Source: DHVE2 group archaeon (GTDB lineage Archaea > Thermoplasmatota > Thermoplasmata > Thermoplasmatales > Aciduliprofundaceae). From it: a stretch of DNA of 64,000 nucleotides. The notes under the pieces were generated by a model. That model was not told the DNA's origin and searched no databases. It saw nothing but the letters and a program-made list of their open reading frames with translations. Where the stretch lies: the NCBI GenBank assembly GCA_026993785.1, contig JALWRZ010000010.1, positions 337,199 through 401,198 on the forward strand. Direction: 5' to 3'. The position numbers and the translations under genes are program-made. Positions 1 through 64,000 of this stretch are shown in pieces. The first letter of the stretch is position 1. Each line of letters starts with the position of its first letter.

Positions 1-1
1 T

Positions 2-928
2 CGGGAGATAAGGGTTCGCGTTACCCACTGCGGTATTTGTCGCACTGATCTTCATATTGCGGAGGGGGACATTCCTCTTTCAAAAAAGCCTGTGGTACCG
101 GGACATGAGATTGTGGGTGTGGTGGATGCCCTTGGCCCGGAGGCACGGAGATTCAAAATTGGAGATCGTGTGGGCATCTCCTGGCTCAATTACACCTGCG
201 GGGAATGCAAATACTGCAAGCGCGGAGAGGAGAATTATTGCCCGCATATAAAGCGCACCGGTTACGATGTGGACGGTGGCTTTGCAGAATATACCATAAT
301 TCGCGAGGATTTCGCCTTTGATCTGCGTAGACATTCTCTATCTTCTGAGGATCTTGCACCCATAATGTGTCCTGGAATAACCGGGCATTTTGCGTTCAAA
401 TTATCTGAAATTCGAGAGGGTGAACGTTTGGGAATGCTTGGATTCGGACCCACCGCCTATTACCTTCTCAGGGTAGCCAAGAGCATGGATATTGAGGTCT
501 ACATAAGCACCAGGAGCGAGGAGCATAAGAGAGTTGCGCTGCAATACGGTGCAGACTGGGTGGGCAACCTGGCCCACCAGGATTTTCCCCATAAGGTAGA
601 TGCGTTTATATTCTTCCCCACCGCGGGGCATCTTGTGGAACGGGCTCTGGCCAATACCCTCCCTGCTGCTACCCTGGTGCTCGGTGCCGTGGCCATGACG
701 CCTATAACCATAAAAGATTACACCAGTAATCTCTGGGGAAGGAGGATAAAGACAGTGTATCAGGTCCGCCGGGATTACGGAATTGAATTTCTGGAGATTG
801 CGGATAAACTCAAGCTCACCATTGAGAAGGAGATTGTGTCTTTCAATGATGTCCCTGATGCGATGCTCAGGCTCAAGAGAGGGGAAATCAATGGCATGGT
901 TCAGGTGATAGATTTTGGAGTGGAATAG
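2..928 (+). CDS. Zinc-binding alcohol dehydrogenase (MDR family), 5' truncated by window edge
   Basis: Frame is open from base 2 (REIRVRVTHCGICRTDLHIAEGDIPLSKKPVVPGHEIVGVVDALG...); GHE motif and C-x2-C-x2-C-x7-C structural zinc motif (CGECKYCKRGEENYC). The ORF-track start at 92 is internal. Confidence 0.9.
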   Translation, partial: REIRVRVTHCGICRTDLHIAEGDIPLSKKPVVPGHEIVGVVDALGPEARRFKIGDRVGISWLNYTCGECKYCKRGEENYCPHIKRTGYDVDGGFAEYTIIREDFAFDLRRHSLSSEDLAPIMCPGITGHFAFKLSEIREGERLGMLGFGPTAYYLLRVAKSMDIEVYISTRSEEHKRVALQYGADWVGNLAHQDFPHKVDAFIFFPTAGHLVERALANTLPAATLVLGAVAMTPITIKDYTSNLWGRRIKTVYQVRRDYGIEFLEIADKLKLTIEKEIVSFNDVPDAMLRLKRGEINGMVQVIDFGVE

Positions 929-975
929 TTTGCACAGGGGAAAAATATAAACCCTATCTTCCCATTCTTTTTTCT

Positions 976-1734
976 ATGATTTTAAGGGATAAAAGCAAGA
1001 TAACCGAGATGCTCATTCTGTTGGAAATCCTGAAGGGAAAGAGGAAGCTCAGGGAGATAGCCGAGGAAGTAAATATCACGGTTCAGGGAGTCTCGGAGTA
1101 TATGAAAACCCTGGAGAAGGAGGGGTACGTGAAAGATGGAAAAATCACCCACAGTGGTTGGGATTTTTTGAACGCATGCATAGAAGAGCTTGGAGAATTT
1201 GTGCATGAAGCAAACAGCATTATGGAGAAGAGAAAGGTTGTGGAGGCCATAGCTGGGGAGGATATAGAAAAGGGAGAATCCGTTGGTCTTTTTCTGGAGA
1301 ATGGGTATTTGTATGCGTATCGAAGAAGCTCCTCGTCCACAGGTATCGCATTGACCTCCGCTAAAAGAGGAGAGGATATCGGCGTGGGAAATCTCCGTGG
1401 CATCTTGGATATTGATTTTGGGAAAGTCGAAATATTCGTCATGCCCTCTGTGGAGGAAGGAGGTAGCAGAGCAGTGAATAGGGAGAAAGTAGAGAAGCTT
1501 ATTCAACAAGCAGAGGGGAAAAAGATAGGGGTTTGCGGAGTCGTAGCCTATATAACTCTCCACAACCTAGGAAGGATAGACTTCGAGTTCTCTTCGGCCA
1601 ACTCTGCAGTGGAAGCTGCTTACAGGGGAATAAGCACCCTGCTATTCGTATCCCATGAGATGCTTCCCTATGTGGTGAAAATAATGGCAGATAAAGGGGT
1701 TAAATACAGGGTAAGGGATATTCGCGATTTATAG
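976..1734 (+). CDS. Winged-helix transcriptional regulator with C-terminal effector-like domain
   Basis: N-terminal HTH (LREIAEEVNITVQGVSEYMKTLEKEGYV); TATA-like aaatataaac upstream. Confidence 0.75.
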   Translation: MILRDKSKITEMLILLEILKGKRKLREIAEEVNITVQGVSEYMKTLEKEGYVKDGKITHSGWDFLNACIEELGEFVHEANSIMEKRKVVEAIAGEDIEKGESVGLFLENGYLYAYRRSSSSTGIALTSAKRGEDIGVGNLRGILDIDFGKVEIFVMPSVEEGGSRAVNREKVEKLIQQAEGKKIGVCGVVAYITLHNLGRIDFEFSSANSAVEAAYRGISTLLFVSHEMLPYVVKIMADKGVKYRVRDIRDL

Positions 1735-2712
1735 ATAGGAGGAGTATCTTATCCGGAGCATGGGTAGCTCCACGCTACTGCCCTCTTCCACATGGCCCAC
1801 AACTTTGGCATCTCTTATCTCCCTCTTTATGGGTATTTCGCATTCTTCCGGCGCTATTATGGCGAAACCCATCCCCATATTATATGTGCGATACATCTCC
1901 TGGTAATCCACATTGGCAAACTCCATAATGAGCTTGAAGATTTTATGCGGCTCTAGAGGCTCCTCTATTATGTACTTCATCCTCTTCAATCTCAAAAGAT
2001 TGGTAACACCGCCTCCGGTGATATGTGCAAGCCCATGAACTCGACATCTCTCAAGAACCCGTAGAACCTCACGAACATATATGCGCGTTGGTTTCAAAAG
2101 CTCCTCGCCTACAGTATGATCTTCAAATTTCTCTTCCAAGTCCAGAACTTTTCGGGCCAGGGTCAATCCATTGGAATGTATACCCGAGCTGGGTATTCCT
2201 ATTATGAGGTCCCCATTTTTTATCTCCCTTCCAGTGATGAGTCTATCTTTTCTCACTAGACCAATGCTCGTGCCAGAGAGATCGAGCCCGTTGATTATGT
2301 CAGGCAGCGTGGCAGTTTCACCGCCAACGATGTTCACATTGGCGAGCTTTGCCCCTTCATTCAAACCCTTTCCTATCTGCTCTGCCATCTCTTCATCGTA
2401 TTCGCTTATTGCAAGATAATCCACGAAGGCAATGGGCTCGGCTCCCACGCATATGGTGTCGTTCACATTCATAGCTATGCAGTCTATGCCTATGGTGTCC
2501 CATTTACGGAGCTGATTCGCAATTATTACCTTACTTCCAACACCATCCGTGTTTATCGCTAAATAGTAATTTCCAAGGTTCACAAGACCGGTAAAATGCC
2601 TCGAAAGTGGGGCAAGGGGAAAATCCGCCCTGCGGTAGTTTATCTTGGATACGAGGGCGCGTATAAACATACCTTCCTTGTCTATATCCACTCCTGCATC
2701 TTTATATCTCAT
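1729..2712 (-). CDS. purM: Phosphoribosylformylglycinamidine cyclo-ligase (AIR synthase)
   Basis: MRYKDAGVDIDKEG start, GVGSK, GETATLPD, GIPSSGIHSNGLTLAR, HITGGG motifs. Start placed at the internal Met rather than the ORF-track start at 2736. Confidence 0.92.
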   Translation of the reverse strand: MRYKDAGVDIDKEGMFIRALVSKINYRRADFPLAPLSRHFTGLVNLGNYYLAINTDGVGSKVIIANQLRKWDTIGIDCIAMNVNDTICVGAEPIAFVDYLAISEYDEEMAEQIGKGLNEGAKLANVNIVGGETATLPDIINGLDLSGTSIGLVRKDRLITGREIKNGDLIIGIPSSGIHSNGLTLARKVLDLEEKFEDHTVGEELLKPTRIYVREVLRVLERCRVHGLAHITGGGVTNLLRLKRMKYIIEEPLEPHKIFKLIMEFANVDYQEMYRTYNMGMGFAIIAPEECEIPIKREIRDAKVVGHVEEGSSVELPMLRIRYSSYL

Positions 2713-3784
2713 CGATATCCCCTTCCTTGAGGGCATATAGCATTTTTACTATATCCTCTTTTCTCAGCTCCCTTGGAGCGAATCTCATAAGCCTGTCTCT
2801 GAAAATCTCCTCCGCAAGGGAATCTATCTCGCTCTCCTCCATGGCAAGACGCGATGGCATTCCCAATCTTCTGTTTAGCTTCAGAAATGCCCGGGATGGC
2901 TCTTCCCCGAAGATGCGGGATAGCTCTCTGAATCTTGGCAGATCCTCCAAGAGCTTGGTCATATATGGTAAAATCATACCCACCGCCTTTCCATGCTCTA
3001 ACTTGTATCTTGCACCGAGCACATGGGCGGCGGCATGGCCCAAATGGAGCCTGGAGTTTGTGAATCCCATTCCTGCAAGCATGTTTCCGTAATGCATCAT
3101 CTCCCTCGCAGACTCATCGCCATTTACCGATTTTTCAATATTTTCATATATAATTTGAATGGCTTTCAATGCAAGAGTATCTCCCACCACATTATCCACA
3201 TTGGAGGTATAGGCTTCTACAGCATGGCCCAGCGCATCTAAACCGCTATAGATTGCAGCATTTTCCGGCATGCTCATAACGAGCTCAGGATCGTAAATTG
3301 CCACATCGGGAATGAGGGATTCACTAACCAAACCTCTTTTTTTGCCTTCTTCATCCGTTATAACGGCTGCCGCAGATACACCTGTTCCTGTTCCACTTGT
3401 TGTCTCTACCGCTATGAATCTTGCCTTCTTTCTCAGCGGGGGTATTTTTCCTGAATATGCGGATTTCCATCCCATTTCTGGATTCTCATAGAATATCCAG
3501 GCAGCCTTGGCAGAGTCTATAACGCTACCTCCACCTATTGCAATTATTGTTTCAGGCTTCACTGAAAGAAGCTCTTGGCTGAGGGAATCCACATCCCCCT
3601 GTGCAGGCTCTCTCCATTTTTTCCTTCTCACGAATATGACCTCGTACTCTCCGGGAAGCAGGTGAGACACGCTTTCCCACACATTTTCTCCCGTGACCAC
3701 AACGCCCTTCCCTTTGACAAAATTCTCTATCTCTTTTATGCTGCCGCGACCAAAGAGTATGTTGCGGGGTGTTGAAAATTTCAT
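2702..3784 (-). CDS. Iron-containing alcohol dehydrogenase
   Basis: GRGSIKEI, GGGSVIDSAKAAW, ETTSGTGTGVSAAAVITD, HAVEAYTS, GHAAAHVLGARYKLEHGKAVG motifs. Confidence 0.92.
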   Translation of the reverse strand: MKFSTPRNILFGRGSIKEIENFVKGKGVVVTGENVWESVSHLLPGEYEVIFVRRKKWREPAQGDVDSLSQELLSVKPETIIAIGGGSVIDSAKAAWIFYENPEMGWKSAYSGKIPPLRKKARFIAVETTSGTGTGVSAAAVITDEEGKKRGLVSESLIPDVAIYDPELVMSMPENAAIYSGLDALGHAVEAYTSNVDNVVGDTLALKAIQIIYENIEKSVNGDESAREMMHYGNMLAGMGFTNSRLHLGHAAAHVLGARYKLEHGKAVGMILPYMTKLLEDLPRFRELSRIFGEEPSRAFLKLNRRLGMPSRLAMEESEIDSLAEEIFRDRLMRFAPRELRKEDIVKMLYALKEGDIDEI

Positions 3785-3844
3785 AGGTGGATATCTAATC
3801 TGGATTTTAAATTTTCTTTCATTTGAAGAATCATATGAATCAAT

Positions 3845-4456
3845 TTACTTCCTGGACCACCAGATGTGGCCATGGCAATGCCCGTAGGGAGACCCCCATG
3901 CCTTATAGGGTGCAGGTTGAGGCGGAACATTAACAGTTATTGATGTGAGAACGCCTCCCAGATTCCCGCTCCAGACCAATCCATGGTTCGTCTCCTGGAA
4001 CCCGTTATCTATGAAATCTAGATTCCAAGCATCCAAAAACCACAGAAAATCCGCAGTAATTTCATCATCGCTGCTCACCTTGTTATCCACCACAAAGTGG
4101 ATCTCGATTGTTCTATTATTATCTATATGCACAATGCTCAAGTCCTTTATATCTGCGCCTCTCGAAGAATACATGGCCTTGATATCATCCTTTATTCTCT
4201 CTGTGTATGTATTCCAATGCTCCATCAGGTATTGGTAGGAGGTTCTGTTGTAGCTATCCCATTGTTGGTATGCAATGCTCAAATTCATTACCGTGAGGAT
4301 GATAAATCTTCTTTCCGGCTTAAGATTATTGAGGCTAAAAGGCACAGTTTTAGTTGGGGTTGCGGGATAAAGAGATCGAAAGACGAGTATACCTGCCAAA
4401 AGAATAAGCAATGCCACAACCGCGGCTATGCATATTTTCATTCTTTTGGTAAGCAT
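3845..4456 (-). CDS. Hypothetical protein with single N-terminal TM segment
   Basis: Long ORF; N-terminal KRMKICIAAVVALLILLAGILVF anchor; no family recognised. Confidence 0.65.
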   Translation of the reverse strand: MLTKRMKICIAAVVALLILLAGILVFRSLYPATPTKTVPFSLNNLKPERRFIILTVMNLSIAYQQWDSYNRTSYQYLMEHWNTYTERIKDDIKAMYSSRGADIKDLSIVHIDNNRTIEIHFVVDNKVSSDDEITADFLWFLDAWNLDFIDNGFQETNHGLVWSGNLGGVLTSITVNVPPQPAPYKAWGSPYGHCHGHIWWSRK

Positions 4457-4529
4457 AATATCACTATGGAGTTCAACTTTTTATGCTTTGGGAAGAAATT
4501 TTAAATATTGATAGGAGGATTATCGAGGG

Positions 4530-5396
4530 ATGGTGGAGAAGGTCAGAACAGGAATCCTCGGTCTGAACGCACTGCTGGGTGGTGGCCTTAATGAGAGAAG
4601 CTCCACCGTAGTTATAGGCACTGCTGGCGCGGGTAAAACGACCTTTGCACATCAGTTTATAAGAAGGGGTCTCCTTGAAGGCCAAGAAGGCATATTCATA
4701 AGCTTGGATGAGAATAAGGAGCAGATAATCAGGGATGCGCTGAACATGGGCTGGGATGACATACTCTACTTCATTGAGGAGGAAAAACTCATATTCATAG
4801 ACGCCTCAGGTAAGGAGTTTCAGGTATTTATCAAGAGGGAGCTTCCGGATTTCGTATCTAAGTGGGAAGGGGCAAATTTGAGAATCGCCATAGATCCCCT
4901 TACTCCTGTGATATGGGCCACACCTTCCAGATATCAGCAGAGGGAGCTGCTGGGTTTCATGCTGAGGGAGCTGAAAAAGATAGGTACCATAGTTGCTACG
5001 CTGGAAGAGCATGGCTCTCCGAATCTCAGCTCTCCTGAGACGAGTATACCCATGTATCTTGCGGATACCGTGATACATCTCAAATACACCATAGGCGAGG
5101 ATTACAGCAGAAAATTGCATATTGTGAAGATGCGCGGAAGCAGGCACAGCGAGAAGGTACATCCCTATCGCATAATAAGGGGACTGGGTCTCGTAGTAAC
5201 CGGCACAGGTCACAAGAAGCTGAGCACTAGAGAGAACGTGGAGGTTCTCCGTCGCAAAGTTCTGGAGAAGATGAAAGATGCCTCACCCATTATAATCTCC
5301 AGAATTGAAAAGATCATAGAAGAATTGGATGATGCAGACCTTGAAGATGTGAACATAGATGAGCTTGCGGAAATAATAGCGGAGGAATTCGCTTGA
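4530..5396 (+). CDS. KaiC/RadA-like RecA-superfamily ATPase (single domain)
   Basis: TGILGLNALLGGGLNERSSTVVIGTAGAGKTTFAHQF Walker A and KaiC-like layout. Confidence 0.85.
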   Translation: MVEKVRTGILGLNALLGGGLNERSSTVVIGTAGAGKTTFAHQFIRRGLLEGQEGIFISLDENKEQIIRDALNMGWDDILYFIEEEKLIFIDASGKEFQVFIKRELPDFVSKWEGANLRIAIDPLTPVIWATPSRYQQRELLGFMLRELKKIGTIVATLEEHGSPNLSSPETSIPMYLADTVIHLKYTIGEDYSRKLHIVKMRGSRHSEKVHPYRIIRGLGLVVTGTGHKKLSTRENVEVLRRKVLEKMKDASPIIISRIEKIIEELDDADLEDVNIDELAEIIAEEFA

Positions 5397-6067
5397 AGCT
5401 TAGAGGTCTGGAGAGCATAGTAAAGGGAATGGAGGAAGAAGAGCTGCGGGGATATCATCTATTCTCCAGTAGGAGCAGGAGGGAGATTTTTAGGGAGATA
5501 ACAAGAAGACCTTGCATAAACGCGCCTCAAATTTCCAAGGCTACCGGGATGAACGCATCCAACGTAATCTGGCACATTCGTAAATTAATGAAGGAAGATT
5601 ATGTGGGAAGCTATGAATATAGAAGCATCGTGTTTTATCCTCGAGGTCTTGTTAAGGAGGAGGATTTACCTCTATTCTCCTTTCTCAACACCCGCAGCGG
5701 AAATGTGATTGTTCGTGCTCTTTTTTTCGATTGTAAGGGCACCGACGAGCTTCTTCAAAAGTTCAGCAGAGCGACGCTTTATCGCAACCTTAAGGTTATG
5801 CAGGAACTGAGGATTTTAGAGCAGGAAAAGGGAAAGAAGAGGCTACTATGCCTCACAGAATCTTTTTACAAAAAACTCGAGGAATACGATAAAATAGGGA
5901 TTGAATTTAAGAGGCAGTTCCTGGAGAAATTGGCAATCCGTGGCTACGATGTGGATGTAATTGGTATTCAGGATTATGAGATGAAAGTTAGAGTTACAGG
6001 CAAGGAAAAATTTACCCTGGGGATTTACATATCCCCTTTAAGAACGTCCTTGGGGGTATTTGAATGA
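5393..6067 (+). CDS. Winged-helix transcriptional regulator
   Basis: INAPQISKATGMNASNVIWHIRKLMKEDYV HTH; start overlaps the stop of the preceding gene. Confidence 0.75.
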   Translation: MKLRGLESIVKGMEEEELRGYHLFSSRSRREIFREITRRPCINAPQISKATGMNASNVIWHIRKLMKEDYVGSYEYRSIVFYPRGLVKEEDLPLFSFLNTRSGNVIVRALFFDCKGTDELLQKFSRATLYRNLKVMQELRILEQEKGKKRLLCLTESFYKKLEEYDKIGIEFKRQFLEKLAIRGYDVDVIGIQDYEMKVRVTGKEKFTLGIYISPLRTSLGVFE

Positions 6068-6738
6068 TTGAAGAGATGAAAAGAAAAGCGGGAGAAAAAG
6101 CGGCAGAATACGTAAAGGATGGAATGGTGGTTGGCCTGGGAACTGGAAGCACGGTGAAATACACCATACTTAAGCTTGGTGAGCGGGTGAAAGAAGGCCT
6201 GGATATAATAGGTATACCCACATCGCGGAATACCGAGGAGCTTGCCAAGAGCCTTGGAATACCCTTGGGAGATATAAACGAATATCAGAGCATCGATTTG
6301 ACCATAGATGGGGCGGATGAGGTTGATCCTCATTTCAACCTCATAAAGGGCGGCGGTGGTGCCCTGCTTCGGGAGAAAATAATAGCCCACGCCTCCAAAT
6401 ACGAGGTTATAGTGGTGGATGAGAGGAAAATTAAGGATTTCCTCGGCAAGTTTCCGCTGCCCGTGGAGGTTACGCCCTTCGGATATCTGAGAACTATGAA
6501 GGTTCTCGAGTCCCTGGGATGCCGGGCTTCCCTGCGAAAAAAGAATGACGGGATATTCGTAACAGACAACGGAAATTACATAGTTGACTGTCATTTTGGA
6601 AAGATAGAAGAGCCCGAAAAGCTGGAGCGGAAAATCGATGAGATTCCCGGTGTAGTAGAAGTGGGACTCTTCATTAATCTTGCCAACGAAATTATCGTTG
6701 GAAAAAAAGAAGGTATAGAGATCAGGAAAAAGAATTGA
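6064..6738 (+). CDS. rpiA: Ribose-5-phosphate isomerase A
   Basis: VGLGTGSTVKYTI, TIDGADEVDPHFNLIKGGGGALLREKI motifs. Confidence 0.96.
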   Translation: MIEEMKRKAGEKAAEYVKDGMVVGLGTGSTVKYTILKLGERVKEGLDIIGIPTSRNTEELAKSLGIPLGDINEYQSIDLTIDGADEVDPHFNLIKGGGGALLREKIIAHASKYEVIVVDERKIKDFLGKFPLPVEVTPFGYLRTMKVLESLGCRASLRKKNDGIFVTDNGNYIVDCHFGKIEEPEKLERKIDEIPGVVEVGLFINLANEIIVGKKEGIEIRKKN

Positions 6739-7087
6739 GGTTCTTAATTAGATTTTCAATGTCCTTTATTTTTTGCTTGAGCTCCTTATTTATCTCCTCC
6801 ACTATTTTGGGAAATGGCTTGGTGAGCCTATATCCATGCACAGGTCTGCCCTTGCCTACTTTTTTCAGATCCCTTTTGGTCACCCAGCCCCTCTTTTTGA
6901 GCCACTGCATGGCTATACTGACCTCTGGCTGCCTCAATGTGGTGTTCTTCTCAATCTCCACCGAGGTAACCTCGTCCTTCTTCCTCATATACGCCAGGGT
7001 TTTGGCTACATTCTTGGGAAGCCCCGCCTTGTGCAAAAGCTCCGCAAGTCTCTCGTCCTTCTTGGTGAACTCCACCATTTCTATCAC
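6722..7087 (-). CDS. HTH transcriptional regulator (TrmB/ArsR-like winged helix)
   Basis: LPKNVAKTLAYMRKKDEVTSVEIEKNTTLRQPEVSIAMQWLKKRGWV. Confidence 0.8.
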   Translation of the reverse strand: MIEMVEFTKKDERLAELLHKAGLPKNVAKTLAYMRKKDEVTSVEIEKNTTLRQPEVSIAMQWLKKRGWVTKRDLKKVGKGRPVHGYRLTKPFPKIVEEINKELKQKIKDIENLIKNLNSFS

Positions 7088-7208
7088 CTGAACAATATAT
7101 TAAATTGTTGCTATATAAACTTTTCTATGTAGATTACAATATTAATAAAATCCCGTAAATTTCTGCATCTGTACGCATGTTTATTAACCCGCTCTTCATT
7201 ATGAGCCT

Positions 7209-7760
7209 ATGAAACTGCTGCTTCATGCCTGCTGCGCACCCTGTCTAATGGCTCCCTATAAACACTTAAGCAGGGAGCACGAAATCACCGTGTTCTGGTA
7301 CAATCCAAATATTCAGCCGTATCGTGAATATCTGAGACGATTGAGGGCTTTTAGAGAATATACCCGCAGGATAGGTGCAAAGGTAATAGAGGACCTCTCC
7401 TATCCCTTAGAGGACTGGATCTACAAAGCCAGTGTGCTGAGCAAGAAAAGCAACGTTCTACGCTGTAAGTTCTGCTATGCAGACAGACTTTATAGAACTG
7501 CGATTAAAGCTAAAGAGCTTGGATATGATGCTTTCACCACGACGCTTCTCCTTGCCCCATATCAGAAGCATGAGATAGTTAAGGAGCTCGGGTACTCCAT
7601 AGCCAAAAAGGTGGGCATCCAGTTCTATTACTTGGATATGCGAGAGTGGTTTGATGAGAGCGAAGAGATGGCCCGAAATGCAGGAATTTATCGACAGGGA
7701 TACTGCGGCTGCATATTCAGCGAGGCGGACCGCTACTGGAGGGATGAGCTTGGTAAATGA
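7209..7760 (+). CDS. queH: QueH-like epoxyqueuosine reductase family protein (DUF208)
   Basis: LLHACCAPCLMAPYKHL, RCKFCYADRLYRTA, GYCGCIFSEADRY cysteine motifs. Confidence 0.88.
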   Translation: MKLLLHACCAPCLMAPYKHLSREHEITVFWYNPNIQPYREYLRRLRAFREYTRRIGAKVIEDLSYPLEDWIYKASVLSKKSNVLRCKFCYADRLYRTAIKAKELGYDAFTTTLLLAPYQKHEIVKELGYSIAKKVGIQFYYLDMREWFDESEEMARNAGIYRQGYCGCIFSEADRYWRDELGK

Positions 7761-8037
7761 AGAGAGCTGGGATACTCGCAGGGCCAAAATTGCAAAGCTT
7801 CTAAGAAATGCGCCTAGAAGCGCCTCGGAAATTTCTAGGGTACTGGGCATATCCATAGCGGATGTTCTGGAGGATCTTAGGCACATTGCCCGCTCTCCTA
7901 AATATGGGGAATTGAGGATACATCCTGCAAGATGCAGAAAATGCGGATATGTTTTCAAGGCAGAGATAAAGATTCCAAAGAAATGTCCACGATGCAAGAG
8001 CACGTGGATAGAGGAGCCTCTTTTCATCCTGAGATGA
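7744..8037 (+). CDS. Transcriptional regulator with N-terminal HTH and C-terminal zinc ribbon
   Basis: ASEISRVLGISIADVLEDL plus CRKCGY-x13-CPRCKS; start at ATG 7744 overlapping the queH 3' end. Confidence 0.78.
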   Translation: MSLVNEESWDTRRAKIAKLLRNAPRSASEISRVLGISIADVLEDLRHIARSPKYGELRIHPARCRKCGYVFKAEIKIPKKCPRCKSTWIEEPLFILR

Positions 8038-8056
8038 GCTTTCTCAGGCAAACTGA

Positions 8057-8248
8057 GAGAAGGTTTCTACCCAAATAACCCAGGATATCCTTGAAGGAAA
8101 CAATGGCTGTTCTGGCGGTGGAACAACAGGAGACGATAACGGTTTTTCCTTTGATTTCAATCTAGAGGGAACCACATGTTATGTGGCAATATTCATCCTT
8201 TTCCTGATAATAATCGCCGGAGTTCTTCTACGCAGAAGAAAGCGCTAA
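8057..8248 (+). pseudogene. Possible remnant C-terminus of a secreted, C-terminally anchored surface protein
   Basis: Open frame without a start: EKVSTQITQDILEGNNGCSGGGTTGDDNGFSFDFNLEGTTCYVAIFILFLIIIAGVLLRRRKR-stop; TM plus basic tail. An in-frame stop lies just upstream at 8054. Confidence 0.5.
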
Positions 8249-8299
8249 TCTTTTCTCTTTTTTCCAAAAGTTTTATCTTTTATCTCAGTTATCGTAAAG

Positions 8300-8435
8300 A
8301 TGGGCATCCTGGGCCCCCGGCGGAGGGCGATGCGTCATCGCACAATGATGCTTGGGCCAGAAGATGCCCTATAATCCCCCGACAACGGGTCAGGCACCTT
8401 GATTAATGAAAGGTGCTGTTACTGTCGGGGGATAA
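8300..8435 (+). ncRNA. Candidate two-hairpin structured RNA, H/ACA-guide-like
   Basis: Hairpin 1 gggcatc(8302-8308)/gatgccc(8363-8369) with inner ggccc/gggcc; hairpin 2 atcccccgaca(8374-8384)/tgtcgggggat(8423-8433) perfect 11 bp with inner stem caggcacctt/aaaggtgctg. TATA-like ttttatcttttat about 30 nt upstream. Confidence 0.45.
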
Positions 8436-8436
8436 T

Positions 8437-9840
8437 TTATTTTCTCCTCATATCTGCCAGGAGAATCAGTATGGGAAAGATTTCAAGCCTACCGAACCAC
8501 ATTTCCAAGATAAGGGTTATCTTCTCAGCTAGAGGCATCAACGCGTTAGTTATCCCCACGCTTAGTCCCACATTTCCCTCCGCGCTTGCCACCTCGAAAA
8601 GGGAATCGGCCAGGGAATTGCCATAGAGCATAAGGACAAAGGCGCCGAGAAGAAGCAGGATTATGTAGGTGGTGGTGTAAATTGCCACGTCCCTTACCTC
8701 TGAGACATCGAACACCTTCTTCCCTATTTTAAAGGGTATAATGGCGGTGGGGGGAGCGAGTCTCTTTTTTATGTACCAGAATATGCCATAGAAGAGAACA
8801 ACCACGCGTATTAGCTTTAATGCGGAGGATGTTGAGCCGTAAGCACCTCCAAAGACCATAGCTATGGTTAAAATTGTCTTATCGAAATCCGGCAGTGTTG
8901 AGAGATTTGCAAGACTAAATCCTGTGCCCGTGAGGGCTGAAATGAAATGGAAATTGGATTGCAGCAGGGATTGCATGGGCGAAAGACCCAGCCATAGTTG
9001 GTGCACGAAAAGTATGCCTCCGAAAACAAGGATTAGGAAAAGCATGGCAAAGACCTCAACGGAGAAAAACTCTCTCACCCTTCCCTTGAAGAGATTTATA
9101 TGGGATACGAAGGATATGCCACCCATAATCATTGCAAATATAACCGCCACGGCCACGTAGGGAGAATATGCCGCTATACTATTGTTGGTCACTGCGAATC
9201 CTCCAGTGGCTAGGGCTGTCATCGCCACGTTTATTGAATCAAAAATAGGGGCACCAAGCAGATAGAAGATCATGGCAAAGAAGAAGGTGTAAAAGACGTA
9301 AATGCCCCATATCTTTCTCACGGTGCCTATAATGGTCGGCTCCGTTTTATCGCTTCTTCCCTCCGCAAAATAGAGAGTCTGGACAACTCTGCTGGTTCTG
9401 TACATTACGGAGAGGAAGAGAACGATCACGCCCACGCCACCTATCCACTCTGTGAGAGATCGCCAGAGAAGTATGCTTCTGGGCAGGGATTCAACATCGC
9501 TGAACATGGTTAATCCCGTAGCTGTAAATCCTGACATACTCTCAAACCAGGCATTTATGGGATTGAGATATCCCGCCAAAAAATAGGGTATGCCTCCAAA
9601 TATGGACATGATAAGCCATCCAATGGCAGCGATTTTGAAAGATTCCCGTAGCGTTAATTTCTCGGGAATCTTGACCTTCATGAAAGGAACCCAAAGAAAG
9701 ATAATCCATATGGCCGGGAACAAAAATGCGAGAACAAGCATGGGGTTTCTATCTACTATAAGGGCATAAATGGCGTTAATTATCATAAACACGGAGATAT
9801 AGGTGAGAAGCTTCAAAACAAAATACCATGTTTTGCTCAT
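8437..9840 (-). CDS. trkH: TrkH/KtrB-family potassium transporter membrane subunit
   Basis: SMSGFTATGLTMF, LTEWIGGVGVIVL, FHFISALTGTGFS, ATGGFAVTNNS selectivity-loop motifs. Confidence 0.93.
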   Translation of the reverse strand: MSKTWYFVLKLLTYISVFMIINAIYALIVDRNPMLVLAFLFPAIWIIFLWVPFMKVKIPEKLTLRESFKIAAIGWLIMSIFGGIPYFLAGYLNPINAWFESMSGFTATGLTMFSDVESLPRSILLWRSLTEWIGGVGVIVLFLSVMYRTSRVVQTLYFAEGRSDKTEPTIIGTVRKIWGIYVFYTFFFAMIFYLLGAPIFDSINVAMTALATGGFAVTNNSIAAYSPYVAVAVIFAMIMGGISFVSHINLFKGRVREFFSVEVFAMLFLILVFGGILFVHQLWLGLSPMQSLLQSNFHFISALTGTGFSLANLSTLPDFDKTILTIAMVFGGAYGSTSSALKLIRVVVLFYGIFWYIKKRLAPPTAIIPFKIGKKVFDVSEVRDVAIYTTTYIILLLLGAFVLMLYGNSLADSLFEVASAEGNVGLSVGITNALMPLAEKITLILEMWFGRLEIFPILILLADMRRK

Positions 9841-9846
9841 GGCGGC

Positions 9847-10494
9847 TTACCCCAGTATTAGCTCCCGAACCTTCTGTTCCACGCCCTTCTTGGACACTAT
9901 GGCTATCTCATCTCCCGGAAGAAGAACCTCCTCTCCTCGAGGCACGATGATCTGACCCTTTCGGAGAATTGTCGCTATTATGCTGCCCCAGGGCATGTGT
10001 ATCTCGCTAAGCTTCCTGTTCACCACGGGCGACCTTTCTGTGATTCGTGCATAAATCATCTCCACATCCCCGCTGAAGGTAAGAACCGCGGTGAATCCCT
10101 TAATACCTGCGTAAATTGCCTTGGCAGCAGCTTCTGTGGTGCTTATCACAACATCCACACCGAGCTTCTCGTAGAGCACCTTGTTGCTGGGATTTGTGGT
10201 CCTCGCTATCACTTTCTTCACGTGATATGTACTTTTGGCGAGCTGGCAGGCCACAAAATTGATCTGGTCGTTGCCTGTGCACGCTACGAGAACATCCGCC
10301 TTGTGTATTCCCGCATCCTCAAGGTAGTTTGCCTCGCTTCCATCCCCCTTTATAACCAGGATATCGTAATTCTCCGCCATGTGCCTGGCCTTCTCGGGGT
10401 CCTTCTCTATCAGGGCTATATCATGCCCCTCATTAACAAGCATGCTGATAAGGTATTCCCCTATTCTCCCACCGCCGATGACGATGATGTACAT
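9847..10494 (-). CDS. trkA: TrkA-family potassium transport regulator (RCK_N plus RCK_C)
   Basis: MYIIVIGGGRIGEYLISMLVNEGHDIALIEKD Rossmann NAD motif; adjacent to trkH. Confidence 0.93.
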   Translation of the reverse strand: MYIIVIGGGRIGEYLISMLVNEGHDIALIEKDPEKARHMAENYDILVIKGDGSEANYLEDAGIHKADVLVACTGNDQINFVACQLAKSTYHVKKVIARTTNPSNKVLYEKLGVDVVISTTEAAAKAIYAGIKGFTAVLTFSGDVEMIYARITERSPVVNRKLSEIHMPWGSIIATILRKGQIIVPRGEEVLLPGDEIAIVSKKGVEQKVRELILG

Positions 10495-10588
10495 AGAGGG
10501 TTATCTTGATTATGAATTTAAAAGTTTTCGAAGATTTCCGTGCCCCCAATGGTTGCTAATCAAAAGCGCTTAACACCGCGATATCTCT

Positions 10589-12610
10589 GTGGGCAGAAAA
10601 TTAGAAATAGAGAATTACGAATTTATGTTTTATATGCCTTGGATAAGGAAAACCACTTTGATTTTGATCGTAATTTTTATCATCGCTTCAATCTACATCC
10701 TCTCATTTCCATATCCCTGGGGCAAGGGAGCGGAGAATCCACATATTCCCGGTGGCTCATCTCATTATGCTCCCTGGCAGAGAAAGATATGGAGTGGCGG
10801 AACCATTCCCGACGAGAATGCCTATTTTCAGTGGGCATGGATTTATTATACTACCGGGAGAAATTACATCCCTCTGGAGGATATAGGTCCTGACAAAATC
10901 CAGCACTTCAGTTTCTTTATCGGCAACTCGTCCCAGGATTCATATTTTATGAGGGTTACAATTTCGCAAATTGGCGGAAAATGGGAATCAAGATTTCGAG
11001 ATGTAACAGTGAGTGTTTATAACGGCCTCAATAAAGGCGTTCCCCAAGTAGCTGTAGATTTGATGGATAAAAGAACAGGTGAGGTGTGGCATGGAATCAC
11101 TAACGGGAATGGAGAAATGACCCTGAGGTTACCTCCTGGATTTTATCGAGCCACGGCACATATTGGAAATGTGGACCTTGTTTTTGATTTTGCGACGAAT
11201 TTTGCAAACCTGGATTATCCCATTATGGCCTATGCTACGCTCCAGAGTTTATCCATCCTTGCCACGATTAAAATCCATGTGGACCACTATATAAACGGAA
11301 ATCTTTCAGGTGTGGAGATACATTTTGGAAAGGATCCCTCGCCCCTTGGCTACACGAACAAAGATGGAAATTTCTATTTGGAAGTGCAACCAGGGAGAAT
11401 GTATGGGATAACCGCCATAAAAAGAACCTATCATATAGCACCGCCCATAGGCTCTGTGGTTGTCTATGTGAACGGTGAGTATGCTCTGGCCAATCGCTGG
11501 GCACCCGGATACTCCTATCTTATGATCCCCTTCTGGCTTGCGGGACTGATAAATTTTATTCCCATATTCACCTTTTTCATAGGCTCCGTGGCCACATATC
11601 TTCTAGCGAGAAGATTGTACGGGGATCTCGTAGCATTCTATTCTTCGCTTCTCTTTATGCTCACTGGCTTGGGTTTAATGATGCTCTTCTCCCGAGGTAT
11701 GGCAGATTATGCCACCATGGCATTTTCCACCCTGGGCATCATGCTGGCTGTGGAGTCCATACAAAAGAGAAGGTGGGAGAAGATAGAGAATCCGCTCCTG
11801 GCATTGACAGGCGGGCTATCTCTCGGTTTTGCAGTGATTATAAGATATTCCACGGTCACCGTGGCCCTCGCACCTATAATATATCTTGCTGCGAGAATGA
11901 TAACCAAAAGAGAGACGCTTAAGAAAGAAATACTCTCATTTTCCACATTTATCCTTGGGCTTGCCATAATGGGCATAATTCTTGCATCCTACAATAGCGC
12001 ACTCTTTGGCGGCCCCCTGAACAGCGGATATCAGATGAGCCACAGAATCGAGTTTATCAATGGCAATGCTACCATTGAAACCCCAACTACCAACATGTTT
12101 GAAAAATATTTTCATCCTTCATGGGAGGCTCTAAACAATATATTTAAGCGCATTCTACCCCAGCTTTTCCTTCTTCTTCCTACATTATTCATAGCTCCAC
12201 TTGGATTTTTCTTAGATTATCGAAGAAGCAGAACCTGGCTCATGCTGCTCTGGGGAATACCTACGCTTCTGATTTACATGCAGCTTCCCTGGGTTGGACA
12301 TGTGCCCTACGAGGATATGCGCTATTTCTTACCCCTGCTTCCACCCACCGCCATACTCTCGGGAGTCTCGCTGAAATTCGTGAAAGACAGAGATTATGAG
12401 AAGCTAATTTTCTTCGCTCTCTTTGCCGCCCTGGGCTTCGTTGCGTCATTCTTCGCCATAAACTGGCAGCTGCATAGAAGGGAAAGCAGCGGGCTACTAT
12501 GGAAAAATCCACCCATTTACGCGTTTATCATTGCCCTCGCCGTGTATTTCATCATCTACTGGCTCGTAATTTCAACGTGGATGAGGAAGAAAGAGAGCCT
12601 TTTGTCTTAA
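10589..12610 (+). CDS. Polytopic membrane protein, GT39/ArnT-like, with carboxypeptidase-regulatory-like domains in the first extracytoplasmic loop
   Basis: Multiple TM helices; two CarboxypepD_reg-like segments (GVPQVAVDLMDKRTGEVWHGITNGNGEMTLRLPPGFYRATAHIGN and LSGVEIHFGKDPSPLGYTNKDGNFYLEVQPGRMYGITAI). True start may be 10625. Confidence 0.65.
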   Translation: MGRKLEIENYEFMFYMPWIRKTTLILIVIFIIASIYILSFPYPWGKGAENPHIPGGSSHYAPWQRKIWSGGTIPDENAYFQWAWIYYTTGRNYIPLEDIGPDKIQHFSFFIGNSSQDSYFMRVTISQIGGKWESRFRDVTVSVYNGLNKGVPQVAVDLMDKRTGEVWHGITNGNGEMTLRLPPGFYRATAHIGNVDLVFDFATNFANLDYPIMAYATLQSLSILATIKIHVDHYINGNLSGVEIHFGKDPSPLGYTNKDGNFYLEVQPGRMYGITAIKRTYHIAPPIGSVVVYVNGEYALANRWAPGYSYLMIPFWLAGLINFIPIFTFFIGSVATYLLARRLYGDLVAFYSSLLFMLTGLGLMMLFSRGMADYATMAFSTLGIMLAVESIQKRRWEKIENPLLALTGGLSLGFAVIIRYSTVTVALAPIIYLAARMITKRETLKKEILSFSTFILGLAIMGIILASYNSALFGGPLNSGYQMSHRIEFINGNATIETPTTNMFEKYFHPSWEALNNIFKRILPQLFLLLPTLFIAPLGFFLDYRRSRTWLMLLWGIPTLLIYMQLPWVGHVPYEDMRYFLPLLPPTAILSGVSLKFVKDRDYEKLIFFALFAALGFVASFFAINWQLHRRESSGLLWKNPPIYAFIIALAVYFIIYWLVISTWMRKKESLLS

Positions 12611-12810
12611 TACTCCTCCTGAATTTGAGACTTCTTCCGATCAAAAATCTGTCACTCTCGGTTTTCTCAACTTTCTCGAGTTTCTCAAAAAAAGTACCGT
12701 TGAGAAAGCATGAAAAAATCATGCAACTTGACCGTACCTCCTGCCATGATTCGACGCTTCACCTTGAGAGACATCATGCCCCATGAATCCTTGATCATCA
12801 CGACCATGTG

Positions 12811-12915
12811 ACCCTTTATAACCCCGTTTAACCCCTCTTAATACCCCTTAATCGCCCTTATTAGACTCCTCATATGCCCCCTATATAATGCCCCTATATG
12901 ACCACCGTGACCCCT
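12811..12915. repeat. Short C-runs at about 10-12 bp spacing
   Basis: C-runs of 3 or more begin near 12812, 12822, 12832, 12844, 12855, 12877, 12891, 12911, separated by A/T-rich steps. Confidence 0.5.
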
Positions 12916-12935
12916 ATTTTCTCAACATCATATGT

Positions 12936-13110
12936 GTTGAGAATGTTGAGAAAAATGCACGTAGAAGTAGTTCTATACTTCTTTACAACGCAATTTTTGA
13001 GAAAGTTGAGAAATGTTGAGAATGTTGAGAAAAATACAAGCAGAAGCAGTTCTACACTATTTTACAACGCAATTGTTGAGAAATGTTGAGAAAGTTGAGA
13101 AAATTCGAGA
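12936..13110. repeat. Direct repeats, 79-bp period, rich in ttgagaa motifs
   Basis: gttgagaatgttgagaaaaat begins at 12936 and 13015; both followed by g(t/c)agaag(t/c)agttcta(t/c)act..ttacaacgcaatt. Confidence 0.8.
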
Positions 13111-13384
13111 AAACATTAAGAAGATTGTAAAATTTGTAAAGAACTCAAAAAATTGTTAGTAGAAGTAGTTTGGCACTCGCAAAATCACTTACAAAATTCT
13201 CAATTTTGAGAACATGACACTTCAGAACTCCGAAAAATAAAGGATCTTGATGATGTGGCATGCCATGCTTTCGCAAGGCATGGTATTGGACTTTATCATT
13301 ATCTTTTCGTAACATAGTTCCGAAATCTTTAAATAAGGAGTTCCGTATAGAAACAACTAGGGCGCAGGCCCAGGAGGACTGAAC

Positions 13385-13870
13385 ATGAAGAAGATATATA
13401 AGAAGGAAGAGGGCGTAAGCCCGGTTATAGCGACTATCCTGATGGTCGCCATAACAGTGGTTCTAGCGGCAACAGTGTATGTCATGGTCGCGGGCATCGG
13501 TACCGGCGGCACCAACAAACTAGTGGCAAATCTTACTTATGATCAAGTGAAATCCGATCCCAAGAATGGGGATGTGTATATAAATGTAGCAATGAGTAAT
13601 CCATCTAGCGCAGACTGGGGTAAAGTTACGATTGTAGTAACACTAAGTGACGGGACTACAGGGAAAGTGACATTAAGCAGCAATAGTGGAAGTATCACTC
13701 TTGGAAGTTCTACAGCCACAGTCACTGTGATGGATCTGGATGGTAGCACCTCACTTTCTGATGGAGATGTTCTCCATATTAGTGGGAGCGGCATAGATTT
13801 CAGTGGTGCAACAATATCTCTCAGTATTAGTGGCTATTCAGGTAGTTCATCAGTAACCGTTCCATCCTAA
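13385..13870 (+). CDS. Archaeal type IV pilin-like protein
   Basis: MKKIYKKEEGVSPVIATILMVAITVVLAATVYVMVAG class III signal peptide; ggagga RBS; TATA-like ctttaaataag upstream. Confidence 0.88.
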   Translation: MKKIYKKEEGVSPVIATILMVAITVVLAATVYVMVAGIGTGGTNKLVANLTYDQVKSDPKNGDVYINVAMSNPSSADWGKVTIVVTLSDGTTGKVTLSSNSGSITLGSSTATVTVMDLDGSTSLSDGDVLHISGSGIDFSGATISLSISGYSGSSSVTVPS

Positions 13871-13924
13871 GCCCACTTTTTCTTTATTTTCATTTATTTT
13901 TTGGATTTGGAGGTGGTTTCTGTT

Positions 13925-14443
13925 ATGAGAAAGGAAGAGGGGATAAACCCTGTGATTGCCACGGTGCTTATGATTGCCGTGACCATAGTTCTGGCAAGTG
14001 TGTTATATGTCACCGTGATTCAGAATCTGCTTGTACCTCCATATGCCGCGGATAAACTTGTAGCTACACTTACAGAAGACCCGCAGTATTCATATTCCAG
14101 GAGCGTAAATTTCACAATCACCATGACCAGTCCGGAAAAAACATTTAAGGACAAAATAACGATTACCATAGTGAAAGGCGATGTTATTGCAGCTTTGAGA
14201 TACTCTTCCTCGCAAGATATATGGACAAATTTCACCGCCGGTGGAAAATGGCATTATGAAGCGCGCCTCATCGATTTGGATGCGGATGGGAATTTTAGCG
14301 ACGGAGATAGGCTTTGGGTATACGTGGTGGATGATAATCCAAATGATGGCGTGGTTCCCCCCGCATTTCACACAGGTGACAGGGTTCTATTCAGCATAAT
14401 GGATTACCACGGCGTCTCCGCGGGCGGAGTTATAAAGATGTGA
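13925..14443 (+). CDS. Archaeal type IV pilin-like protein
   Basis: MRKEEGINPVIATVLMIAVTIVLASVLYVTVIQ class III signal peptide; start placed at ATG 13925. Confidence 0.85.
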   Translation: MRKEEGINPVIATVLMIAVTIVLASVLYVTVIQNLLVPPYAADKLVATLTEDPQYSYSRSVNFTITMTSPEKTFKDKITITIVKGDVIAALRYSSSQDIWTNFTAGGKWHYEARLIDLDADGNFSDGDRLWVYVVDDNPNDGVVPPAFHTGDRVLFSIMDYHGVSAGGVIKM

Positions 14444-14576
14444 GCCTACCGGTTTTGAGAGGCTTGAGGATTGCGAGAAATCGGGAAGAGGCGCGAAATC
14501 GCCGAAAAATTCAGTTTTCATCTGTCCCATCTTAGGATGAATTTGGGCAGAGGCTTGATTTTTGTTTCCCATTCTT

Positions 14577-14809
14577 AATGCACAAAAAAATTCAATATTT
14601 GTGCATTACAATGCACAAATGCAAATCTTCGCGAAGAATATCGTAAAGTTAACGTAAAGGGGAAAACTTAACGATTCGTAAAGCTATCGTAAAGTGAATA
14701 ACTGGAAAATCAACAGCATGGTAATGGTACCAGTACCTGGTAATGGGGGCATTACTAATAAAGATTTGTGAGCCTGTGGCCCGGGAAATCAAAAAAATGA
14801 GATTTCCCG
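14577..14809. promoter_or_regulatory. Intergenic cluster of symmetric and repeated short motifs
   Basis: aatgcacaaa three times (14577+, 14598-, 14610+); 12-bp palindrome tcttcgcgaaga 14626-14637; cgtaaag at 14642, 14653, 14677, 14688; gtaatg/cattac hairpin 14740-14755; cgggaaatc/gatttcccg hairpin 14782-14809. Confidence 0.6.
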
Positions 14810-14820
14810 ACTTTTGAGGC

Positions 14821-15057
14821 TTAGGGTTTCTCTATTTCTATAAACTCCCGGTTGCTATCCACAAGGAAATACTTCTCGTCGTCCTTGCTCTTAACAACAA
14901 AGGAGCCATTTTCACGACTTTCCACATGCTCAAATCCATGCTTCTTCACAGTATCCATGAACTTCTGTGAATCCCTGGATACTGTTATCTTATCCGAAGA
15001 GATCTCTCTGAGCATCTCACTGAGTCTATCTTTGCTTTCCAATTTTCTCACCTCCAA
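14821..15057 (-). CDS. Small hypothetical protein (78 aa)
   Basis: MEVRKLESKDRLSEMLREISSDKITVSRDSQKF...; charged, soluble composition; flanked by a hairpin at its 3' end. Confidence 0.6.
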   Translation of the reverse strand: MEVRKLESKDRLSEMLREISSDKITVSRDSQKFMDTVKKHGFEHVESRENGSFVVKSKDDEKYFLVDSNREFIEIEKP

Positions 15058-15122
15058 ATATACTTCACAGCCATACTATTTAAAACTCTGGGAAGATTTC
15101 AGAAAAAGAAAGAAAAAGAGAA

Positions 15123-16802
15123 TTATTCTTTGTAAAGATCGTAGAAATTAGGTGCTCTATCCCTCACAGGATTGTACTGATACCCGTGCAGCCAGGTTCT
15201 GTAGATTCCTATATGCTCTGTCTGAGCAAGATAAACCATGGCAGGATCTTCTATGGCTATTTCCTGGGCCTGCTTGTAAAGTGCGCATCTCTTTTCTGGA
15301 TTTACTTCGAATTTTGCCTCCATCACGAGTTTATCAAAGGTAGCGTTGTGCCAGCCGGTTCTGTAGGTATCGCCGCCTATCCCATAAGACGCGAGGAATG
15401 GGAATATGTAATCGTCAGGGTCATTGTAGTCGGGAGCCCAGCCTTCTATGAGCATGCTATAATCTCCACGGTCCATCTTATCCAGCACAGTAGGTCTTGC
15501 AAGCGTCTGCACCGTTGCAGATATCCCTACCTCAGCAAGATTCTCCTTCACTATCTGTGCTATTTTGACATAATCCGTGTAGCCCACTATTGTGAGTATC
15601 GTAACCGAGAACCCATTTTCATAGCCCGCTTCCTTGAGCAGCTGCTTTGCCTTTGCAGGGTCATGGTGATACATGAAGAGATTATCATCGTGGCATGGCA
15701 TGCCCTTAGGGATTGGCCCCTGCAGCTGAACTGCGTAGCCCATATACACCTCCTTTATTATGTCCTGATAGTCTATAGCATAGGAAATAGCCTGCCTAAC
15801 AAGTTTGTTATGAAGTGGATTCGGCTGCCCATTATATGTAGGCCTAGTGTTCATCTCCATCATATCCACATTGTACGTCAGGCCACTTTCCTCAACTTTT
15901 ATTCCCTCTTTTCCCTTCAAATCCTGGATATGATCGTAGGGAATATTCGCCATATCGGCGTCTCCTTTAAGAAGCTCCTGCTCCCTGGTGGATATCTCGG
16001 CCACATTCTTTCTTATCACATACTTAACATGCTTACCTTTCCAGCCACCCCAGTAATTGGGATTCCACTCAAGCTTGATGTACTCATTGTGCTTCCATTC
16101 CACAAGCTTGTAGGGTCCCGTGCCAACCATATGCTGGCTCATCCAGTCATTATCCTGATTTGGCACCACACCTCCATGCTCATTAACCACCTTAGGATCC
16201 ACGATGGAAGATACCGTAAACGCCAGCGTCGCCAGGAAACCACCGTATGGTTCCCTGAGCTTAAACTGCACGGTGTAATCATCGATAACCCTCACGCTGC
16301 TCTCTCCATCAGGGCTATTCCATTTGCCAGTGGTGGCATTGTATGTGTACATATACTGGCTCAGTATCCATGCCACACCTGTCTGCGGAGAGTTCATTAT
16401 CAAAACACGATCAAAGGAGAATTTCACTGCTTCAGCATTGAAAGGATCCCCGTTTGAGAATTTAACTCCCTTCCTAAGATGGAAGGTCCAGTTTTTGCCG
16501 GTGCTATCAACCTCCCAGCTTGTAGCCAACGAGGGATATATGGTCTTGCTATCCGAGCCTTTATAGGTGACAAGACGGTCGTACACATTGTAGATTATAG
16601 AAGATCCAGGAACACCATAGCATTCCGCAGGATCTAAAGTTTGCGGGTCTCCTGCCTCATCCCACACAAAGGTATCCGGGTTCTTCACATGAGATACTGG
16701 CTTGGAAGGGGCTGGCTTGTAGTAAAAAACTGCCAGAGCCGCTGCAATCACAATTATCACCACAATTGTGGCGATAATCCCATATAATGCTTTCTTTTCC
16801 AT
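15123..16802 (-). CDS. ABC transporter substrate-binding protein, peptide/nickel (SBP family 5)
   Basis: N-terminal TM; DPQTLDPAECYGVPGSSIIYNVYDRLV, WTFHLRKGVKFSNGDPFNAEAVKFSFDRV. Confidence 0.93.
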   Translation of the reverse strand: MEKKALYGIIATIVVIIVIAAALAVFYYKPAPSKPVSHVKNPDTFVWDEAGDPQTLDPAECYGVPGSSIIYNVYDRLVTYKGSDSKTIYPSLATSWEVDSTGKNWTFHLRKGVKFSNGDPFNAEAVKFSFDRVLIMNSPQTGVAWILSQYMYTYNATTGKWNSPDGESSVRVIDDYTVQFKLREPYGGFLATLAFTVSSIVDPKVVNEHGGVVPNQDNDWMSQHMVGTGPYKLVEWKHNEYIKLEWNPNYWGGWKGKHVKYVIRKNVAEISTREQELLKGDADMANIPYDHIQDLKGKEGIKVEESGLTYNVDMMEMNTRPTYNGQPNPLHNKLVRQAISYAIDYQDIIKEVYMGYAVQLQGPIPKGMPCHDDNLFMYHHDPAKAKQLLKEAGYENGFSVTILTIVGYTDYVKIAQIVKENLAEVGISATVQTLARPTVLDKMDRGDYSMLIEGWAPDYNDPDDYIFPFLASYGIGGDTYRTGWHNATFDKLVMEAKFEVNPEKRCALYKQAQEIAIEDPAMVYLAQTEHIGIYRTWLHGYQYNPVRDRAPNFYDLYKE

Positions 16803-16944
16803 ATGCTCACGCTCCGTGGCACATGGGAAATTAGAATCAATTTATTTAAACATTGTCATGCTAAAGCAATGCAATACTGAAAAATTGCACAAAATAGAAT
16901 TATTGGGGAAAAATGGGGGAAATCGATGATTGCATCCTGCATTT

Positions 16945-18384
16945 TTATTTAGGCGATAGCATGGGGAAGAGTATAACCTCTTTTATGCTCGTCTTTCCTG
17001 TGAGAATCATGGTGAGGCGGTCTATTCCTATTCCCACACCACCGGTGGGGGGCATGCCCCATCTCATGGCCTCGATGAAATCCATATCCATCTGATGTGC
17101 CTCCTCGTCTCCAAGGGTCCTGCGTTCCGCCTCAGCGCGGAAGAACTTCTCCTGCAGTTCAGGGTCATTAAGCTCCGTGTATCCGTTGGCCAGCTCCATA
17201 CCTCCAATGTAGAGCTCAAATCTCTCTATGAGCTCAGGATTCTCCCTGTGCAACTTGCATAGGGGCGTAGTTTCCTTAGGATGATCTATAACGAAAACAG
17301 GCTGGATCAGATCCTCCTCGCATACTCTATCGAATAATTTACCCAGCGCGAGACCTCTCTCATACTTGGGCATCTTTATGTTGTATTTCTTCAATAAGGC
17401 CTTTATCTCCTCATCACCTGTGTTCTCATCTATGCCTCTTCTGGCAAGCATATCCAGCATTCGCTCCCTTCTGAAAGGCTTTGTCAAATCTATATAATGC
17501 TCTCCAAACTTCACTTCCTTAACTCCCAATTTATTCGCCACATGCTTTATAATCCCCTCCGTGAGATCCATTATATCGTTGTAATCCACATAGGCCTGAT
17601 AAATCTCAATCATGGTGAATTCTGGATTGTGCATGGTGTCAATATCCTCATTTCTGAAATCCTTGGCAATCTCAAATACCTTGTTATAGCCACCAATTAT
17701 AAGTCTCTTGAGGTAAAGCTCATCAGAAATGCGCAGGTAGTAATCCTTATCCAACGCGTTAACATGGGTCTTGAATGGCTTGGCGTTGGCACCGCCATAA
17801 ATGGGTTGAAGCACCGGGGTCTCCATCTCCAGAAAACCGCGGTCCCATAGGAACTTGCGTATCTCCATCTCAATTATGCTTCTCTTTAAAAATACTTCGA
17901 AGCTTTCCCTGTTTAGCATAAGGTCAAGGTATCTCTGGCGATATCTTTTTTCCACATTCTCTATCCCAAACCATTCATGGGGAAGATCATAGAGTGCCTT
18001 GGCAGCAATTTTAATCTCCTTGGCAAGAACGCTAAGCTCTCCTTTTTTGGTTCGGGTAACCTCCCCCTTTATCCAGAGAAAATCTCCGCGATCTACAAAT
18101 TTTTTGAGGAATTTATAATTCTCTTCCCCAAGAACATCCTGGCGGAAGAAACCCTGAATCTTGTATCCATTATCCCGGAGATCCGCAAAGGCAACTTTGC
18201 CGTGGAACCTCAGGGAATATACTCTCCCAGCAACGGCCACTTCTATCCCCATGAAATCATCAGGAGACGCAACGATTTCTTCGATGTAATGGGTAATGGG
18301 TGTGCTCTGAGGATACGGGTTTATTCCCATCTCCCTTAATTTTTCCACAAGCTCTCTGCGCTTCAGATAGTCTCTTCTCTCCAT
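16945..18384 (-). CDS. lysS: Lysyl-tRNA synthetase, class II
   Basis: RYRQRYLDLMLN, FLEMETPVLQPIYGGANAKPF, FEIAKDFRNEDIDTMHNPEFTMIE, GVGIGIDRLTMILTG. Confidence 0.95.
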   Translation of the reverse strand: MERRDYLKRRELVEKLREMGINPYPQSTPITHYIEEIVASPDDFMGIEVAVAGRVYSLRFHGKVAFADLRDNGYKIQGFFRQDVLGEENYKFLKKFVDRGDFLWIKGEVTRTKKGELSVLAKEIKIAAKALYDLPHEWFGIENVEKRYRQRYLDLMLNRESFEVFLKRSIIEMEIRKFLWDRGFLEMETPVLQPIYGGANAKPFKTHVNALDKDYYLRISDELYLKRLIIGGYNKVFEIAKDFRNEDIDTMHNPEFTMIEIYQAYVDYNDIMDLTEGIIKHVANKLGVKEVKFGEHYIDLTKPFRRERMLDMLARRGIDENTGDEEIKALLKKYNIKMPKYERGLALGKLFDRVCEEDLIQPVFVIDHPKETTPLCKLHRENPELIERFELYIGGMELANGYTELNDPELQEKFFRAEAERRTLGDEEAHQMDMDFIEAMRWGMPPTGGVGIGIDRLTMILTGKTSIKEVILFPMLSPK

Positions 18385-18437
18385 AGGGGGCTATAATGCC
18401 GTGGTCAATAAAATATTTTTGTTGCAAAAAGTAGCAT

Positions 18438-18471
18438 AAGAGCGCTCTTTTGCGTATACGCGCATACGCAA
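18438..18471. promoter_or_regulatory. Two adjacent inverted repeats upstream of a TATA box
   Basis: aagagcgctctt (18438-18449, perfect palindrome) next to ttgcgtat-acgcgc-atacgcaa (18450-18471); TATA-like tgtatatattaata follows. Confidence 0.6.
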
Positions 18472-18517
18472 GTTTTTTGTATATATTAATACATTACCTT
18501 AATGGAGAGGTGAATAT

Positions 18518-20503
18518 ATGAGATTGCGAAGAGCGATAATAGGAATTGTGTTTCTTCTCTCCATAGTTATTGCATCCACCAGCGCTCTTGGAGCTGTCAA
18601 GGCCACAGCGATATTCTCGCCGGAAGAGGTATGGACCGCGCAGATACCCGGAAGTTACGATTCTCTCAAGTCCACCTATACCATGGATGTGAATCTCGAC
18701 GATAAAGCGGAGATTATGGTGAAAATGGAGAACTACGATGCCCATACCTACCAGGTTATGCTACTAAATGGCAGTGATGGAGAGGTGATGAAGACTACGA
18801 AATTCACAGATACAGGTTATTCCGAAAGTGGGGATACGGTAGGCATGGATGCTACCCTCTATGGAATAACGATTCTCAATTCTCAAGGCGGATTACTGGA
18901 CGAGCATTATTTTATGGTATTCGGAAACCATTCCAACAACAAGAGGGTCTCCATATATTCCGTGGACTATCCCTCGCTGCAGAACATATCCTACAGGGGA
19001 ATAGATATTCCCTCCACCATCACCTATCTGGGCTACAATATACCTGTGGTGAGCTATGGCTGGATATTCCACACCTTAGAGGTCAATAGTGAGCCACGTC
19101 TTGTTTACTTCGGATACTATCTGGGAAATTACCTGGGCTACCAATTTGAGCAGCTGCAGATAATAATGATGGATAAGAACCTTAATACGTTGTGGGACAA
19201 GACCTTGACTTCTCCAATGGTGAATTACTTCCCCTATGGCGTGGATCTTGTGAGCTTCAATGGCTGGGGATTCCACAATGACCACGAGGATGTGCTGATA
19301 ATAAATCTAACAGCGAGTGCAGGTAACACCACGCTGGATGCCATTGATGCCTCCACAGGAGCGCTTATGTGGTCCACGCAGCTTAATGGGATATATACGG
19401 TTACCCTGCCCATTCATGCAATACCCTACCCTTTGGCATATCAATATGACTACGATGGAGATGGCACAACTGATCTAGCTATACCAACTATAACGCAGAA
19501 CAAGGAATACAGGATATACTTTGTGAATTCAAATGGTAATGTGATGGGATATTATACCGCGAACGGGCCCTCTATCTTTGCCCTCTACACGGATACCTTG
19601 GTCAGCAGTAATCTTCACAATCTGGTAGGTAGCGTGGATGTGAATGGTGATAATTACAGAGATGTGTTCCTTCTGGATAACAACACATATCTTGTGTGCT
19701 GGGATGTAGTTAATAACAAGAGCCTGTGGAGCGTTGATATAGCGGCGGGGAACTATCATTATATCCCATTCCTTTCAACCAACGATGTGAGCGGTGATGG
19801 TATATGGGACTTGTATCTCATAGGTCAGGAGAATAATGGAAATACCGCTGTTATAAAGGCTATTAGCTCCGCAGAAGGATCTGTGCTCTTCTCCAAGAGC
19901 TACAGTGATGTTATAGGCATACCCATACCTGGAACCGTGGGTGTTAAGGAGATCACAGATGTAAATGACGATGGCTTCCAGGACGCGCTTGTAATGCAGG
20001 GCTATTACAATGATGGGAGCGTGTACATCAATCTTACTGCTCTCTCTCTTAAGGATGGGAGCGAGATATGGAAGACTGAGGTGCATTCAGAGCTCAACAA
20101 TAATGACTACGGAAACTGGTCCTCCCAGGCCATGTTCGGGGGAGACATGAATGGTGATGGCACCAACGATGTGGTTGTTCGCCTGTATTATCACGATATC
20201 AACGCGGCACAGTATTACACCTATCTTCGGGTTCTCTCAGGCACAGATGGCGAAGTGATGTGGAACGGCAAAGTTGAAGGAGATAGTGCCCCCACGGATC
20301 TCTTCCCCTTCTTTGCGCTTACCATCGGTACTCCTTGGAACCAGTTTGACTACAATGGCGATGGCATAATCAACGAGATGCTCATCACCACGGGCTACTC
20401 TGTGCAGATCTATGCGCTCAGCCAGCCTATTCCCGAGCTTACATATGTGGCGGTGCTCTTAGTGCTCCCTGCGATAGTTCTACTTCTTAAGAGGAGAAAA
20501 TAA
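18518..20503 (+). CDS. Secreted surface protein with FG-GAP/VCBS or PQQ-like beta-propeller repeats, C-terminal TM anchor
   Basis: Signal peptide; repeats such as DYDGDGTTDLAIP, DVNGDNYRDVFLL, DVSGDGIWDLYLI, DVNDDGFQDALVM, DMNGDGTNDVVVR; C-terminus PIPELTYVAVLLVLPAIVLLLKRRK. Confidence 0.85.
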   Translation: MRLRRAIIGIVFLLSIVIASTSALGAVKATAIFSPEEVWTAQIPGSYDSLKSTYTMDVNLDDKAEIMVKMENYDAHTYQVMLLNGSDGEVMKTTKFTDTGYSESGDTVGMDATLYGITILNSQGGLLDEHYFMVFGNHSNNKRVSIYSVDYPSLQNISYRGIDIPSTITYLGYNIPVVSYGWIFHTLEVNSEPRLVYFGYYLGNYLGYQFEQLQIIMMDKNLNTLWDKTLTSPMVNYFPYGVDLVSFNGWGFHNDHEDVLIINLTASAGNTTLDAIDASTGALMWSTQLNGIYTVTLPIHAIPYPLAYQYDYDGDGTTDLAIPTITQNKEYRIYFVNSNGNVMGYYTANGPSIFALYTDTLVSSNLHNLVGSVDVNGDNYRDVFLLDNNTYLVCWDVVNNKSLWSVDIAAGNYHYIPFLSTNDVSGDGIWDLYLIGQENNGNTAVIKAISSAEGSVLFSKSYSDVIGIPIPGTVGVKEITDVNDDGFQDALVMQGYYNDGSVYINLTALSLKDGSEIWKTEVHSELNNNDYGNWSSQAMFGGDMNGDGTNDVVVRLYYHDINAAQYYTYLRVLSGTDGEVMWNGKVEGDSAPTDLFPFFALTIGTPWNQFDYNGDGIINEMLITTGYSVQIYALSQPIPELTYVAVLLVLPAIVLLLKRRK

Positions 20504-20558
20504 CCCTTTTCTCTTTTTTTATGTGAAGGTTTAAATAAAATCCGGCAATGGCTTAATT

Positions 20559-20660
20559 ATGAGATATGTGCCGGATACCAGTGTAATACTGGACGGAAGG
20601 TTCAAGAAGATGAGGAAATAGCGTATGACCTGCCCTCCATTCTCAGATGCTATGGATGGT
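20559..20660 (+). pseudogene. Internally deleted remnant similar to the PIN-domain ATPase gene at 21880
   Basis: MRYVPDTSVILDGRFKKMRK-stop (20559-20621) matches MKYVPDTSVIIDGRF; just downstream RMTCPPFSDAMD resembles AITRPPFSDAMEI of the same protein. Confidence 0.75.
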
Positions 20661-20727
20661 GTGCAGAGCTATACTCTCATCTCTCCAAATTTCTTAATTC
20701 CTGCTCTTCTGCGAAACCATGAAGTGA

Positions 20728-21699
20728 TTACTTTGAGAGTATTTCGTCAATTTCCCGCATCACGTCGGTGCTCAGTTTCTCCTTTATCTCCACAGCCTTG
20801 AGATTCTCCTCCAGTTGCTCGAGACTTGACACGCCCAGTATCACAGAACTAACATGCTCGTTTTTGAGAACCCAGGCTATGGCCAACTGGCTCATGGTAG
20901 CGTCTAGAGAGTCGGCAATATCTTTCAATGCTTTTAATTTTTTAATTGTTTGCTTGCTGAAAACTCCCTCCTTCTCTAGCCATTCTCTTAACCAAGGATA
21001 TCTGTCAAGGCGTGAGCCTGGAGGTATGCCATCGTTGTATTTTCCTGTAAGTATTCCAGAGGCAAGCGGGCTGAACGTAGTGAGTCCAATGCCTGGATCT
21101 TCGTATAATGGAAGAAATTCCTTCTCAACCTTGTCTCTAGACAGCATATTATATCTAGGCTGCTCTACAATTGGCGGCATAATACCTATTTCTCGAGCCA
21201 GTTTAGTGGCTTCTTTAATCTCCTCTACGGACCACTCAGATGTGCCCCAGTAAAGAGCCAGGCCGTGATCAAGAATGTACTCTATTCCCGAGATTACTTC
21301 TTCCATAGGCACCTGCGGATCGGGCCTGTGACAGTATAGGATGTCCACATAGTCAAGCTGTAATCTCTTTAATGAGGCACGAGTTCCCTCAATTAGGTGC
21401 TTCTTGGATAACCCTTCCTGGTTTCTATGCCTCTCACCCCACCAGAATATCTTGGTGGAGACCACATAATCCATTCTGTTAAAATCCTTCAGAATATGGC
21501 CCAGAAGAGATTCGGCCACTCCCCTATTGTAGGCCTCTGCAGTATCGAAGAATGTTATACCCGATTCAAAAGCTAGATGCACAACCTTTCTGGCCTCCGC
21601 CAAATTAAGCTGATTTCCGAAGGTGAGCCAGGTACCCAACCCAAGCTCGCTGATCATCAACCCCCACTTTCCAACCTTTCTGTAATTCATAATATTCAC
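20728..21699 (-). CDS. Aldo/keto reductase
   Basis: MNYRKVGKWGLMISELGLGTWLTFG, FFDTAEAYNRGVAESLLG, DYVDILYCHRPDP, SVILGVSSLEQLEENL. Confidence 0.93.
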   Translation of the reverse strand: MNIMNYRKVGKWGLMISELGLGTWLTFGNQLNLAEARKVVHLAFESGITFFDTAEAYNRGVAESLLGHILKDFNRMDYVVSTKIFWWGERHRNQEGLSKKHLIEGTRASLKRLQLDYVDILYCHRPDPQVPMEEVISGIEYILDHGLALYWGTSEWSVEEIKEATKLAREIGIMPPIVEQPRYNMLSRDKVEKEFLPLYEDPGIGLTTFSPLASGILTGKYNDGIPPGSRLDRYPWLREWLEKEGVFSKQTIKKLKALKDIADSLDATMSQLAIAWVLKNEHVSSVILGVSSLEQLEENLKAVEIKEKLSTDVMREIDEILSK

Positions 21700-21879
21700 C
21701 CTATGTTGAGTCTGTATGCACCTATACCCTAAAAATACTTAAATTTATTGCGTTAGGCTAAAATCCCGAAGCATTGATGGTGTACCTTAATACACAGGTT
21801 GAGGTAAAGGAATTTATAATTAAATAACTTTACTCCGAGATTTAAAAAGAATTAAATAACACCGAAGGATTGAGAGACT

Positions 21880-23673
21880 ATGAAATACGTTCCCGATACC
21901 AGCGTAATAATAGATGGTCGCTTTGTTGAATTCCTCAATGCGGAAGAGGTAGAGGAGGTAATAATCCCAGAGGCAATAATTGCAGAAGTTGAGCATCAGG
22001 CGAATTTAGGTTTATCCATAGGCTTTTCAGCCCTCAGTGAGCTGCGCAAGATAAGAAAGCTGTGCAAAGAGAGAGGAATAAAACTCACCTTTTGGGGCTC
22101 TCGACCCGAAGAGTGGCAGATTCGCTACGCTAAATCGGGGGAGATTGATAATTTGATTAGAGAATGTGCCTCCCAAAACAATGCCATCCTGGTTACGGGA
22201 GATTTTGTGCAGAAGAGCATAGCGGAGGTAAAGGGAATAGCCGTGGTATATCTTGAAGCAAAGAAAGAGATAGAGATGCGAATCGAGGATTTCTTCGATG
22301 AGCACACCATGAGCGTGCATATAAAGGCCAATGTGGGTGCTTTCGCCAAAAAAGGCAAACCTGGAAATTTTGAGTTCTCCAGGATCAGGGATAATATAAC
22401 CGAGAGGGAAGTGGAAGAGATTGCCAACGACATCGTGGAGAGGGCGCGCAGGGACGAAAAATCGTTTATCGAGATGGATTTAAAGGGTGCCACCATAGTT
22501 CAACTTCGAGAGTATAGGATCGCCATAACCAGACCTCCATTTTCCGATGCCATGGAAATCACCGCCGTGAGGCCTATAGTGAAGCTCAAGCTCGAGGACT
22601 ACAATATAAGCAAGAGGCTTCGCAAAAGAATCGAGGAGAAGGCTGAGGGTATCCTGGTTTCCGGTGCGCCCGGTGCAGGTAAAAGCACCTTTGTGCAGGC
22701 CCTTGCTGAGTATTACGCATCGCTCAAGAAGATAGTGAAGACCATGGAGAAGCCCAGGGACCTGATTCTCGAGGATATAATTACGCAATACACAGCGCTG
22801 GAGGGGAGCATGGAGAAAACGGGAGACATACTTCTCCTGGTTCGTCCAGATTACACCATATTTGATGAGATGCGCACCACCAACGATTTCAAGGTCTTTA
22901 CGGATCTAAGGCTGGCAGGTGTAGGCATGGTTGGCGTGGTGCATGCAACAAGAGCCATAGATGCCGTACAGCGCTTTATAGGCCGCGTGGAGCTCGGTGT
23001 AATTCCGCAAATTGTTGATACCGTAATACACATATCTGAGGGAAAGATAGAGCAGGTTCTCACGCTTAACTATGTGGTGAAGGTGCCTACGGGCATGCAC
23101 GAGGAGGATTTAGCTAGGCCTGTCATAGAAGTCCGGGATCTTGAAAGTGACACGCTTCTCTACGAGATCTACAGCTTTGGAGAGCAGATTGTTGTGCTCC
23201 CTGTTAAAAGTGAGGTGAAGGGGATTTACAAGCTTGCGGCCAGGGGCATGGAGGAAGAACTCAGGAGAATGTTTCCTGGAGTGAGAATGAGGGTAAAAAT
23301 AGCCAGCGATAATCGTGCCATCATTTACGCCAGTGAATCCGCAATCCCGGCCCTCATAGGCAAAAAGGGGAAGAAGATATCGGAGCTTGAGGAACTTTTC
23401 GGGCTTTCTATTGAAGTGGAGCCCTTAGGAAAGGAGAGGGTTAGAGAGGAGCGTCTCGCCGTGGAAGTGGAGATGAAAAAGAAGACCATAAGGCTTCACG
23501 TGGGGGAGAGATATGCGCATCGTAGAGTTGCGGTCTACGCATCCACCACGCATCTATTCGATGCAGTGGTTTCAAGGGAGGGCTATATAAACATGAGGAA
23601 GACCACGAGCAATGGGAAAAAGATAATGAAAGCTCTTAAGGATGGCGAGACGATTTACGTGATTCCTCTCTGA
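21880..23673 (+). CDS. PIN domain-containing PilT/VirB11-like ATPase with KH domain
   Basis: N-terminal PIN (VPDTSVIIDGRF), Walker A (GAPGAGKST), C-terminal KH-like (IPALIGKKGKKISELE). Confidence 0.92.
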   Translation: MKYVPDTSVIIDGRFVEFLNAEEVEEVIIPEAIIAEVEHQANLGLSIGFSALSELRKIRKLCKERGIKLTFWGSRPEEWQIRYAKSGEIDNLIRECASQNNAILVTGDFVQKSIAEVKGIAVVYLEAKKEIEMRIEDFFDEHTMSVHIKANVGAFAKKGKPGNFEFSRIRDNITEREVEEIANDIVERARRDEKSFIEMDLKGATIVQLREYRIAITRPPFSDAMEITAVRPIVKLKLEDYNISKRLRKRIEEKAEGILVSGAPGAGKSTFVQALAEYYASLKKIVKTMEKPRDLILEDIITQYTALEGSMEKTGDILLLVRPDYTIFDEMRTTNDFKVFTDLRLAGVGMVGVVHATRAIDAVQRFIGRVELGVIPQIVDTVIHISEGKIEQVLTLNYVVKVPTGMHEEDLARPVIEVRDLESDTLLYEIYSFGEQIVVLPVKSEVKGIYKLAARGMEEELRRMFPGVRMRVKIASDNRAIIYASESAIPALIGKKGKKISELEELFGLSIEVEPLGKERVREERLAVEVEMKKKTIRLHVGERYAHRRVAVYASTTHLFDAVVSREGYINMRKTTSNGKKIMKALKDGETIYVIPL

Positions 23674-24857
23674 GAGTACTTCTCACCCAGAGTTTTTCCG
23701 TCCCATTTTTCCACTATTTTTCTAACTCTATCTCTTACATCTATGCCCTTCAACGCTTGAATTATGAGATCCGCGATTTCTTCCATATCCTCTTGGCCGT
23801 AGCTCTTCCAAGTCACTTCTGATGTCCCAATTCTTCCCACGCAATCCACAATTATATTGTTCTTCTCGAGGACCCTGCTCATCTCCGGTGCTTTCAATCC
23901 AAAGTTTCTCTCAAGCTCTCGCTCCTCTATCAAGAGCTGGTGCGATTTGGAAAACTCGGGAGGATACTTTATACCCAATCCTTGAGAATGCAGAGATTTT
24001 CCCAATTGGTGGGAATTCTCGGCGACTCTTTTACCGTATATCTCCGCCACCCCTTGGAATTCTTCCAATGCCAAAGCCAAGGCAGCAACTCTGTTTGAGT
24101 GATAATTATCTTGGACTCTCCAGGTAAGATTTTTCTCCACCTTTTCCATCATTTCTTGGTTATTGGTGAATATCATCCCACCCTGAGGTCCGGGAAAGCT
24201 TTTGTGCGTAGAGCCATAAACCAGGTCGCATCTCTCGATGTCCTTTTGAAAGCCAGAGGGCAGAAGTCCCAGAACATGGGAAGCATCGTAGAGTACCTTC
24301 GCGTCTATTTCTTCAGCGACATCTAGAACTTCGGAGAGATTGTAGGGAAAAAGGATATAGCTAGCACCGAGAATAATGACCTGCGGCTTTTCTCTTCTTA
24401 TAGCTTCGGTATCCACGAATCTCATCTCCTTTAAGGGAAGAGGTACATATTTCAATCCGAACATGTCGGGAAGATAGTTAGGGGAGTAGCCATCGTAGCC
24501 GCCAATCTCAGGGGAAATTGCCATAATCTTATCTCCACGATGTGTTGCAGAAAGCACTGCGGCCATGGCGGCCACATGCCCGGAGATGGGCCTCACACAT
24601 GCAAATTTGAATCCAAAAATTTTCTTAGCAAGATCTTTTGCGGCGTTAAGTATCTCCTCCTGGTATTTCGTGCCACCATATGCGTTGTGCACGTAAATGC
24701 CATGAACGACTTCATCGAACACCATGGAGTAGCGGGATGCCATATCGGAGCTCAAGGCACTTCGCACCTTTGGAGATAGATAATTTTCAGATGCCTGGAG
24801 ATTTAAACAGTTTTTTCTATACGCATCGTGCTTCTCAATAATTTCTGCCAGAGACAT
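23655..24857 (-). CDS. glyA: Serine hydroxymethyltransferase (archaeal type)
   Basis: NLQASENYLSPKVRSAL, YDASHVLGLL, VYGSTHKSFPGPQGGMIF PLP motif. Start set at MSLAEIIEKHD. Confidence 0.88.
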   Translation of the reverse strand: MSLAEIIEKHDAYRKNCLNLQASENYLSPKVRSALSSDMASRYSMVFDEVVHGIYVHNAYGGTKYQEEILNAAKDLAKKIFGFKFACVRPISGHVAAMAAVLSATHRGDKIMAISPEIGGYDGYSPNYLPDMFGLKYVPLPLKEMRFVDTEAIRREKPQVIILGASYILFPYNLSEVLDVAEEIDAKVLYDASHVLGLLPSGFQKDIERCDLVYGSTHKSFPGPQGGMIFTNNQEMMEKVEKNLTWRVQDNYHSNRVAALALALEEFQGVAEIYGKRVAENSHQLGKSLHSQGLGIKYPPEFSKSHQLLIEERELERNFGLKAPEMSRVLEKNNIIVDCVGRIGTSEVTWKSYGQEDMEEIADLIIQALKGIDVRDRVRKIVEKWDGKTLGEKYSQRGIT

Positions 24858-24879
24858 GGGTAATAATAATTGAGAGGCT

Positions 24880-26028
24880 CTATAAAATCTCTTTCCCCAT
24901 GCATATGGCAAGATTTTCCAAGGTGCAATCTCTAACGCTTCCTTTTATCTCCCCGTATGTGTACTTCATACCTGCGCCGGTAAGAATCAGTGCAACCTTA
25001 TCACCCCGTTCAATTTCTCCCTCATCCATCATTTTTCTCACGGCAGCGAGGGTCACTGCTGAGGCAGGTTGCACAAATAACCCCTCAGAGGCTAGCTCCC
25101 TCTGGGCTTCAATTATTTCCCCATCGCCGACGGCCTTGCAGATATGTCCTTCTCTCAGTATTTTGAGAACCTGATTTCCGCTTGGTGAATATGGATTTGC
25201 AATAGCATGGGCAACGGTATTGGGATTTTCAAATTCTTTTATTTTTTCCCATCCCATGCTAAAGGCACGATATATGGGTGAGCATCCTGAAGCCTGGACG
25301 CACACAAGCTTTGGGATAGCATCAATTATTCCACTCCTTTTTAGCTCCATAAAGCCCTTATAGATTCCTCTGAACAATCCTCCGGAACTTGTGGGTATTA
25401 CCACATAGTCCCAATCCCCCTGATATAGTTCGAAGGCTATGCTCTTGTAACCCTCTACCCGGTATGGGTTATCGGAATTTATGAAATATATTCCTCTTTC
25501 TCCCATTTCAAGGACGCGGTAATAGAGCTCCCCGTAATTTCCATCCACCCTTATTATTTGCGCTCCATATACCAGCATGGGAACAAGCTTTTCCTTGGGT
25601 ATATTGCTGGAAACAAACACTGTGGAAGGTATTCCTGCCCTGGCTGCATAGGCGGCAACACTGGCACCCATATTACCCGTTGAAACGGTGCCCACTCTCC
25701 TAAAATTCTTACGAAGCGCATAATTAATTGCAAGGAAGGTTCCGCGATCCTTAAAGCTCCAGGTGGGATTAATTGTCTCATTTTTCCCGTAAATTTCTAT
25801 TCCCATTTTCCTCGAGAGCTTTGTTAGAAAAATGAGGGGCGTATCTCCCTCACCTAAGGAGTACTTCATATTCAGGGGAAAAGGGAAGAAATCGCGCCAT
25901 CTCTCCCAGACACTTTTTCCCTCTTTCCTCTCACCCTTAAAATATGGAAGCTGCAGAGGCTCGTTGCATTTAGGGCATCTGAGCATATCCTCCGGATATC
26001 TTTCTCCACAGCTAGGACAGAGGAGCAT
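24880..26028 (-). CDS. thrC: Threonine synthase
   Basis: N-terminal zinc-ribbon-like CPSCGERYPEDMLRCPKC; NPTWSFKDRG PLP lysine motif; STGNMGASVAAYAARAG. Confidence 0.9.
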   Translation of the reverse strand: MLLCPSCGERYPEDMLRCPKCNEPLQLPYFKGERKEGKSVWERWRDFFPFPLNMKYSLGEGDTPLIFLTKLSRKMGIEIYGKNETINPTWSFKDRGTFLAINYALRKNFRRVGTVSTGNMGASVAAYAARAGIPSTVFVSSNIPKEKLVPMLVYGAQIIRVDGNYGELYYRVLEMGERGIYFINSDNPYRVEGYKSIAFELYQGDWDYVVIPTSSGGLFRGIYKGFMELKRSGIIDAIPKLVCVQASGCSPIYRAFSMGWEKIKEFENPNTVAHAIANPYSPSGNQVLKILREGHICKAVGDGEIIEAQRELASEGLFVQPASAVTLAAVRKMMDEGEIERGDKVALILTGAGMKYTYGEIKGSVRDCTLENLAICMGKEIL

Positions 26029-26103
26029 GGGATGAGAAGCACATTCTTAGCATATATATGTGACGGATGAAAAGGATAAATAACTCCCATCCTATTACCA
26101 TCC

Positions 26104-26898
26104 ATGGAGATCGCCGAGAATCTAAAGGCTGTGAGATCGAGGAGACCGTTGGTGCATAATATCACCAATTTTGTGGTTATGAACAGCACTGCCAATGCCC
26201 TTCTTGCCATAGGCGCGTCGCCAGTAATGGCCCATGCTCCCGAGGAGCTTGAAGAGATGATAAATCTGGCGGATTCAGTCGTTATAAATATAGGTACCTT
26301 AGATGAGCGGTGGATCGATTCTATGTTTCGCGCGGTGAAAATTGCAGGTGAGTATGGCAAGCCGGTAGTTCTCGATCCTGTGGGTGCAGGGGCCACGAGA
26401 TTTCGCACTTCCACCTCCCTGAGATTGCTGGAAACGGGGAATATAACGATATTGAGGGGCAATTACAGTGAGATGAAGAGTCTAATCGGGGAGAAGAGCA
26501 GAACCAGGGGTGTGGACTCTTCAGTATATGGGGAGGACGCCGCGCGCATAGCTTTTACCGCTGCGAATCTATTTAATCTGGTGGCAGTGGTCACCGGCAG
26601 GATAGATTACGGTAGCGATGGAAAAAGAGTATACGGGGTAGAGAATGGAACTCCCATGCTCTCAAGGGTCACCGGTACAGGATGCATGCTCACAGCTATC
26701 ACGGGTGCCTTCGCCGCAGTTACTGAGCCCTTAGAAGCGGCAATATCCTCGTTGGCAGTATTTGGAATTGCCGCAGAGAAGGCGGAGGAAGAATCCCGCT
26801 ACCCTGGAAGCTTCCATGTGTCTCTCTATGATTGGCTTTACAGAATAGATGATGAGGTAATTCGAGATAAGGCAAGGGTGAGAGAAATTGAACCTTAG
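26104..26898 (+). CDS. thiM: Hydroxyethylthiazole kinase
   Basis: RPLVHNITNFVVMNSTANALLAIGASPVMAHAPEE, LDPVGAGATRFRT, VTGTGCMLTAI. Confidence 0.95.
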   Translation: MEIAENLKAVRSRRPLVHNITNFVVMNSTANALLAIGASPVMAHAPEELEEMINLADSVVINIGTLDERWIDSMFRAVKIAGEYGKPVVLDPVGAGATRFRTSTSLRLLETGNITILRGNYSEMKSLIGEKSRTRGVDSSVYGEDAARIAFTAANLFNLVAVVTGRIDYGSDGKRVYGVENGTPMLSRVTGTGCMLTAITGAFAAVTEPLEAAISSLAVFGIAAEKAEEESRYPGSFHVSLYDWLYRIDDEVIRDKARVREIEP

Positions 26899-27532
26899 AG
26901 ATAGGCTAAAGCTTTATGTAATCACAGATAGGCGATTGAAGGATGAAGAAAGCAGTGTGAAGGCAGCGCTGGAAGGTGGTGCTACGGCTATTCAATTGAG
27001 AATAAAGAACGCAAGCACAAGAGAGATGGTAAATGTGGCGCTGAAGATAAGGAAAATATGCAATGATTATAACGCCCTTTTTTTCGTGAATGATCGCGTG
27101 GATATAGCCCTGGCCTCTAAGGCGGATGGTGTTCATGTAGGCTCCGAGGATATGCCCGTGCATCTCGTTAAAGAGATAGCACCGAATCTTATAGTGGGTG
27201 CATCCGCAAGAAGCGTGGAGGAAGCCATAGCAGCCGAGAGAGCGGGTGCAGATTACATAGGCGCAGGTAGCGTCTTTCCCACAGGAAGCAAGAAAGATGC
27301 CATTATCATAGGGCTAAAAACTCTTCAGGATATAGTTAAGAACGTGAAAATTCCTGTGATTGCTATAGGAGGTATAAATCATGAGAATGTAAGAGAAGTC
27401 CTTAAGACAGGTGTGGATGGTATCGCAGTTATATCTGCGATAATCGGCGCCAAAGATGTAAAAAAAGCCACGATGGAAATGATTCACATCATGAATGAGG
27501 CGAAAAGCCATAAAACCACAAATAAAGTTTAA
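26888..27532 (+). CDS. thiE: Thiamine-phosphate synthase
   Basis: LYVITDRRL, AIQLRIKNAS, FVNDRVDIALASKADGVHVG; TTG start overlapping thiM. Confidence 0.93.
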   Translation: MNLRDRLKLYVITDRRLKDEESSVKAALEGGATAIQLRIKNASTREMVNVALKIRKICNDYNALFFVNDRVDIALASKADGVHVGSEDMPVHLVKEIAPNLIVGASARSVEEAIAAERAGADYIGAGSVFPTGSKKDAIIIGLKTLQDIVKNVKIPVIAIGGINHENVREVLKTGVDGIAVISAIIGAKDVKKATMEMIHIMNEAKSHKTTNKV

Positions 27533-27572
27533 ATAAATGGAATGTATGGAGCGGTAAAAAGGTGGTGAAACA

Positions 27573-29630
27573 ATGATGGAGTACCTGGGCTTGATAACCG
27601 GGCTCGTGTCTTTGATTGTAGCAGCACTTTTCGCAATATACGTTCGCAGCAGAGATTCGGGAAAGGGAAGAATGACCGAGATTTCAGGATACATAAGAAG
27701 AGGCGCCATGGCTTTCCTCAACCGAGAATACCGTTCCTTGGTGGTATATATCATCGTGGTAGCAGTGCTTCTATGGCTCTTGAGCTTTGTGAAAAAGAGT
27801 GGTATAAGTGGATATGCGTCCCTCTCCTTTGTGGTAGGTGCGATTCTTTCCGCTCTTTCGGGCAATGTGGGAATGAGAATAGCAACCCTTGCCAATGTTC
27901 GCACTGCCAAGGCCGTGGAAAAGGATATCCATTCAGGCCTGAAGGTGGCATTCTCATCCGGGGCAGTCATGGGCTTAACAGTGGTAGGTCTTGGACTAGC
28001 AGGAATCTCCTCGGTGTATCTGATTTTCAGTGATGTTGACCCTGCAGGACTCTCAAGCATAATGTTCGCCTTCGGATTTGGAGCATCTTCCATAGCACTC
28101 TTTGCAAGAGTGGGCGGCGGCATATACACCAAAGCGGCGGATGTGGGCGCTGATCTTGTGGGCAAAGTGGAAGCGGGGATTCCAGAGGATGACCCCCGCA
28201 ATCCCGCGGTGATCGCTGACAACGTGGGTGATAATGTTGGTGATGTGGCCGGAATGGGTGCCGACCTCTTTGAGAGCTATGTGGATTCCATCATAGCTGC
28301 CATAGCCATAGGTATAGCATTCACTTCTCTCAAATCCTCGCTCTCAATTCTTCCCCTGGTTCTTGCGGGAATAGGGATAATCTCCTCCATAATCGGAATA
28401 GCCGTGGTGGTGCTTCTGCGAAATAGGGACCCAACGAAGGCGATGAACAGCGGAGTTATAACAAGCTCCATAATAATGTTCATCCTCTCTCTCCTGCTTC
28501 TTTACTCCATGAGAGATGCGAATTTTTCATCCCTGGGCAAGGATGTAACTTGGTACACCATACTTGGCGCACTCATTGCGGGTCTGGTGGCAGGCATAAT
28601 TATTGGATTTGCCACGGAATATTATACATCGGATAAATATAGGCCTACGAGGAAAATTGCGGAGGCAAGTACGACCGGCGCAGCAACTACCATAATAACT
28701 GGAATGGCTGTGGGCATGCTAAGCACTGTAGTGCCCATAATTTCTGTGGTGGTGGCCATTATCGCTGCATACCTCCTTGCCAATCTTTACGGCATAGCAA
28801 TCGCAGCTGTAGGTATGCTAAGCACCCTTGGTATGACCCTAAGCATGGATACCTATGGTCCGGTGGCTGATAATGCTGCAGGCATAGCGGAGATGGCGCA
28901 TCTCGGCGAGGATGTGAGGGAAAGAGCGGAGGAGCTCGATGCGGTTGGGAACACTACCGCTGCTATAGGAAAGGGCTTCGCCATAGGTTCCGCAGCTTTA
29001 ACCGCGCTTGCACTGTTCGCCACGTATAACCAGAGTATATCTTCACTGGGAAAGCAGCTTACCCTGAGTCTCTCCAACCCTTCTGTTACTGCAGGCATCT
29101 TCATTGGTGCGCTCATGCCCTTCCTGTTCAGTGCACTGGCCTTATCTGCAGTGGGCGATGCCGCCGAGAAAATGGTAAATGAAGTGCGCCGTCAGTTCAG
29201 AGAGATAAAGGGAATAATGGAAGGAAAGGCAACGCCAGATTATGAGAGATGCGTAGATATCTCCACAAGGGCTGCCATAAGAAAAATGGTCGTACCGACC
29301 CTCCTGGCCATAATAGTGCCTGTTATTGTTGGCCTCACCCCTGGTCTCGGGCCGGAAGCTGTAGGAGGTATGCTGGCGGGCACAATAGCCTCAGGATTCC
29401 TGCTTGCCATCTATATGGCCAATGCAGGCGGTGCCTGGGACAATGCAAAGAAGTACATCGAGAAAGGTCATTTTGGCGGAAAAGGTAGCGATGCACATAA
29501 GGCAGCGGTGGTGGGTGATACCGTTGGTGATCCTCTGAAAGACACCGCAGGCCCGTCCCTAAATATTCTGATAAAGTTAATGAGTATAGTGTCGCTTATA
29601 TTTGCACCTCTCTTTGTGCTTCTTCTCTGA
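27573..29630 (+). CDS. hppA: Membrane-bound ion-translocating pyrophosphatase
   Basis: [89 protein letters not shown]. Confidence 0.97.
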
Positions 29631-29666
29631 TACTTTTTTATACTTCCTTTTTTATGAGGTAAAGGG

Positions 29667-31118
29667 ATGAAAAAGATAGCGGTCGTTACCATAATACTTG
29701 CGATTCTGCTATTTATGCCCGCAGTGGCAGGCGAGCTCATACCAGATAGGGAGAAAGTTGAGATAAAGAGCGGAGAAAGCGCTGAGTTTCATTTCACCCT
29801 TTTCAATAGAAAAAATGAGACGGTTTTTTTCGTGATAAGCTATCCTGCGATTAGTGGATGGAAGCTCAATGTCACGCCCACAAGCGGTGTTATTCTGCCC
29901 TATGGGGAGAAGATTGTTCACATAAGGATTCATACCCCTGAAGTTTACAGCGATACAGAAAAGAGCATAGTTTTCAAGGTTATGCTCTACAACTCCACGG
30001 GATTTATAGGAAAATATGAATATACCTTAGATATCCTTCTTCTATCTCATGGCACCTTTTTCTTCTTCTTTACTTTGCCAGTAGTCGAAAGCTGGGGTTA
30101 CTGGGGCGCCTTTGTAAGTGTGGTTCTCACCTGGATGCTCATAAGCGGTATCCTCTATCTCCTGTTCCCCCTGGTAACAAAGCTGACAAAGAGAACAAAG
30201 ACCAAGGTGGATGACATAATCGTGGAGATACTTAAAAAACCCTTAGCTCTATGGGTCATCCTCTACGGTCTGCTCAGCGCATCCTTAACGCTTCCCCTAT
30301 CCCCTGATATATCCCTAATGCTTGTGAAGGCCTATAATATGGCTGTCATACTAATTGTCACGTGGATTATCTATCGCGTCTTTCGGGATCTCATAATTCG
30401 ATACTCTTTCCATCTTTCCCGAAAGAAGAAAAAGCGGGACCTGGAAAATGTTCTCCTTCCCGTGATAGAGAAAATAGGTATCGTCACCATTGTGACCATT
30501 GGAGGCATAATGCTTCTTGAGGAGGCAGGCGTGAACATCGCGGTTCTCGTGGCAAGTCTTGGGGTCGCGGGTATAATAATAGGTCTGGCAGCGCAGGATA
30601 CCCTGGGCAATTTCTTCGCCGGAATACATATCCTTCTGGACAAGGCCTTCGAAATTGGCGATCTTATACTACTTGAAGGCGAAGATAGCGTGTTCAGGGT
30701 TCACGATGTGGGATTACGCAGCACCAAACTCTACGACATATTTTCCCATACTATGATTTACATTCCCAATTCCATGCTGGCAAATCATAAGATAGTGAAT
30801 CTCAACAGGCCAGATACCAAAATAAAGATAAGAGTTGATGTTAGCGTATCCTACGATAGTGATGTGGAAAAGGTCAGAAGATTGCTAAAGGAAATAGCGC
30901 TTCAGATGCCCGAAGTGCTAAAGGATGAAAAGCATGAGCCGGTAGTTGTGTTTAGAGAATTTGGAGACTCCTCGCTAAATTTCACACTCTACGCCTGGGT
31001 TGAGAAGGTTCCAGAGCAGTGGGAAGTGGCAAGTAGGATAAGGGGCGAGATAATGAGGCGCTTCAGGGAAGAAGGAATCGAAATTCCCTATCCGCAACTG
31101 GATGTGCATATGAAGTGA
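29667..31118 (+). CDS. MscS-family mechanosensitive ion channel with N-terminal extracytoplasmic beta domain
   Basis: [41 protein letters not shown]; signal peptide and NEW3-like N-terminus. Confidence 0.93.
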
Positions 31119-31130
31119 GAAAGTATTTTA

Positions 31131-31781
31131 ATGTCGGCGGATTATATCCAAGGGATGAAGGTAAACGAGATGTTTGTATCGGTTCAGGGAGAAGGGCCGT
31201 ATATGGGTATACCCATGTTTTTCATCCGATTTACTGGATGCAATCTGAGATGCGAGTGGTGTGATACCCAGTATGCCTTCTATGAGGGCAAGGAAATGAG
31301 CATCCAGGAGATTCTTAAGGAGGTAAAAAAAGCGGGAAGAGAATGGATATGCCTCACAGGTGGTGAGCCTCTTCTTCAGGAAGATATCTATAAGCTTGTG
31401 GATCTGCTTCTCAAAGAGCACAGGATAATTCTTGAAACCAATGGCTCCATTCTCATAGATAAGCTACCCACTGAGGAGCGCCTTATAATTTCCCTGGATA
31501 TTAAAACCCCCTCATCCAAGATGGAGAAGTATATGAAGCTCGAGAACATCGATTATCTGGGTCCCAAGGACTATATGAAGTTCGTCATAAAAGATGAGAG
31601 GGACTTTCAATACGCCAAGAGCATTATGGAGGAAAAAGAGATAAGCGCGGAAGTGATATTCCAGCCTGTGTGGGGCTCGGATTTGAGATGGCTGGCCGAG
31701 CGGGTCTTGGAGGAAGGCCTTAATGTTCGTGTTCTTCCCCAGCTACACAAGATAATCTGGGGAGATAAAAGAGGTGTGTGA
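31131..31781 (+). CDS. queE: 7-carboxy-7-deazaguanine synthase, radical SAM
   Basis: VNEMFVSVQGEGPYMGIPMFFIRFTGCNLRCEWCDTQYAF; likely start near 31158. Confidence 0.92.
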   Translation: MSADYIQGMKVNEMFVSVQGEGPYMGIPMFFIRFTGCNLRCEWCDTQYAFYEGKEMSIQEILKEVKKAGREWICLTGGEPLLQEDIYKLVDLLLKEHRIILETNGSILIDKLPTEERLIISLDIKTPSSKMEKYMKLENIDYLGPKDYMKFVIKDERDFQYAKSIMEEKEISAEVIFQPVWGSDLRWLAERVLEEGLNVRVLPQLHKIIWGDKRGV

Positions 31782-32392
31782 ATATGTACGCATATACAGA
31801 GGAAGAAGGCGTATTTGCGGTTAAAATCGCCAGGAAGGTGGTAGAATTCTATCTGGAGCATGAGGATGTTCCCTACATAGAGTTTCCAGAGAAATTTGAG
31901 AGAAAATCAGGAGTATTCACGACCATATCCACCTATCCAACGCATGAGCTGAGGGGATGCATAGGATATCCAGAGCCAGTGTTGCCACTGAAGGATGCCT
32001 TGATTCAATCCGCCCTATCTGCAGCATTTTCGGACCCGAGATTCCCGCCCCTGCGAAAGAGTGAAGTGGAGCATGTTGTATTCGAGGTCTCGCTTCTCAC
32101 ACCGCCTGAGGAAATAAAGGTGCAGAGCAGGGAGGAGCTTCTAAATGAGGTGAAGATAGGAGTTCATGGACTCATAGCCGAACGCGGCTTCTATCGTGGG
32201 CTTCTCCTGCCTCAGGTGCCCGTGGAATGGCACTGGGATGTGAAGGAGTTTCTTGAGCAGACATGCTGGAAGGCGGGGCTACCTCGAGATTGCTGGAAAG
32301 ATGAGAGGACTAAATTTTATAGATTTAGCGCTGAGATATTCGAGGAGGAAAAGCCCCGGGGTGCCATAAGGAGGAAGGAACTTGAACCTTGA
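31778..32392 (+). CDS. AMMECR1 domain protein
   Basis: GVFTTISTYPTHELRGCIGYPEPVLPLKDALIQSALSAAFSDPRFPPL. Confidence 0.93.
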   Translation: MNMYAYTEEEGVFAVKIARKVVEFYLEHEDVPYIEFPEKFERKSGVFTTISTYPTHELRGCIGYPEPVLPLKDALIQSALSAAFSDPRFPPLRKSEVEHVVFEVSLLTPPEEIKVQSREELLNEVKIGVHGLIAERGFYRGLLLPQVPVEWHWDVKEFLEQTCWKAGLPRDCWKDERTKFYRFSAEIFEEEKPRGAIRRKELEP

Positions 32393-33620
32393 GGGAAAGA
32401 TTTACTACCACGGCGAGATAGTGGAAGGGGCCATCGAAATCGAAGATGGAAAGATAAGGAGGGTCAAAAAAAGCCTACCCTTCGCGTTCAGAGTAAGAGG
32501 CATCATTCTTCCAGGAGCTTTAGATATCCATGTGCATTTTAGAGAGCCTGGATTCACCCATAAGGAGGATTTTTATACCGGTAGCATGAGCGCGGCTTTT
32601 GGAGGTGTGACCTTCGTTATGGATATGCCTAACAATTCCCCGAAAATCCTCACCGCTCAGGATTTTGTGGAGAAGTTAAGACTCGTTGCCCCAAAGGCCA
32701 ATGTGGACTTCTCCCTTTACTTCATGCTCTCCCCATTATCTCCCGGACTGGAAGAGATAAATGGAGCTTTCAAATACTATATGGGGGAAACTACGGCGGT
32801 GGAGGGTTACGTGGTTGAGGAATATCCTAAAAACTCCTTCATATCTGTGCATGCAGAGCTCAATGAATGCATAAGAAAGGAGAGCAGGGATTTGAGGGAC
32901 CATGATAAGTCAAGACCTGAGAGCTGCGAAGCTATGGCAGTCCGAACTCTTTTGGGAAAGGGAAAGTTTCACATAGCACATGTGAGCGGCGTAGATACCG
33001 TGGATATGTGCAAGATTGGGGGATTTACATGCGAAGTCACCCCCCATCATCTCTTCCTTCACAGGGATATGCCCCTTGGAACCTGGGGCAAGGTTAATCC
33101 TCCGCTCAGGGCAAAATGGATGAGCGAAAAGCTATGGGAAGAGCTGCTCCAGGGAAGAATAGATATTGTGGCCAGTGACCATGCGCCACATACCATGGAG
33201 GAGAAGGAGGATGAGTTCAACATTGCTCCTGCAGGGATACCAGAGGTAGAGACCTACGTTCCCATATTCCTTTACCTTGTGAAGCAAGGGAAAATTTCCA
33301 TGGCGAGGGCCGTTGAGGTATTGATGGAGCGTCCTGGAGAGCTTCTTCGCGTTCCCAAAGGCAAAATCGAAGCTGGATACGATGCGGATCTAATAGTTGT
33401 GGATTTCAAAGAAGTGAGAAAAATCCGTTCCCGGGATTTGCATTACAAATGCGGATGGACTCCCTACGAGAATTTCTATGGGGTATTCCCACACAGGGTG
33501 TATCTAAGAGGCGAAGAGATTATCGAGGATTACGAATTTGTGGGTGAGAGATTAGGCAAATTTGTGAAAATCAGCCCAGCTAAACAGGAAGAGGAAGAGA
33601 AGGAGCATATGCAGGATTAA
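32382..33620 (+). CDS. pyrC: Dihydroorotase
   Basis: LPGALDIHVHFREPGFTHKEDFYTGS, CEVTPHHLFL, VASDHAPHT. Confidence 0.94.
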   Translation: MNLEGKIYYHGEIVEGAIEIEDGKIRRVKKSLPFAFRVRGIILPGALDIHVHFREPGFTHKEDFYTGSMSAAFGGVTFVMDMPNNSPKILTAQDFVEKLRLVAPKANVDFSLYFMLSPLSPGLEEINGAFKYYMGETTAVEGYVVEEYPKNSFISVHAELNECIRKESRDLRDHDKSRPESCEAMAVRTLLGKGKFHIAHVSGVDTVDMCKIGGFTCEVTPHHLFLHRDMPLGTWGKVNPPLRAKWMSEKLWEELLQGRIDIVASDHAPHTMEEKEDEFNIAPAGIPEVETYVPIFLYLVKQGKISMARAVEVLMERPGELLRVPKGKIEAGYDADLIVVDFKEVRKIRSRDLHYKCGWTPYENFYGVFPHRVYLRGEEIIEDYEFVGERLGKFVKISPAKQEEEEKEHMQD

Positions 33621-33650
33621 ATTTTAATAATTTGGAGCATTTGCCACTCT

Positions 33651-36308
33651 ATGCTTGAAAAGGAGCTGAACCTTGAGTTCTTCCGCAAAAATGGATATTC
33701 GAGGTATAAATGCAGAAAATGTGGTGCCTATTTCTGGAGTAAGGTACCCCGGGAAACCTGCACCGAGGCACCATGCGGGACGTACAAATTTCTCGATACC
33801 CCTATTTTCAAAAGGAAATACACCGTGGAGGAGATGAGGAAAGAGTTCATAGAATTTTTCCGAAAACGTGGGCATACGCCCCTTAAGAGGTATCCTGTGG
33901 TGGCAAGATGGAGAGATGATGTATTTCTTGTTAACGCATCCATCTATGATTTCCAGCCCCATGTAACCTCGGGTCTTACTCCACCTCCTGCCAATCCCCT
34001 TGTTATCTCCCAGCCATGCATAAGAATGGTGGATATAGACTCTGTGGGTAAGACCGGAAGACATCTAACGGGTTTTGAGATGATGGCACATCATGCATTC
34101 AATTATGAGGATAACTTCATTTACTGGAAGGATGAAACCGTAGAATATGCCATAAAATTCATAGAGTCTCTGGGAGGCAGCGAGGAAGATATAGTGTTTA
34201 AAGAGAAGCCCTGGATAGGTGGCGGCAACGCTGGGGCAAGCTTTGAAGTCATTGTTGGGGGTTTAGAACTTGCAACCCTTGTTTTTATGAACCTTAAGGA
34301 GGATGAAAATGGAAACATAGTTCTGGAAGGAAAAAGATATTCCGAGATGCCCCTGAAAATAGTGGATACTGGCTATGGATTAGAGCGATTCGTATGGGCA
34401 TCCCAGGGCACACCCACAATCTATGATGCCATATACCCTCAGATGATAGAGCATCTCATGGAGCTTGCTAGTATAGAGAGGGGAGAGAAAGAAGATATGA
34501 TCTTAAAGAATTTAGCTCTTCTATCCCCGAGGATAGAGATAGAGGGTGAGGAAAAGCTGATGGAGGAAGTTCTCAAAAGCTCCAATGCCTCCTGGGAGGA
34601 TTATAAAAAATTCATAAAACCTTTGCAGAGTATATATGCCATAGCGGATTACACAAGGAGCCTGGCTTTCATGCTTTCGGACGGCATAGTTCCCTCCAAT
34701 GTCCAGGCAGGATATCTTGCGAGACTCCTTATACGAAGAACCTTGAGACTTCTGGAAGAACTGGGTAATCCCATATCCATACAGGAACTTGTGGTAATGC
34801 ACATGGAGAGATTCCGGGATATAATGGACATCTCCATGATACCCATAGTTAAGGAGGAGCTGGAGCTGGAGGAGGAGCGCTACAGGAGAACCCTCTCAAA
34901 GGGCAGAGAAATCGTTAAAAGAATGATAAAAAAGAAGAAAACCCTTACGACGGAGGACCTCATTCTTCTTTACGACTCCCACGGGCTTCTTCCAGATTTT
35001 GTGAAAAGCGTGGCCCAGGAAATGAATGTGGAAATAAGTATCCCTGAAAACTTCCATGGACTGGTTGCAAGGAGGCACGAGAGCAGCAAAATCGAAATTA
35101 GGAAGGAAAAGAAAGAGTATGATCTGCCAAAGACCAGGAGCCTTTATTATGAAGATCCATATATGAGGGAATTCGATGCCACGGTGATACATTCACAAGG
35201 AAAGGAAATAGTGCTGGACCAGACGGCTTTTTATCCCGAAGGTGGCGGTCAGCCTGCGGATAGAGGAATAATTATTGCCAATGGAGAAAAATATTTGGTG
35301 CAGGATGTTCAAAAATATGGGGATGTAATTGTTCATTTTGTTGATAGAGAGGGACTTATGGAGGGAATGAAGATTCATGGCATCCTAGATTGGGAGAGAA
35401 GAGAGAGGCTTATGAGAAATCATACAGCGGAGCACGTGCTTCTGGCAGCCTGCAGGAGTGTGCTGGGCAAGCATGTATGGCAGCATGGAACCCAAAAGGA
35501 TGTTTACGAGTGCAGGTTCGACATAGCGCACTATAAGCCCATAAGCGAGCAGGAGATTAAAGAGATAGAGAAGGAAGCTCTCAGGATAATCACTTCCAAC
35601 ATCCCTGTGGAGGCAAAGTTTATGAACAGAACGGAGGCAGAGAAGAAATACGGATTTGTGCTCTATGAGGGCGGTATACCGCCGGGAAAGGAGATTCGTG
35701 TGGTGAAAATTGGTGATTTTGATGTTGAGGCATGTGGCGGCACCCATGTTAAAAGCACAGGTGAGATAGGCCTCTTGAAGATAATTCGCACTGAGAGAAT
35801 ACAGGATGGTGTGAGCAGAATAATCTATACATCGGGAATGAGCGCTCTGGAGCATATACAGAAAGAGGAAGATCTCCTTAGAGAGGGGAGCGAGAAACTG
35901 AAGGTCCCACCAGACAAGCTGGTGAACGCTGTGGACAAGCTCTTTCAGGACTGGAAATCCTGCAGAAAAGAGGTGGAGAAGCTCCAAAAGTACAAACTCA
36001 GAGGAATGGTGGAAGAGCTTGTTTCTCTCGCTAAGAAGGGGGTAGTTGCAGCATCCTTAGAGCTTGATATGAAGGAGCTCCTGTTGCTTTCCAAAGAATT
36101 AGCGTCACAGCTTCGCTCCTATGTGCTGATAGGCAAAGATGGTGGTATAGTTGCCTTCGGTCCCGATGCCGATAGAATAGCTAGGGAAGTCGCCAAGGTC
36201 ATGGATGGAAAGGCCGGAGGTCGCGGCAACTTCGCCCAGGGAAAGGGAAAGGTGGATAAGATAAAAAAAGGTTTAAATAAGGCCAAGGAATTGTTGGGAC
36301 TCGCATGA
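33651..36308 (+). CDS. alaS: Alanyl-tRNA synthetase, archaeal type
   Basis: FEMMAHHAFNY, RNHTAEHVLLAA (HxxxH), CGGTHVKSTGEIG; about 885 aa. Confidence 0.97.
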   Translation: MLEKELNLEFFRKNGYSRYKCRKCGAYFWSKVPRETCTEAPCGTYKFLDTPIFKRKYTVEEMRKEFIEFFRKRGHTPLKRYPVVARWRDDVFLVNASIYDFQPHVTSGLTPPPANPLVISQPCIRMVDIDSVGKTGRHLTGFEMMAHHAFNYEDNFIYWKDETVEYAIKFIESLGGSEEDIVFKEKPWIGGGNAGASFEVIVGGLELATLVFMNLKEDENGNIVLEGKRYSEMPLKIVDTGYGLERFVWASQGTPTIYDAIYPQMIEHLMELASIERGEKEDMILKNLALLSPRIEIEGEEKLMEEVLKSSNASWEDYKKFIKPLQSIYAIADYTRSLAFMLSDGIVPSNVQAGYLARLLIRRTLRLLEELGNPISIQELVVMHMERFRDIMDISMIPIVKEELELEEERYRRTLSKGREIVKRMIKKKKTLTTEDLILLYDSHGLLPDFVKSVAQEMNVEISIPENFHGLVARRHESSKIEIRKEKKEYDLPKTRSLYYEDPYMREFDATVIHSQGKEIVLDQTAFYPEGGGQPADRGIIIANGEKYLVQDVQKYGDVIVHFVDREGLMEGMKIHGILDWERRERLMRNHTAEHVLLAACRSVLGKHVWQHGTQKDVYECRFDIAHYKPISEQEIKEIEKEALRIITSNIPVEAKFMNRTEAEKKYGFVLYEGGIPPGKEIRVVKIGDFDVEACGGTHVKSTGEIGLLKIIRTERIQDGVSRIIYTSGMSALEHIQKEEDLLREGSEKLKVPPDKLVNAVDKLFQDWKSCRKEVEKLQKYKLRGMVEELVSLAKKGVVAASLELDMKELLLLSKELASQLRSYVLIGKDGGIVAFGPDADRIAREVAKVMDGKAGGRGNFAQGKGKVDKIKKGLNKAKELLGLA

Positions 36309-37939
36309 TAAATCCAGAGCTGGAAGAAATAAAAGACATCGTTGCTCAAAATTTCAAATTTTATGATTTTAGAATTTTTCCCGATCACCTGGAATTCTAT
36401 ATAACCTTTGAGAATGAGAAAACTTTAGAGATGAATTTTGAAAACCTGCGACTTCAATTTAAGGAGAGAAATTTGATTCCCTTCCTCCGAAGAAAGGGAG
36501 GAGAATATGTTATCATGGTAATGAAAAATCCACCGCGGAGGTATCGGAGCGTCTATATTAATATCATCCTCCTGGTACTGACCTTTGCATCTACCATATG
36601 GGTAGGCTCTTTGTACTATTATAGTTATTATGGCGTCTCTGATTTATGGCACCAGCTGTGGGGCGGGTTCCTTTATTTTTCAGTACCTCTTCTGGCCATT
36701 CTGGGCTCCCATGAGATGGGCCATTACTTTGCTGCTAAGAAGCACAGGGTAGATGCCTCACTCCCATTCTTCATACCTGCACCCACGATATTCGGAACTT
36801 TAGGGGCGTTCATATCCATGCGGGATCCAATCCCCAACAGGAAATCTCTTGTGGATATAGGCCTGGCTGGTCCTATAGCAGGTTTTATCGTGGCCATTCC
36901 CGTAACCCTCATAGGAATCTATCTGGGACATATTCATACACCATCGCCGCCACCACAATCTGGAGTTGTAGTGCATCTATTTCATATGCCTCTTATCTAC
37001 TATCTCTTCTTTCTTATAATTCCACCCTCGGAGTTTATGCATCCTGTGGCTATGGCGGGATGGGTTGGTTTCGTGGTAACAGCCATAAATCTCTTCCCCG
37101 TAGGACAGTTAGATGGCGGGCATGTGGCCAGGGCACTGGCAGGCGAGAAAGCAAAGTATATAAGCTATGGATTCGCAGCGCTTCTTGTCGCCCTAGGATA
37201 CTTTTACATTGGGTGGCTCATCTTTGCCTTTCTTGTGATATTTTTGGGACTAAGACATCCCCCACCCCTTAATGACGTTGTGAAGTTAGATAAGAAAAGA
37301 ATCGCCCTTGCGGTAAGCGGGTTCCTACTTCTGGCAGTAACCTTTGTACCCGTGCCCATAGAGACCGTGCATGAAAGTCTAGAGCTAGAGGTATCTACCA
37401 CATCCACATTTCTCATTGAGGGGCTCAGTGATTCTGCTACCTTACATATCTGGATCAACAATACTGGAGATGTAGAAGAAAACATCACCTTGAAAGTTCA
37501 AGGCCAATTCATAATCCCTCAGCATAATTTTACCTTTAATCTGTCCAAGGGAGAAGGAAAAATGATAAAAGAGGATGTTTGGATGCTGAAAAAGGGGATG
37601 CATACCCTCCATATAATGGCAAGCACTATAACCAACACAGTATACTGGAAAAATATTACCTTCAAATGCTTTGAGAAGAGCCCCAGCTTTAGCTTTAATA
37701 GAACTATAGTGCATGGCTATGTTTTCAATGTGACCCTCTCCAATTTCGGGATGGCCAGAAATTTGGAATTTTTGAGCTTTAACAACGTGAGCTTTAATAT
37801 CACAAATCTACCGAGTACCTCCCTCTACCTAGAAAGTAATTCCTCTTACCAGCTACAGTTTGTTGTGACTGCTCCAACCATTATTTTAGCAGTAGACCCT
37901 GAGAATTACGAGGTTACCTGGTTGAAAGTAGAGATTTGA
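36305..37939 (+). CDS. Site-2 protease (M50) with C-terminal extracytoplasmic domain
   Basis: SHEMGHYFAAKKHRVDASLPFFIPAPTIFGTLGAFISM, NLFPVGQLDGGHVARAL; C-terminal about 180 aa beta-rich. Confidence 0.93.
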   Translation: MINPELEEIKDIVAQNFKFYDFRIFPDHLEFYITFENEKTLEMNFENLRLQFKERNLIPFLRRKGGEYVIMVMKNPPRRYRSVYINIILLVLTFASTIWVGSLYYYSYYGVSDLWHQLWGGFLYFSVPLLAILGSHEMGHYFAAKKHRVDASLPFFIPAPTIFGTLGAFISMRDPIPNRKSLVDIGLAGPIAGFIVAIPVTLIGIYLGHIHTPSPPPQSGVVVHLFHMPLIYYLFFLIIPPSEFMHPVAMAGWVGFVVTAINLFPVGQLDGGHVARALAGEKAKYISYGFAALLVALGYFYIGWLIFAFLVIFLGLRHPPPLNDVVKLDKKRIALAVSGFLLLAVTFVPVPIETVHESLELEVSTTSTFLIEGLSDSATLHIWINNTGDVEENITLKVQGQFIIPQHNFTFNLSKGEGKMIKEDVWMLKKGMHTLHIMASTITNTVYWKNITFKCFEKSPSFSFNRTIVHGYVFNVTLSNFGMARNLEFLSFNNVSFNITNLPSTSLYLESNSSYQLQFVVTAPTIILAVDPENYEVTWLKVEI

Positions 37940-38603
37940 ATCGCAATGCATCTTCCCACATATTGGTGTTATTGAACATCACATAATCCCCGTCCTTCAC
38001 CAATTTTTTGAGCCGCAATAGCTCCTCGTCACTGTAGCGATATCTGTAACTGCCTATGCCATGGAGCCTATAATAGGAAAACTCGCCCCACACCTTCTCT
38101 CTTTTGAATGGGTCCACAACATGAATCAATTTAACCTCTTGACATATTTTTCTCACGGTTTCATCGCTCCAATTCCCTCTCGGTTCCCATCCGAACACAA
38201 AATCCCGCTCTATGGAGTTAAAGAACTCGTATATGTTTCTCACATTCTCCTCTTTCTCTTTGAAACTTGCGGGACTTTGAAAGATTATTATATCTGCGTG
38301 AAGTATTTTAGCTATCTCCCTGAAGTGTTCCCAGGATTCCATCGTATCCTGATTTACTTTAAAAAAGCCGAAGTCCCCCATTTTTCCTTTGTATCTTCGA
38401 TATGTAGGACTGCTAGGTGGATGAGTTATAGTCTGCGGCGCTTTTAAAACGAACTCGAAATCATCAGGAGCTTGCTCCCTCCATTTAGCAGCCAGTTCTG
38501 GGGAAATTGGCGTATAAAAGCTTTTCTGTATTTCCACTACCTTGAACTCTTCGAAATATTTCTTTCGCGATGCCGAGAACCCACAGGTTCCTATGTGAAT
38601 CAT
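37914..38603 (-). CDS. DUF72 family protein
   Basis: MIHIGTCGFSASRKKYFEEFKVVEIQKSFYTPISPELAAKWREQAPDDFEFVLKAPQTITH; start at 38603. The ORF-track extension to 38984 runs through a repeat element. Confidence 0.9.
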   Translation of the reverse strand: MIHIGTCGFSASRKKYFEEFKVVEIQKSFYTPISPELAAKWREQAPDDFEFVLKAPQTITHPPSSPTYRRYKGKMGDFGFFKVNQDTMESWEHFREIAKILHADIIIFQSPASFKEKEENVRNIYEFFNSIERDFVFGWEPRGNWSDETVRKICQEVKLIHVVDPFKREKVWGEFSYYRLHGIGSYRYRYSDEELLRLKKLVKDGDYVMFNNTNMWEDALRFKSLLSTR

Positions 38604-38639
38604 CAATATCTCTAAGAAAAAAGGGAATTTAAAACCTTC

Positions 38640-38895
38640 CCCAATGGGAACCACCAGCGGGTTCCCATCCCCTCCTGCAACCAAACGATGCGATGAACCT
38701 CCGGCGGGTTCCCATACCATCCAGCATCCACACTGGGAACCACCAGCGAGTTCCTTTACCTCCTGCACTAGACCCCTCCAGCGGGTTTCTAGTACTTCCA
38801 GCAACCCTGGGAACCACCAGCGGGTTCCCATTCCCTCCTGCAACCAACCAAACACGTGGGGGTGTAGAGAGGGGGTGAAACCCCCTCCGTAGGGA
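38640..38895. repeat. Hairpin repeat array (five hairpins plus conserved tail module), copy 1
   Basis: Hairpins at 38646-38666, 38695-38712, 38735-38754, 38768-38792, 38809-38829, most with ccagc/ccggc loop core and a ycctgcaacc or yccagcaacc spacer; tail cgtgggggtgtagagagggggtgaaaccccctccgtag. Confidence 0.9.
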
Positions 38896-38928
38896 AAGTT
38901 TATAAATTCACGCTCTTTACCATTAAAT

Positions 38929-39441
38929 ATGGATGAGATTATGAAGAAGGTGGAGGCTGTTCTGTTCTCTTCTGAAAACCCCATGAGGGTTGGAGAAATC
39001 GCCGAGATAATTGGTCACCAATCTTCTGAAGTTAGCAAGGCTATGAAGAAATTGAGAATGGAATATGAGAAGAGGAAGGGGGCTATAGAAATAGCAAAGA
39101 TAGGAAACAAGTATGTTATGCAGTTGAAAGAAGAGTATCTGGAATATGGGTATCGCGTGGGTAAGAGGGAGATGAGCGATGAGGTGCTTCGCACCCTGGC
39201 TATTATAGCTTACTATCAGCCTATTACGCAGAGCAAGCTTCGGGAAATTATTGGCTCCAGAGTTTATGAATATGTGGATGAGCTAAGACACCGTGGCTTC
39301 ATTTATGGGAAGAAATCCGGAAAAACTGTGGTGTTGAGAACTACCAAAAGATTCAACGAGTATTTTGGAATAGACGCATCCAAGCCGGAAGAAGTTAAAA
39401 AATTTCTGGAAGAGAAGGCAGGAGGTGAGAAAAATGAATAA
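38929..39441 (+). CDS. scpB: Segregation and condensation protein B
   Basis: KKVEAVLFSSENPMRVGEIAEIIG, LRTLAIIAYYQPITQSKLREIIGSRVYEYVDELRHRGFI. Confidence 0.93.
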   Translation: MDEIMKKVEAVLFSSENPMRVGEIAEIIGHQSSEVSKAMKKLRMEYEKRKGAIEIAKIGNKYVMQLKEEYLEYGYRVGKREMSDEVLRTLAIIAYYQPITQSKLREIIGSRVYEYVDELRHRGFIYGKKSGKTVVLRTTKRFNEYFGIDASKPEEVKKFLEEKAGGEKNE

Positions 39442-40762
39442 GGTGCTGCTTCTTGGCTCGGGAGGTAGAGAGCATGCCATTGCCGATGCCCTGAAAAGAG
39501 GGGGCGCAAAGATTTACGCAGTGATGCCCCATAAGAATCCCGGGATTGCAAAGCTATCGCAGGATTATGTTGTGGGACCTCTTTCATTGGGCTTCGTCAG
39601 AGAGCTAGACTGGGTAAAATTCAAGAGGGTGGATTTCGCCGTTATAGGTCCAGAGGATCCCCTCATAGAAGGTATGGCAGACATGCTTGAGGATAAAGGA
39701 ATACCTGTGGTAGGTCCACGCAAAAACGCCGCGATAATAGAGGGCTCCAAGGAGTTTATGAGAGATCTTATGAAGAAGCATAGTATTGAAGGTTTTGTAG
39801 ATTATTTTGTCTTTGACTCCCCCTCCAAGGTGGAGGAGTTTCTGAAGGATTATGATAAGCCCTTTGTGGTCAAACCGGTAGGTGTGACAGGAGGCAAGGG
39901 AGTCCGTGTTATGGGTGATCATTTCAAGACCAAGGAAGAGGGAATAAAATATGCCAAGGAGGTTATAGAGAAGAAAATAGGTGGCGTCGGAAGGGTAATA
40001 ATCGAAGAAAAGATGATTGGTGAGGAATACACACTGCAGGTTTTCACAGATGGACGTGAGCTAAGCGGTATGCCCCTCGTACAGGATTTCAAGAGAGCAT
40101 ACGAGGGAGATAAGGGACCCAATACAGGGGGCATGGGTTCCTACAGCATGGAGAATCATCTTTTGCCCTTCATCACCAAGGAGGAATACACAAAGAGCAT
40201 GAAAATCTTGGAGGATATTATAGCAGCTCTTCGAAGAGAGGGAAGGACCTACAAAGGCGTGATGTACGGACAGTTTATGCTTACGGCAGAGGGACCAAAA
40301 ATCATAGAGATTAACTGCAGATTTGGAGATCCTGAAGCTATGAACGTACTTCCAATCCTGAAAACTAATTTTGTGGACATTGCGTGGAGCATAATAGAGG
40401 GAAAACTAATCAAGGCAGAATTTATGGAAAAGGCCACCGTGGTTAAGTATGTAGTGCCCGAGGGCTATGGAACACCAAATCCCGCAAAAAACGAGGTGAT
40501 AAAGGTAAACGAGGAGCGCATAAAGAGGGAGGGGGCACTACTATACTACGCTTCTGTGGATGAAAGGGGAGGAAAAATATACACTACAACCTCCCGCTCT
40601 CTCGCGGTGGTTGGCATTGCAGATAATCTAGAAGAGGCAGAGAAAATTGCGGAAAATGCACTCCACCATGTGTCTGGAAGAGTCTACATGCGCCATGATA
40701 TAGCCAAGAAGGAGATGATAGAGGCCAAGATTAGGAAGATGAAAGAGCTCAGGGGGAGCTAA
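39434..40762 (+). CDS. purD: Phosphoribosylamine--glycine ligase
   Basis: MNKVLLLGSGGREHAIADAL, VGVTGGKGVRV, GPNTGGMGSYS, INCRFGDPEAMNVLP. Confidence 0.97.
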   Translation: MNKVLLLGSGGREHAIADALKRGGAKIYAVMPHKNPGIAKLSQDYVVGPLSLGFVRELDWVKFKRVDFAVIGPEDPLIEGMADMLEDKGIPVVGPRKNAAIIEGSKEFMRDLMKKHSIEGFVDYFVFDSPSKVEEFLKDYDKPFVVKPVGVTGGKGVRVMGDHFKTKEEGIKYAKEVIEKKIGGVGRVIIEEKMIGEEYTLQVFTDGRELSGMPLVQDFKRAYEGDKGPNTGGMGSYSMENHLLPFITKEEYTKSMKILEDIIAALRREGRTYKGVMYGQFMLTAEGPKIIEINCRFGDPEAMNVLPILKTNFVDIAWSIIEGKLIKAEFMEKATVVKYVVPEGYGTPNPAKNEVIKVNEERIKREGALLYYASVDERGGKIYTTTSRSLAVVGIADNLEEAEKIAENALHHVSGRVYMRHDIAKKEMIEAKIRKMKELRGS

Positions 40763-41345
40763 GCATTTCATATATCTCTATCAATTTTTTAATAGGGTCT
40801 CGAGAATAATCCACCCGTATATCCAGGAGCTTATCATCCGGCTCATTTCTTCCAACTATAAGGATGGCGGCACTTCTATCGCCTCGTGAATCTCCACCTA
40901 CCTCATGGGCTTCTTGAAGAGCCTGAATAATTCTTTCTTGGATTTCTCCGTGAAATTCTGAAAATTCGCATAGAGCATCCACCACCTTTTCCGATATCAA
41001 AAGATTGCCCAGGCAAACCTTGTTTTTTAGGGCTATATGCTTCTTGGCATTCCAGGTTCTCTCTCCTGTAAATGCGGCAGCGTTCCCAAATCTATCGAGA
41101 ACGGCAACTTGTCTGAGCTCTTTCCCCGGATCCTTTGAAAGAGCCATTTCAAGAGCTTCAGAAGCGGTATGTTCTTTGAGAAGCTCTAAAACAATAGGAC
41201 CAAGATTGGTATTTGTATGCCCCTGCGTAACAACTCCTCCTCTCTTGTAAATAGCCCAAGGAACACGAGAGCCTACAGCTATGCTACCACTAACCACCCC
41301 GATTCCTATTATTTCTCCTTCCTTAATTATTATGCTATAGGTCAT
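40749..41345 (-). CDS. DUF1028 family protein (putative Ntn-hydrolase-like)
   Basis: IGIGVVSGSIAVGSRVPWA, GNAAAFTGERTWNAKKHIALKNKVCLGNLL, EVGGDSRGDRSAAILIV. Confidence 0.88.
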   Translation of the reverse strand: MTYSIIIKEGEIIGIGVVSGSIAVGSRVPWAIYKRGGVVTQGHTNTNLGPIVLELLKEHTASEALEMALSKDPGKELRQVAVLDRFGNAAAFTGERTWNAKKHIALKNKVCLGNLLISEKVVDALCEFSEFHGEIQERIIQALQEAHEVGGDSRGDRSAAILIVGRNEPDDKLLDIRVDYSRDPIKKLIEIYEMLSSP

Positions 41346-41346
41346 A

Positions 41347-41916
41347 CTATCTCCTTATCTCATAGGTTATTTCACCCAGTTTTAGCTCCTTTATTTCCTC
41401 CTCGCTCAGTTTTCTTCTCTTAACCCTATCGCTTATTATGGCACTGTTTCCAAGGGGATCCTTAAGGATGAGTGTGGCTTTCATTCTTCCATGCCTTATA
41501 TATCCGATTTTTCTAAGCACTTCATTTATGCGCTCTCTCAGCTCAGGAGTGTTGTGCATCAATTGCACAAGCACATCCACTATTCGGTTCAGCACACCTT
41601 CAATCGTGGTGATAAACGCCTCGGAAAGAGGGCCAGGCTCAATCTTCGCGCCAATCTCAGGAATCTCAATGGTTCCCGAGGTGGATCTTACCACCTTTAT
41701 ATTCAAATCCCGCACATCTTCTATTTTTAGCTCATAGCTCATTGGCTCATGGACATCAAGCATCATAACATCGGCATGCCTGTATCCACAGTTTTTGCAT
41801 ATTATTGTGGTTTGAAGACATTTTCCAAAGTAGGGTAACTCGAGCTCTTCAGCTCTGTAAACAAGAGTTCTCTTTCCGCATACAGGGCAGGGAGCATCTA
41901 ACACTGTTTCAACCAT
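41347..41916 (-). CDS. ZPR1-type zinc finger protein
   Basis: CPVCGKRTLVYRAEELELPYFGKCLQTTIICKNCGYRHADVMML. Confidence 0.92.
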   Translation of the reverse strand: MVETVLDAPCPVCGKRTLVYRAEELELPYFGKCLQTTIICKNCGYRHADVMMLDVHEPMSYELKIEDVRDLNIKVVRSTSGTIEIPEIGAKIEPGPLSEAFITTIEGVLNRIVDVLVQLMHNTPELRERINEVLRKIGYIRHGRMKATLILKDPLGNSAIISDRVKRRKLSEEEIKELKLGEITYEIRR

Positions 41917-42911
41917 TGCTGCAGTTCACCTCTGATGACATAGCTCGTATCTCTCATCTCTTCAACATTTCTTGCACCGGTTAGGAAAATTGCTATTTTC
42001 AATTCTCTTATTATCTCCTCCAGCCTCTTTATAACAGCCTCTGCAGAGTTGAGAGCTGCGGGGAGTACCTCACGAGCAATACCCACCACTCTGGCTCCAA
42101 GTGCCAGAGCTTTTGCGGCATCCAAACCATTTCTTATACCACCGCTGCCTATGAGCGGAATATCTAGATCTTTTAGGATTATGAGAACATAGGGGGAGGG
42201 TAATCCCCAATCCCAGAATATCTCCCCTGCTTTACCACCTCTATAATACTCCACAGCAGCAAAGCTCGTGCCACTTACACCGCTTACATCTATAGCCTTA
42301 AATCCTGCATCTTTGAAGAACTCCCCAGCTTTTCTGCTTATACCTGCACCTGTCTCCTTGGCTATCAGGGGAAATTTATGAGCGAGTTCCTTCAGTATTT
42401 CCCTGAGATTCCCAACCTTTGTATCCCCCTCCGGCTGTATGGCCTCCTGAAGATAGTTGAAATGTATCTCAAGGGCATGGGCATCTACCATCTCCATAGC
42501 TCTCCGTATCTCCTCTTCTCCATAGCCCAGGGCAAGCTGAGGCGCACCTATGTTGCCCAATCTCAGGGGCACATCGTAATTCTTAATCACTGCATATGTG
42601 TCCTCTAATTCTCTTTTTTCAATCGCCGCCCTCTGGGAACCTACGGCCATACCTATACCAAGAGCTTCGCATGCTCGCGCAATGCTCTCGTTTATCTTTC
42701 TGGCTATTCGATGACCTCCAGTCATAGCGTCCACAATTATAGGCGCATTCAGCTTCTTTCCAAGAAACTCAACTTCTAGGGAGATATCATCTAAATCTAC
42801 GGCAGGTATAGTCTCGTGCTTCAGAATCACATCGTCCCAGTAATTATAATGGGATGCCACATCTTTTTCTATGCAGATTTTTATATGCTCCAATTTTCTA
42901 TTTTCTATCAT
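41898..42911 (-). CDS. fni: Isopentenyl-diphosphate delta-isomerase, type 2
   Basis: KLEHIKICIEKDV, PIIVDAMTGGH, GMAVGSQRAAIE, LIGSGGIRNGLDAAKALALGARVVGIAR. Confidence 0.95.
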   Translation of the reverse strand: MIENRKLEHIKICIEKDVASHYNYWDDVILKHETIPAVDLDDISLEVEFLGKKLNAPIIVDAMTGGHRIARKINESIARACEALGIGMAVGSQRAAIEKRELEDTYAVIKNYDVPLRLGNIGAPQLALGYGEEEIRRAMEMVDAHALEIHFNYLQEAIQPEGDTKVGNLREILKELAHKFPLIAKETGAGISRKAGEFFKDAGFKAIDVSGVSGTSFAAVEYYRGGKAGEIFWDWGLPSPYVLIILKDLDIPLIGSGGIRNGLDAAKALALGARVVGIAREVLPAALNSAEAVIKRLEEIIRELKIAIFLTGARNVEEMRDTSYVIRGELQQWLKQC

Positions 42912-43642
42912 TTCACCACCGTCCCTACAGTTTTCTCTCCTTCAATAATGCTCCTAATCCTTTCTGGGTGGAACCCATTTAGAACATAAACTTTGCTGTA
43001 ATTGGCAATTTCCCTCATCACCCTTATTTTATAGGCTATGCCCCCAGTTACATCCTTCACCTTTATCGCTGTTTCTGGCTCCACATCCCTTTCAAGAACC
43101 TCTATAAGTTTGGCATCCTTCTCTTCGGGGTCCCTATCGTATATTCCATCCACATCGGTGAGAAATATAGTGAATTGAGGTCTAAATTCTCGGGCCAGGT
43201 GCAGCATCATATAGTCTCCAGAGCATATATCTATCCCCTGCTCTCTGTGAAGGATTATATCTCCAAAAGTAAGGGGTACAAAGCCAAGATTTACAGCATA
43301 GTGAAAGATCTCCAAATTGGGAGAATTACCCATAACGAATAGGGAATGCGGAGGAACAGAAATCGCAGGTATATCCTCTTCCAAGAGTATATTCAGTATC
43401 TTCAAATTTAGCTCCTGCATATCCACCCCTATTCTAGCAAAACCAATGCGTTTCCACTCCTCAAATCCTTCGCGGATCCTATATTCCTGAGCAAGAATAT
43501 GGCCGTATGAACCACCACCATGCACAAGGATCAAATCCCTCTTAGGCAAATATTTGACTATTTTTCTTACTCCCTCTTCCCGAAATTCTTTGTATTTCCT
43601 CTTATCTGAGATTACGCTTCCTCCAAGCTTTATGAGAATCAT
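42908..43642 (-). CDS. Isopentenyl phosphate kinase
   Basis: MILIKLGGSVISDKRKYKEFR, LILVHGGGSYGHILAQEY, DVDGIYDRDPE, DVTGGIAYKIRVM; adjacent to fni. Confidence 0.93.
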   Translation of the reverse strand: MILIKLGGSVISDKRKYKEFREEGVRKIVKYLPKRDLILVHGGGSYGHILAQEYRIREGFEEWKRIGFARIGVDMQELNLKILNILLEEDIPAISVPPHSLFVMGNSPNLEIFHYAVNLGFVPLTFGDIILHREQGIDICSGDYMMLHLAREFRPQFTIFLTDVDGIYDRDPEEKDAKLIEVLERDVEPETAIKVKDVTGGIAYKIRVMREIANYSKVYVLNGFHPERIRSIIEGEKTVGTVVK

Positions 43643-43665
43643 CTGGAAAATGATGGCAATCCCAG

Positions 43666-45138
43666 TTATATATTTTTTCTCTCCTGGAACACTGGGGTAT
43701 TGCGAAGCCACTCAACATCGCTAATATAGAGATCCCTAATATCCTTCAGACCCAGGGTGATCATGGCAAGCCTCTCGAGGCCGAGTCCCCAGGCAAGAAC
43801 TGGATATTCGATACCTAGAGGCTCCGTCACCTCCGGTCGAAATATACCTGCACCTCCTAACTCCAACCATTCGCCGTTGTAGTATACCTCCACCTCCAAA
43901 CTGGGCTCAGTGTATGGGAAATATGAAGGTCTAAATCTTATGGTGGGAAAGCCCATCAGAGAATAGAATTTTTTAAGGATGCCTAATAACATGCGGAAAT
44001 TGGAATCCTCGTCCATGTAAATCCCTTCAATTTGAGTGAATTCTGGAAGATGCGTGGAATCCATGTTCTCTCTTCGGAACACACGACCTATGGAGAACAT
44101 CCTTACCGGGGGCTTCCGATGCTCATATAAATAGCGAATTGAGTTGACCGTAGTATGGGTTCTAAGCATAGCTCTCTCTGCCACCTCTCGGCTCCACTTA
44201 TACTGCCATCCTCGAGATATTCCTCCACCGTTCTCATGCATATCTTTGACTCTCATCATATATTCCTCATCCTCAATCTCCAATCTCTCCGGTTTCTTTA
44301 GATAGAATGTATCCTGTAATTCCCTCGCTGGATGGTCCTGGGGTATGAAAAGAGCATCCATGTCCCAGAATGTGCTTACCACATAATCCCCCTGCACCTC
44401 CTCGAACCCCATCATCTGAAATATTTTTCTTATCTTCTCAATAATCCTGGTGAGTGGATGAATTTTCCCTCCATACACCTTGGGTGCAAATAAACTTACA
44501 TCGTATCTCTTTAGCTCATAATCCCTCCATTTTCCACTTTTGAGAAGCTCTGGGGTAAGCTGGGTAATCTCTTCCTTGAGCTCTATGCCCTCCTTCAAGA
44601 TTTTCTCTCCCAGAGAAGTAAGCATTACGTATCTTCTAACCCTTTCTTTTTTAGCAATTAAACCCTTTCTTTTCAAGAGATCCTGAAGAATTTCTCTATC
44701 CACTTCCTTTTCATCCACGCATCTCTCTTTAAGCATCTCAAGAACCCTTTCCTTCTCTCTTATCTTCGCTTCTACATCCACAAATTTTAGCCTGCCCCTC
44801 TCAATGGGAATGCCCATCTTTTTGAGGTGTCCAACACCTCGGCTAACAACATCCTTGGGAAGGATCTGCGATAGCTCCCCTATATCTATTTCTCCCTTCT
44901 CCTTTAAGATGTCAAAAACTCTTCTCTCAGGAAGAACCTCATCTCTATTCAGACAATATTTGACCTCCAATTTCTCCTCCACCTTAACTAAACCTTTCAC
45001 TCGAAGCCAAGAAACTCCGTTCATAACCTTAACAAGCTCATCAAAGCCTCCAAGATTCATTATTTCCTCCACACTCAATTTTTTACCTGCATCACCGAGA
45101 ATCAGAAGTATCTTCTTCTCTATGTTGCTAAGCTCCAT
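43666..45138 (-). CDS. pheS: Phenylalanyl-tRNA synthetase alpha subunit
   Basis: GGKIHPLTRIIEKIRKIFQMMGFEEV, MDALFIPQDHPARELQDTFYL, LRTHTTVNSIRYLY, AWGLGLERLAM; start at MELSNIEKKILLILG. Confidence 0.95.
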   Translation of the reverse strand: MELSNIEKKILLILGDAGKKLSVEEIMNLGGFDELVKVMNGVSWLRVKGLVKVEEKLEVKYCLNRDEVLPERRVFDILKEKGEIDIGELSQILPKDVVSRGVGHLKKMGIPIERGRLKFVDVEAKIREKERVLEMLKERCVDEKEVDREILQDLLKRKGLIAKKERVRRYVMLTSLGEKILKEGIELKEEITQLTPELLKSGKWRDYELKRYDVSLFAPKVYGGKIHPLTRIIEKIRKIFQMMGFEEVQGDYVVSTFWDMDALFIPQDHPARELQDTFYLKKPERLEIEDEEYMMRVKDMHENGGGISRGWQYKWSREVAERAMLRTHTTVNSIRYLYEHRKPPVRMFSIGRVFRRENMDSTHLPEFTQIEGIYMDEDSNFRMLLGILKKFYSLMGFPTIRFRPSYFPYTEPSLEVEVYYNGEWLELGGAGIFRPEVTEPLGIEYPVLAWGLGLERLAMITLGLKDIRDLYISDVEWLRNTPVFQERKNI

Positions 45139-45174
45139 AAATGTGGATATCCGCCCGCTTTTTAAAACTTTCCC

Positions 45175-45262
45175 CACTAGACACCTCCAGCGGGTTTCTA
45201 GTACTTCCAGCAACCAACAAAAATCGTGGGGGTTTAGAAAGGGGGCGTAGCCCCCTTCGTAG
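45175..45262. repeat. Hairpin repeat element (one hairpin plus conserved tail module), copy 2
   Basis: ctagacacctccagcgggtttctagtacttccagcaacc (45177-45215) matches 38768-38806 with one mismatch; tail cgtgggggtttagaaagggggcgtagcccccttcgtag. Confidence 0.9.
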
Positions 45263-45293
45263 AAATAATTAAATTGGAGATGCATTTCACTTT

Positions 45294-45941
45294 ATGGAAA
45301 TTTGCAGGGGTTCAAGATGTCTGAAAGTTGAGCTAATTGCCTATTCTTTGCCCAAGGAGGGTGATGTGGACAAACTTGTGGCGGAAAGTGGGGCCATATC
45401 CCATGCTCCTGAATTCAGGGAGCTTGATGAGAAGAGGGTAAGACACCTTATAGAGTTGCTGCGAAAGCTGGGCCATGAGAGTGTATTCGAGCATGCATGC
45501 TTTACCTTCCGTGTTGAGGGCATATCACGGGTTTGCACGCACCAGCTTGTTAGGCATAGATTAGCGAGTTATACCCAGCAGAGTCAGAGATATGTAAAGC
45601 TTAAAAATCCAAAGTTCATCGTGCCCGAGGCTATATTTGGCAGCCAATTTGAGGAGGAATATATGGAGCTCCTGGAAAAGGCATCAGAGCTGTATCGCAG
45701 AATGGTTGAGGGTGGCATCCGAAAAGAAGATGCGCGATTTATACTTCCCCAGGGTGTTGAGACAAAGATAATAATAACCATGAACGGCCGTGAGCTGCGC
45801 CATTTCTTTAGCCTTAGATGCGAGAAGGATGCCCAGTGGGAGATAAGAAATCTTGCCAAAGCTATGCTCAAACAGGCCTATGAAGTTGCCCCGATTCTTT
45901 TTGAGGATCTCTACAAGAAATATATTGAAAATTACCCATAG
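45294..45941 (+). CDS. thyX: FAD-dependent thymidylate synthase
   Basis: RHRLASYTQQSQRY ThyX motif; FEHACFTFRVEGISRVCTHQLVRHR. Confidence 0.96.
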   Translation: MEICRGSRCLKVELIAYSLPKEGDVDKLVAESGAISHAPEFRELDEKRVRHLIELLRKLGHESVFEHACFTFRVEGISRVCTHQLVRHRLASYTQQSQRYVKLKNPKFIVPEAIFGSQFEEEYMELLEKASELYRRMVEGGIRKEDARFILPQGVETKIIITMNGRELRHFFSLRCEKDAQWEIRNLAKAMLKQAYEVAPILFEDLYKKYIENYP

Positions 45942-45986
45942 CTGTCCAGTAATTATAAAATAGGGAAACTCCATGGCCTGCATAAG

Positions 45987-46829
45987 GTGATGGTAATGGT
46001 GACCAAGGAAGATATTAAAAAAGGCGAGGAAATGCGCCAGAGGCTCTTGCAGGCCAAAGAAGTGGAGAAGAGAATAGCGGAAAAAATGAGAAAAATTAAG
46101 CATAAGCTTATGGTATTGAGTGGAAAGGGAGGGGTTGGAAAAACTACAGTGGCGGTGAATCTCGCGGTAACTCTGGCGCTGAAGGGCCATAAGGTAGGTT
46201 TACTGGACGCAGATATTCATGGTCCCAATGTGCCCAAGATGCTTGGAGTTCAAAACGCAAAGCTTGAAGTTAATGAAAGAAATATGATTGTTCCGGTTGA
46301 ACCTGTACCAAATCTCAAGGTGATATCTATTCAGATGGCCTTGCCCCAGGATGACCTTCCAGTAATCTGGAGAGGCCCCCTGAAGCATAAAGCTATTCAG
46401 CAGCTCCTTGATGAGGTAGAATGGGGAGACTTGGAGTTCTTCATAATCGATATGCCCCCTGGCACAGGAGATGAATCCCTGAGTGTTGCCCAACTTATTC
46501 CTGACCTTGATGGCGTTCTTATTGTGGTGACTCCTCAGGAAGTGGCACTTTTAGACGCTACTAAAGCCATAAACTTCACAAGGCAGCTACAGAAGAAAGT
46601 CGTGGGAATAGTGGAAAATATGAGTGGAGAGATCTTCGGCAGAGGCGGTGGAAAGAAAGCTGCGGAGAAATACAATGTTCCGTATCTTGGAAGTATACCC
46701 ATGGACGCAAATATAGTGAAATGCGGCGATGCCGGCGAACCTTTTGTTATGAAGTATCCAGAGTCAGAGGCGGCAAAGGCCTTCGAGGAAGTGGTCAGCA
46801 ATCTCCTCAAGGTTCTGGGTGAGAGCTGA
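45987..46829 (+). CDS. Mrp/NBP35-family Fe-S carrier P-loop ATPase
   Basis: KLMVLSGKGGVGKTTVAVNLAVTLALKGHKVGLLDADIHGPNVPKMLG, IIDMPPGTGDESL. Confidence 0.95.
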   Translation: MMVMVTKEDIKKGEEMRQRLLQAKEVEKRIAEKMRKIKHKLMVLSGKGGVGKTTVAVNLAVTLALKGHKVGLLDADIHGPNVPKMLGVQNAKLEVNERNMIVPVEPVPNLKVISIQMALPQDDLPVIWRGPLKHKAIQQLLDEVEWGDLEFFIIDMPPGTGDESLSVAQLIPDLDGVLIVVTPQEVALLDATKAINFTRQLQKKVVGIVENMSGEIFGRGGGKKAAEKYNVPYLGSIPMDANIVKCGDAGEPFVMKYPESEAAKAFEEVVSNLLKVLGES

Positions 46830-46869
46830 GCCTTCGAAAATGTTAAATATGGCTGATATATACACCCCC

Positions 46870-46993
46870 TGGTGACGGCCATAGCGGCGGGGAAACACCC
46901 GGTCTCATCCCGAACCCGGCAGTTAAGCCCGTCCGCGTACCGTGTGCGTACTGGGATGCGCGAGCTCCCGGGAAGCACGGTTCGCTGTCACCA
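46870..46993 (+). rRNA. rrf: 5S ribosomal RNA
   Basis: tggtgacggccatagcggcggggaaacacccggtctcatcccgaacccggcagttaagcccgtccgcg...; terminal helix tggtgac/gtcacca; TATA-like element upstream. Confidence 0.97.
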
Positions 46994-46996
46994 CCC

Positions 46997-47491
46997 TTAA
47001 TTTATTCCTTCGTGGGAGAGCTCCTCTATTATTCTTTTTGCCCTGTGATCTCTCGGATTTTTCAGTGCATATTCTTTTGCTAGGGAAAGAATCTCCGCCT
47101 TTTCACCCACCATGGAAATCAGGTGTGTCATAAGCTCTAAGGAGAGAGATCCACCTATCTTCCTGTGAATTTTCTTGAGAATTTCATATTTTGTCTCTGG
47201 ATCTACATCGCTCATCATAGCAGGAATAAATGCACCATGTTCTTCCTCACCAAGATTTAGCTCCAAGTCTTTATCGATATACTCCCACATCCTCTCCCTT
47301 TTACCTTCGCGATATAGCACATAGGCCATGGCACCTAGAAATTCTGGATCACTATCGTCTTGCCACTCTTGAAGGCATTTCTTAAGCTGAAAATAATCTT
47401 CGCTGCTCATCCTTTTCTCGGATTCAATGTAGCTATTCAGGATGTGAGAAACGCAGTCCTGTGGTTTTCTCCTTTTTCTCCACCCAAGCAT
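46997..47491 (-). CDS. Hypothetical acidic helical protein
   Basis: Helical, charged 164 aa ORF filling the gap after 5S; no family recognised. Confidence 0.65.
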   Translation of the reverse strand: MLGWRKRRKPQDCVSHILNSYIESEKRMSSEDYFQLKKCLQEWQDDSDPEFLGAMAYVLYREGKRERMWEYIDKDLELNLGEEEHGAFIPAMMSDVDPETKYEILKKIHRKIGGSLSLELMTHLISMVGEKAEILSLAKEYALKNPRDHRAKRIIEELSHEGIN

Positions 47492-47559
47492 AGGAAAATT
47501 AATGTTATATGTTTATTTAACCTCTTTGGTATTAAAAAAGTAGAGAGGAATTGGTAAAG

Positions 47560-49068
47560 TTACTTCTCTAGCCTGCTAAATCTTTTTATCGCTATCACCG
47601 ATGCTATGAGGACTACCAATATCACCGGCTGTATCAGCTCGGGAACACTGGATACCACGAGCTCCACATGGCTTCTTCCGTCCTGCGAGGCATGGAAATC
47701 TTGTATAAAATTACCTGCAGATATGGTGAAATTCGTGGATGCGTTGTAGGCGTGGCTCATAGTGGCCAGATTCAACATATAAAATCCATTTTCATCGGTG
47801 TAGGTGTAAATGCTCTCTCCGGTAACCTTGTTTGTGATGGTAACCCTTATTCCAGGAAGGGGATTTCCCATTTCATCCTTCACATGACCCCATACCACAT
47901 AGGGATCCGGCTGATCAGCACTCTGATTTTTCGGTTTAAGCTTGGAGTCGCTTACCTCAAGGAAGTATATCATTGCTTGATAGAGATCATCGCAGTAGGT
48001 TTGAATCTTTGAAGTTGGTGGATGAAATCCATCCTGGGTATAGAAATTTCCGTAAAGGGGCTCCATCTCCACGGCGATGGCCATCTTGTTAAGCTTTCCA
48101 TAAACCCAATCAGAGCTTCCTCCAGGAGCATTGTAACCAATGACATCGTAGGGCTGTCCATAGGAATAGTGCCTCGCTGGATTACCATCCAATTTCGTTC
48201 TATCCGCCATGTATTTTCCCAGGGAGTAATAGAAATTCTTGTGGGGTGGCGGAATAGACGTGTAGAACCAAGGAAGCAGGATGGCGGCACTAAAACTGTG
48301 GATTACAACGAATGAATCTATGTCCTTGGATATTATTAAATCTCTCTCCGCTCTGGTCATGGGCTCGCTGAAGGGTGCAGGCCCATGATATGTGGGTGAA
48401 TTGGGATTAGGATCTCCCTCACCCCAGTGCCAGTCCCAGTTTCTCTCAGGATCTACGCCTTCGCCCTCCGCATCCCACTTATCTATGACATCCAGCTTGC
48501 CATTGCCATTATTATCGCGGCAGTTCTTTCTCCATCCTCCAGTACCCTGGCCTGTGAGGTTGCTCATATTTCCGTTGCCATCCTCCACATAGCCGTCGGC
48601 ATTTGCCATAGGTATTATGTAGATTTCATAATGATCTACGATCCAGTGTATGGTATCATTGGTATTGTATTCCTGCAAAAGATGCTGCATGAGATAGAGG
48701 TTAAAGGCAGGACCAATCCATTCTCTTGCATGATGCCAGGTTATAAGAACTGCAGGCTCTGTGGAGTTCTCATCTTCTTCAACATTATCGGATATCTTCA
48801 CGATCCATATTTCTCTGGGAGAATCGTATTTTCCAGTAACGGGGTTCCATCCCCATGTTTTTCCTATGGAGAATACCTTCATTATTTCACTGTAGTTCTT
48901 TTCCATTTCGTGCAGTGTTCTATTAATCTCTTGATAGCTTGGATAATGATCGAAAACGAATCCCGGTGAAACATTTTTCTCCCTATTTCCCTGCGCGTGT
49001 CCAAAGCTTCCAAGGGAAGAAGCTAAGAGGAGCACTATGATCAGTAATATCATAGGTTTCTTGTACAT
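47560..49068 (-). CDS. Secreted zinc carboxypeptidase (M14) with carboxypeptidase-regulatory domain and C-terminal TM
   Basis: Signal peptide; ITWHHAREWIGPAFNLYLMQHLL (HxxE), IPMANADGYV, AVEMEP; GNPLPGIRVTITNKVTGESIYTYTDENGFYML; C-terminal VPELIQPVILVVLIASVIAIKRFSRLEK. Confidence 0.94.
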   Translation of the reverse strand: MYKKPMILLIIVLLLASSLGSFGHAQGNREKNVSPGFVFDHYPSYQEINRTLHEMEKNYSEIMKVFSIGKTWGWNPVTGKYDSPREIWIVKISDNVEEDENSTEPAVLITWHHAREWIGPAFNLYLMQHLLQEYNTNDTIHWIVDHYEIYIIPMANADGYVEDGNGNMSNLTGQGTGGWRKNCRDNNGNGKLDVIDKWDAEGEGVDPERNWDWHWGEGDPNPNSPTYHGPAPFSEPMTRAERDLIISKDIDSFVVIHSFSAAILLPWFYTSIPPPHKNFYYSLGKYMADRTKLDGNPARHYSYGQPYDVIGYNAPGGSSDWVYGKLNKMAIAVEMEPLYGNFYTQDGFHPPTSKIQTYCDDLYQAMIYFLEVSDSKLKPKNQSADQPDPYVVWGHVKDEMGNPLPGIRVTITNKVTGESIYTYTDENGFYMLNLATMSHAYNASTNFTISAGNFIQDFHASQDGRSHVELVVSSVPELIQPVILVVLIASVIAIKRFSRLEK

Positions 49069-49210
49069 CTTCCCACCAAGGTTTTATTAGAACCCAATAT
49101 ATAATTTTTTCCTATTAGCCGTTCATAAAAAATTCCTAAGAGAATTTTTCAAATGTTGTGATGGGAAAAGGTAAAATAAAAGAATAAAATTAACCTGCGA
49201 TTAAGTGAAG

Positions 49211-49295
49211 GCCGGGGTTGCCGAGTGGTAAGGCGCAGGCCTGGAGAGCCTGTACTCCGTTAAGGGGTGCGAGGGTTCAAATCCCTCCCCCGGCG
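49211..49295 (+). tRNA. tRNA-Ser (anticodon GGA)
   Basis: Acceptor gccgggg/ccccggc, anticodon arm caggcctggagagcctg, long variable arm, T arm gagggttcaaatccctc; discriminator G, CCA not encoded. Confidence 0.95.
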
Positions 49296-49297
49296 CT

Positions 49298-49936
49298 ATG
49301 ATTTCATGGATGGGCATATTGCTCTGGTTTGCAGTATTTATGGGGGGAAGTATCGTAGGTGGATTGTGCCCATCCAGAAACCCCAAAATTAGTAGTGGAT
49401 GCACATCTGCAACCTTCATAATACTTAGCTTAATAGTTTTTCAATTTACCGGTGGATTTGAATACTACGGATTGAAAATAGACATTTTCTACACATTGAT
49501 ATCTATTTTCACAGCGTTCTTGGTAGCGTTTCCTCTCTCACTAATTGCATCCAGAGTTGCGGGAAATACCAATATGGAGAATGGCCCCTTTGATTTTGGC
49601 AATTTTAATATTCTTGAGTTTTTATTTCTGCTTCTCTTGCTTGCCCCGCTGGGTGAGGAGTTTCTTTTCAGAGGAATCCTCGAATCTTCTCTACTAGGAT
49701 ATGGTACCATAATTGCCATAGTAGTTCCTGCATTGTTGTTTTCTCTTATACATCTCCTGCCTTTCAAAAACACGCCGCGTAAATTCTTGATTACCATTCT
49801 AGACTCTGCATTTATCCTGGGATTACTTGCAGGTTATTTCAGAGCTATCAGTGGTTCTTTGCTTCCTGCATATGTCACCCACGCAATATTCAATCTCAAT
49901 GGCAAAATTGCTGAAAAATTAACATCTACTAAATAA
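49298..49936 (+). CDS. CPBP-family intramembrane metalloprotease (CAAX-protease-like)
   Basis: APLGEEFLFRGILESSLLG EExxxR motif, LFSLIHLL, YVTHAIFN; polytopic. Confidence 0.88.
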   Translation: MISWMGILLWFAVFMGGSIVGGLCPSRNPKISSGCTSATFIILSLIVFQFTGGFEYYGLKIDIFYTLISIFTAFLVAFPLSLIASRVAGNTNMENGPFDFGNFNILEFLFLLLLLAPLGEEFLFRGILESSLLGYGTIIAIVVPALLFSLIHLLPFKNTPRKFLITILDSAFILGLLAGYFRAISGSLLPAYVTHAIFNLNGKIAEKLTSTK

Positions 49937-50040
49937 AGATGTGTTGAGTGTGAGGTTCACAAGCAACGGGCATAGTGAGTTGCAAGCACCTGAGTTTCAC
50001 AGCCCAAAATTATTTAATCACCCAATTCATATGGCAAGAT

Positions 50041-51003
50041 ATGGAAGATGTCTGGGTTGAGAAGTACAGGCCCAAGAATCTGGATGAGGTTATTGGGCAG
50101 AAGGAAATTGTGGAGCGATTAAAATCTTATGTTAAGGCAAAAACCATGCCCCATCTACTTTTTGCGGGACCTGCGGGCACAGGTAAGACCACGTGTGCAA
50201 TCGCATTGGCGAGAGAGCTTTTTGGAGAGAACTGGAGAGCCAGTTTTCACGAGCTCAATGCCAGCGATGAAAGGGGAATAGGGGTGGTGAGAACAAAGAT
50301 AAAAGAGTATGCCAGAACTGCAGCTCCCAACGATGTGGGCTTTAAAATAATCTTCCTTGATGAGGCAGATGCCCTTACTCCCGATGCCCAGGCTGCATTA
50401 CGAAGAACCATGGAGATGTATTCCAAGACCTGCAGGTTCATACTCTCATGCAATTACTCCTCCAAGATCATAGAGCCGATCCAGTCAAGATGCGCTGTTT
50501 TCCGCTTTGCGCCTCTCAGAGCTGAAGATATAAAGAACAGGTTAAAGTACATAGCGGAGAATGAAGGGAAGAAGATAACAGAGGATGCCTTGGATGCCAT
50601 TGTTTATATTGCTGCGGGGGATATGAGGAAAGCCATAAACATTCTGCAGATGTCCGCTGCAATATCCGATACCATTGATGAGGGCATAGTTTACAAGGCT
50701 ACCGGCCTTGCCAAGAGGGAGGATGTGGAGAGCATAGTGAAGAAGGCAATATCAGGTGATTTTGTTGCAGCGAGAAACAAGCTCAACAAGCTTCTTGTGG
50801 AGTATGGACTCTCTGGCGAGGATATAATCAAGCAAATTCATCGGGTGATATTCGATTTGCCCATAGAAGATAGGCTGAAGGTAGAACTTTTGGACAGAAC
50901 CGGTGAGATAGAGTTTAGGATAGTGGAGGGTGCCAACGAGAGAATACAGCTGGATGCTCTCCTGGCATATTTTACCCTTGCCGGGGAGAAGATGAAGAAA
51001 TAA
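50041..51003 (+). CDS. rfcS: Replication factor C small subunit
   Basis: MEDVWVEKYRPKNLDEVIGQ, LLFAGPAGTGKTTCAIALAREL, LDEADALTPDAQAALRRTME. Confidence 0.97.
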   Translation: MEDVWVEKYRPKNLDEVIGQKEIVERLKSYVKAKTMPHLLFAGPAGTGKTTCAIALARELFGENWRASFHELNASDERGIGVVRTKIKEYARTAAPNDVGFKIIFLDEADALTPDAQAALRRTMEMYSKTCRFILSCNYSSKIIEPIQSRCAVFRFAPLRAEDIKNRLKYIAENEGKKITEDALDAIVYIAAGDMRKAINILQMSAAISDTIDEGIVYKATGLAKREDVESIVKKAISGDFVAARNKLNKLLVEYGLSGEDIIKQIHRVIFDLPIEDRLKVELLDRTGEIEFRIVEGANERIQLDALLAYFTLAGEKMKK

Positions 51004-52315
51004 ACTCCCTCACCAATTTTTTACCGTACTCCACGAGTTCTCGGGCCCTTTTCAAATCCTTTGCATCGGAGAATATCCTGATTACATCTTCAGTACCCGA
51101 GGCCCTTATTAGAAGCCAGGCATCCTCGTATAATATCTTTACCCCATCTATGGTTAATATCTCCCTGGCATCTTGAGGTATTCGCTTTTCCATTTTTCTC
51201 GCTATGGCGTCTACCACTTTATTTTTAATATTCCGTGCCACCGGGATTTTCTCTTTAATCTGATAAAAGCGAGGATATCGTTTTACAAGCTCCTGCAATT
51301 CAGCATTCTCTTCCCTCATTATCTGTAGAAGATGAATGATGGATAGTATGGAATCGCCCCATAGAGTATCGGGCGGAAAAAAATACTTGCCTGTTTCTTC
51401 GTACCCAAACTCTGCCCCGCTTCTCAGGATCTGCTCCGCAATCTCCGGCGGGCCAACTCTCGTATAGATTACCCTGAATCCCTTTTTCCTGGCCACTTCC
51501 TCGATGAGAAGCGAGGAATTGATGGGCGTCACTATGGCACTTTTTGCAAATTTTTCTGCGAATATTGCACCTACCACATCCTCCGATATTATCTCGCCTC
51601 CTGCACCAAACACCACGCGATCTGCGTCTACATCGGTTCCCGCAGCAAGGTCAAATTTCTCGGAGAGGCTCCACAATTTTTCCAGGCTCTCTTTCCTTGG
51701 CTCTGAGGGTCTATCGGGAATCTTTTTTCGCTCGCAGTTTATGCAGTATACTTCCACGCCCAGATTTTCTAGAATTCTATCGATGATTCCTGCACCTGCA
51801 CCGTTGGCAGGGTCAATTAATACCCTGTAACCTTCAATTCCCCTGGCTTTTTTCTCTATAAATCTCATATAGTTTTCCAAGGCATCCTCCCATCGGGTAT
51901 CTTTTATGGTATCCCAGCTCGACATAGCGTAATTTTCTTCTTCCACTATTCTCTCGATTTCCCGGGATTTGTCCCAGTAAAGATCCCGTCCTAAAGAATC
52001 CACCGGAATCAGTCCAATTATATGAGGTGGCGTATGGGAGCCTGTTACAAGTATGCCTCCATCGCAATTATCAGCAACGAATCGAGAAAAGAGGGGAAGA
52101 GGAGTTATGCCAAGGGATATTACTTGATTTCCCGTGGCCTGCAACCCTGCGATAACAGCTTTCTCCAACATTTCCGCACCGTATCTGGTGTCTCTTGCCA
52201 CGGCAAAGGTGCCCCTATTCAACGTACCATAGGCCATGGCAACCTTCAACGCCAATTGAGGAGTTATATCCATGTTAGTTATGCCTCTTATTCCAGCAGT
52301 TCCAAAGAGCTTCAT
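50972..52315 (-). CDS. Phosphohexomutase (phosphoglucosamine mutase/phosphomannomutase family)
   Basis: MKLFGTAGIRGITN, LVTGSHTPPH, GTDVDADRVVFG, LIRASGTEDVIRIFSDA. Confidence 0.94.
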   Translation of the reverse strand: MKLFGTAGIRGITNMDITPQLALKVAMAYGTLNRGTFAVARDTRYGAEMLEKAVIAGLQATGNQVISLGITPLPLFSRFVADNCDGGILVTGSHTPPHIIGLIPVDSLGRDLYWDKSREIERIVEEENYAMSSWDTIKDTRWEDALENYMRFIEKKARGIEGYRVLIDPANGAGAGIIDRILENLGVEVYCINCERKKIPDRPSEPRKESLEKLWSLSEKFDLAAGTDVDADRVVFGAGGEIISEDVVGAIFAEKFAKSAIVTPINSSLLIEEVARKKGFRVIYTRVGPPEIAEQILRSGAEFGYEETGKYFFPPDTLWGDSILSIIHLLQIMREENAELQELVKRYPRFYQIKEKIPVARNIKNKVVDAIARKMEKRIPQDAREILTIDGVKILYEDAWLLIRASGTEDVIRIFSDAKDLKRARELVEYGKKLVREFISSSSPRQG

Positions 52316-52596
52316 AGCTCATCCCTTAGACGGACTTTAAGCTTGGAACTCGGATGAAATATGAATTTTTTGCGGGAGGGGATATGCACGATTTTTCTTG
52401 TTTTGATATCCCTAAATCTGCGCGGCCTTTGGGTCTTGGCCATAAATGTTCCGAAACCGGCTATAGTAACCATATTTCCCGCTCTAACCTCCTTAACTAT
52501 CTCCTCGAGGAAGGCTTTAATTATCCTTTTAACCTCATGGGGGGATTCCAGATGTTTTCGCGCAATCTCATCACTGAGAAAATCCAGCCCCACCAT
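52312..52596 (-). CDS. HU/IHF-family DNA-binding protein, Thermoplasma HTa-like
   Basis: MVGLDFLSDEIARKHLES..VKRIIKAFLEEIVKEVRAGNMVTIAGFGTFMAKTQRPRRFRDIKTRKIVHIPSRKKFIFHPSSKLK; HU fold landmarks. Confidence 0.93.
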   Translation of the reverse strand: MVGLDFLSDEIARKHLESPHEVKRIIKAFLEEIVKEVRAGNMVTIAGFGTFMAKTQRPRRFRDIKTRKIVHIPSRKKFIFHPSSKLKVRLRDEL

Positions 52597-52734
52597 TTTT
52601 GTCACCGCATGACATAGTAAGTCACGGAATAAAAATTTTTTCCCGAAATTGAGGGTATATACTCTTAAAACTCTACGCAAAAATGGTAGCAAAGGTGGGC
52701 AAATAATAAATACTATATCTCATTTGTGTAATTA

Positions 52735-53058
52735 ATGAGAGGATACGGTAGAAGAGGGAGAAGACGAGGACCTCGATGGATATCCTATATACCCCCGGTT
52801 ACAAGCTACGCACCTCGAGGCATACCATATGTGAGAACAGTGATACTCTTTTACTCAGAACTGGAGGCCATGAGGCTCGTGGATGTGGAAGGTCTTACCC
52901 AGGAGGAGGCCGCAGCGAGGATGGGGGTATCCCGTAAAACCCTGTGGAACGAGCTGAAGAGTGGAAGAAGAAAGGTTGTGGAAGCAATCCTAAACGGATG
53001 GAACATAGAGATTAGAGGTCGAGAGAATTACTTCTACCGGGAGGAAGCAAATGAGTGA
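52735..53058 (+). CDS. DUF134 family HTH protein
   Basis: RTVILFYSELEAMRLVDVEGLTQEEAAARMGVSRKTLWNELKSGRRKVVEAILNG. Confidence 0.88.
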   Translation: MRGYGRRGRRRGPRWISYIPPVTSYAPRGIPYVRTVILFYSELEAMRLVDVEGLTQEEAAARMGVSRKTLWNELKSGRRKVVEAILNGWNIEIRGRENYFYREEANE

Positions 53059-53503
53059 GAAGGAGGAGGATTACCTTAAGGCCATATACAAGATAGTGGA
53101 GCAAAGAGGATTCGCAAGGAGCATCGAGATAGCCGAGATGCTGGATGTGAAGCCCGCCAGTGTCACAGATATGCTCAAGAAACTCCAGGGCAAGGGCTTT
53201 GTGATATACGAAAAATACAGGGGCATAATCCTCACCCCAAGAGGCAGGGAAATCGCCAAGAAGCTTTATGAAAGAGAGAGAATAATAGAGGAATTTTTCC
53301 AAATTTTTGGCCTCAAGGGAGAAAATGCGGGTATATTGGCGAATAAGGTTGAGCATTACATAGACGATGAATCCTTTTCAAGGATAAAGAAGTTCGTGGA
53401 TTTTGTACGTAGCTTCAAAAGCAATCCCAAATGGCTTGAGCACTTCAACGAATTCATCAAAACAGGCAAGCTTCCAGAATGTGAAAGAATAAAGAAAGAT
53501 TGA
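53051..53503 (+). CDS. DtxR/MntR-family metal-dependent transcriptional regulator
   Basis: EDYLKAIYKIVEQRGFARSIEIAEMLDVKPASVTDMLKKLQGKGFVIYEKYRGIILTPRGREIA. Confidence 0.93.
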   Translation: MSEKEEDYLKAIYKIVEQRGFARSIEIAEMLDVKPASVTDMLKKLQGKGFVIYEKYRGIILTPRGREIAKKLYERERIIEEFFQIFGLKGENAGILANKVEHYIDDESFSRIKKFVDFVRSFKSNPKWLEHFNEFIKTGKLPECERIKKD

Positions 53504-53563
53504 ATCGATATCTTTCCTTGCTTTCCTGGTAAAAATTTTTATAAGCAGTTCCAATAATCTTCT

Positions 53564-54796
53564 ATGATTCAGAGACTCCGCGGATTTCGGGACATGTATC
53601 CTGAGTACATGCGTGCCCGCAGAATAGTATTCAACAAAATATGCGATGTTGCCCGGAGCTTCGGATTCCATGAAATAGATGCGCCAAGCTTGGAACTTCT
53701 CGATCTATTTCGTGTGAAAAGCGGCGAGGAGATAGTAAAGCAAACCTTCAGTTTTGTGGATAAAGGTGGGAGAGAAGTCACGCTAATCCCTGAGCTCACT
53801 CCTACCGTATCAAGGATGATCGCCGCCAGGAAGGACTTGGTGAAGCCAGTAAAATGGTTCTCCTTTCCCAAAATGTGGAGATACGAAGAGCCTCAAAGCG
53901 GGAGATTGCGGGAGTTTTATCAGTTTAATGCAGATATATTCGGAATAAGTAACATATACGCGGATGCAGAGATAATAGCCCTTGCTATGGAAATCCTGGA
54001 TACTCTAGGGCTACAGGACAAATATGTGATGAGGGTAAGTGATAGAGTTCTAATGGAAGAGCTGCTAAGAAAGCTCCGCGTGGAAAATATAGAGGGGGCA
54101 TTTAGGATCATAGACAAGAGGGATAAAATTCCGGAGGAGGTGTTCAGGGAGGAGATGCTTAAGTACTTGAGCTCTGAGGCGGTGGAGTATCTTTCCGAGA
54201 TTCTTGAGATGAAGGGAGACATAGATACCGTGCTGGATAAGCTTCCAGAGAGCGAAAGAACCGCGACTCTACTAGAGCTCAAGGATCTGCTAAGTGAATA
54301 CGGGAAGAGTGTGATGCTTGACCTCTCTATAGTTAGAGGTCTTGCCTATTACACGGGAATAGTCTTCGAGGCGCATGATGCCAGGGGTGAGTTTAGGGCC
54401 ATTCTAGGTGGCGGAAGATACGATGGGGTAGTGGAGCTATTTGGAGCGCAGCACACCCCCGCGGTTGGATTTGGCTTAGGTGATGTGGTTCTTGAGCTGA
54501 TTATGCGTCGGGAGGGTGTATGGCCTGAAGAGAAGATAGATGTTGATTATTTCGTAGCCATTGTTCCGGGATTCAGGAAGGAGGCTATTAAAATAGCCAC
54601 GAAGTTAAGAAGAAAAGGATATCGCGTGGATATAGAGCTGCAGGACCGCTCTTTGAGCAAACAGATGAAATACGCCAACAAGATAAACGCAAAACACGTT
54701 ATAATTATAGGCGAAGAGATAAAGCGGGGAGCTGTGGTTGTTAAAAATATGGGAAGTGGAGAACAAAGAGAGGTAAAGCTGGAGGAAATTCTTTAA
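53564..54796 (+). CDS. hisS: Histidyl-tRNA synthetase
   Basis: RLRGFRDMYPEYMRAR, LIPELTPTVSRMIA, MWRYEEPQSGRLREFYQFNADIFG, GLAYYTGIVFE. Confidence 0.95.
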   Translation: MIQRLRGFRDMYPEYMRARRIVFNKICDVARSFGFHEIDAPSLELLDLFRVKSGEEIVKQTFSFVDKGGREVTLIPELTPTVSRMIAARKDLVKPVKWFSFPKMWRYEEPQSGRLREFYQFNADIFGISNIYADAEIIALAMEILDTLGLQDKYVMRVSDRVLMEELLRKLRVENIEGAFRIIDKRDKIPEEVFREEMLKYLSSEAVEYLSEILEMKGDIDTVLDKLPESERTATLLELKDLLSEYGKSVMLDLSIVRGLAYYTGIVFEAHDARGEFRAILGGGRYDGVVELFGAQHTPAVGFGLGDVVLELIMRREGVWPEEKIDVDYFVAIVPGFRKEAIKIATKLRRKGYRVDIELQDRSLSKQMKYANKINAKHVIIIGEEIKRGAVVVKNMGSGEQREVKLEEIL

Positions 54797-54800
54797 AGGC

Positions 54801-55754
54801 TCATACAACCCTATTGAGTGGTTCTTCACCCTTGAGAACTCGGAGCACATCGCTGCATACCATCTCTGCCATCTTTCTACGGGTTCTCTCCGTTGCGCTG
54901 CCTATATGTGGAGTTAGTACCACATTGGGAAGTTGCAGCAACTCTTCCCTGATATTTGGCTCGTTTTCGAACACATCCAGTCCCACGGAGAAGACTTTGC
55001 CCTTTTTGATCGCCTTTATTAAGGCTTCTTCATCTATAACCTCGCCCCGGGAAGTGTTAACTATAACAACGCCATCTTTCATCATCTCAAACTCTCTCTC
55101 TCCAAGAAGATGATAGGTGTGTTGGGTTAGAGGCACATGCAGTGTTATTATATCCGATTCCTGGAGAAGCTCCTCCAGAGTCACGAATTTCGCATCCACT
55201 TCCCTTTCAAATTCTTCCTTTCTTTCCCTGTCATAGTAGAGGATACGCATGTTAAAGCCCCTGGCCCTTCTCCCAACAGCCTGTCCAATTCTACCGGCAC
55301 CTATGATGCCAATGGTAGCACCCCATACATCCTTACCGAGGAGAAGAAGCGGAGCCCAGCCCTTAAACTCTCCACGACGCACAAGTTTATCGCCTTCCAC
55401 AATTCTTCGCGATACTGCAAGAATAAGCGCAAAGGCCAGATCTGCAGTTGCATCTGTTAATACCCCAGGTGTGTTGACAACCACTATACCTTTCTTTCTT
55501 GCATATTCCACATCGATGTTGTTGTAGCCCACAGCATAATTGCCTATAACCTTGAGATTAGGTGCAGCATCCATCACCTCTCTGTCAATTTTATCTGTGA
55601 GCAGAGAGATCAGGGCATCGGCATCCTTCACGCCGTTTATTATCTCCTCTTTTGTGGGAATTCTTTCCTCCGGAAAAATGGTGACCTCGAGCCCTTCCCT
55701 CTCAAGAATCCTTATCCCATCCTCCGGAATCCGCCTGGTTATGAACACCTTCAT
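54801..55754 (-). CDS. D-2-hydroxyacid dehydrogenase (glyoxylate/hydroxypyruvate reductase-like)
   Basis: KVFITRRIPEDGIRIL, GNYAVGYNNIDVEYARKKGIVVVNTPGVLTDATADLAFALILAVSRR, GRIGQAVGRRARGF, LTPHIGSATERTR. Confidence 0.94.
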   Translation of the reverse strand: MKVFITRRIPEDGIRILEREGLEVTIFPEERIPTKEEIINGVKDADALISLLTDKIDREVMDAAPNLKVIGNYAVGYNNIDVEYARKKGIVVVNTPGVLTDATADLAFALILAVSRRIVEGDKLVRRGEFKGWAPLLLLGKDVWGATIGIIGAGRIGQAVGRRARGFNMRILYYDRERKEEFEREVDAKFVTLEELLQESDIITLHVPLTQHTYHLLGEREFEMMKDGVVIVNTSRGEVIDEEALIKAIKKGKVFSVGLDVFENEPNIREELLQLPNVVLTPHIGSATERTRRKMAEMVCSDVLRVLKGEEPLNRVV

Positions 55755-55796
55755 GCGTGGTGAATCTCCATGCTCTATTTTTATTTTCTCCCCCAT

Positions 55797-56108
55797 CTAT
55801 TGAGATTCGTAGAACACCCTATAATGCTGCACATATTTCTCCTTCTCCAGAAGAAAATCATCATCCTCGGGATAATATTTAGCAAGCTCTGGATTATCCC
55901 CTGCAAAGCTCTTAACGGCATCCATGGATTCCCATAGAGTCACCAGGAGAAAATGGGCCATTTTATCCTCATCTCTTCTTGTGAAGTATATTTTTAGGAG
56001 CCCTCTGGCTGAGCTATAATCAGGTACTGCCCTCTCTATTAAGAATTTCTCATATTCATCTGCCTTCTCCACAGGCACTCTTCCATGCCACAACCTCATA
56101 ACCACCAT
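55797..56108 (-). CDS. Antibiotic biosynthesis monooxygenase-like (ABM fold) protein
   Basis: RLWHGRVPVEKADEYEKFLIERAVPDYSSARGLLKIYFTRR...HFLLVTLWESMDAVKSFAGDNPE. Confidence 0.8.
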   Translation of the reverse strand: MVVMRLWHGRVPVEKADEYEKFLIERAVPDYSSARGLLKIYFTRRDEDKMAHFLLVTLWESMDAVKSFAGDNPELAKYYPEDDDFLLEKEKYVQHYRVFYESQ

Positions 56109-56206
56109 GTTTTCACCTTCTGAAGATAATTCACTTTTCCGTATAAATAAATTTGCGCTTAAAGTAAATTTTAGAAAAATTAAAAAATCTGAAAAACATT
56201 GGGTGT

Positions 56207-57103
56207 GTGATGGAGCGAAAAATAGCCCCGGGGATAATATCATTGATAATCCTATTGCTTCTTTTGGGAGTCTATCTATTTTATTCTCTCCCTTCCCACG
56301 CCCCCCATGAAAGCTCGGGGAATTATGCCACGCTAATCATTTCCCGGGATTTTGGCACCGATATCTTGGGGGTATGGAATGTAACCCCGGGCATTTCTGT
56401 GATGGACGCGCTGCTCTCTGTGGCCAATGTATCTACAGCCTACGGGGGCAAGTTTGTGGTGGCCATAAACAATATATCCTCTGATCCAAGAAATCAGGTG
56501 GACTGGTTTTACTATGTCAACGGCATTCTGGCCAATGTTGGAGCATGCGATTACGTTATAAGACCCGGAGACACCATTCGATGGGATTATCATGCCTGGA
56601 AGAAACTAATGGTGAATGCCGAGGTAGAAGATTTTCCCAATATGTTTCTCCAGGGCTACCAAAATAAGAGCTACCCCGTGGTTATCGCATACGAAGAAAA
56701 ATTCCAGGATGATGCAAATCTCCTCGGGAAATTTTTGGAGGAAAGTGTAACGAAGATGAACATCATACCTCTGGAAAATTTGAGCAAAGAGATGCTCAAG
56801 AAGGACAACGTGATTATCTTGGGCAATTCCAGCACGCTTGTAAAGGATATCAACGAGAAATATATGCAGCTTGGATGGAAATATCATATGGAAAGGGGAT
56901 GCATGCTAGATGATGAAGGAAGGAAATACAGAGGTGCCTTTGCAGAGATAACTCAATCTCCCTACAATCCTAAGGGTATAGGTGCATGCGAGAACCTGCT
57001 TCTCCTCATATCCGGCGAGGAGCCCTATGTTCATGAGGTGGTGATTAAGCTCATAAATGGAGAGATTAGCAGTTTCTGGCTTATGGTGGGTGATCCCCTA
57101 TGA
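56207..57103 (+). CDS. DUF4430 (transcobalamin-like) extracytoplasmic protein with C-terminal extra domain
   Basis: N-terminal TM; VWNVTPGISVMDALLSVANVSTAYGGKFVVAINNISSDPRNQVDWFYYVNGILANVGACDYVIRPGDTIRWDYH. Confidence 0.85.
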   Translation: MMERKIAPGIISLIILLLLLGVYLFYSLPSHAPHESSGNYATLIISRDFGTDILGVWNVTPGISVMDALLSVANVSTAYGGKFVVAINNISSDPRNQVDWFYYVNGILANVGACDYVIRPGDTIRWDYHAWKKLMVNAEVEDFPNMFLQGYQNKSYPVVIAYEEKFQDDANLLGKFLEESVTKMNIIPLENLSKEMLKKDNVIILGNSSTLVKDINEKYMQLGWKYHMERGCMLDDEGRKYRGAFAEITQSPYNPKGIGACENLLLLISGEEPYVHEVVIKLINGEISSFWLMVGDPL

Positions 57104-57996
57104 TTATCCTCCTCATCTTTCTTATAGCTACCATACTCATTCTCTTGGTCGGCGGTGGGATCCAGATAGGAAAGAGAAGCATAAATCCTCCCCTACTTTT
57201 CATCTGGCTTATCGTGGTGATATATTTAACTCTCCTTTTCTCATCTCCATATTTTCTATTTCTCCTCTTCCTTTCCCTATTCATCGAAAAGCTTTTTCTC
57301 GAATCCTATCTATGGAAGAGATTTATGGGTTATTCTCTCTATCTCCTCCTCTTTATGGTTCTTTTTAATCTCCTACTTGTTCAGAAGGGGGAGCATGTGA
57401 TCCTCCAGCTTCCTCTTATTACCATCACCTGGGAATCTCTCAGCTTTGCCTATTCCATGGGACTGAGAATCATAATTATGATGGGTGCCTTTGCAATTTT
57501 CAATAGCAATGTAAGTATGGACGAGCTCATAGAAATCTTAGAGAAATTCAAGTTTCCCCAGAGCAGTCTCATCACCCTCGCCCTATCCCTAAGATTCTTT
57601 AACATAATTGCACAGGAGGCCTCCGATAGCCTGCAGGTTTTGAGTCTCCGCGGCTTCAATGTATCTTCGGGAAAACTAAGGGATAGGGTCAAATCAAGAT
57701 ATCCTGCCATGGTTGCACTTCTCAACAATTCCCTAGAGCGGGGAATTCAGGTGGCTGAGGCCCTGGAGATAAAAGGCTTTCCCTCCAAGACCAGAAATCC
57801 ATGGAAAAGACTGCGCTTATCTGCCAAGGATGTAAGCATAGCCATACTTCTTTTATTCGATGCCATTATTGCAACCGTCCTTCTATTCTACGGTAAGGGA
57901 AACGAACTGCTAAGTCCGGATAATATTCTATGGTATATACCCCTCTCTTTCCTAACCCTGACGATACTTACTTCCAGGAGGGAGAACAATGATTGA
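57100..57996 (+). CDS. ECF transporter transmembrane component T
   Basis: LALSLRFFNIIAQEASDSLQVLSLRGF ... LNNSLERGIQVAEALEIKGF EcfT motif; operon context. Confidence 0.9.
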   Translation: MIILLIFLIATILILLVGGGIQIGKRSINPPLLFIWLIVVIYLTLLFSSPYFLFLLFLSLFIEKLFLESYLWKRFMGYSLYLLLFMVLFNLLLVQKGEHVILQLPLITITWESLSFAYSMGLRIIIMMGAFAIFNSNVSMDELIEILEKFKFPQSSLITLALSLRFFNIIAQEASDSLQVLSLRGFNVSSGKLRDRVKSRYPAMVALLNNSLERGIQVAEALEIKGFPSKTRNPWKRLRLSAKDVSIAILLLFDAIIATVLLFYGKGNELLSPDNILWYIPLSFLTLTILTSRRENND

Positions 57997-59590
57997 GCTG
58001 CAGGGATTCTCCTTCAGATACTCACCCTCACATTTCTTTGCTCTCAAAGATATAAGTATTCGAATACTCCCCGGTGAATTCGTTCTTATCGTCGGAGATT
58101 CTGGAAGCGGAAAGACAACTCTGCTGCGAGCTATCAACGGACTCGTTCCCCATTTCTACGGTGGAGAATACAGGGGCAAGGTGATAGTTGAGGGTAAGGA
58201 AGTGAGTGAAACTTCGCCCCGAAAATTGGCGGCGATAGTGGGCTCTGTGTTTCAGGATCCTGAGAACCAGATTCTTATGAGCACGGTAGAGCGGGAAATA
58301 TCCTTTCCTCTGGAAAATCGGGGGATGAAGGAGGCGGAGATAGAAAAAAGGGTAGAAGAGGCCCTGGAACTCCTGGGGATATATCATTTAAGGGAGCGAA
58401 AAATAGAGAGCCTCTCAGGTGGAGAGAAGCAAAAGGTTGCTATTGCTGCCGCCATGGCCTCATATCCACGCTATCTCCTTCTCGATGAACCCACCAGCCA
58501 GATAGATCCCAACAGCGCAGAGGAGTTACTGGCGCTTCTTGAGAGACTCAACGACGATCTCGGAATTGGAATAGTGCTGGTGGAGCATCGAATGGAGAGA
58601 ACCATGCATCGTGCAGATCGCCTGATTGTTATGAACGCAGGAAAGATAATATGCGATGGAGAGCCCAGAATGGTGGCTTCGAAAATTGATTTGGATGCGC
58701 TGGGGATAGGATATCCCCAGATTACGAGAGTAGCGCGTAAAATGGAATTAAAGTACCTTCCACTAACGGTGAAGGAAGGAAGAAAAGCACTTAGCCACTT
58801 ATTTGGGAAAGTGAAGATAACCCAGGAGAAATATGAGAAAGAGAAGGTAGGTGAAGCAATGTCCCTCTCCTTCTCCTACGATGGGAAGAGAGTTATAAGA
58901 GATCTCACACTTGAGCTATTCAGGGGCGAGGTTCTGGGACTTATGGGAAGAAACGGGGCTGGAAAAACCACACTGGCAAAGCTTCTCAGTGGATTGCTAA
59001 AACCTCAGAGAGGAAAGATAAGAATTATGGGCAAAGATATAGCCGCTATAAACGAGAGGGAGAGAAGCAAACTCGTATCCATGGTTTTTCAGAATCCCAA
59101 CGTTCATCTATTTCAGGATACCATTTACGATGATATTGCCCTATCCTCTGAGGATAATGAAAAGGTGAAAAGCATTATGAAAAAGCTGGGAATATGGAAG
59201 CTCAAAGACAGGAGCGGTAAAGAGCTCTCTGGAGGGGAGAGGATGCTAGCTGCCATAGCGAGCATAGCAGTGAAGGAGCCTGAGCTTCTAATCCTTGATG
59301 AGCCTACCAGGGGGCTATCTTACAGATTTAAAAGAGTTCTCTCTTCGTATCTGAGAGATTATGCCTCCCGACATTCTGTAATCTTGATAAGTCACGATGT
59401 GGAGATGATTGCCAGAACAGTCCAAAGAGTGGCCATACTTTCCAGGGGCAAAATAATCGTGGAGGGAAACAAGAGGGATATTCTCTCTTCCTCACTTATT
59501 TACTCCACGCAGCTCAACAAAGTGGCGCAGGGTATTCCAGATGCGGATAAAAGAGTGCTCATAGAAGAGGATCTGGAGGGAGTGATTTGA
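57989..59590 (+). CDS. ECF transporter ATPase, fused two-NBD
   Basis: Two Walker A (GDSGSGKTT, GRNGAGKTT), two signatures (LSGGEKQ, LSGGERM), two Walker B (LLLDEPTSQ, LILDEPTRG). Confidence 0.95.
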   Translation: MIELQGFSFRYSPSHFFALKDISIRILPGEFVLIVGDSGSGKTTLLRAINGLVPHFYGGEYRGKVIVEGKEVSETSPRKLAAIVGSVFQDPENQILMSTVEREISFPLENRGMKEAEIEKRVEEALELLGIYHLRERKIESLSGGEKQKVAIAAAMASYPRYLLLDEPTSQIDPNSAEELLALLERLNDDLGIGIVLVEHRMERTMHRADRLIVMNAGKIICDGEPRMVASKIDLDALGIGYPQITRVARKMELKYLPLTVKEGRKALSHLFGKVKITQEKYEKEKVGEAMSLSFSYDGKRVIRDLTLELFRGEVLGLMGRNGAGKTTLAKLLSGLLKPQRGKIRIMGKDIAAINERERSKLVSMVFQNPNVHLFQDTIYDDIALSSEDNEKVKSIMKKLGIWKLKDRSGKELSGGERMLAAIASIAVKEPELLILDEPTRGLSYRFKRVLSSYLRDYASRHSVILISHDVEMIARTVQRVAILSRGKIIVEGNKRDILSSSLIYSTQLNKVAQGIPDADKRVLIEEDLEGVI

Positions 59591-60300
59591 AGGGGAGTTC
59601 ACTGCTTCTGCCTGGAATACTTATAGCGCTCATAATTCTTGCTTATTTTTACCCGCAGCAGCTCTCACAGCTCTCGGGACTCCTCTCTCTTCTGCTTCTG
59701 GCACTTCTATTTCTCCAGCTGTTTTTTTACTATGAAAGAAAGATCTCTGGCTCCAAGGAAGTAGCTACTATATCGATACTCGGCGCTTTCTCTGCCGCTG
59801 CCAGGATACCATTTGCTGCCATACCCTCTGTGCAGCCTTGCACATTCATAATTCTCGTTTCTGGATACGTATTCGGTCCCCTGGCCGGTTTTATGGTAGG
59901 TGCAGAAACTGCGCTGCTCTCCAACTTCTTTTTAGGGCAGGGACCCTGGACCCCCTGGCAGATGTTCGCCTGGGGTCTCGCAGGCATAATCGGATGGCTT
60001 TTCAGAAAGATTGCTAAAGGAAATAGATACGAGCATTATCTATTTATCATTGTGGGCATTCTCTCCGCTTACCTATACGGCGTGATAATGAACCTCTCCT
60101 ACTGGCTCATGTATATGGGGACACATACTTGGGAAAGCTTTGTTTACGCGGAAGCCCTATCCTTCTGGTACGACACGTTGCATGCGGCAGGAAATGCCAT
60201 ATTCATAGACCTCTTTGCCGTAAGATTCATCAAAATACTGGAAGATTTCAAGATGCGATTTGCCCTCTTCAATAATAGTGAAGCTCCTTCTGTTTCATAA
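59587..60300 (+). CDS. ECF transporter substrate-capture (S) component
   Basis: KEVATISILGAFSAAARIPFAAIPSVQPCTFIILVSGYVFGPLAGFMVGAETALLSNFFLGQGPWTPWQMFAWGLAGIIGWL; operon context. Confidence 0.88.
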   Translation: MKGSSLLLPGILIALIILAYFYPQQLSQLSGLLSLLLLALLFLQLFFYYERKISGSKEVATISILGAFSAAARIPFAAIPSVQPCTFIILVSGYVFGPLAGFMVGAETALLSNFFLGQGPWTPWQMFAWGLAGIIGWLFRKIAKGNRYEHYLFIIVGILSAYLYGVIMNLSYWLMYMGTHTWESFVYAEALSFWYDTLHAAGNAIFIDLFAVRFIKILEDFKMRFALFNNSEAPSVS

Positions 60301-61510
60301 ATTCCCGCATAAGCGAAGTGGCATAGGAGCCGCGGTGAAGGACAAAGGAGAAGAGACAATTCTCCCGCGAATACTCTATTACGGGAGCCAAGACATTTCT
60401 TCTTCTTCCCTTGGAGCTTAGCTCTCTCATTTCCCTTATTCTAAACATATTTAGGGTAATACCCTCTTCTTCCAGTACCTCTTTTTCGATTTCTCCCTGC
60501 ACTCCAGAGCTTAACTGGGTTTTGTAGCCAAATAGGGGCGCGGACAGATACGCTTTCCTCTCCCCAATCCTTCTTTCTAGGGTTCTTATATTAAAGGCAT
60601 CAACCATAACAAATTCTTGCGTGGGCAATCCTTGAGAATCCACTTTCATTACTACATCGCCCACTCTCAGCTGCAAACCCATTTGCAATCTTCTGCTCAC
60701 GATCTTATTGAAGAGATATGCCTGGTATGCATGCACGAATAGGAAAAGCAAGTTTTTTGGCAGCACTCGCAGGGCACCCTTGAAATCTCCCGGATTCTTT
60801 ACTAGATAATTTAGCATTGCCCTCTCGTATTCCGCATTTCTTCTGATATTTTTCAACGCTTCCCTGGCATCCATGCTCTGAAAGAATATATCCCGACCGG
60901 GATCCTCCTCAAAGGCAGAAGGATATCCTATGTAATATCTCACAGCCTCATCATATTTACCCAGGAGTATATACTTTCCAACTATATGGGTGATAGGTCT
61001 CGTGGCTCCAAATCTCTGCACCCCGAAAAAATTGGGGAAAAAACCGTTCAATTCCTCTTCTATTTTCGTTACTCGACAATTGCATATGGCATCACTAACC
61101 ACAACTCGAAATCTATTTCCAAATAAATCTCCAAGCTCAAGAGCACCATTGCTCCTGAAACTCTCTAGGATTTCCACATCCTTGAGATTCACCCTCAACT
61201 CTCCGGGATAATTGAGAATGCAGAAATACTGAACGCTCACAGCTCTCTTATCCTTCGTGCCTGCGAATTTTATGCGGTTCCTGCTTATCCCCAGCGTTCT
61301 GCTCAGAATCTTAACGAATCTGTTCGTCTCCCAGTTCTTAAGCTTTACCTTGAGCCATAGATTCCTTCCCTGAGAATCCTTTTTAACTTCCAGGGGAATT
61401 TCCTCAACGTAGAACTCCTCAACCCTTTTCCTCAGCTTGCCTCCTATTCCCGGTGTGTGAGATAAAAAAGAAGAGATGCCAATATCCTCTTCCACAGGTA
61501 TTCTTGGCAT
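60269..61510 (-). CDS. truD: tRNA pseudouridine synthase D
   Basis: FVEEIPLEV, ISRNRIKFAGTKDKRAVSVQYF, FFGVQRFGATRPITHIVGKYIL. Confidence 0.95.
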   Translation of the reverse strand: MPRIPVEEDIGISSFLSHTPGIGGKLRKRVEEFYVEEIPLEVKKDSQGRNLWLKVKLKNWETNRFVKILSRTLGISRNRIKFAGTKDKRAVSVQYFCILNYPGELRVNLKDVEILESFRSNGALELGDLFGNRFRVVVSDAICNCRVTKIEEELNGFFPNFFGVQRFGATRPITHIVGKYILLGKYDEAVRYYIGYPSAFEEDPGRDIFFQSMDAREALKNIRRNAEYERAMLNYLVKNPGDFKGALRVLPKNLLFLFVHAYQAYLFNKIVSRRLQMGLQLRVGDVVMKVDSQGLPTQEFVMVDAFNIRTLERRIGERKAYLSAPLFGYKTQLSSGVQGEIEKEVLEEEGITLNMFRIREMRELSSKGRRRNVLAPVIEYSRENCLFSFVLHRGSYATSLMREFMKQKELHYY

Positions 61511-61957
61511 TTAGATCCAGACTTCGTCCACGAGACGGTATTCCATTATCTCATCAGGTTTGAAGAATAGCTTGATCTCCCTCTCCGCACTCTCAGGCGA
61601 GTCGGAGCCATGCACAAGATTGTTCTGAACACTGAGTGCGTAATCGCCTCTTATAGTGCCAGGTTCGGCTTCTGCACCGTTGGTCTTGCCCATCATGCGT
61701 CGAACCACTTCAATAGCCCTCTCTCCCTCCAGCACCATTGCTATTATGGGTCCAGAGGTTATGTAATCGAGAAGACTCTCATAGAAGCTTTTACCCTTGT
61801 GCACCTCATAATGCTTCTCGGCCAAGCTCCTGGACATCCACAGCATCTTCAGTGCCACGATTTTGAGCCCTTTTTTCTCGAAGCGGGAGATGATCTCTCC
61901 CACAAGCCTTCTGTTGAGGGCATCAGGCTTGAGAAGCACCAGCGTTTTCTCCTTCAT
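61511..61957 (-). CDS. ndk: Nucleoside diphosphate kinase
   Basis: [66 protein letters not shown]. Confidence 0.97.
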
Positions 61958-62174
61958 GCTCTCGCCTCTCAAGAAGATGTAGCCTTATAACCTTCTCTTT
62001 CCTGTAGGCTTCCGTCCACCTAACCTTCCTGGGTACTCTGTGCAGCTTGAGCATATTCTTCTGGCACTTGCTGCTGCAGAAATAATACACGGTGCCGTCG
62101 CTCATCACGTACATTTTCCCGGTGCCAGGCTCGATCTCGCGACCGCAGAAGGCACAGATGCGCTTATAGGGCAT
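61923..62174 (-). CDS. rpl24e: 50S ribosomal protein L24e
   Basis: [48 protein letters not shown]. Confidence 0.97.
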
Positions 62175-62179
62175 TTAAA

Positions 62180-62392
62180 TCACCTGGCCTCCAGTTTGCG
62201 CGCCTCTCTCGCGGTCTCTCGGAGCATGAGTATATCGCCGACTCGCACGGGACCCATAACATTGCGGGTCAGTATCCTTCCCTTGTCTCGACCCTCAAGA
62301 ACTCTGACCTTAACTTGTGTAACCTCACCGGTCATACCTGTTCTTCCCATTATCTCGACTACTTCCGCAGGGGTCGCTTCATCTTCTGCCAT
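62180..62392 (-). CDS. rps28e: 30S ribosomal protein S28e
   Basis: [60 protein letters not shown]. Confidence 0.97.
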
Positions 62393-62404
62393 TTTCTCTC
62401 ACCC

Positions 62405-62770
62405 TTACTTCCTAAGGGAGTTTATCTGCTCGATTATTTCCTTGAACTGCTCAGCTGCCTTGCCGAAATCAAGGATACTTACTGAGGCTGCACTCTTTAT
62501 TCCCACTCTCTTTCCAAGCTCCTGCTTGCTCGCCACATAGCCATAGGGTATTCCCTTCTCCTCGCAAAGCAGTGGAAGATGTGCAACGATCTCAGGAGGA
62601 TTTACATCCTCCGCGATTATAACGAATTTTGCATCTCCGCGCTCCACGGTCTTGGTGACTTCATTCGTTCCCTTCCTTATTTTCCCTGTTTCTCTAGAAA
62701 TCTCAACTGCACTGTATATCTTATCCTGCAGTTCTTTTGGAACCTCGAATCTTACATATATTGCGGCCAT
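62405..62770 (-). CDS. rpl7ae: 50S ribosomal protein L7Ae
   Basis: [53 protein letters not shown]. Confidence 0.97.
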
Positions 62771-62923
62771 TTCTTATACCTCCTTCATTCAATCAATCAC
62801 AGGCAAGCAACGAAAAGGTTTCTTATATAAATAATTTTGCGAAGGGATATAAGCTACGAGACTCTCATTCTCTGAAAATTCTTCCAAAAAAAAGATATAG
62901 GAAGAAAAAATTTGTTGCATGCT

Positions 62924-63511
62924 ATGGAAAAGCTCGTGGCACAGGCGCAGGTCTACTATATCATAGGTTACGCTAGAGATAGCTCGGTCTATACCGATAA
63001 AAAATGGGTTCTCGGCAGACTATATCTCACGGATAAGCGGCTTCTTTTCAAAAAGCTGGATAGATATATTGAGGTGAAATACAATGAGATAGTGTCTCTG
63101 GAAGAGAAGGACAAGTATCCTCGCATATCTCCACCTCTCGGCTGGTCTCGGGCTAATATTCTGGAGATAAAGCACTATGAATTTGGTGATCGCAGGCATG
63201 TGCTCACTACCCTAATCTCTGCGGATTTTGATGTGACCCTGAAATTAAGAGCAGTTATAACAAAAATCATGGGTGGAAAGATTGCAAAGCTCACTGAGCT
63301 GCACAACAAGGTCCTCCTCTTATTATATCTTGGGGTTAAAGACACCATGTTTATGGAGTATCTACTCAATTTTCCCCAGAATATAGAGAAGATAATTGAG
63401 GATCTCAAATTTCGGGGCCTGGTGAACTCCAGCCTGCTCGTTACCTCTGAGGGTTCAAAAAAAGTGGAGGAGATAAAAAGGGGTTTGGAGGAAAGGTATT
63501 TAAGAGGATAA
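62924..63511 (+). CDS. CheF-like archaeal taxis protein
   Basis: N-terminal GRLYLTDKRLLFKK GRAM/PH-like lead, C-terminal HTH-like LHNKVLLLLYLGVKD...; resembles CheF. Start assumed at ATG 62924. Confidence 0.6.
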   Translation: MEKLVAQAQVYYIIGYARDSSVYTDKKWVLGRLYLTDKRLLFKKLDRYIEVKYNEIVSLEEKDKYPRISPPLGWSRANILEIKHYEFGDRRHVLTTLISADFDVTLKLRAVITKIMGGKIAKLTELHNKVLLLLYLGVKDTMFMEYLLNFPQNIEKIIEDLKFRGLVNSSLLVTSEGSKKVEEIKRGLEERYLRG

Positions 63512-63528
63512 ACCCATGAAGATTTATG

Positions 63529-64000
63529 ATGCTTGAAATTGACGGATGGAAAGTGGGCATAAAATTCTCGGCCTCGCACTTCATCCCAGGTCATCATAAA
63601 TGCTCCCGGTTGCATGGTCATGATTACGGGGTGAAAATACGGATATATGGGGAACCAAAGGACTGCGTGCTTTACGATTTTGTGGAGCTCAAAAAAGAGG
63701 TGAGAAAAATTGCCGATGAGCTTGACCACCATCTTCTTCTTCCCAGTTCCCAGGAGTTTATAAAGCATGAAATTCGCGGGGAAGAGGTGTTGGTGGAATT
63801 TCAGGGGAAGAGATACATATTTCCCCGCGGGGATGTGATGTTTCTTAATTTAAGGATCACCACGGCGGAGGAGCTCTCCCGATATTTTGCGGAGAGAATA
63901 ATAGAAAAGATAAATTTCCCGGAAAATGTTAAGGGTATCGAGGTCTGCGTTGAAGAAGGTCCGGGTCAAGGTGCCTGGTATTACGCTCCTGTGGGTGATG
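63529..64000 (+). CDS. 6-pyruvoyl-tetrahydropterin synthase/QueD family protein, 3' truncated by window edge
   Basis: Not in the ORF track; MLEIDGWKVGIKFSASHFIPGHHKCSRLHGHDYGVKIRIYGEPKDCVLYDFVELKKEVRKIADELDHHLLLP: ASHF, LHGHDY, DF and LDHHLL motifs. Confidence 0.9.
   Translation, partial: MLEIDGWKVGIKFSASHFIPGHHKCSRLHGHDYGVKIRIYGEPKDCVLYDFVELKKEVRKIADELDHHLLLPSSQEFIKHEIRGEEVLVEFQGKRYIFPRGDVMFLNLRITTAEELSRYFAERIIEKINFPENVKGIEVCVEEGPGQGAWYYAPVGD

Follow-up and report, generated by a model that had tools for sequence, protein, structure and literature searches.

Short hairpin repeats of one archaeal family occupy promoter spacers, tRNA introns and insertion sequences in DHVE2 archaea

The array of hairpins that precedes scpB in the stretch of DNA analysed here (the window, 64,000 nucleotides) is probably one copy of a group of non-coding repeats restricted to a single archaeal family. 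The repeats are of three types, A, G/T and H, each a hairpin with a short tail (about 35–45 nt). They would be non-autonomous, copied at the level of DNA, and would settle where they do no harm. They occupy at least three niches: intergenic spacers with core promoters at their edges, tRNA introns at position 37/38, whose interiors they form, and a DDE insertion sequence (IS), several copies of which contain them. They are dispersed, and the occupant of a given site changes from one congener to another.

An earlier note, made from the letters of the window, had described five related hairpins followed by a conserved tail. The hairpins are real: an unbiased repeat search recovers five direct copies, at 38645, 38692, 38734, 38769 and 38808, which are 63–98% identical to the first, and the 21-nt hairpin (up to three mismatches) has three matches where 0.00 are expected (100 shuffles). 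The features are as follows.

37914–38603, minus strand: left neighbour, putative DUF72-type gene (label of the earlier note; ORF list), start MIHIGTCGF at 38603, pointing away from the element
38628–38634, minus strand: TATA-like box of this left gene, TTTAAAA, about 25 nt 5′ of its ATG (38603)
38645–38682, plus strand: type A unit 1, hairpin TGGGAACC/GGTTCCCA, tail CCTCCTGCAACC
38695–38729, plus strand: type A unit 2, CCTCCGGCGGG subtype
38734–38767, plus strand: type A unit 3, TTTACC subtype, which tRNA introns in the genera g1, g4 and g5 also carry
38769–38806, plus strand: type A unit 4, stem CTAGA/TCTAG, tail ACTTCCAGCAACC
38808–38845, plus strand: type A unit 5, near-identical to unit 1
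38856–38894, minus strand: type G/T unit (the "conserved tail"), reverse complement CCCTACGGAGGGGGTTTCACCCCCTCTCTACACCCCC
38892–38906, plus strand: BRE/TATA of scpB, GGGAAAGTTTATAAA, with the TATA box TTTATAAA at 38899
38929–39441, plus strand: scpB (ORF list, ATG at 38929), counterparts of which were recovered in relatives
45178–45263, plus strand: second, smaller element, one type A unit (45178–45215, CTAGA stem) and one G/T unit

The tail is present, but it is a reverse-oriented unit of a second repeat family, with the architecture of the G-type introns of tRNA-Pro (intron GGAGGGACACCTATGGTTTCCCTCTCTACACCC); the short-loop T form is equated with G by inspection. Both the unit and the tail are thus tRNA-intron sequences, which the earlier note could not have seen. 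The whole element fills the gap between two core promoters, TTTAAAA at 38628 (leftward) and TTTATAAA at 38899 (scpB), and its G+C content is 59.8%, compared to 41–43% in the flanks. Since both TATA boxes face outward and have the array on their upstream side, the structured RNA leader that had been proposed is contradicted; this candidate is also at odds with the conservation of the scpB promoter box GGAAAGTTTATAAATTC in two relatives (L041 and L042) which lack the element and in which the upstream gene is different. In L041 (MAG AUK260), the scpB spacer holds another repeat-like sequence (GGGGGCAAAGTCCCGAAGGACAGAACGTAAGCC...). The smaller element of the window lies between a leftward gene and a flavin-dependent-thymidylate-synthase-like gene, with A+T-rich promoter boxes at both edges.

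The type A unit consists of 38 nt, a hairpin and its tail. Stem pairing is present in 93.5% of the cells of the alignment, and changes on both sides occur at 3 of the 8 stem pairs (20 cells). The covariation score is 0.214 against 0.130; every slid control is lower and none of 500 shuffles reaches it, a count that is indicative only, the sequences being related. The loop CCWCCRGCG and the tail CCTCCWGCAACC are nevertheless better conserved than the stem across genera. Pairing is kept and the stem covaries, but selection does not act on folding alone. The conservation of loop and tail suggests a sequence-specific recognition or function. A Chi-like octamer, GCTGGTGG on the minus strand, was considered and rejected; it differs from unit to unit.

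The 256-bp element matches about 45 places in the 1.66-Mb genome from which the window comes (G000, the own genome below), in which a covariance model of the unit detects 71 type A units (E ≤ 0.01). Of 18 genomes from this family (the relatives named here are DHVE2/Aciduliprofundum MAGs), 16 contain type A according to this model. The core pattern of type H is present in 13 of the 18. Among 300 genomes sampled evenly across the class, six have matches, all of them members of this family. The full element has no match in 44 genomes from other families of the order, and the type A unit was found in none of the genomes tested outside the family. The group includes at least one long-cultivated species, A. 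boonei. The number of units varies greatly: the own genome has 71, three congeners have 3, 1 and 5, G016 has 32, and the closed genome G009 has a single one, in a tRNA-Pro intron. The idea of a dispersed and apparently undescribed element is borne out by this family-wide distribution, and the literature searched contains no description of these repeats and none that links Aciduliprofundum with tRNA introns. Both observations that would speak against such an element, a lack of further copies and a loss of pairing, were looked for; what was found is the 71 units and the covarying stem.

Short extragenic palindromes in mosaic intergenic clusters, present in many copies (71 units in the own genome), recall the REP/RAYT systems, in which a Y1 transposase moves REP palindromes and which the earlier note had put forward. 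This is very improbable. Indeed, the own genome, which is 99.8% complete, has no Y1 transposase (PF01797); the 18 genomes contain two isolated hits, neither of them in a unit-rich genome, and the units are in direct rather than alternating orientation.

In the own genome, type A units occur in mosaics with G and T blocks, less often with H, and these mosaics fill spacers as far as the BRE/TATA of the neighbouring gene. Forty-four clusters were scored for context, with simple ORFs as gene calls: 22 lie between divergent genes, 17 between tandem and 4 between convergent ones. From the G/T end to the adjacent start codon there are usually about 25–56 bp, this end being just 5′ of the TATA box, and in the clear tandem cases it faces the promoter in a ratio of about nine to one (own count). 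The promoter of rps12 illustrates how such a spacer is filled. In G001 it is empty and reads ...GGGTGAATAAAATTTTTATATAGG, with unrelated sequence upstream. The own genome has an A+G+T mosaic there, which ends at the same TGAATAAAATTTTTATAT as G001, and in G002 the mosaic is H+T+G, its end falling on the same or nearly the same base as in the own genome. No element is present at rps12 in the g2 and g5 genomes shown; the comparison leaves out four genomes. The junctions of the rps12 mosaics fall at the BRE. Repeats can therefore take up a promoter spacer right to the BRE with no apparent harm. In another locus of the own genome (L012, right half, contig C1 at about 59–61 kb), a CRISPR array (repeat TTTCAATCCCACCATGGTCCGATTCTAAC) has a tRNA-Arg gene and an A+G/T element as neighbours, and a Cas1 gene is found near this array, at C1:63616.

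These promoter data bear on the regulator-binding array suggested in the earlier note, that is, a functional array at the DNA level whose CCWCCWGC motifs would bind a regulator or an architectural protein between promoters. The better conservation of loop and tail, the spacing of the motifs (about 20 bp apart within units), the placement between core promoters and the polarity of the G/T end towards the promoter in most copies are all in its favour, and it stays as a rival. It is nonetheless unlikely, because the rps12 promoter of congeners is empty (G001) or carries unrelated H+T+G repeats (G002), one species has 71 copies against 1–5 in its congeners, and the same unit is found in tRNA introns and within transposase genes.

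Twenty type A units lie inside tRNA genes, all of them on the sense strand. Judged by sequence, the tRNAs which carry them are tRNA-Gln(CUG), tRNA-Gln(UUG), tRNA-Pro(UGG) and tRNA-Pro(CGG); the isotype labels given by ARAGORN are often wrong for these tRNAs because of the intron. When the Gln and Pro tRNA genes of the 18 family genomes are gathered, position 37/38 shows either no intron or one of three unrelated intron interiors.

tRNA position 37/38, intron interior of type A: GGAACCACCAGCGRGTTCCTYTACCTCCTGCAACC
tRNA position 37/38, intron interior of type G: GAAGGGGCACCAAGGTTCCCCTTTCTAAACCCTTCC
tRNA position 37/38, intron interior of type H: GAAGCCCCTTTGGAAAAGGTGCTTTACCCCCAAAGGGCTTC

Type A is hosted by Gln and Pro tRNAs, type G by Pro, and type H by Gln, Glu, His and Ile. 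Outside Gln, H introns occur in two tRNAs of the own genome, tRNA-Glu(UUC) and tRNA-His (both isotypes were assigned by inspection), and in tRNA-Ile of g5. G and H introns match intergenic repeats at 87–95% over 33–39 nt. The intronic copies sit at 37/38 in otherwise intact tRNA genes, of which intronless orthologues exist. Minimum-free-energy (MFE) folds of the Gln introns predict the anticodon stem, a 4-bp helix and bulges ahead of the stem of the repeat; the bulge-helix-bulge (BHB) is less clear in the folds predicted for the Pro and Glu introns. The intronic copies form the interior of BHB-type archaeal tRNA introns, which would be removed by splicing. The tRNA-Pro(CGG) genes of G004 and G010 (L193 and L212) carry a further intron type, GTGGGTGCATC...GATGGGCCAACC, unlike A, G and H and absent from the intergenic loci that were fetched.

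The occupant of a given intron changes between close relatives. In genus g5 (G007, G009, G011 and G013, in this order), Gln-UUG carries H, H, A, H; Gln-CUG carries H, none, A, A; Pro-CGG carries G, G, G, A; and Pro-UGG carries A throughout. In g1, Gln-CUG carries H, A, A, A, and Pro-UGG has A in G000 and G in G001 and G003. The flanks of Gln-UUG are syntenic between G008 (H) and G016 (A), with 89–93% match on both sides, and the region is collinear (89.8% over 3 kb; no further indel reaches 22 nt). The nucleotides adjacent to the splice sites are constant (e.g., 3′ GAGGAG in Gln-UUG) while the interior varies, so the conservative claim is that repeats replace the interiors of introns. Part of the swapping may thus be replacement inside old introns and not the gain of new ones; the presence or absence of the whole intron varies too. 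Orthologous tRNA genes which differ only in the occupant of their intron are snapshots of intron change. In G016, a partial duplicate of the 5′ end of tRNA-Gln(CUG) (TAGCCCCGTGGTGTAGTG), joined to a G-block-like hairpin, lies 54 nt before the gene itself (L182); it is missing in G008.

The variants of type A sort by lineage and not by niche, as expected if the niches exchange copies; the lineages are not independent, hence no P value is attached to this sorting. In g1 and g5, the linker TTTACC occurs within introns as well as in intergenic copies. TATAACC does likewise in g2, and in g3 it is found in intergenic copies. Genus g4 is an exception, with two introns, one of each kind. One intron of G008 is of the CCTCCGGCGGG...CATACCCTCCAGCATCC subtype, which is common in the intergenic arrays of the own genome. 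The same sequences in and outside introns provide a visible source for archaeal tRNA introns. Whether the protein-spliced tRNA introns of these archaea are, more broadly, one niche of small mobile repeats, which would move between promoter spacers, insertion sequences and tRNA genes, so that an intergenic reservoir would supply the gain and replacement of tRNA introns over times comparable to those of species, is in our opinion evenly balanced.

Two other explanations start from the intron itself. In the first, excised and possibly circular tRNA introns would be reverse transcribed and integrated, in the manner of a retro-intron or a SINE. All intronic copies are sense, A, G and H all occur as introns, and the only A unit of G009 is intronic, as this RNA-mediated spread would have it. 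We consider it improbable, however: none of the 18 genomes encodes an RVT_1 (PF00078) reverse transcriptase, and the intergenic copies lack intron ends, such as the 3′ GGTTCCC-GAGGAG of the Gln introns. In the second, the intron would give rise to a small RNA, acting as a guide or as a Shine-Dalgarno decoy via ACCUCCU, and the intergenic arrays would be extra copies of its gene. The tail ACCTCCTGCAACC is strongly conserved between genera, and the compensatory changes in the stem also fit a small RNA. This is somewhat less probable still, because the arrays lie 5′ of both outward promoters and would need one of their own, there is no Rfam match at gathering scores (which also counts against an RNA leader), and in close relatives the intron is swapped for an unrelated sequence or missing.

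The third niche is an IS of the DDE_Tnp_1 type with ends GGGTAAGTTG...CAACTTACCC. In several genomes, type A units lie 5′ of its transposase gene or within it. Five copies of the IS in G005 have the unit at one identical internal site, while their outer flanks differ; in this one genus, the units were therefore multiplied together with the IS. A related IS copy (L197) has no unit. For this reason, and as the true ends of the IS are elsewhere, the A unit was rejected as an end of the IS. The idea that the unit is an intron spliced out of the transposase gene was likewise rejected: on inspection, the flanking codons are partly lost and excision would not restore the frame. At the element loci of the own genome, no IS sequence is seen besides the unit itself. 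H-like and G-block-like hairpins are also inserted in the transposase gene of the DDE IS, and their position in G005 is about the same as in G010 (L070 and L071).

In the preferred reading of dispersed non-coding repeats, the units would be selfish or neutral non-autonomous elements, presumably copied as DNA through recombination or gene conversion, and would occasionally hitch-hike inside the DDE IS as a carrier. They would persist where insertion is tolerated, namely 5′ of the BRE/TATA, in the spliced-out segment of a tRNA or inside an IS, and they would influence the flanking promoters, if at all, only secondarily. Against this reading, no dedicated enzyme, target-site duplication or transposition event was observed. 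The higher conservation of the loop and tail of type A than of its stem, and the possible replacement inside old introns, count against it as well. Moreover, random neutral insertion predicts neither the sense orientation of 20 of the 20 intronic A units nor the polarity of the units at the promoter end. Tolerance alone does not explain these two features, which are the weak point of this reading.

The units might also be mini-elements mobilised by a casposase: G blocks start with GGGGA/C and end with TCCCC. The casposase of A. boonei has TCCCC-type ends as its minimal substrate and targets a tRNA-Pro gene (PMC6614799), and G blocks of the form GGGGCACC...TTCCCC agree with these published properties. 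There is nevertheless little chance that a casposase is responsible: the own genome, the richest in units, has a single Cas1, which is near a CRISPR array, and no casposase, and no target duplications of 14–15 bp were noticed.

Several known systems resemble this one. In Thermoproteales, a 2010 study, as related in later accounts (PMC4090602, PMC4033280), found that similar intron sequences recur from one tRNA gene to another, which implies that BHB introns were transferred recently; these accounts give the transfer between tRNAs as inferred and its mechanism as unknown, and a review calls for snapshots of tRNA intron insertion. Reviews also mention, for Caldiarchaeum, the gain of a tRNA intron together with an integrating element. 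The present case, in Thermoplasmatota, differs in that the sequences inside the introns are found as mosaic repeats between genes and within the IS too, and in that several unrelated families take each other's place at a single site. The secondary accounts mention no intergenic copies of the Thermoproteales introns, which the original paper may do. The BIME/REP and NIME-like mosaics of bacteria are also made of short palindromic units in intergenic mosaics, with high copy numbers and a lineage-restricted distribution, but the units described here are without RAYT, directly repeated, bounded by core promoters and present in tRNA introns. The STAR elements of Staphylococcus (PMC3532100) are interspersed intergenic direct repeats with lineage-specific copy numbers, whereas the present units are hairpins, archaeal, and have an intron niche. 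MITEs (PMC10969869) are likewise small, non-autonomous and dispersed through non-coding DNA. For the units, neither target duplications nor terminal inverted repeats that match those of a transposase element are established (the units do have hairpin arms, but the ends of the co-occurring DDE IS are different), and, unlike MITEs, the units ride inside the IS instead of being deletion derivatives of it.

Lastly, long G blocks (GGGGCACCTACGC...GCTCGCA-hairpin-TGCTCGTTTCCCC) are found in loci of the own genome that include L010, L013 and L026. Their hairpins have constant frames and very different stems, and they form a further structured repeat.

Follow-up and report, generated by a model that had tools for sequence, protein, structure and literature searches.

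A modular palindromic repeat adjoining archaeal promoters, probably mobile, in a DHVE2 group archaeon

Both mosaic palindromic repeats and elements of the REP type belong to known kinds of sequence. BOX repeats of pneumococcus form an intergenic mosaic of palindromic modules in variable number, and the GC clusters of yeast mitochondrial DNA are mobile, noncoding hairpin units rich in G/C. The REP and REPIN sequences of bacteria, which are accompanied by RAYT, a Y1 transposase, are short extragenic palindromes of high copy number, and their DNA hairpin is thought to be the substrate. According to the RepRanger survey, REP-like sequences are widespread in archaea (PMC12306157), where tRNA introns and the disruption of tRNA genes by mobile elements have also been described (PMC3293823). 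A single template-switching event during replication, in turn, yields both inverted loops and compensatory changes (PMC8794818).

Here, we describe a family of repeats from deep-sea archaea, composed of head (H) and tail (T) units, in the genome of a DHVE2 group archaeon (1.66 Mb, 14 contigs). The arrays resemble BOX repeats in being modular palindromic mosaics, with unrelated sequences; to our knowledge, neither promoter-flush placement nor loop inversion is known for BOX. GC clusters differ in their organelle setting, sequence, and target. REP/REPIN elements are likewise short extragenic palindromes in high copy number, and the presumed role of their DNA hairpin parallels our reading of T/H, but here there is no Y1 transposase, H and T are tandem units of unlike sequence, and the arrays lie flush against TATA boxes. 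Hairpins maintained by template switching show the same compensatory pairs and inverted loops as T, but they were described for RNA genes (PMC8794818), whereas T is an interspersed repeat that is apparently untranscribed by its neighbors. As in the systems of PMC3293823, H is located in tRNA introns in several archaeal lineages, but it is also an abundant intergenic repeat. A literature search that included the exact sequence retrieved no description of the T/H family, its TATA-flush placement, the inverted-loop set, or a companion hairpin that tRNA introns also contain.

The analyzed window, a stretch of 64,000 bp, contains two arrays (Table 1). A sequence-only reading had noticed one hairpin in each of them, with an 8-bp stem, a 3-nt loop, and two differences that preserve pairing. 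Both hairpins were confirmed exactly by sequence and folding, and both stem differences are present. In single-strand folding, the minimum-energy and centroid structures consist of exactly the 8-bp stem; the folding energies (DNA parameters) are -8.6 and -8.8 kcal/mol, and none of 200 shuffled sequences was equally stable. The names scpB, thyX, and topA-like are putative and come from our reading of the gene sequences. Listed open reading frames at 37914-38984 and 43666-45285 cross the arrays, and the true starts are likely near 38603 and 45138.

Table 1. Repeat units and adjacent promoter elements in the window
Feature	Position	Strand	Sequence and remarks
T hairpin, copy 1	38869..38887	+	GAGGGGGT-GAA-ACCCCCTC; 8-bp stem, GAA loop; read and folded
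T hairpin, copy 2	45239..45257	+	AAGGGGGC-GTA-GCCCCCTT; 8-bp stem, GTA loop; read and folded
Array 1	38644..38889	+	five H units, then one T unit; fills the gap between two divergent promoters
Array 1, H unit 1	38645..38684	+	hairpin TGGGAACC-ACCAGCG-GGTTCCCA, then CCTCCTGCAACC
Array 1, H unit 2	38692..38731	+	
Array 1, H unit 3	38734..38773	+	degenerate
Array 1, H unit 4	38769..38808	+	CTAG-stem subtype; overlaps neighboring units in the register used
Array 1, H unit 5	38808..38847	+	
Array 1, T unit	38855..38889	+	CGTGGGGGTGTAGAGAGGGGGTGAAACCCCCTCCG; GTG/G subtype
scpB-like gene promoter	38892..38906	+	BRE-like GGGAAAG and TATA box TTTATAAA; ATG at 38929
Divergent gene TATA/BRE, array 1	38626..38643	-	TTGGGGAAGGTTTTAAATT (reverse strand); abuts H end of array 1
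Array 2, H unit	45177..45215	+	CTAG-stem subtype
Array 2, T unit	45225..45259	+	CGTGGGGGTTTAGAAAGGGGGCGTAGCCCCCTTCG; GTT/A subtype
thyX promoter core	45263..45275	+	AAATAATTAAATT; ATG at 45294
Divergent gene TATA/BRE, array 2	45159..45176	-	abuts H end of array 2

The two hairpins belong to a much larger set. The conserved T leader CGTGGGGGTNTAGARRGGGG has 90 matches in the genome (with at most three mismatches) versus one for the reversed-pattern control, and hence the hairpins are not chance matches. The H head hairpin GGGAACCWCCRGCGGGTTCCC has 65 matches versus none in the controls. The repeats form 48 clusters genome-wide, with H heads and T tails, T being found in both orientations. The tandem H units, approximately 38–47 nt long, comprise a hairpin GGGAACC-WCCRGCG-GGTTCCC followed by nACCTCCWGCAACC; the tandem T units are approximately 32 nt long. 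The T loops range from 3 to about 100 nt, and the inverted T-like units have a longer loop, either AACCGTAGGTG or one of up to ~100 nt that contains further hairpins. Two T subtypes, GTTTAGAA and GTGTAGAG, differ by almost fully linked positions and occur in a ratio of about 43:40. The initial description of a tail module in two copies was thus an undercount, as at least 63 short-loop copies are present.

Of 117 genomes of the order, 13 carry T, and all but one of these belong to a single family. This genome has 72 copies, two congeners have 17 and 9, and the other carriers have 1–4 each. Unit counts throughout were taken from stretches around pattern matches and are lower bounds. The H hairpin is distributed far more widely than T. 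The exact H core GGAACCWCCRGCGGGTTCC is present in DHVE2, Pyrohabitans, Diapherotrites, Micrarchaeota, Bathyarchaeota, Aenigmarchaeota, and Jordarchaeum records; about a dozen bacterial matches look like chance. In a scan of viral contigs, the T leader had no match, and a match of the H core to one contig was taken as chance.

Stem complementarity is kept both in base and in length. Among the 63 short-loop T units of this genome, the closing pair is C-G in 42, T-A in 16, and other in 5 units, with mismatched C-A or T-G in just three (Fisher's test on the C-G/T-A table, 1e-11, the copies not being independent). Both C-G and T-A closing pairs are found in each T subtype. The outer pair of the same units is A-T in 32, G-T in 22, G-C in 8, and A-C in 1 (p=0.01). 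Of the two compensatory changes proposed earlier, that of the closing pair therefore holds, and that of the outer pair is real but weaker, most G-type copies having G·T. The lengths of the G-run and C-run are 5/5 in 50, 6/6 in 6, and 4/5 in 6 units, while 6/5 and 5/6 do not occur in this genome. The expectation that complementarity is maintained was upheld when more copies were gathered: across 21 distinct units with a triloop, 99.4% of the stem cells are paired, 13 cells are changed on both sides (3.9 in shuffles), and none of 500 shuffles matches the pairing or the covariation score, although the relatedness of T copies makes these tests and the p-values above overstate significance. In slid registers, pairing drops to 48–83%. 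Another explanation—that the covariation is mere descent of two old subfamilies with coincidentally paired differences—draws on the linkage of the two subtypes, but is very improbable given both closing pairs in both subtypes, the many different loops, and the loss of the pattern in slid registers.

Taking the orientation from the asymmetric T leader, we found six loops that exist as exact reverse complements: TGAAA/TTTCA, CGTAG/CTACG, CGTCAG/CTGACG, CGGAG/CTCCG, CGAAG/CTTCG, and CACAG/CTGTG. The GAA/TTC pair occurs with both C-G and T-A closing. Six inverted pairs compare with 1.7 and 0.9 expected under two null models, and none of 5000 draws reached six. With the relatives added, eight pairs were observed versus 3.8 and 2.3, while the three pairs in the relatives alone are non-significant (p=0.07–0.2). 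Such inverted loops are the mark of a DNA process, either template switching or arm inversion. As one arm can template the other, covariation in palindromes of this kind is not proof of selection (PMC8794818). Although the hairpin structure is real, a selected RNA function does not necessarily follow from its covariation, and template switching is probably a better account of the T covariation than selection.

The arrays occupy a well-defined position relative to promoters, the TATA box beginning about 9–12 nt after the end of the T stem. The consensus aligned at the stem end reads CTTC-GTRGGGAAAGGTTTAAATA. For 33 scanned T ends, a TATA match starts 8–12 nt past the stem, co-directionally with the gene, the scan having also caught some inverted and spurious ends. 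The A+T content peaks at 11–20 nt past the stem (two bins, 0.78 and 0.71), and most start codons lie 35–45 nt downstream of the T stem in the same direction. The H end adjoins the TATA box of a divergent gene in many arrays, including both in the window. By a crude ORF caller, approximately 25 of the 48 arrays lie between divergent genes, 20 between co-directional genes, and 3 between convergent genes. That the arrays sit flush against archaeal TATA boxes points to promoter-directed insertion, of which a limited literature search found no description in archaea. An intrinsic terminator was considered and rejected, since the T stem is followed by CGTRGGGAAAG and a promoter, in place of the T run at a gene end that a terminator would have.

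Comparison with congeners indicates that T is mobile, because the corresponding scpB and thyX promoters are free of it in some of them. Congeners G001 and G002 have the scpB promoter core RGGAAAGTTTATAAATTC in common with this genome, both without the element. The thyX core is common to G001 and G003, also without it, with slightly different flanks; G002 has another variant of the element at this core. Further promoters carry the element in at least two species, with loops that differ, namely one in G000, G003, and G009, and two in G000 and G002. The former belongs to a topoisomerase-like gene and carries a T hairpin with a differing loop in three species from two genera.

The genomes G007 and G011 have a T unit in frame within an IS4/5-like transposase gene. 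In the single base-level comparison with an empty site, it replaces ~16 nt of the empty version and is not a clean insertion. At four such loci, T replaces a GAA codon at the position expected for the catalytic glutamate, and most of these copies still have an open frame. No target duplication was seen for T.

Several candidate enzymes were considered. The Y1 transposase (PF01797) had no match in this genome, while control genomes were positive, and the TnpB zinc domain was not found; a PATE-like derivative of IS200/IS605 would thus have neither its TnpA (Y1) nor its TnpB partner in this genome. A MITE would depend on an intact DDE transposase; for DDE_Tnp_1, the sole DDE family searched, there was one sub-threshold fragment and nothing above the cut-off. 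IS4/5-like copies are common in relatives, and their transposase was set aside as the mobilizer, as no genome has more T copies than this one, which retains only a remnant of that IS. Tyrosine recombinases were the only tested family to pass, with two members in this genome.

H units also occur outside the T arrays. Several copies lie within tRNA introns predicted by ARAGORN, for which isotypes called across introns are unreliable. Such predicted introns were seen at ten loci from several archaeal lineages, and this genome has two such tRNA genes; no T unit was encountered within a tRNA gene. At six loci, H is flanked by direct repeats (21, 21, 19, 11, 10, and 10 nt), their length not being fixed, and several of them copy adjacent tRNA gene sequence. 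The foot of the H stem covaries: pair 7 is Watson-Crick in 49/58 copies versus 26.7 in shuffles. The W positions of the CCWCC loop and of the downstream CCWGC are complementary in 46/46 copies from other archaea and 30/32 here. Complementarity between positions so distant suggests a possible tertiary contact.

Taken together, T probably belongs to a palindromic repeat that is modular, mobile, and non-autonomous, acts as a hairpin at the DNA level, and inserts next to promoters. The T/H structure would exist in DNA, single-stranded or as a cruciform. The identity of the arms may be kept partly by template switching between them during replication and partly because the mobilizing machinery would need a folded hairpin. 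Insertion would be directed to, or tolerated only at, DNA just upstream of BRE and the TFB/TBP site.

An alternative is that T is a palindromic operator, bound by a dimeric transcription factor at RAGGGGG-N5-CCCCCTY just upstream of BRE, with copies spread or kept as regulatory sites. The fixed spacing to TATA, the polarity towards the gene, and the occupation of the same promoters across genera, e.g., that of the topoisomerase-like gene, agree with it. We nevertheless consider it unlikely for several reasons. Firstly, independent half-sites would not force complementarity at the y-r position, where 58 units with C-G or T-A stand against three with C-A or T-G. Secondly, half-sites explain neither the concerted run lengths, nor the inverted loops, nor loops of up to ~100 nt. 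Finally, one T unit lies in frame within a transposase gene, and some promoters in congeners have no T.

About equally unlikely is that T, together with H, functions as a structured or cis-regulatory RNA and owes the preservation of its stem to selection. Base-paired covariation is what such an RNA would show, and H is expected to be transcribed where it resides in tRNA introns. Some arrays may also be read through from an upstream gene: those between co-directional genes could yield RNA in this way, which is one point against the mobile-repeat account. On the other hand, the T end precedes the TATA box belonging to the gene that it faces, and both window arrays are located between divergent promoters. 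In the window, the TATA-to-ATG distances are ~25 nt, and hence transcription should begin near the ATG, leaving the array uncovered. Being upstream of both flanking starts, these arrays should not be transcribed from the neighboring promoters. Searches of Rfam with the window and the element gave no match at the gathering score, and those obtained with a limit of E = 10 were all insignificant; the fold of the whole array is little better than those of shuffles (z -1.5); and the loop of T is unconstrained in sequence and size. A selected, transcribed structure, the route implied by the sequence-only reading, is thus disfavored by arrays situated upstream of both flanking TATA boxes and starts and by loops in both orientations.

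Within the mobile-repeat account, a more specific scenario is speculative and rather doubtful. The repeat could be a miniature archaeal element that targets either the promoter complex or the DNA immediately preceding BRE and moves as a folded DNA hairpin, e.g., via a hairpin-acting tyrosine recombinase, with H being an older, widespread hairpin element that also seeds tRNA introns. Integron integrases are tyrosine recombinases that act on hairpins.

Covariation is the usual proof of RNA structure, and the T set is valuable in this respect: dozens of hairpins with matched arms and flipped loops offer a natural test of whether DNA template switching alone yields covariation. The H hairpin, in turn, ties an intergenic repeat to archaeal tRNA introns.

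Follow-up and report, generated by a model that had tools for sequence, protein, structure and literature searches.

Modular hairpin repeats at promoter edges in an Aciduliprofundum/DHVE2 genome: a probable clade-restricted, REP/BIME-like family

The divergent gap between pheS and thyX in this DHVE2 archaeon holds one member of what is probably a clade-restricted, REP/BIME-like family of non-autonomous, modular hairpin repeats placed at promoter edges. Analysis of the 64,000-nucleotide stretch of DNA introduced above (the window) and of the 1.66-Mb genome to which it belongs (Aciduliprofundum/DHVE2; 14 contigs) reveals ~48 clusters of these repeats, a count that follows removal of one coding false match and that clusters lacking both search motifs would escape. 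The sequence-only reading of the window had described an element in two copies, a figure now superseded. Assignment to a dispersed, mobile type of element is well supported.

The 39-bp match from which the two-copy description arose is confirmed: CTAGACACCTCCAGCGGGTTTCTAGTACTTCCAGCAACC is found exactly at 45177-45215 and with one mismatch at 38768-38806, and such a match was obtained in 0 of 100 dinucleotide shuffles. The copy upstream of thyX (copy 2) lies, as had been stated, in a divergent gap, with pheS on the minus strand and thyX on the plus strand (Table 1). Both this region and that upstream of scpB (copy 1) hold a second repeated unit that had gone uncounted, GGGGGTKTAGARAGGGGG...CCCCCTYC; copy 2 thus consists of a single H and a single T unit (two hairpins), and copy 1 of five H units and a single T unit. 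The earlier count of one hairpin versus five thus stands for the H units and omits the T hairpin of each copy, which in copy 2 is AAGGGGGC-GTA-GCCCCCTT. The distance from element to ORF start, given as about 32 bp for both copies, is ~32-36 bp at thyX and ~36-41 bp at scpB, values that vary with the chosen element end; the TATA-like box is the sharper anchor. Single-strand folding of the two copies is moderately better than that of shuffled sequences (z ~ -2.1 and -2.6). Rfam models at gathering score detect a 5S rRNA and one tRNA alone in the window and do not match the element, a result that rules out a known RNA family as its identity. Open frames cross the H and T units at 37914-38984 (DUF72) and 43666-45285 (pheS), the latter a 539-aa ORF that runs through the element to 45285. 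Both ORFs are thereby falsely extended at the N terminus, and automatic annotation may misplace their starts. Proteins of Aciduliprofundum sp., DHVE2 and Thermoplasmata MAGs share 68-82% identity with PheS.

Table 1. Features of the thyX and scpB copies and their surroundings, in window coordinates; TATA-like boxes are predictions
Feature	Position	Strand	Basis or remark
pheS CDS, H-side divergent neighbour	43666..45138	-	ORF list and tblastn to relatives; start ~45138
pheS TATA-like box TTTTAAAA (minus strand)	45160..45167	-	predicted; same TTTTAAAA kept in relative L124
10-bp spacer, BRE-like GGGGAAAG side, from pheS TATA to H unit	45168..45177	-	
H unit: hairpin TAGACACC/GGTTTCTA plus tail TACTTCCAGCAACC	45178..45215	+	the earlier match begins 1 base before
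short linker, H to T unit	45216..45227	no strand	
T unit GGGGGTTTAGAAAGGGGGCGTAGCCCCCTTC	45228..45258	+	hairpin at 45239-45257
thyX TATA-like box TAATTAAA, 7 bp past T unit	45266..45273	+	conserved as AATAATTAAAT in G001, G002, G003
thyX CDS, T-side gene	45294..45941	+	ORF list; ATG at 45294
DUF72 gene TATA-like box, 10 bp from first H unit of copy 1	38627..38634	-	
copy 1 array, five H units	38645..38847	+	unit starts 38645, 38692, 38734, 38769, 38808
copy 1 T unit GGGGGTGTAGAGAGGGGGTGAAACCCCCTCC	38858..38888	+	
scpB TATA-like box TTTATAAA, ~10 bp past T unit	38899..38906	+	kept in element-free G001, G002

Clusters were located with H-core and T-core searches, and ~240 kb around them was read out. 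The H core has 39 exact matches in the genome and the T core 72, or 100 when one mismatch is allowed. Among 250 genomes sampled evenly from the class, only one family, of vent archaea, has the T motif. Of 18 genomes of that family, 12 carry it, with 1-18 occurrences per genome apart from the source genome; expansion of the repeat in the source species is strong. The cultivated species A. boonei appears to carry a few copies. H units are 38-39 bp long and T units ~32 bp, M modules are enlarged T units, and clusters are ordered H(n), optional M, then T(n). An H unit consists of a hairpin (TGGGAACC/GGTTCCCA or TAGACACC/GGTTTCTA) followed by a tail ending in CCTGCAACC or CCAGCAACC; a T unit read on the opposite strand is also a hairpin followed by a tail (GAAGGGGGC...GCCCCCTTTCTAAACCCC), and the hairpins therefore face outward at both cluster ends. 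The number and type of units vary freely, and the composition of clusters is mosaic, with blocks common to several loci. In the H stems, 25 cells show a two-sided pair change versus a maximum of 19 in 1000 shuffles, an excess that kinship can inflate. Each M module resembles a T unit whose enlarged tip accommodates one or two extra hairpins of interchangeable sequence. RNAalifold gives these modules -1.9 kcal/mol with a two-sided change in 2 of 10 pairs, a covariation signal that is weak because whole hairpin tips differ and align poorly; a common fold of the M modules was dropped on this result.

The similar placement that had been noted at two loci extends across the genome and is sharper when referred to the promoter, with the T end ~10 bp upstream of a TATA-like box. 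Among the 38 of 46 clusters that have a good TATA-like match, the gap separating the last T unit from the best TATA-like octamer has a mode of 10 bp and falls within 7-13 bp in 36. Where an H end faces a divergent gene, the TATA of that gene is typically 10 bp away, and is 10-11 bp away in 12 of the 22 cases that could be scored. The T-side gene (or tRNA) is nearly always directed away from the element. These TATA boxes are predictions backed by ortholog conservation and by position, which for thyX and scpB is ~25-31 bp ahead of the start codon. A similar T-end spacing is seen at occupied promoters of other species (including L128, L129 and L133). T-side genes often have a housekeeping look and include those for ribosomal proteins, purine/pyrimidine synthesis, a proteasome subunit and tRNAs.

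Two explanations of this spacing must be weighed here. Random insertion followed by purifying selection only, with the survivors just outside the BRE in a compact genome, is conceivable although doubtful. Native gaps are short: at element-free divergent junctions <20 bp often remain beyond the pair of core promoters, and L103 and thyX, where empty, show gaps of ~15-25 bp; however, 36 of 38 has a tail of ~3e-9 even were half of all insertions to land in the 7-13 bp zone, and constraint alone does not predict outward hairpins at both ends. A regulatory or insulator module, in which structural DNA or binding sites roughly one helical turn ahead of the TATA box tune or shield housekeeping promoters, is quite improbable. 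Such a module would fit the fixed TATA spacing and its similarity in other species, the housekeeping appearance of many T-side genes and the seven occupied promoters common to a congener, but it is at odds with orthologs that are mostly element-free yet keep the core promoter and with the free variation in unit number and type, and the role makes no sense in tRNA introns and a transposase ORF, where the same units occur.

The DUF72-scpB and pheS-thyX gaps were compared with those of relatives. At the scpB site, the element is absent in congeners G001 and G002 and GGAAAGTTTATAAATTC is kept; the thyX site is occupied in G002, with the same junction CCCCTTCGTAGAAATAATTAAATT, and empty in G001, G003 and G009. 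Orthologous promoters in G001-G003 are mostly empty, with a conserved core promoter. L103 alone has syntenic, and hence comparable, flanks on both sides; it presents a clean 206-bp presence/absence insertion into a very short native gap with both neighbors kept, and shows no evident target duplication. The empty orthologous sites, the restriction of the T motif to one family and the L103 insertion support the dispersed element already suspected from the window. The sequence-only reading had held that one sequence found at identical loci in every relative, and at no other place, would instead mark ancestral regulatory sites; most orthologous promoters are empty and the clusters are dispersed through the genome, and an ancestral regulatory site is ruled out by the empty orthologous promoters. 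About seven occupied promoters are common to the source genome and a congener, and the set is therefore part inherited and part species-specific.

The elements also coincide with changes in gene order. Among 25 loci with usable ortholog sequence, the H-side neighbor was found upstream of the ortholog at one, the L087 match in this count being a match to a T unit, whereas neighbors were kept at 5 of 11 element-free promoter junctions in the window and at all 19 operonic junctions (1/25 versus 5/11, Fisher p = 0.006). We regard the association of elements with lost synteny as suggestive because the two groups were measured differently and the assemblies of relatives are fragmented; the control is also small. 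The breakpoints probably arose through recombination between copies. Lost synteny at elements is likewise expected if intergenic cassettes spread by ectopic recombination via the near-identical bordering BRE-TATA, with no transposase involved, and this process would also give both ends often flush with BRE-TATA and a mosaic of blocks common to several loci. We nonetheless consider it unlikely, as BRE-TATA homology covers only ~14 bp, and as it explains neither the L103 insertion with both neighbors kept nor the occurrence of lone units in transposase ORFs, in tRNA introns and in the 3' flanks of tRNAs.

Units also occur inside tRNA-Pro(TGG) and (CGG) introns in most genera. The tRNA-Pro intron carries an H unit in the source genome and several relatives; in other relatives, congeners G001 and G003 among them, the unit is T-type. 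The tRNA-Pro identity was assigned from sequence, a local ARAGORN run having given a wrong anticodon. The intron with its H unit at L113 (G000:C11:22508-22628) is 95-99% identical across the genera G006, G007, G009, G011 and G013, and is more conserved than most of the genome. That H and T units are mobile tRNA introns, originating in tRNA-Pro and spread elsewhere, would fit this occurrence but is highly improbable. Some species have no intron in tRNA-Pro (G008, G012 and G017) or an intron with no unit (G010), the splice-site part of the intron (the CTCCAGAAA side) is missing from dispersed copies, and H and T are swapped at one intron position, which looks like insertion into the intron. The start of T-type units can also lie no more than a few bases from a tRNA 3' end, and the 3' flank of tRNA-Pro has such units at L246, L248, L255, L263 and L271. 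The A. boonei casposon also targets the tRNA-Pro 3' end (PMC6614799), a correspondence that is possibly coincidental.

Transposase ORFs are a further site of occupancy. G007 and G011 each have a T unit in frame in a transposase ORF, where other copies read native sequence. At L275, L276, L282 and L285, the in-frame T unit encodes EGGxAPFLNPQ in DDE-type transposase ORFs and is absent from most sibling transposase copies of the same genome. Some loci of relatives have H or T units near IS ends with the terminal inverted repeat (TIR) GGGTAAGTTG. No parent IS was identified among the IS ends near relatives' copies; as sibling transposases lack the T unit, the IS with this TIR is read as a host of insertion rather than as the parent.

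The basic piece of the modular family described here, ~32-39 bp long and either H or T, is a hairpin with a pyrimidine-rich tail behind it; T units may hold nested hairpins (M modules). Units lie singly or in tandem, with the outward hairpins of the cluster ends directly against the upstream edge of the core promoter (BRE/TATA) on one or both sides; copies would then recombine to yield mosaic composites and chromosomal breakpoints. The units were presumably transposed by a putative enzyme. The source genome contains no Y1/RAYT transposase, a finding that rules out a REP with its own RAYT, and no other mobilizing enzyme was found. Y1_Tnp occurs in 2 of 18 family genomes, both congeners, as one complete IS605-like TnpA/TnpB pair and one partial. 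In G002 (L305, on C165), an IS605-like TnpA/TnpB pair adjoins pheS at the junction that holds the hairpin element in the source genome. The fixed TATA spacing likely reflects more than selection, and could be produced by targeting, by selection acting on very small gaps or by exchange of cassettes among promoters. A mobile hairpin element guided by the transcription initiation machinery (TBP/TFB on BRE-TATA), whose units could also colonize tRNA introns and which would be the archaeal equivalent of Ty3/TRE5 targeting, is a speculative and rather unlikely extension. Counting against mobility, ~7 occupied promoters are shared with a congener, and the tRNA-Pro intron with its H unit, 95-99% identical across genera, is conserved above the level expected of a passing insertion.

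Known repeat classes share some of these features. As in bacterial REP/BIME sequences, the units are short hairpins of 20-40 bp, extragenic, present in many copies and arranged in tandem or mosaic clusters; unlike GTAG-tagged REPs mobilized by a RAYT, the archaeal element has no RAYT and is locked to promoters. Half of 56 T-type units have CCAC or CTAC (CYAC) as 5' flank, which recalls tagged REPs with a different polarity, and the flanks of H units are mixed; neither a GTAG nor a CGTC end tag was found on T-type (56 flanks) or H units. CGTC-tagged REPs have been reported with no dedicated transposase (PMC3733652), and absence of an enzyme here is therefore not unprecedented. Like these REPs and the Rickettsia palindromic elements (PMC3733652), the element is palindromic, with no dedicated transposase, and can sit inside genes; insertion that leaves the gene intact, a Rickettsia-type trait, is found in the tRNA-Pro introns and as the in-frame T unit in transposase ORFs. 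It differs from both in its lack of a CGTC tag, its mostly promoter-edge location and a sequence that is unrelated as far as seen. The T unit is arranged as a G-run, a loop and a G/C hairpin, a layout predicted from sequence that could accommodate a third strand of purines, as in intrastrand-triplex repeats (PMC4666352). MITEs are likewise small, non-coding, dispersed and present or absent in relatives, but we find no clear terminal inverted repeats in common with an IS, and see no target duplication. Precise placement near transcription start regions in a compact genome is also a property of Ty3 (yeast) and TRE5-A (Dictyostelium), although these are retrotransposons directed by Pol III factors, whereas the element described here encodes no enzyme and its targeting is only putative.

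REP-like elements are well studied in bacteria and hardly in archaea. In searches of the open-access literature, no description of such repeats in Aciduliprofundum or DHVE2 was found, and promoter-region targeting was met only for eukaryotic retrotransposons, with no REP-like element at a fixed TATA spacing. TBP/TFB-guided insertion, if true, would be a promoter-targeting strategy beyond eukaryotic retrotransposons. The family offers a natural experiment: sister species have the same genes in occupied and element-free form, a single position in a tRNA intron is filled by different units according to species, and repeats lie at synteny breakpoints. Finally, the A. boonei copies would make expression and mobility testable in a cultivated organism.
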